Shown in pieces: positions 1-13,055 of a DNA stretch of 13,055 nucleotides. A program made the translations under genes and the position numbers. The notes under the pieces are model-generated. The model had not been told where the DNA came from. It saw only the letters and a program-made list of their open reading frames with translations, and did not search any database. The DNA is from a bacterium (GTDB lineage: Bacteria > UBA9089 > JASEIO01), in NCBI GenBank assembly GCA_030017475.1, contig JASEIO010000043.1, positions 1 through 13,055 of the forward strand, read 5' to 3'. Position 1 is the stretch's first letter. Every line of letters begins with the position of its first letter.

Positions 1-564
1 CTATCTCCATATTTTAGGTTTAAAGTCTGGCTTGGTAAGTAATTCCATCACTTCACCAGAAGGACCTAAAACATATAAGCCGCACTTTTCAGCATACCTC
101 TGCGCACCTTTACCAAACCTCATCCCAGCAATTACACCTATTGCACGTTTATCTCTATATTCATCAAAGAAGTATTTAAACTGGTCAAGGTCAGCTAAGA
201 ATTCATCAATATCCTTTGATGAGACATCACTCTTTACCTCACTTATTATTGCCATCTCCTCACCATCTCTATCCTTACCAAGGCATAGGATATCTATCTC
301 CAATTCTTTACCGTCCTTATACCTCTTCGACCGCAATGTCTGATAGAATACATCTATACCTAACCTTTTAAAAATGACAGGGACAGATGAAACAACAAGC
401 CCTTCCACAACTCTACCCCATCCATCAGTCATCTTTCCCACCATCTCACCAACATTCTTTAATTCTTTGCTAAGACTTGCTATCTCCTGATCAGTCTCCT
501 TCTGTTTTTCAGTAATCATCCTTAAATTTTCCTTTATCTCTTTTATAATCTTATCCTGTACCAT
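1..564 (-). CDS. PD-(D/E)XK nuclease-like hypothetical protein with N-terminal coiled coil (DUF3782-type)
   Basis: The gene encodes a complete protein of 187 residues whose stop codon is the first three bases of the window. Residues 1-40 are charged and heptad-like, so probably coiled coil. A compact alpha/beta domain follows, with Glu54 in a first helix, Glu89-Ile-Asp91 on one strand and Glu109-Val-Lys111 on the next. That D...ExK arrangement is the PD-(D/E)XK nuclease core and resembles the DUF3782-type proteins, often multicopy in thermophiles and uncultivated lineages. Their biological role is not established. The ATG at 564 is preceded by GGGAG about 8 nt upstream. It lies 120 bp downstream of ilvC with its own promoter-like elements, so it probably does not belong to the ilv unit. 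A true nuclease activity is inference from the motif; no substrate can be named. Confidence 0.72.
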   Translation of the reverse strand: MVQDKIIKEIKENLRMITEKQKETDQEIASLSKELKNVGEMVGKMTDGWGRVVEGLVVSSVPVIFKRLGIDVFYQTLRSKRYKDGKELEIDILCLGKDRDGEEMAIISEVKSDVSSKDIDEFLADLDQFKYFFDEYRDKRAIGVIAGMRFGKGAQRYAEKCGLYVLGPSGEVMELLTKPDFKPKIWR

Positions 565-590
565 CCTTTACACTCCCTCTCTCTTTATAG

Positions 591-637
591 ATTATAGCCC
601 CTATTTTTCACTATATCACAAAGGATAGAAAATGCAA
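591..637 (-). promoter_or_regulatory. Candidate promoter(s) for the PD-(D/E)XK gene
   Basis: Reading the minus strand, TTGCAT (632-637) and TATAGT (610-615) are separated by 16 bp, and TATAGT is preceded by TG plus one base, an extended -10 arrangement. A second perfect TATAAT lies at 591-596 but has only a weak -35 match (TTGTGA at a long 19-bp spacing). Either could start a transcript with a short leader. The rest of the gap between ilvC and this gene (565-684) shows no strong hairpin or small gene. Confidence 0.4.
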
Positions 638-684
638 GATATAATTTCTCCACTTGTTCAATATACCGCAAACTATTACAAGTC

Positions 685-1677
685 TCATTTCTTAATCCAA
701 CTCATCATCCCACGAAGCTTTTCCCCTACCTCTTCAATTAGATGTGAGGCATCTTTCTTTCTAAGGGCATTATATACTGGTCTATTAGCCATATTTTCTA
801 AGATCCATTCCCTGGCAAATTCTCCAGATTTTATCTCTTGTAAGATTTTTTTCATTTCCATCCTTGTGTCTTGAGTTATGATTCTTCTTCCCCTTGTCAT
901 ATCCCCATATTCAGCAGTATCGGATATAGCCTCTCTCATTCCAGTAATACCTTTTGTATGGATAAGATCCACAATCAATTTTAGCTCATGACAGCATTCG
1001 AAGTAGGCGATTTCTGGCTGATAACCAGCTTCTATTAATGTATCAAAACTTGCTCTAATCAATTCTGTTACCCCGCCGCACAGGACCACTTGTTCTCCAA
1101 ACAGATCTGTTTCTGTTTCCTCCGAGAATGTAGTCTCTATAACTCCAGCTCGTAATGCACCAATTCCTTTAGCATATGCCAATCCAATCTGATTAGCCAC
1201 CTTTGAATGGTCTTGATAAACAGCAAGTAAGGCGGGTACCCCACCACCTTGTAAAAACATCTCCCTGACTAAATATCCAGGACCTTTTGGGGCAACCATA
1301 ATTACATCGATATCCGATGGTGGCGTAATTTGACCAAAGTGGATATTGAACCCATGGGAAAAGCCAAGTATATTTCCAGAATTGATATTTGGAGCAATAT
1401 ATCTTTCGTAAACCTGTGGTTGGATCTGGTCAGGGACAAGCATCTGGATGAAATCTCCGATTTTTGCTGCCGCATCGGTAGCCATTACCTCCATTCCATC
1501 CTGCTTGGCCTTATTCCAATTAGGACTTCCCTCTATTTCAGCTACTACTACATCCAATCCAGAATCTCGTAAATTTCTTGCCTGGGCACAACCTTGATTC
1601 CCATAACCAATTATAGCTATCTTTTTCCCTTTTAAAAATCCTAAATCCCCATCCTTTTCATAATAGATATTCGCCAT
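685..1677 (-). CDS. ilvC: Ketol-acid reductoisomerase (class I, probably NADH-preferring or dual)
   Basis: This enzyme isomerises and reduces 2-acetolactate or 2-aceto-2-hydroxybutyrate to the dihydroxy acids, the second shared step of valine, leucine and isoleucine synthesis. At 330 residues it is a normal short (class I) form. The Rossmann motif GYGNQG is at residues 24-29, the catalytic His at 108 ([10 protein letters not shown]), and the Mg-binding acids are Asp191, Glu195, Glu227 and Glu231, with Ser252 in the active site. The loop after the second beta strand reads AEIEGSPNW (46-54). The Arg and Ser/Lys that usually contact the NADPH 2'-phosphate are replaced by Ile48 and Glu49, which suggests NADH use. 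The ATG at 1677 has a strong AGGAGG 5 nt upstream. It is separated from ilvN by a lipoprotein gene and a GH57 remnant. Confidence 0.97.
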
Positions 1678-1682
1678 GTTAA

Positions 1683-1688
1683 CCTCCT
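1683..1688 (-). promoter_or_regulatory. Strong ribosome binding site of ilvC
   Basis: AGGAGG lies 5 nt before the ilvC ATG. It overlaps the stop codon (1687-1689) of the GH57 remnant, so the break point between remnant sequence and native ilvC leader is at or just before this site. Confidence 0.8.
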
Positions 1689-1749
1689 ATAAAAAGTTAC
1701 CAACTGGTTGGTGATTATGGACACAAGATACGAGATTAACCTTATCCAT
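1687..1749 (-). pseudogene. Remnant of a glycoside hydrolase family 57 gene (first 20 codons only)
   Basis: Directly after the TAG stop of the OmpA-type lipoprotein gene, with no intervening base, an ATG opens a frame encoding MDKVNLVSCVHNHQPVGNFL and then stops. Family knowledge: GH57 alpha-amylases and 4-alpha-glucanotransferases begin with a short strand leading into H-N-H-Q-P-x-G-N-F, conserved region 1 near the N-terminus. The position (initiator Met about 10 residues before the motif) and the nine-residue motif both match. The rest of the roughly 400-700 residue enzyme is missing and ilvC follows within 10 nt. It is therefore read as a truncated 5' end left by recombination or deletion. 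A functional 20-residue peptide cannot be excluded but is unlikely. Confidence 0.75.
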
Positions 1750-2778
1750 CTATCTCTCTATCTTTCTTTCAAACCTTTCAGGTAAAAGGATAATCTCTAC
1801 TCTTCTATTTCTTCTCCTTCCTTCCTTTGTATCATTTGTATCCACAGGCCTATATTCTCCATATCCTGCTGCAGAAAGACGCCTTGGAGAGATATCATAC
1901 TTCCATTGTAAATATCGTAAAACCTGTGTTGCACGAGAGGTAGACAATTCCCAATTAGATGGAAAAAACTTAGTATGAATAGGGACATTATCAGTATGTC
2001 CCTCGATTAAGACCTCTCTATTTGGATAGTTTTTAATAATCTCCGCTACCTTTTCTAAAGCTGGATGAGCCTCTTTCTTTATCTCAGATGACCCAGAATC
2101 AAACAAGATGCGATCGATAAAGGAGATTATCAACCTTCCCTTCTCTTCTTTTATTTCAATCTCTGCCTTTTTTACATAATCTTGGAACTCTTCTTTTATC
2201 CTCCTATTTTCCTCCATTAGTTTCATAAAGGCTTCATCTTTTTCAATCTTTAAAATCTCTAAGTCCCTATTTGTCTTTTCTAAGTCTTCTCTTAACCTAT
2301 TATTTTCCTCTTTCAAATTGGCAATCTCTTCTAATTTCCCTTTAATAATCTCATCCTTAGCCTTTATCCTTTTTTTTAGCTCCTCTCCTTCTCTCTTAAG
2401 ATCAACAATCTCCTTGTTCAAATTGCCTTTCTCAGCTAACCAATCTTTCTTCTCCGAAGACCACATCTTGTTTATATCTTCAATCTCTTTTGATTTATCC
2501 TGAATCGTTTTTTCTTTATCACTAACCTCCTGAGTGAGGGCATCCCTTTCTTTCTCCAACTTAGTAATATTTTCTTTCAACAGATTCTCTTTTTTCTCAC
2601 CTTTTTCCCTCTCTTCTTTAAATACCTTTTCCAATTCTTCTATTTCCTTTGCTTTCTGTTGAATTAACTCATCTTTATTAGATACCTCTCTCAGATATCG
2701 TCCCTTTGTCACCAAACAACCAGCACTAAGAAATAGCAATATTAAAATATTTGCGATAAATCCTAACCACTTTTTCAT
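1750..2778 (-). CDS. Outer-membrane lipoprotein with long coiled coil and C-terminal OmpA/Pal peptidoglycan-binding domain
   Basis: From the chosen ATG the protein has 342 residues. It begins with a lipoprotein signal peptide: two Lys, a hydrophobic stretch and the lipobox LSAGC with the lipidated Cys at 21. Residues about 30-205 are a highly charged Glu/Lys heptad region, almost certainly a long coiled coil. Residues about 215-333 are an OmpA-like domain with the peptidoglycan-contact pattern GHTDNVP, then FPSNWELSTSRA and a terminal NRRVEI. It should anchor in the outer membrane and reach the peptidoglycan. An upstream in-frame GTG exists, but AAGGAG (2785-2790) is correctly spaced only for the ATG at 2778. 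It sits between ilvN and ilvC, an unusual place. The domain resembles MotB, but the lipobox and the lack of a MotB-type membrane/plug region argue against a stator protein. Confidence 0.88.
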   Translation of the reverse strand: MKKWLGFIANILILLFLSAGCLVTKGRYLREVSNKDELIQQKAKEIEELEKVFKEEREKGEKKENLLKENITKLEKERDALTQEVSDKEKTIQDKSKEIEDINKMWSSEKKDWLAEKGNLNKEIVDLKREGEELKKRIKAKDEIIKGKLEEIANLKEENNRLREDLEKTNRDLEILKIEKDEAFMKLMEENRRIKEEFQDYVKKAEIEIKEEKGRLIISFIDRILFDSGSSEIKKEAHPALEKVAEIIKNYPNREVLIEGHTDNVPIHTKFFPSNWELSTSRATQVLRYLQWKYDISPRRLSAAGYGEYRPVDTNDTKEGRRRNRRVEIILLPERFERKIER

Positions 2779-2784
2779 AACCCA

Positions 2785-2790
2785 CTCCTT
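2785..2790 (-). promoter_or_regulatory. Ribosome binding site fixing the lipoprotein start
   Basis: AAGGAG lies 6 nt before ATG 2778. It lies inside the first codons of the longer GTG-initiated frame (from 2799), which makes the longer form unlikely. Confidence 0.65.
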
Positions 2791-2802
2791 TCGTATCACC
2801 TA

Positions 2803-3282
2803 TTATCTGCCTCCCCTTGAGATAGCAATCCTTCCAGTTCTTACAAGTTCTTTTATTCCAAATGGCTTCATTAATTCGATTAAGGCAGAAATCTTATCCT
2901 CATCACCTGTCATTTCAATAGTTACAATTTGGTGGTCAACATCTATAATCTTTGCACGGAATATGTTTACGATCTCCATAATCTCTGCCCTTTTTTTGTT
3001 CATTGCCGAAACCTTTATTAAAACCAATTCCCTTTCTACATGTTCTTCCTTGGTCAAGTTAGAAACCTTAATTACATCAATAAGTTTCCGGAGCTGTTTG
3101 ATTATCTGTTCTAAAACCCTTTCATCTCCTCTTACCACAATAGTCATCCTTGATACAGTAGGATCATCGGTTTCACCCACACATAATGAGTCGATATTAA
3201 ACCCCCTTCCAGAGAATAATCCCGAAACTCTGGCTAAAACCCCAAATCGGTTTTCCACCAAAACAGAGATAGTATGTTTCAT
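2803..3282 (-). CDS. ilvN: Acetolactate synthase, small regulatory subunit
   Basis: This is the regulatory partner of IlvB; it raises activity and confers valine feedback inhibition. From the ATG at 3282 it has 159 residues, the usual length for the long form (also named ilvH). Residues 1 to about 76 are an ACT domain beginning [27 protein letters not shown] in two conserved blocks, followed by the C-terminal small-subunit domain with [14 protein letters not shown] longer frame with six extra residues begins at a GTG at 3300, but AAGGA upstream of 3282 and the usual M-K-H-T-I-S start favour the shorter form. It follows ilvB after 62 bp and ends in tandem stops (TAA TAG) 24 bp before the lipoprotein gene. 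Confidence 0.96.
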
Positions 3283-3304
3283 AAAATCTATTCCTTTCAC
3301 TCGT

Positions 3305-3343
3305 AAATCTTAGATTTCAACTACAAATCAGCCTTGCTGATTT
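3305..3343 (-). other. Intercistronic inverted repeats between ilvB and ilvN
   Basis: One base after the ilvB stop codon there is a perfect 8-bp inverted repeat, AAATCAGC and GCTGATTT with a 3-nt loop (3325-3343). A second, 6-bp palindromic pair AAATCT/AGATTT follows at 3305-3317. Neither is followed by a T-run on the minus strand, so intrinsic termination is unlikely. An RNA-stabilising or ratio-setting role between the two subunits is possible but inferred. Confidence 0.45.
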
Positions 3344-3344
3344 A

Positions 3345-5018
3345 TTAGGCCATTCCTTCAATCATCTGATTTAATGCTGCCCCTGCTGGAACCATAGGAA
3401 ATACATTTTCCTCTTTTTCTACTCTAAAATCTAATATTACTGGCTTCTTTGTCTGTATTGCATGTTTTAAGGCAGGTGTGACATCTTCCTTCTTTTCCAC
3501 TCTAATTCCAACTGCTCCATAGGCCTCTGCCACTTTTACAAAATCAGGGGATACCTCTAAGGATGTGTAAGCATAACGTTTATTGAAAAATAATTCCTGC
3601 CACTGCCTAACCATTCCTAAATATTGATTATTTAGAATGGCTACATTGACTGGCAGATTGAATTGTACTGCTGTGGCCAATTCCTGAATATTCATTTGAA
3701 AAGAGCCATCTCCAGCAATATCGAAAACTATCGCCTCGGGATTTCCAACCTGAGCCCCAATAGCAGCAGGGAAACCATAACCCATAGTCCCTAATCCACC
3801 TGATGAAAGTAGAGTCCTCGGCCTTGTATATTTATAGTATTGAGCAGCCCACATTTGATTTTGTCCTACCTCTGTAGTAATAATCGCTCGCCCTTTTGTG
3901 ACTTCATAAATCTTCTCAACCACATATTGTGGTTTAAGCTTTTCATTCTGTTTGTAAGTAAGTGGATATTCCCTCTTCCATTTATTAATCTTTCTATGCC
4001 ATGGAGATATATCACATTTTGTAACTATTTTATTCAATTCCTGTAAAACTCGTTTTGCATCTCCCACAATAGGTATATCAACCTGTATATTTTTTGAAAT
4101 GGCTGATGGATCGATATCGATATGGATAATCTTGGCATGTGGGGCAAACTCCGAAGTCTTGCCAGTTATCCGATCATCAAATCTTGCCCCAATAGCAATT
4201 ATTAAATCCGATTCGGTTATAGCCAAATTGGCATATTTTGTTCCATGCATACCAAGCATCCCCAAAAATAAGGGATGGGTACCTGGAAACCCACCCAAGC
4301 CTAATAAAGTAGTGGTTACTGGAATATTTGTAGTCTCCGAAAATTTCAATAACTCCTCACTCGCCCCCGAAATGATTATTCCTCCCCCAGCATAAATAAC
4401 CGGCCTCTTACTTTTTGAGATTGCCTTAGCTGCCCTTTTTATTTGCATTGGGTGTCCAAGATAGGTAGGATTATAACTTCGGATATTTACCTTTTCTGGA
4501 TAATTGTATTCAGTTTCACCTGTTGACACATTTTTAGGTAAATCAATAACCACTGGCCCTGGACGACCTGTCCTTGCAATGTGGAAGGCCTCTTTTACTG
4601 TCCTTGCCAGTTCTTTTACATCCTTCACCAAGTAGCTGTGTTTAGTTATTGGGCGAGTGATCCCAATAATATCCGCTTCTTGGAAGGCGTCATTTCCAAT
4701 CATATGGGTTGGTACCTGTCCAGTAAGAGCAACTATGGGTACTGAATCCATGTAAGCTGTAGCAATTCCAGTAACTAAATTTGTCGCACCAGGACCAGAA
4801 GTGGCAATGCAAACACCAACCTTACCCGTGGAGCGGGCATATCCATCAGCAGCATGGGCTGCCCCCTGTTCATGCCTTACCAAGATAAAATTTATTGGTT
4901 TATCCACCAGAACATCAAATATGGGTAAAACTGCCCCTCCTTGATACCCAAACATGTCACGAACCCCTTCTTTCAAAAGAGATTCTACAAGAATCTCTGC
5001 TCCACTCATCTTAGTCAT
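3345..5018 (-). CDS. ilvB: Acetolactate synthase, large catalytic subunit
   Basis: This thiamine-diphosphate enzyme condenses two pyruvates (or pyruvate and 2-oxobutyrate), the first committed step of branched-chain amino acid synthesis. The 557 residues are normal for the family. The catalytic Glu50 lies in [15 protein letters not shown]. The Q-loop and FAD-linked middle domain follow, with [11 protein letters not shown] at 278-287. The ThDP/Mg motif starts at GDGS (436-439) and ends at Asn463-Asn464, followed by the YLGMVRQWQ segment typical of anabolic enzymes. The ATG at 5018 has AGGTGG upstream; a second ATG three codons in is less well spaced. It starts 15 bp after ilvD and is followed by ilvN, forming the IlvBN holoenzyme pair. 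Catabolic AlsS is unlikely given the FAD-type middle domain and the ilvN partner. Confidence 0.97.
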
Positions 5019-5033
5019 TTTCCCACCTAAATT

Positions 5034-6677
5034 CTAACTAAGCACTGCTCCTTTGTTTGATCCAGAAACTGATTTAGCATATCTAAATAGATACCCTTGT
5101 TTAATATGTGGCTCTTTCGGTCTCCATTTATCCAATCTCTCCTTTATCTCTCTATCACTTAATCTTACATCTAATCTTCTATTTGGTATATCAATCTCGA
5201 TCTCATCTCCATCTTCTATTACAGCAATTACTCCACCTTCGGCTGCCTCTGGAGATACATGACCAATCGATGCACCTCTGGTTGCCCCAGAAAACCTTCC
5301 GTCTGTAATCAAGGCTACATCTTTATCTAATTTCATTCCAACTATTGATGCAGTTGGAGCAAGCATTTCCCTCATTCCAGGGCCACCTTTTGGGCCTTCA
5401 TACCTTATTACTACCACATCTCCCTTTTTAATCTGATTGGATAATATGCCAGATACTGCCTCCTCTTCAGATTCAAAAACACGAGCTCGCCCTATATGAC
5501 AAAGCATCTCCGGAGCTACAGCTACTTGTTTAACCACTGCTCCACCCCTTGCTAAATTCCCATACAATATAGCTATTCCACCCGATTCATGATATGGATT
5601 ATCAATGGATCTTATAACTTCCGGGTTTTTTACGGTTGCATCTTTAATATTATCCTTAATCCTTCCACAAGTTACGGTTAGTTCATCCAAATGGATCAAT
5701 CCCTTTTTTGATAATTCATTCATAACCGCTGAAATACCCCCTGCCTTGTCCAGATCTTCCAAGTGATCTGGTCCTGCAGGTGCTAAATTACATAAATGAG
5801 GCGTCCTATCGCTTATCTCATTGAATATATCCAAATTAAGTTCAATCCCTACCTCTTTTGCTATAGCAGGGACATGTAAAATGGTATTTGTGGAACAGCC
5901 TAAGGCCATATCTACTGTAATAGCATTTTGAAAGGCATGACTGGTCATAATATCCTTAGGTTTTATATCCTTTTCTAATAATTCCATAATCTTAAAACCT
6001 GCCATCTTAGCCAATCTTATTCTGCGGGCATCTATCGCTAAAATTGTACCATTCCCAGGTAGACCCATACCAATCGCCTCTACCAAACAATTCATAGAAT
6101 TAGCTGTATACATCCCAGCGCATGAGCCATATCCTGGACATGCCACTTCCTCAAGTTCTCGTAACTCCTCTTCTTTCAAGGCACTGACCCCCTCATACAC
6201 ATCATGAAGTGAAACCTCCTCGCCTTTAAACCTTCCAGTTTCCATTGGGCCGCCTGATATGATTATTGAAGGTATATTAAGTCGAGCTGCAGCCATTAGC
6301 ATTCCAGGGATTACCTTATCACAATTGCCTACAAGCACTAAGGCATCAAATGGATGAGCCGTAGCCATTATCTCTATAGAATCGGCAATTACTTCACGAC
6401 TGGCTAAAGAATATTTCATCCCTATGTGTCCCATAGCAATCCCATCACAAACCCCAATAGTGGAGAATTCTATAGGTGTCCCCCCAGCTTGCAATATACC
6501 AACTTTTACCGCTTCGGTTATTTTATCCAAATGAATATGTCCAGGGATTATCTCATTCCGTGAATTTGCAATCCCAATTATCGGCCTATTTAGCTCCGAT
6601 TGACTATATCCCATAGCCTTAAAAAGCGACCTATGTGGTGCCCTTTCTAAACCCTTTTTCATCAAATCGCTTCTCAC
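5034..6677 (-). CDS. ilvD: Dihydroxy-acid dehydratase (iron-sulfur)
   Basis: It dehydrates the dihydroxy acids made by IlvC to 2-oxoisovalerate and 2-oxo-3-methylvalerate. At 547 residues it has the usual length. Cluster and metal ligands are visible: Cys77 in [10 protein letters not shown], Cys119-Asp120-Lys121 in [10 protein letters not shown] (the Lys is normally carbamylated), and Cys186 in [16 protein letters not shown]. The C-terminal swivel domain carries [11 protein letters not shown] and [12 protein letters not shown], whose Ser463 is the expected base. At the site where plant-type [2Fe-2S] enzymes have P-C-N-x-H-L, this protein has PGHIHL, as in the oxygen-labile Escherichia coli enzyme. 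The start is a GTG at 6677 preceded by GAGGTG at good spacing, and the RSD start is common in the family. It leads the ilv block, 39 bp after lnt. Confidence 0.97.
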
Positions 6678-6692
6678 ATTTCACCTCATCTT

Positions 6693-6711
6693 AAAAAATC
6701 TTTTGAAGATT
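6693..6711 (-). terminator. Weak stem-loop with T-run between lnt and ilvD
   Basis: On the minus strand AATCTT and AAGATT form a 6-bp stem around a 3-nt loop, followed directly by TTTT (6693-6696). It has the layout of an intrinsic terminator, but the stem is short and AT-rich. Partial termination or attenuation before ilvD is possible; full termination is doubtful because no clear ilvD promoter was seen in the 39-bp gap. Confidence 0.25.
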
Positions 6712-6716
6712 ATATA

Positions 6717-8225
6717 TCACTTTTCATCTGCCTTGTCAACCTTTTTCAGTCTCCTCCTTAAAAAAATATAGATTATGGAGATTAGACTTAGACCTAAAGA
6801 AGAATAGGAAAATACATCTCCATATCTTGTATAAAATGTAGGAGTAGAATTTAGGGAGATATTTCCTATCAGGATGTTCTTCTTAAAGATAGGTAAAATC
6901 CTCTCCACTTTTCCATAAGGATTGATGATGGCTGATATTCCTGTATTCCCAGCCCTGACTAAAAAACACCCATTCTCTACAGCCCGAAAAATACACATAT
7001 TAAAATGTTGGTAATGAGAGACACGTGAGCGAGACCAGACATCATTGGTTATATTTACCATAAAACAGGCACCATTCCTTACAAATCTTCTTGTTAAATC
7101 CGAAAATATATCCTCAAAACAGATAAGTACCCCAAACTTTGTAAGTAGTTTGTGATTGCTCAATTGGAATATGGTATATCTCTTTCCTTCGCTAAAGTTC
7201 CCAATCTTTGGAGCAATATACCTTACAAATGAAAGAAATCTCTCAAAAGGCAAAAACTCTCCAAATGGAACCAAATGGATTTTATCATAACGATTTATTA
7301 GACCCCTAAAGGGTGAGAATAGAAATGCTGAGTTATAGAATCTCTCACCGTCTTCAATATGGGGAGAACCAACAAGCAAAAATGCCTTATTGTCCATTGC
7401 GAGTCTTTCTAACCAAGAGATTAAGGATTGATCCCCTTCAATTGGCTCTCTCACAGCCGTCTCTGGCCAAATGATTAACTGGGGATGGAACCTGCCTGCT
7501 TTCTTTGTCAAATTTTCTAACCTGCCTAAGATTTTGTCTCTATTACTTACCCAGTCTAAGTCATAAGAGAATCCACCTTGTATAATAGCTATCTTAAGAT
7601 CGCTCTTAGATATAGATGATTTTAAAATCACCCATAATCCTTCACCATACCAGATTACAATTATTAAAAAGGCAACCCAAATTAGTCTTTTAATCCATGC
7701 AAACCCGTGCAATCCATAGTTTATAATTTGGGTCAAAATTGAGTTTATTAATACAATCAAAAAGGATACCCCAAATACTCCAGTAATACTTGAGATCTGT
7801 ATAAATGGAAGATTTTTATATTGGGTATATCCAATTACACCCCAAGGAAATCCTAAGGTACCCAAAGACCTAATAAATTCAAGCGATGTCCAGAGGAATG
7901 GCCCAGCTAATATAGTGAATGGTAAGGGGTAAGGGGTGAGGAGTGAATAAAGATAAGAAAATAGGCCAAGATAAAGGGATAATATCAACACTAATAGGGG
8001 TAAGGCCAAAGGATGGTATATCTTTGTCCAAAAAAGTAGACAGAAAAAGAACGTTAAGCCTGTTAAGTAACCCTTGAGGAAAGAAAGCCTTTTTGTTCTA
8101 TTAAGAGAAAGGAGAAGAGGAATTAAGGCGAAAAAACTAAGAACTCCAAAATTAACTGGTGGAAAGGATAGGAATAGTAAAATACCTGATAAACAAGGGA
8201 GGATTATCACTAATCTTTTATCCAT
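6717..8225 (-). CDS. lnt: Apolipoprotein N-acyltransferase
   Basis: This inner-membrane enzyme adds the third acyl chain to the N-terminal Cys of lipoproteins, the last step of lipoprotein maturation in diderms. It has 502 residues, near the family norm. Residues 1-200 hold about six to seven hydrophobic segments. A periplasmic nitrilase/carbon-nitrogen hydrolase domain spans about 205-465, and a final membrane helix spans about 470-490. The catalytic triad is visible: Glu255 in IIWPETAV, Lys315 in YDKIHLVPFGEFLPF and Cys369 in GVLICFED. The ATG at 8225 has no good Shine-Dalgarno sequence and an in-frame TGA lies five codons upstream, so translation may depend on the small upstream frame ending 1 nt before it. 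The likely client in this window is the OmpA-type lipoprotein. Confidence 0.95.
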   Translation of the reverse strand: MDKRLVIILPCLSGILLFLSFPPVNFGVLSFFALIPLLLSLNRTKRLSFLKGYLTGLTFFFCLLFWTKIYHPLALPLLVLILSLYLGLFSYLYSLLTPYPLPFTILAGPFLWTSLEFIRSLGTLGFPWGVIGYTQYKNLPFIQISSITGVFGVSFLIVLINSILTQIINYGLHGFAWIKRLIWVAFLIIVIWYGEGLWVILKSSISKSDLKIAIIQGGFSYDLDWVSNRDKILGRLENLTKKAGRFHPQLIIWPETAVREPIEGDQSLISWLERLAMDNKAFLLVGSPHIEDGERFYNSAFLFSPFRGLINRYDKIHLVPFGEFLPFERFLSFVRYIAPKIGNFSEGKRYTIFQLSNHKLLTKFGVLICFEDIFSDLTRRFVRNGACFMVNITNDVWSRSRVSHYQHFNMCIFRAVENGCFLVRAGNTGISAIINPYGKVERILPIFKKNILIGNISLNSTPTFYTRYGDVFSYSSLGLSLISIIYIFLRRRLKKVDKADEK

Positions 8226-8226
8226 C

Positions 8227-8271
8227 TCAATAATATATTTTCATGTTGACATCTTCTGCCCTTATGTTCAT
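8227..8271 (-). CDS. Possible 14-residue leader peptide upstream of lnt
   Basis: A short frame starts at ATG 8271, with AGAGGT (8276-8281) five bases before it, and encodes MNIRAEDVNMKIYY. Its TGA stop (8227-8229) is one base from the lnt ATG (TGAGATG). This geometry is what termination-reinitiation coupling looks like, and lnt lacks its own clear ribosome binding site. The peptide is not recognised. The same frame continues upstream from the accB stop with only a TAA and a TAG interrupting it, so it could instead be degenerate coding sequence. Confidence 0.3.
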   Translation of the reverse strand: MNIRAEDVNMKIYY

Positions 8272-8290
8272 CTAAACCTCTATCTGCATA

Positions 8291-8328
8291 ATATACCAGT
8301 CAGTATATAGATAATCTGGATCTATATA
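8291..8328. repeat. Overlapping inverted repeats in the accB-lnt gap
   Basis: Two perfect inverted repeats share bases. The first is ATATAC, 6 nt, GTATAT (8291-8308). The second is TATATAGAT, 7 nt, ATCTATATA (8304-8328). Because they overlap, the two RNA hairpins would exclude each other; as DNA the first resembles a dyad operator. They are AU-rich and weak. Apart from these and the small frame before lnt, the 130-bp gap (8226-8355) holds no recognised tRNA, terminator or consensus promoter. Confidence 0.4.
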
Positions 8329-8355
8329 ATCAGTGGTTTCTTTTAAGGAGTGATT

Positions 8356-8820
8356 TTAACCGGAAGTCGGTTTTTCGAAATGTGTGTCCACTAAGAATAG
8401 AACTTGCCCAGTTTTAACTAATTGGGTATCTTCAACTAAGATTTTAACGATTCTACCAGCTATTTCAGATTTGATCTCATTAAATAGTTTCATTGCCTCA
8501 AGTAAACCAACGGTTTGCCCTACATTTATTATATCCCCTATCTCTACATAAGGTGGGGAATCAGGAGAAGGGGCTCTATAAAAGGTGCCAATTAAAGGCG
8601 CCACAATCTTCTCATAATTATTTTCTTCTATTGAAACAGGTTCTTTTTCTAAACCCTCCAATGGAGGGCTATTTTGGTTTACAGCCCTCTTTATTTTTAT
8701 CCTTTTTCCCTCTTCTTCCAATTCAAGTTCTGAAATTCCTGCGTTTTCTGCTAAAGAGATTACCTCTTCAATCTCCTCAATTTCTCTATCAATAAACGAC
8801 ATAGATTCGTTATTTTCCAT
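8356..8820 (-). CDS. accB: Biotin carboxyl carrier protein of acetyl-CoA carboxylase
   Basis: It carries the biotin that shuttles carboxyl groups between biotin carboxylase and carboxyltransferase for malonyl-CoA synthesis. From ATG 8820 it has 154 residues. An acidic N-terminal helix region (about 10-45, with [18 protein letters not shown]) is typical of AccB. A short linker leads to the biotinyl domain at about 72-146, with the AccB thumb ([18 protein letters not shown]) and the biotinylation motif [11 protein letters not shown], biotin on Lys111. The start is uncertain. ATG 8820 overlaps the metK end by 11 bp and ATG 8802 would leave a 7-bp gap; neither has a strong ribosome binding site. 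A frame open to 8886 lies inside metK and is unlikely to be used. The thumb argues against a decarboxylase or pyruvate-carboxylase carrier. The usual partner accC is not adjacent. Confidence 0.92.
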
Positions 8821-9946
8821 ATAATAGATTCGCCTTATCAGTTCGCTCCCAGGTAAAATCTGGATCATTCCTTCCAAAATGTCCATAACAGGCTGTCTTT
8901 TTAAAGATTGGCCTTCGCAAGTCTAAATAATCAATAATCTCCCAGGGTGTAAGCACAAAATTTTCCCTTATTAGTTTAATCAATTCTTCATCCTTAATCT
9001 TACCTGTGCCTTGCGTATCAACCATTAAGGAAACTGGCTCTTCTACTCCGATAGCATAAGCAATTTGAACTTCACATTTGGAAGCAAGGTTCGATGCAAC
9101 AATATTTTTGGCAATATGCCTTGCCATATAAGAACCAGATCTATCAACCTTTGTAGGGTCTTTTCCTGAAAAACATCCACCACCATGCGATCCAACTCCA
9201 CCATATGTATCTACAATAATCTTTCGCCCAGTTAATCCTGTGTCAGCCAAAGGTCCACCTAAAACAAATCTTCCAGTTGGATTGATGTAATATTTTATGT
9301 TCCTGTCCAGCATCTCTTCAGGGATAACACATTTAATCACCTCTTCAATAACCCCTTCTCTAATAATCTCTAAATCCACTGATGGTGAGTGTTGACAAGA
9401 AACAACTATTGCCTTCACCTTTTTTGGTACTCCCTTTTCATACTCCACAGTAACCTGCGATTTGCCATCTGGTCTTAAAAAAGGGAGGATATTTTTCTTC
9501 CTAACCTCTGCCAGTCTTTTAGCCAATTTATGAGCCAGGACTATAGGTAGAGGCATAAGTTCTTCGGTTTCTGAGGTGGCATAGCCAAACATCATTCCTT
9601 GATCACCTGCCCCTTTGCGGTCAACTCCTCGTGCTATGTCTTGAGACTGTTCATCGATAGAGGTTATTACTGCACAGGTTTCATAATCAAATCCATACTC
9701 TGCATCGGTATAGCCAACCTCTTTAACTATCTCTCTGGCAATACTAGGAATATCCACATAACACGAAGTGGTAATCTCACCTGCTACAAAGACCATACCA
9801 GTAGTGACTAAGGTTTCACAGGCAACCCTTCCATATTTATCTTTTTTAAAGATCTCGTCTAAGATTGCATCTGATATTTGATCAGCAATCTTATCTGGAT
9901 GGCCTTCTGTTACAGATTCTGAGGTAAATAGATAGCAATCTCTCAC
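8810..9946 (-). CDS. metK: S-adenosylmethionine synthetase (methionine adenosyltransferase)
   Basis: It makes S-adenosylmethionine from ATP and methionine in the cytosol. The 378 residues are normal. Signatures in order are [10 protein letters not shown] (10-19, with His16 contacting ATP phosphate), [12 protein letters not shown] (112-123), and the phosphate loop [17 protein letters not shown] (254-270). Tandem Lys and Asp residues expected for K and Mg binding are present. Initiation is at GTG 9946 with AGGAGG a few bases upstream; the protein start [12 protein letters not shown] fits the family. It begins 18 bp after rpsU and its last codons overlap the probable accB start, so the genes are very likely cotranscribed. 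No SAM riboswitch is possible in an 18-bp gap. Confidence 0.97.
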
Positions 9947-9964
9947 GTTTTCCCTCCTATAAGC

Positions 9965-10165
9965 TTATTGTGATTGTTCTCTCAGCATTTGTCTTCTTTT
10001 TCTCTTTTTTCTTTTGTGAAGTGCCCTTTTCCTCTTTTCGCTTGGCTTCTCGTAAAACTCCCTCTTTTTTATCTCAGATACCAAGCCAGAGATTTCACAC
10101 CTTCTTTTGAATCTCTTTAAGGCGCTATCGATAGATTCATGCTCCTTCAGTTTTATCTCTGCCAT
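9965..10165 (-). CDS. rpsU: Ribosomal protein bS21
   Basis: This is a small basic protein of the 30S platform, near the anti-Shine-Dalgarno end of 16S rRNA, important for initiation. The chosen product has 66 residues. It starts MAEIKLKEHESIDSALKRFKR in two family-like blocks, then KKREFYEKPSEKRKRA, and a Lys/Arg-rich tail. A frame open to 10201 would add 12 residues overlapping the HIT gene. GAGGGG (10172-10177), correctly spaced before ATG 10165, and the usual S21 N-terminus favour the shorter form. It sits 20 bp after the HIT gene and 18 bp before metK. Confidence 0.95.
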   Translation of the reverse strand: MAEIKLKEHESIDSALKRFKRRCEISGLVSEIKKREFYEKPSEKRKRALHKRKKRKRRQMLREQSQ

Positions 10166-10185
10166 CTGAATCCCCTCTCTTTTTG

Positions 10186-10530
10186 TTAGCCTGCCGGCCA
10201 ATTCATTCTTCTTCCACCCAATAGATGGAAATGTAAATGATAGACTGCTTGCCCCCCATCATCTTTGCAATTTAAAACAACCCTAAACCCTTTAGAACTT
10301 AAACCTTTATCTTCGGCAATCCTATTAACTATAGAATATATATGACTCACTATATCCATGTCACGTTCTTTTACATCTAATATAGTAGGTATATGTTTTT
10401 TCGGAACGATCAAGACGTGAACTGGTGCCTGAGGATTGATATCAGAAAAGGCAACTACCTTATCATCCTCGTAAAGTATATCTCCCTGAATCTTGCCAGA
10501 GATAATCTTACAAAAGGTACATTCAACCAT
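10186..10530 (-). CDS. HIT-family nucleotide phosphoramidase/hydrolase (HINT-like)
   Basis: This is a histidine-triad protein of 114 residues. The catalytic triad HLHFHLLGG has His98, His100 and His102, with Gly93-Gln94 upstream. The N-terminal CTFCKIISG (Cys4, Cys7) is typical of bacterial HINT/HinT proteins, some of which bind zinc. The family hydrolyses purine nucleoside phosphoramidates and aminoacyl- or lysyl-AMP; the physiological substrate is usually unknown. The ATG is one base after the purD stop, and its ribosome binding site AGGAGG is formed by the last Gly-Gly codons of purD, so the two genes are translationally coupled. The neighbour purD makes purine nucleotides, a loose functional match only. 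Confidence 0.94.
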   Translation of the reverse strand: MVECTFCKIISGKIQGDILYEDDKVVAFSDINPQAPVHVLIVPKKHIPTILDVKERDMDIVSHIYSIVNRIAEDKGLSSKGFRVVLNCKDDGGQAVYHLHFHLLGGRRMNWPAG

Positions 10531-10531
10531 T

Positions 10532-11818
10532 CTAACCTCCTATTTTTAATGCCTTATATCCAATATCCTTCCTATAATACATTGAGTCAAAATGAATTTT
10601 ATCCACTGCAGTATAAACCTTCTTTACTGCCTCATCCATTGTACGTGCGGATGAAGTCACTCCTAAAACCCTTCCCCCAGAAGTGACTATTTTCCCATTC
10701 CTTTGGACGGTCCCAGCATGAAAAACAAATACATTTTCCATTGAACCTACTTCTTCCAAGCCCAGGATTTCCTTTCCATTTTCATATTTTCCTGGATAAC
10801 CACCCGAGGCAACAACCACACAGACAGTTGCCCCTTCATCCCATTTTATTTCAAGCCTATTTAATGACCCACTCAGGCAGGCCTCAATGATTTCAACGAG
10901 ATCTGTCCGGAGTCTTGGAAGTATAACCTGAGTTTCAGGATCACCGAATCTAATATTATATTCCAGAACCTTAGGGCCATCCCGGGTAATCATAAGTCCA
11001 AGATAAAGCACTCCCACATACCTTTCTCCCTCATCCAAAAGTCCTTTAACAGTTGGATAAAGAATCTCCTCTTCAATCCTTCTCTCTATTTCCCGAGTTA
11101 CAACTGGTGTTGGAGAATATGCCCCCATTCCACCCGTATTAGGTCCTTTATCTTGATCGAAGATCCTCTTATGATCAGTAGAAGAAACCATAGGGATGAA
11201 GGTTTCTCCATCTACAAAGGCAAGAATTGAGACCTCATCTCCTTCTAAATACTCTTCAATGACCACCCTTTGACCTGCCCTTCCAAAGACCTGCGAGACC
11301 ATTATTCGACGAAGAGAATCTATAGCCTCTTCTAAACTAAAACAGACAGATACCCCTTTACCTGCAGCCAAGCCAGAAGCCTTAATCACTATTGGAACAC
11401 CTTTCTTTTTGATATATTCCACAGCATCCCCAAAATTCGTAAAAGTGCAGAAATCGGCTGTAGGGATACCATACTTTTTCATAAAATGTTTAGCAAAGGC
11501 TTTACTACCTTCAAGTCTTGCTGCCCTTTTATTAGGTCCAAATATCCGCAAGCCCTGATTCGCAAAATAATCAGAAATGCCTTCCACAAGTGGAGCTTCT
11601 GGTCCAACAATAATTAAATCGATATGCTCTTTTTTGACTAAATTCGCTAAATCCGCAAAGTAATTTGGAGAACCTATTTTTATATCTATACATTTAGCAA
11701 TTTTTGAAATCCCTGCATTTCCTGGGACAGCGTAGAGATCTTTAACTCTATTGCTACATCTTATCTTCCAACATAAGGCATGTTCCCGTCCCCCAGAACC
11801 AACCACTAATACCTTCAT
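10532..11818 (-). CDS. purD: Phosphoribosylamine-glycine ligase (GAR synthetase)
   Basis: An ATP-grasp enzyme for the second step of de novo purine synthesis, joining phosphoribosylamine and glycine. From ATG 11818 it has 428 residues, the normal length. Visible signatures are the N-terminal MKVLVVGSGGREHALCW, the PGNAG segment, ATP-grasp lysines around KASGLAAGKGV, GPNTGGMGAYSP, and the family motif RFGDPETQ. A GTG at 11830 would add four residues, but the protein start MKVLVVG is canonical. Neither start has a strong ribosome binding site. The 24-bp space after prfB consists largely of tandem 7-bp repeats. Other pur genes are not in the window. Confidence 0.97.
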   Translation of the reverse strand: MKVLVVGSGGREHALCWKIRCSNRVKDLYAVPGNAGISKIAKCIDIKIGSPNYFADLANLVKKEHIDLIIVGPEAPLVEGISDYFANQGLRIFGPNKRAARLEGSKAFAKHFMKKYGIPTADFCTFTNFGDAVEYIKKKGVPIVIKASGLAAGKGVSVCFSLEEAIDSLRRIMVSQVFGRAGQRVVIEEYLEGDEVSILAFVDGETFIPMVSSTDHKRIFDQDKGPNTGGMGAYSPTPVVTREIERRIEEEILYPTVKGLLDEGERYVGVLYLGLMITRDGPKVLEYNIRFGDPETQVILPRLRTDLVEIIEACLSGSLNRLEIKWDEGATVCVVVASGGYPGKYENGKEILGLEEVGSMENVFVFHAGTVQRNGKIVTSGGRVLGVTSSARTMDEAVKKVYTAVDKIHFDSMYYRKDIGYKALKIGG

Positions 11819-11827
11819 AATATAAAC

Positions 11828-11855
11828 CACAGAAGTCAGATGTCAGAAATCAGAC
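11828..11855. repeat. Short tandem array of 7-bp units at the prfB-purD junction
   Basis: On the plus strand the units CACAGAA, GTCAGAT, GTCAGAA, ATCAGAC follow each other without gaps, sharing an (A/T)CAGA core. The array covers the prfB stop codon (11843-11845) and its last codons, and fills the gap to purD. Confidence 0.6.
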
Positions 11856-12944
11856 TTTTCTGCCATCTGTTTTCTAAGATATGCATCAATAAATGGTTCT
11901 AAAAATCCATCCAAAACCCTCTGTCCATCTCCTATCTCCACTCCTGTACGATGATCCCGAATTTTTGTGTATGGATGAAAAACATACGATCTTATTTGGC
12001 TTCCCCAACCTATCTCCTTTTTTTCACCAACTACCTTTTCTATTTCACCTTTCCTTTTCTTTTGATAGAACTGAAAGACACGTGCCTTTAATACCTTAAG
12101 GGCATTTTCTTTGTTTCTTATTTGGGATCTATCTGATTGGCATTGAACTGTAATCTTTGTAGGCAAATGAGTTATCCTAACTGCTGAGTCAGTAACATTT
12201 ACATGCTGTCCACCAGGACCTGAGGCTCGGAAGGTGTCAATATGCAAATCCTCTCTTTTTAACTCAAATTCTTTATCCTCTATCTCTGGAATAATAGATA
12301 TAGAGGCGAAGGATGTGTGTCTTCTTTTTCCAGCATCAAAGGGAGAAATTCGAACCAATCTATGTACTCCACTCTCTCCATTTAGATATCCGTACGCATA
12401 AGGACCTTTTATAATTAATGTTGCGCTTTTTATTCCTGCCTCCTCCCCTGGTAACATATCTACTATCTCTGTCTGGAATCCTTTTTCCTCACAAAAGCGT
12501 AAATACATCCTAAGTAACATCCCTGCCCAATCCGCTGCCTCAACTCCTCCTGCACCAGGATGAATGGATAAGATAGCATTATCCTTATCAAACTTTTTGG
12601 AAAATAATTTCTCTATTTCTAACCTTTCTAGGTCCTGGTTTAAGGAATTTATATCATGCTCAATCTCCGCTAAGGCATCCTTCTCATCCTCTTTGGCTAA
12701 CTCAAACAGCTCTTTCAGTTCATTGAACTTAGAATTTAATCTCGCAAATGGCTCTATCCTTTCTTTTAAACTGTTTAATTTTTTAATTATCCCTTTAGCC
12801 CTGTTTTTATCTTCCCAAAGGTGCGGATTTGTTACCTCTTTTTCAAGACGTGATATTTCACCTCTTACCTTTGCAACTTCAAAGGCAGTCTTCAATTTTA
12901 TTTAATCTTATGGAGATTTCATCTAATCTTTCTTTCAATCCCAT
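11843..12944 (-). CDS. prfB: Peptide chain release factor 2, with programmed +1 frameshift
   Basis: RF2 recognises UGA and UAA and triggers peptide release on the ribosome. The zero frame starts at ATG 12944 behind GGAGGT (12949-12954) and encodes MGLKERLDEISIRLNKIEDCL, then reaches TGA at 12879-12881. Slipping +1 at CTT TGA (skipping base 12881) joins GAA GTT GCA and the long frame, giving 366 residues in total, close to Escherichia coli RF2 (365). SPF, the UGA-reading tripeptide, is at about 200-202 and the catalytic GGQ at about 244-246. The segments are 12944-12882 and 12880-11843. Naming a start at TTG 12895 would lose the true N-terminus. RF2 shortage promotes the shift, so expression is autoregulated. 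Confidence 0.95.
12878..12893 (-). promoter_or_regulatory. RF2 programmed +1 frameshift site
   Basis: The minus strand reads GAA GAC TGC CTT TGA A. CTT followed by the in-frame TGA is the conserved RF2 slip site, letting the P-site Leu tRNA re-pair on TTT. The purine-rich GAAGAC occupies the place of the internal Shine-Dalgarno AGGGGG of the Escherichia coli site but is a poor match. The base after TGA is A instead of the usual C. Confidence 0.9.
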
Positions 12945-12948
12945 TTTA

Positions 12949-12954
12949 ACCTCC
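12949..12954 (-). promoter_or_regulatory. Ribosome binding site of prfB
   Basis: GGAGGT lies 4 nt before ATG 12944. It establishes the upstream start of the frameshifted gene and contradicts a start at TTG 12895. Confidence 0.85.
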
Positions 12955-12963
12955 AGTTTTTTT

Positions 12964-12992
12964 ATTATATAACATCTTATTCTAAATGTCAA
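12964..12992 (-). promoter_or_regulatory. Consensus sigma70-type promoter of the prfB operon
   Basis: On the minus strand a perfect -35 box TTGACA (12987-12992) and a perfect -10 box TATAAT (12964-12969) are separated by exactly 17 bp. The predicted start near 12957 leaves a leader of about 13 nt holding little more than the ribosome binding site. It is the strongest promoter seen in the window and probably drives prfB through at least accB. Confidence 0.88.
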
Positions 12993-13005
12993 CACAATAA
13001 TTTCT

Positions 13006-13032
13006 GAAACTTACCCACATCTTTGTAGAGCC
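13006..13032 (-). other. Possible solo insertion-sequence end upstream of the prfB promoter
   Basis: The minus strand segment starts GGCTCTACAAAG and continues with GTGGGTAAGTTTC. From memory this resembles terminal inverted repeats of ISL3-type elements (GGCTCT... then GTGGGTAA). No partner repeat, transposase or target duplication is visible, and the element body would have to lie where prfB now sits. This is a tentative reading. Bases 12993-13055 otherwise hold nothing recognisable. Confidence 0.2.
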
Positions 13033-13055
13033 ATGAAATAACTAATAATTAAAAC

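Follow-up and report, generated by a model that had tools for sequence, protein, structure and literature searches.

Bacterial gene remnants and truncated pseudogenes are short recognisable pieces in intergenic space from which most of the gene has been lost, and deletion-scar remnants are well described in reduced genomes (for example PMC2374718, PMC2916853). In glycoside hydrolase family 57 (GH57), the catalytic Glu and Asp sit in later conserved regions of the protein (PMC6037648). The window, which is the whole stretch of DNA that we analysed (13,055 nucleotides), corresponds to contig 49 in a draft genome of 1.64 Mb, which is 98.5% complete and divided into 111 contigs. It contains a 20-codon frame on the minus strand (1687-1749) whose first 19 codons correspond to a GH57 start of the 4-α-glucanotransferase type, as judged by translation, matrix score and phmmer. 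The frame is like other gene remnants in kind and unlike them in being unusually short and clean, with a start codon at one end and the ribosome-binding site of the next gene at the other. We consider it very probable that a GH57 4-α-glucanotransferase/α-amylase gene was lost here down to its first 19 codons, which remain as a deletion or recombination scar in front of ilvC.

Translation of the minus strand at 1687-1749 gave exactly MDKVNLVSCVHNHQPVGNFL followed by a stop codon. The TAG of the preceding lipoprotein gene (1752-1750) is followed by the ATG of the frame (1749-1747) with no base between them. At the other end, the frame's own TAG (1689-1687) overlaps AGGAGG (1688-1683), which precedes the ilvC ATG (1677) by 5 bases. 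The junction and ilvC leader (1678-1695, minus strand) consist of a T run, the TAG overlapping AGGAGG, and TTAAC, and then comes the ilvC ATG. An earlier sequence-only reading of this DNA had placed the frame between the lipoprotein stop and the ilvC ribosome-binding site, and its coordinates, strand and junctions agree with the translation and the letters. After Gly-Asn-Phe the frame reads Leu-stop, whereas 45 intact GH57 starts have D, E, G, S, A or P at this position; since the window lacks a family residue here, the similarity to GH57 ends right after Gly-Asn-Phe. The ilvC leaders of relatives are mostly A/T-rich (T-rich) with (A)AGGAGG before the ATG, and the window's TTTTTATAGGAGGTTAAC is of the same character, so the stretch after Gly-Asn-Phe is most simply ilvC's own leader. 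The join to ilvC that had been proposed can thus be placed within the T run. Because the joint lies in this run, the joining may have been aided by a small number of T bases common to both sides. An exact search for the junction in viral contigs found nothing.

We built a 17-column matrix of the GH57 N-terminus from 16 GH57 starts, with the window left out, and used it to scan six-frame translations of all loci collected (1,808,489 translated stretches). The window frame scored 41.9 bits, compared with 38.4-55.2 bits for 17 intact GH57 starts. This is 25 bits above any unrelated stretch, the best of which reached 16.4 bits; some of the next-ranked stretches were other GH57 subtypes. The signature HxHQPxGNF is present about ten residues from the start, after an N-terminal β strand, and all motif columns agree with the 45 intact starts. 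A phmmer search with the 20 residues against 177,635 distinct PDB sequences returned a single match up to E = 10. This was 1k1w, a Thermococcus 4-α-glucanotransferase, whose residues 1-19 align with residues 1-19 of the peptide at E = 0.028, a value limited by the length of the query. The 20-mer alone had no Pfam match in hmmscan, as expected because the query is so short. Judged by its residues, the peptide represents the start of a GH57 protein of the 4-α-glucanotransferase type, with a similarity far above chance, and the signature recognised by the sequence-only reading is borne out. Comparison with 1k1w and with proteins of the same phylum that carry PF03065, PF09094 and PF09095 showed 19 gapless residues alike, with HNHQPxGNF in common and the start codon equally far from the motif. 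Unlike these proteins, the window frame has nothing past residue 19, including the regions of the catalytic Glu and Asp. The nine-residue motif HNHQPVGNF was present in 48 of 386 genomes. All 30 cases inspected have an open frame to the end of the DNA retrieved (at least 311 codons), and the window is the only truncated case seen beside them. One residue of the frame is Ser where all 45 intact starts, which were selected by motif, have Leu, Phe or Ile; this may hint at decay or relaxed constraint, for which one site is weak evidence.

The rest of the GH57 gene, approximately 700 codons, was not found on the other contigs of the draft assembly. With a full relative of 721 residues (PF03065, PF09094 and PF09095) as the query, the only match in the genome was a weak one on contig 36, where a different GH57-like gene lies; the 762-residue protein encoded by this gene is the genome's only PF03065 match. 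We rejected this gene as the decapitated remainder; PF03065 matches only from position 38, PF09094 and PF09095 are lacking, the protein is of another type and the gene has its own start beside its neighbour. Thus, a GH57 gene lacking its first 20 codons, of the kind the earlier reading had envisaged, was not found in the assembly. Because the frame ends after 20 codons and the remainder was not found, it is a fragment and not a GH57 enzyme. The regions CSR-3 and CSR-4, which hold the catalytic Glu and Asp, are absent, as are PF09094 and PF09095, and since the catalytic regions lie later in the protein, the fragment is incapable of GH57 chemistry. The locus therefore has what defines a gene remnant or truncated pseudogene, namely a recognisable part of a family, no remainder and no catalytic capacity, although in a draft genome the absence of the remainder is less than certain. 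The glycogen synthase (PF08323) and phosphorylase (PF00343) families were not found in the assembly, with positive controls matched in 12 of 14 genomes, and this fits a loss of glucan metabolism.

The lipoprotein gene and the fragment have ilvD, ilvB and ilvH upstream of them and ilvC downstream. The upstream neighbour is ilvH (2803-3300, minus strand), predicted from gene order and identity to the ilvH of many relatives to encode the acetolactate synthase small subunit. Between it and ilvC is a gene for a lipoprotein with an OmpA domain (1750-2799, minus strand; PF00691, 1.4e-22), for which ATG 2778 is probably the real start codon. The fragment is followed directly by ilvC (685-1677, minus strand), whose IlvC relatives are 59-72% identical. 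Among same-phylum contigs that span this junction, ilvH is directly followed by ilvC in five genomes (G001, G004, G005, G011 and G015). In G003 about 0.2 kb of spacer separates the two, and in G009 they are about 0.8 kb apart, an unrelated small frame lying in between. In the window, the 1 kb lipoprotein gene and the GH57 start separate ilvH from ilvC. Since the two are neighbours in most of the same-phylum contigs, the lipoprotein gene and the fragment interrupt the operon. The small gene in G009 (contig 268, L177:1699-2010) is predicted to encode a protein of 103 aa with no Pfam match, and because it differs from the genes in the window, the ilvH-ilvC spacer took insertions more than once. 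Contig 15 carries a paralogue of the lipoprotein (48% identity), and relatives occur in G001 and G006 (about 50%); nadD follows two of them. When genome contigs were scanned with IlvC, no close relative turned up, the best identity being 70%. A genome of the same family was not found.

In six same-phylum genomes (G001, G004, G013, G016, G017 and G018) a GH57 gene lies directly behind coaD. No relative of the lipoprotein was found beside a GH57 gene in 76 GH57-bearing stretches (some overlapping, most with a 1.5 kb flank), so the assumed ancestral order is seen nowhere. The sequence-only reading had proposed that a lipoprotein-GH57 pair was once present here or was imported, and that its left part was joined to ilvC by recombination. 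The extra DNA between ilvH and ilvC, absent from most same-phylum contigs that span this junction, supports part of this proposal; an intact pair did not turn up. The gene for pantetheine-phosphate adenylyltransferase, coaD, was not found in the assembly with PF01467, TIGR01510 or a relative's protein. There are three PF01467 matches in this genome; the cytidylyltransferase on contig 21 was rejected as coaD and is nadD, and the other two, to go by frame length only, resemble HldE- and RibF-type proteins. The missing coaD reflects an assembly gap or a replacement. Since nearly all genomes would be expected to have coaD, some of this genome may be missing from the assembly, perhaps including an intact GH57 copy in an unassembled coaD-GH57 locus.

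In the deletion that we favour, an ancestral GH57 gene would have lain directly behind the lipoprotein gene and ahead of ilvC. Deletion or recombination would then have removed the gene from about codon 20 onwards, up to the ilvC leader, so that Gly-Asn-Phe ran straight into the leader's T run, where the next in-frame codons would by chance read Leu-stop. We infer that a single deletion event was involved and that a lipoprotein-GH57 pair preceded it; drawn from this one place, the pair is plausible, the tight TAG-ATG joint being operon-like. The remnant, having neither catalytic residue, is most likely an inert scar without enzyme function. If translated, it would yield a 20-residue by-product and at most pass ribosomes to ilvC, since its stop overlaps the ilvC ribosome-binding site. 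Counting against a scar are the clean ATG, the open frame and the retention of the complete motif, features that might also reflect constraint. As a scar, the locus is a real but ordinary trace that gene loss has left in a small bacterial genome. It shows neatly that a gene can still be identified from a very small remainder, and it illustrates gene loss in a small uncultivated genome seemingly without glycogen metabolism. A larger significance would follow only if the short frame controls ilvC.

Illegitimate recombination might instead have inserted a GH57 start, on a piece of DNA roughly 60 bases long, between the lipoprotein gene and ilvC, with a full GH57 gene never present here. The lack of a lipoprotein-GH57 pair elsewhere and the exact beginning of the piece at a start codon can be taken in favour of this. 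We think it unlikely, as the first base of a random piece would seldom coincide with an ATG directly behind a stop codon and the tight TAG-ATG joint resembles that of an operon. Distinctly unlikely is an assembly misjoin, in which a contig ending in lipoprotein and GH57 sequence was wrongly linked to ilvC and the organism has GH57 intact. The division of the draft into 111 contigs, the missing coaD (the usual GH57 neighbour in relatives) and again the lack of a known pair point in this direction. Against it, the missing codons are on no other contig, the two sides of the junction would have no more than a few T bases in common and, since ilvD-ilvB-ilvH and ilvC are expected operon partners, the join unites genes that belong together.

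Once the lipoprotein gene had interrupted the operon, the GH57 start could also have been co-opted as a short upstream frame whose translation links that of the lipoprotein to that of ilvC or tunes ilvC. The clean ATG, the open frame, the stop overlapping AGGAGG and the presence in the frame of GGUUAAUCUC, which can pair with the ilvC ribosome-binding site, would suit such a role. A pairing run of the same length arose in 11% of shuffles, so the pairing is probably due to chance. The leader does not fold better than shuffles (z -1.08) and contains no terminator and no Rfam family; there is no run of Ile, Leu or Val codons, with 6 of the 20 residues being Val or Leu. We regard co-option for a leader-peptide or coupling role as very unlikely. 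On the same grounds we rejected an ilv leader peptide with attenuation, which the frame resembles in being short and just ahead of an ilv gene and from which it also differs in having a sequence explained by GH57. That a random short frame came to resemble GH57 by chance, as a length of only 20 codons might suggest, is refuted by the matrix score and by the PDB match in register from residue 1.

Within 1678-1740, GGTTAATCTC in the fragment could form base pairs with GAGGTTAAC at the ribosome-binding site of ilvC, a run length equalled in 11% of shuffles and so probably fortuitous. Downstream of ilvC (1-564), the window encodes a 187-aa protein that has no Pfam match at E 0.001 and may resemble PD-(D/E)XK-like DUF3782 proteins.
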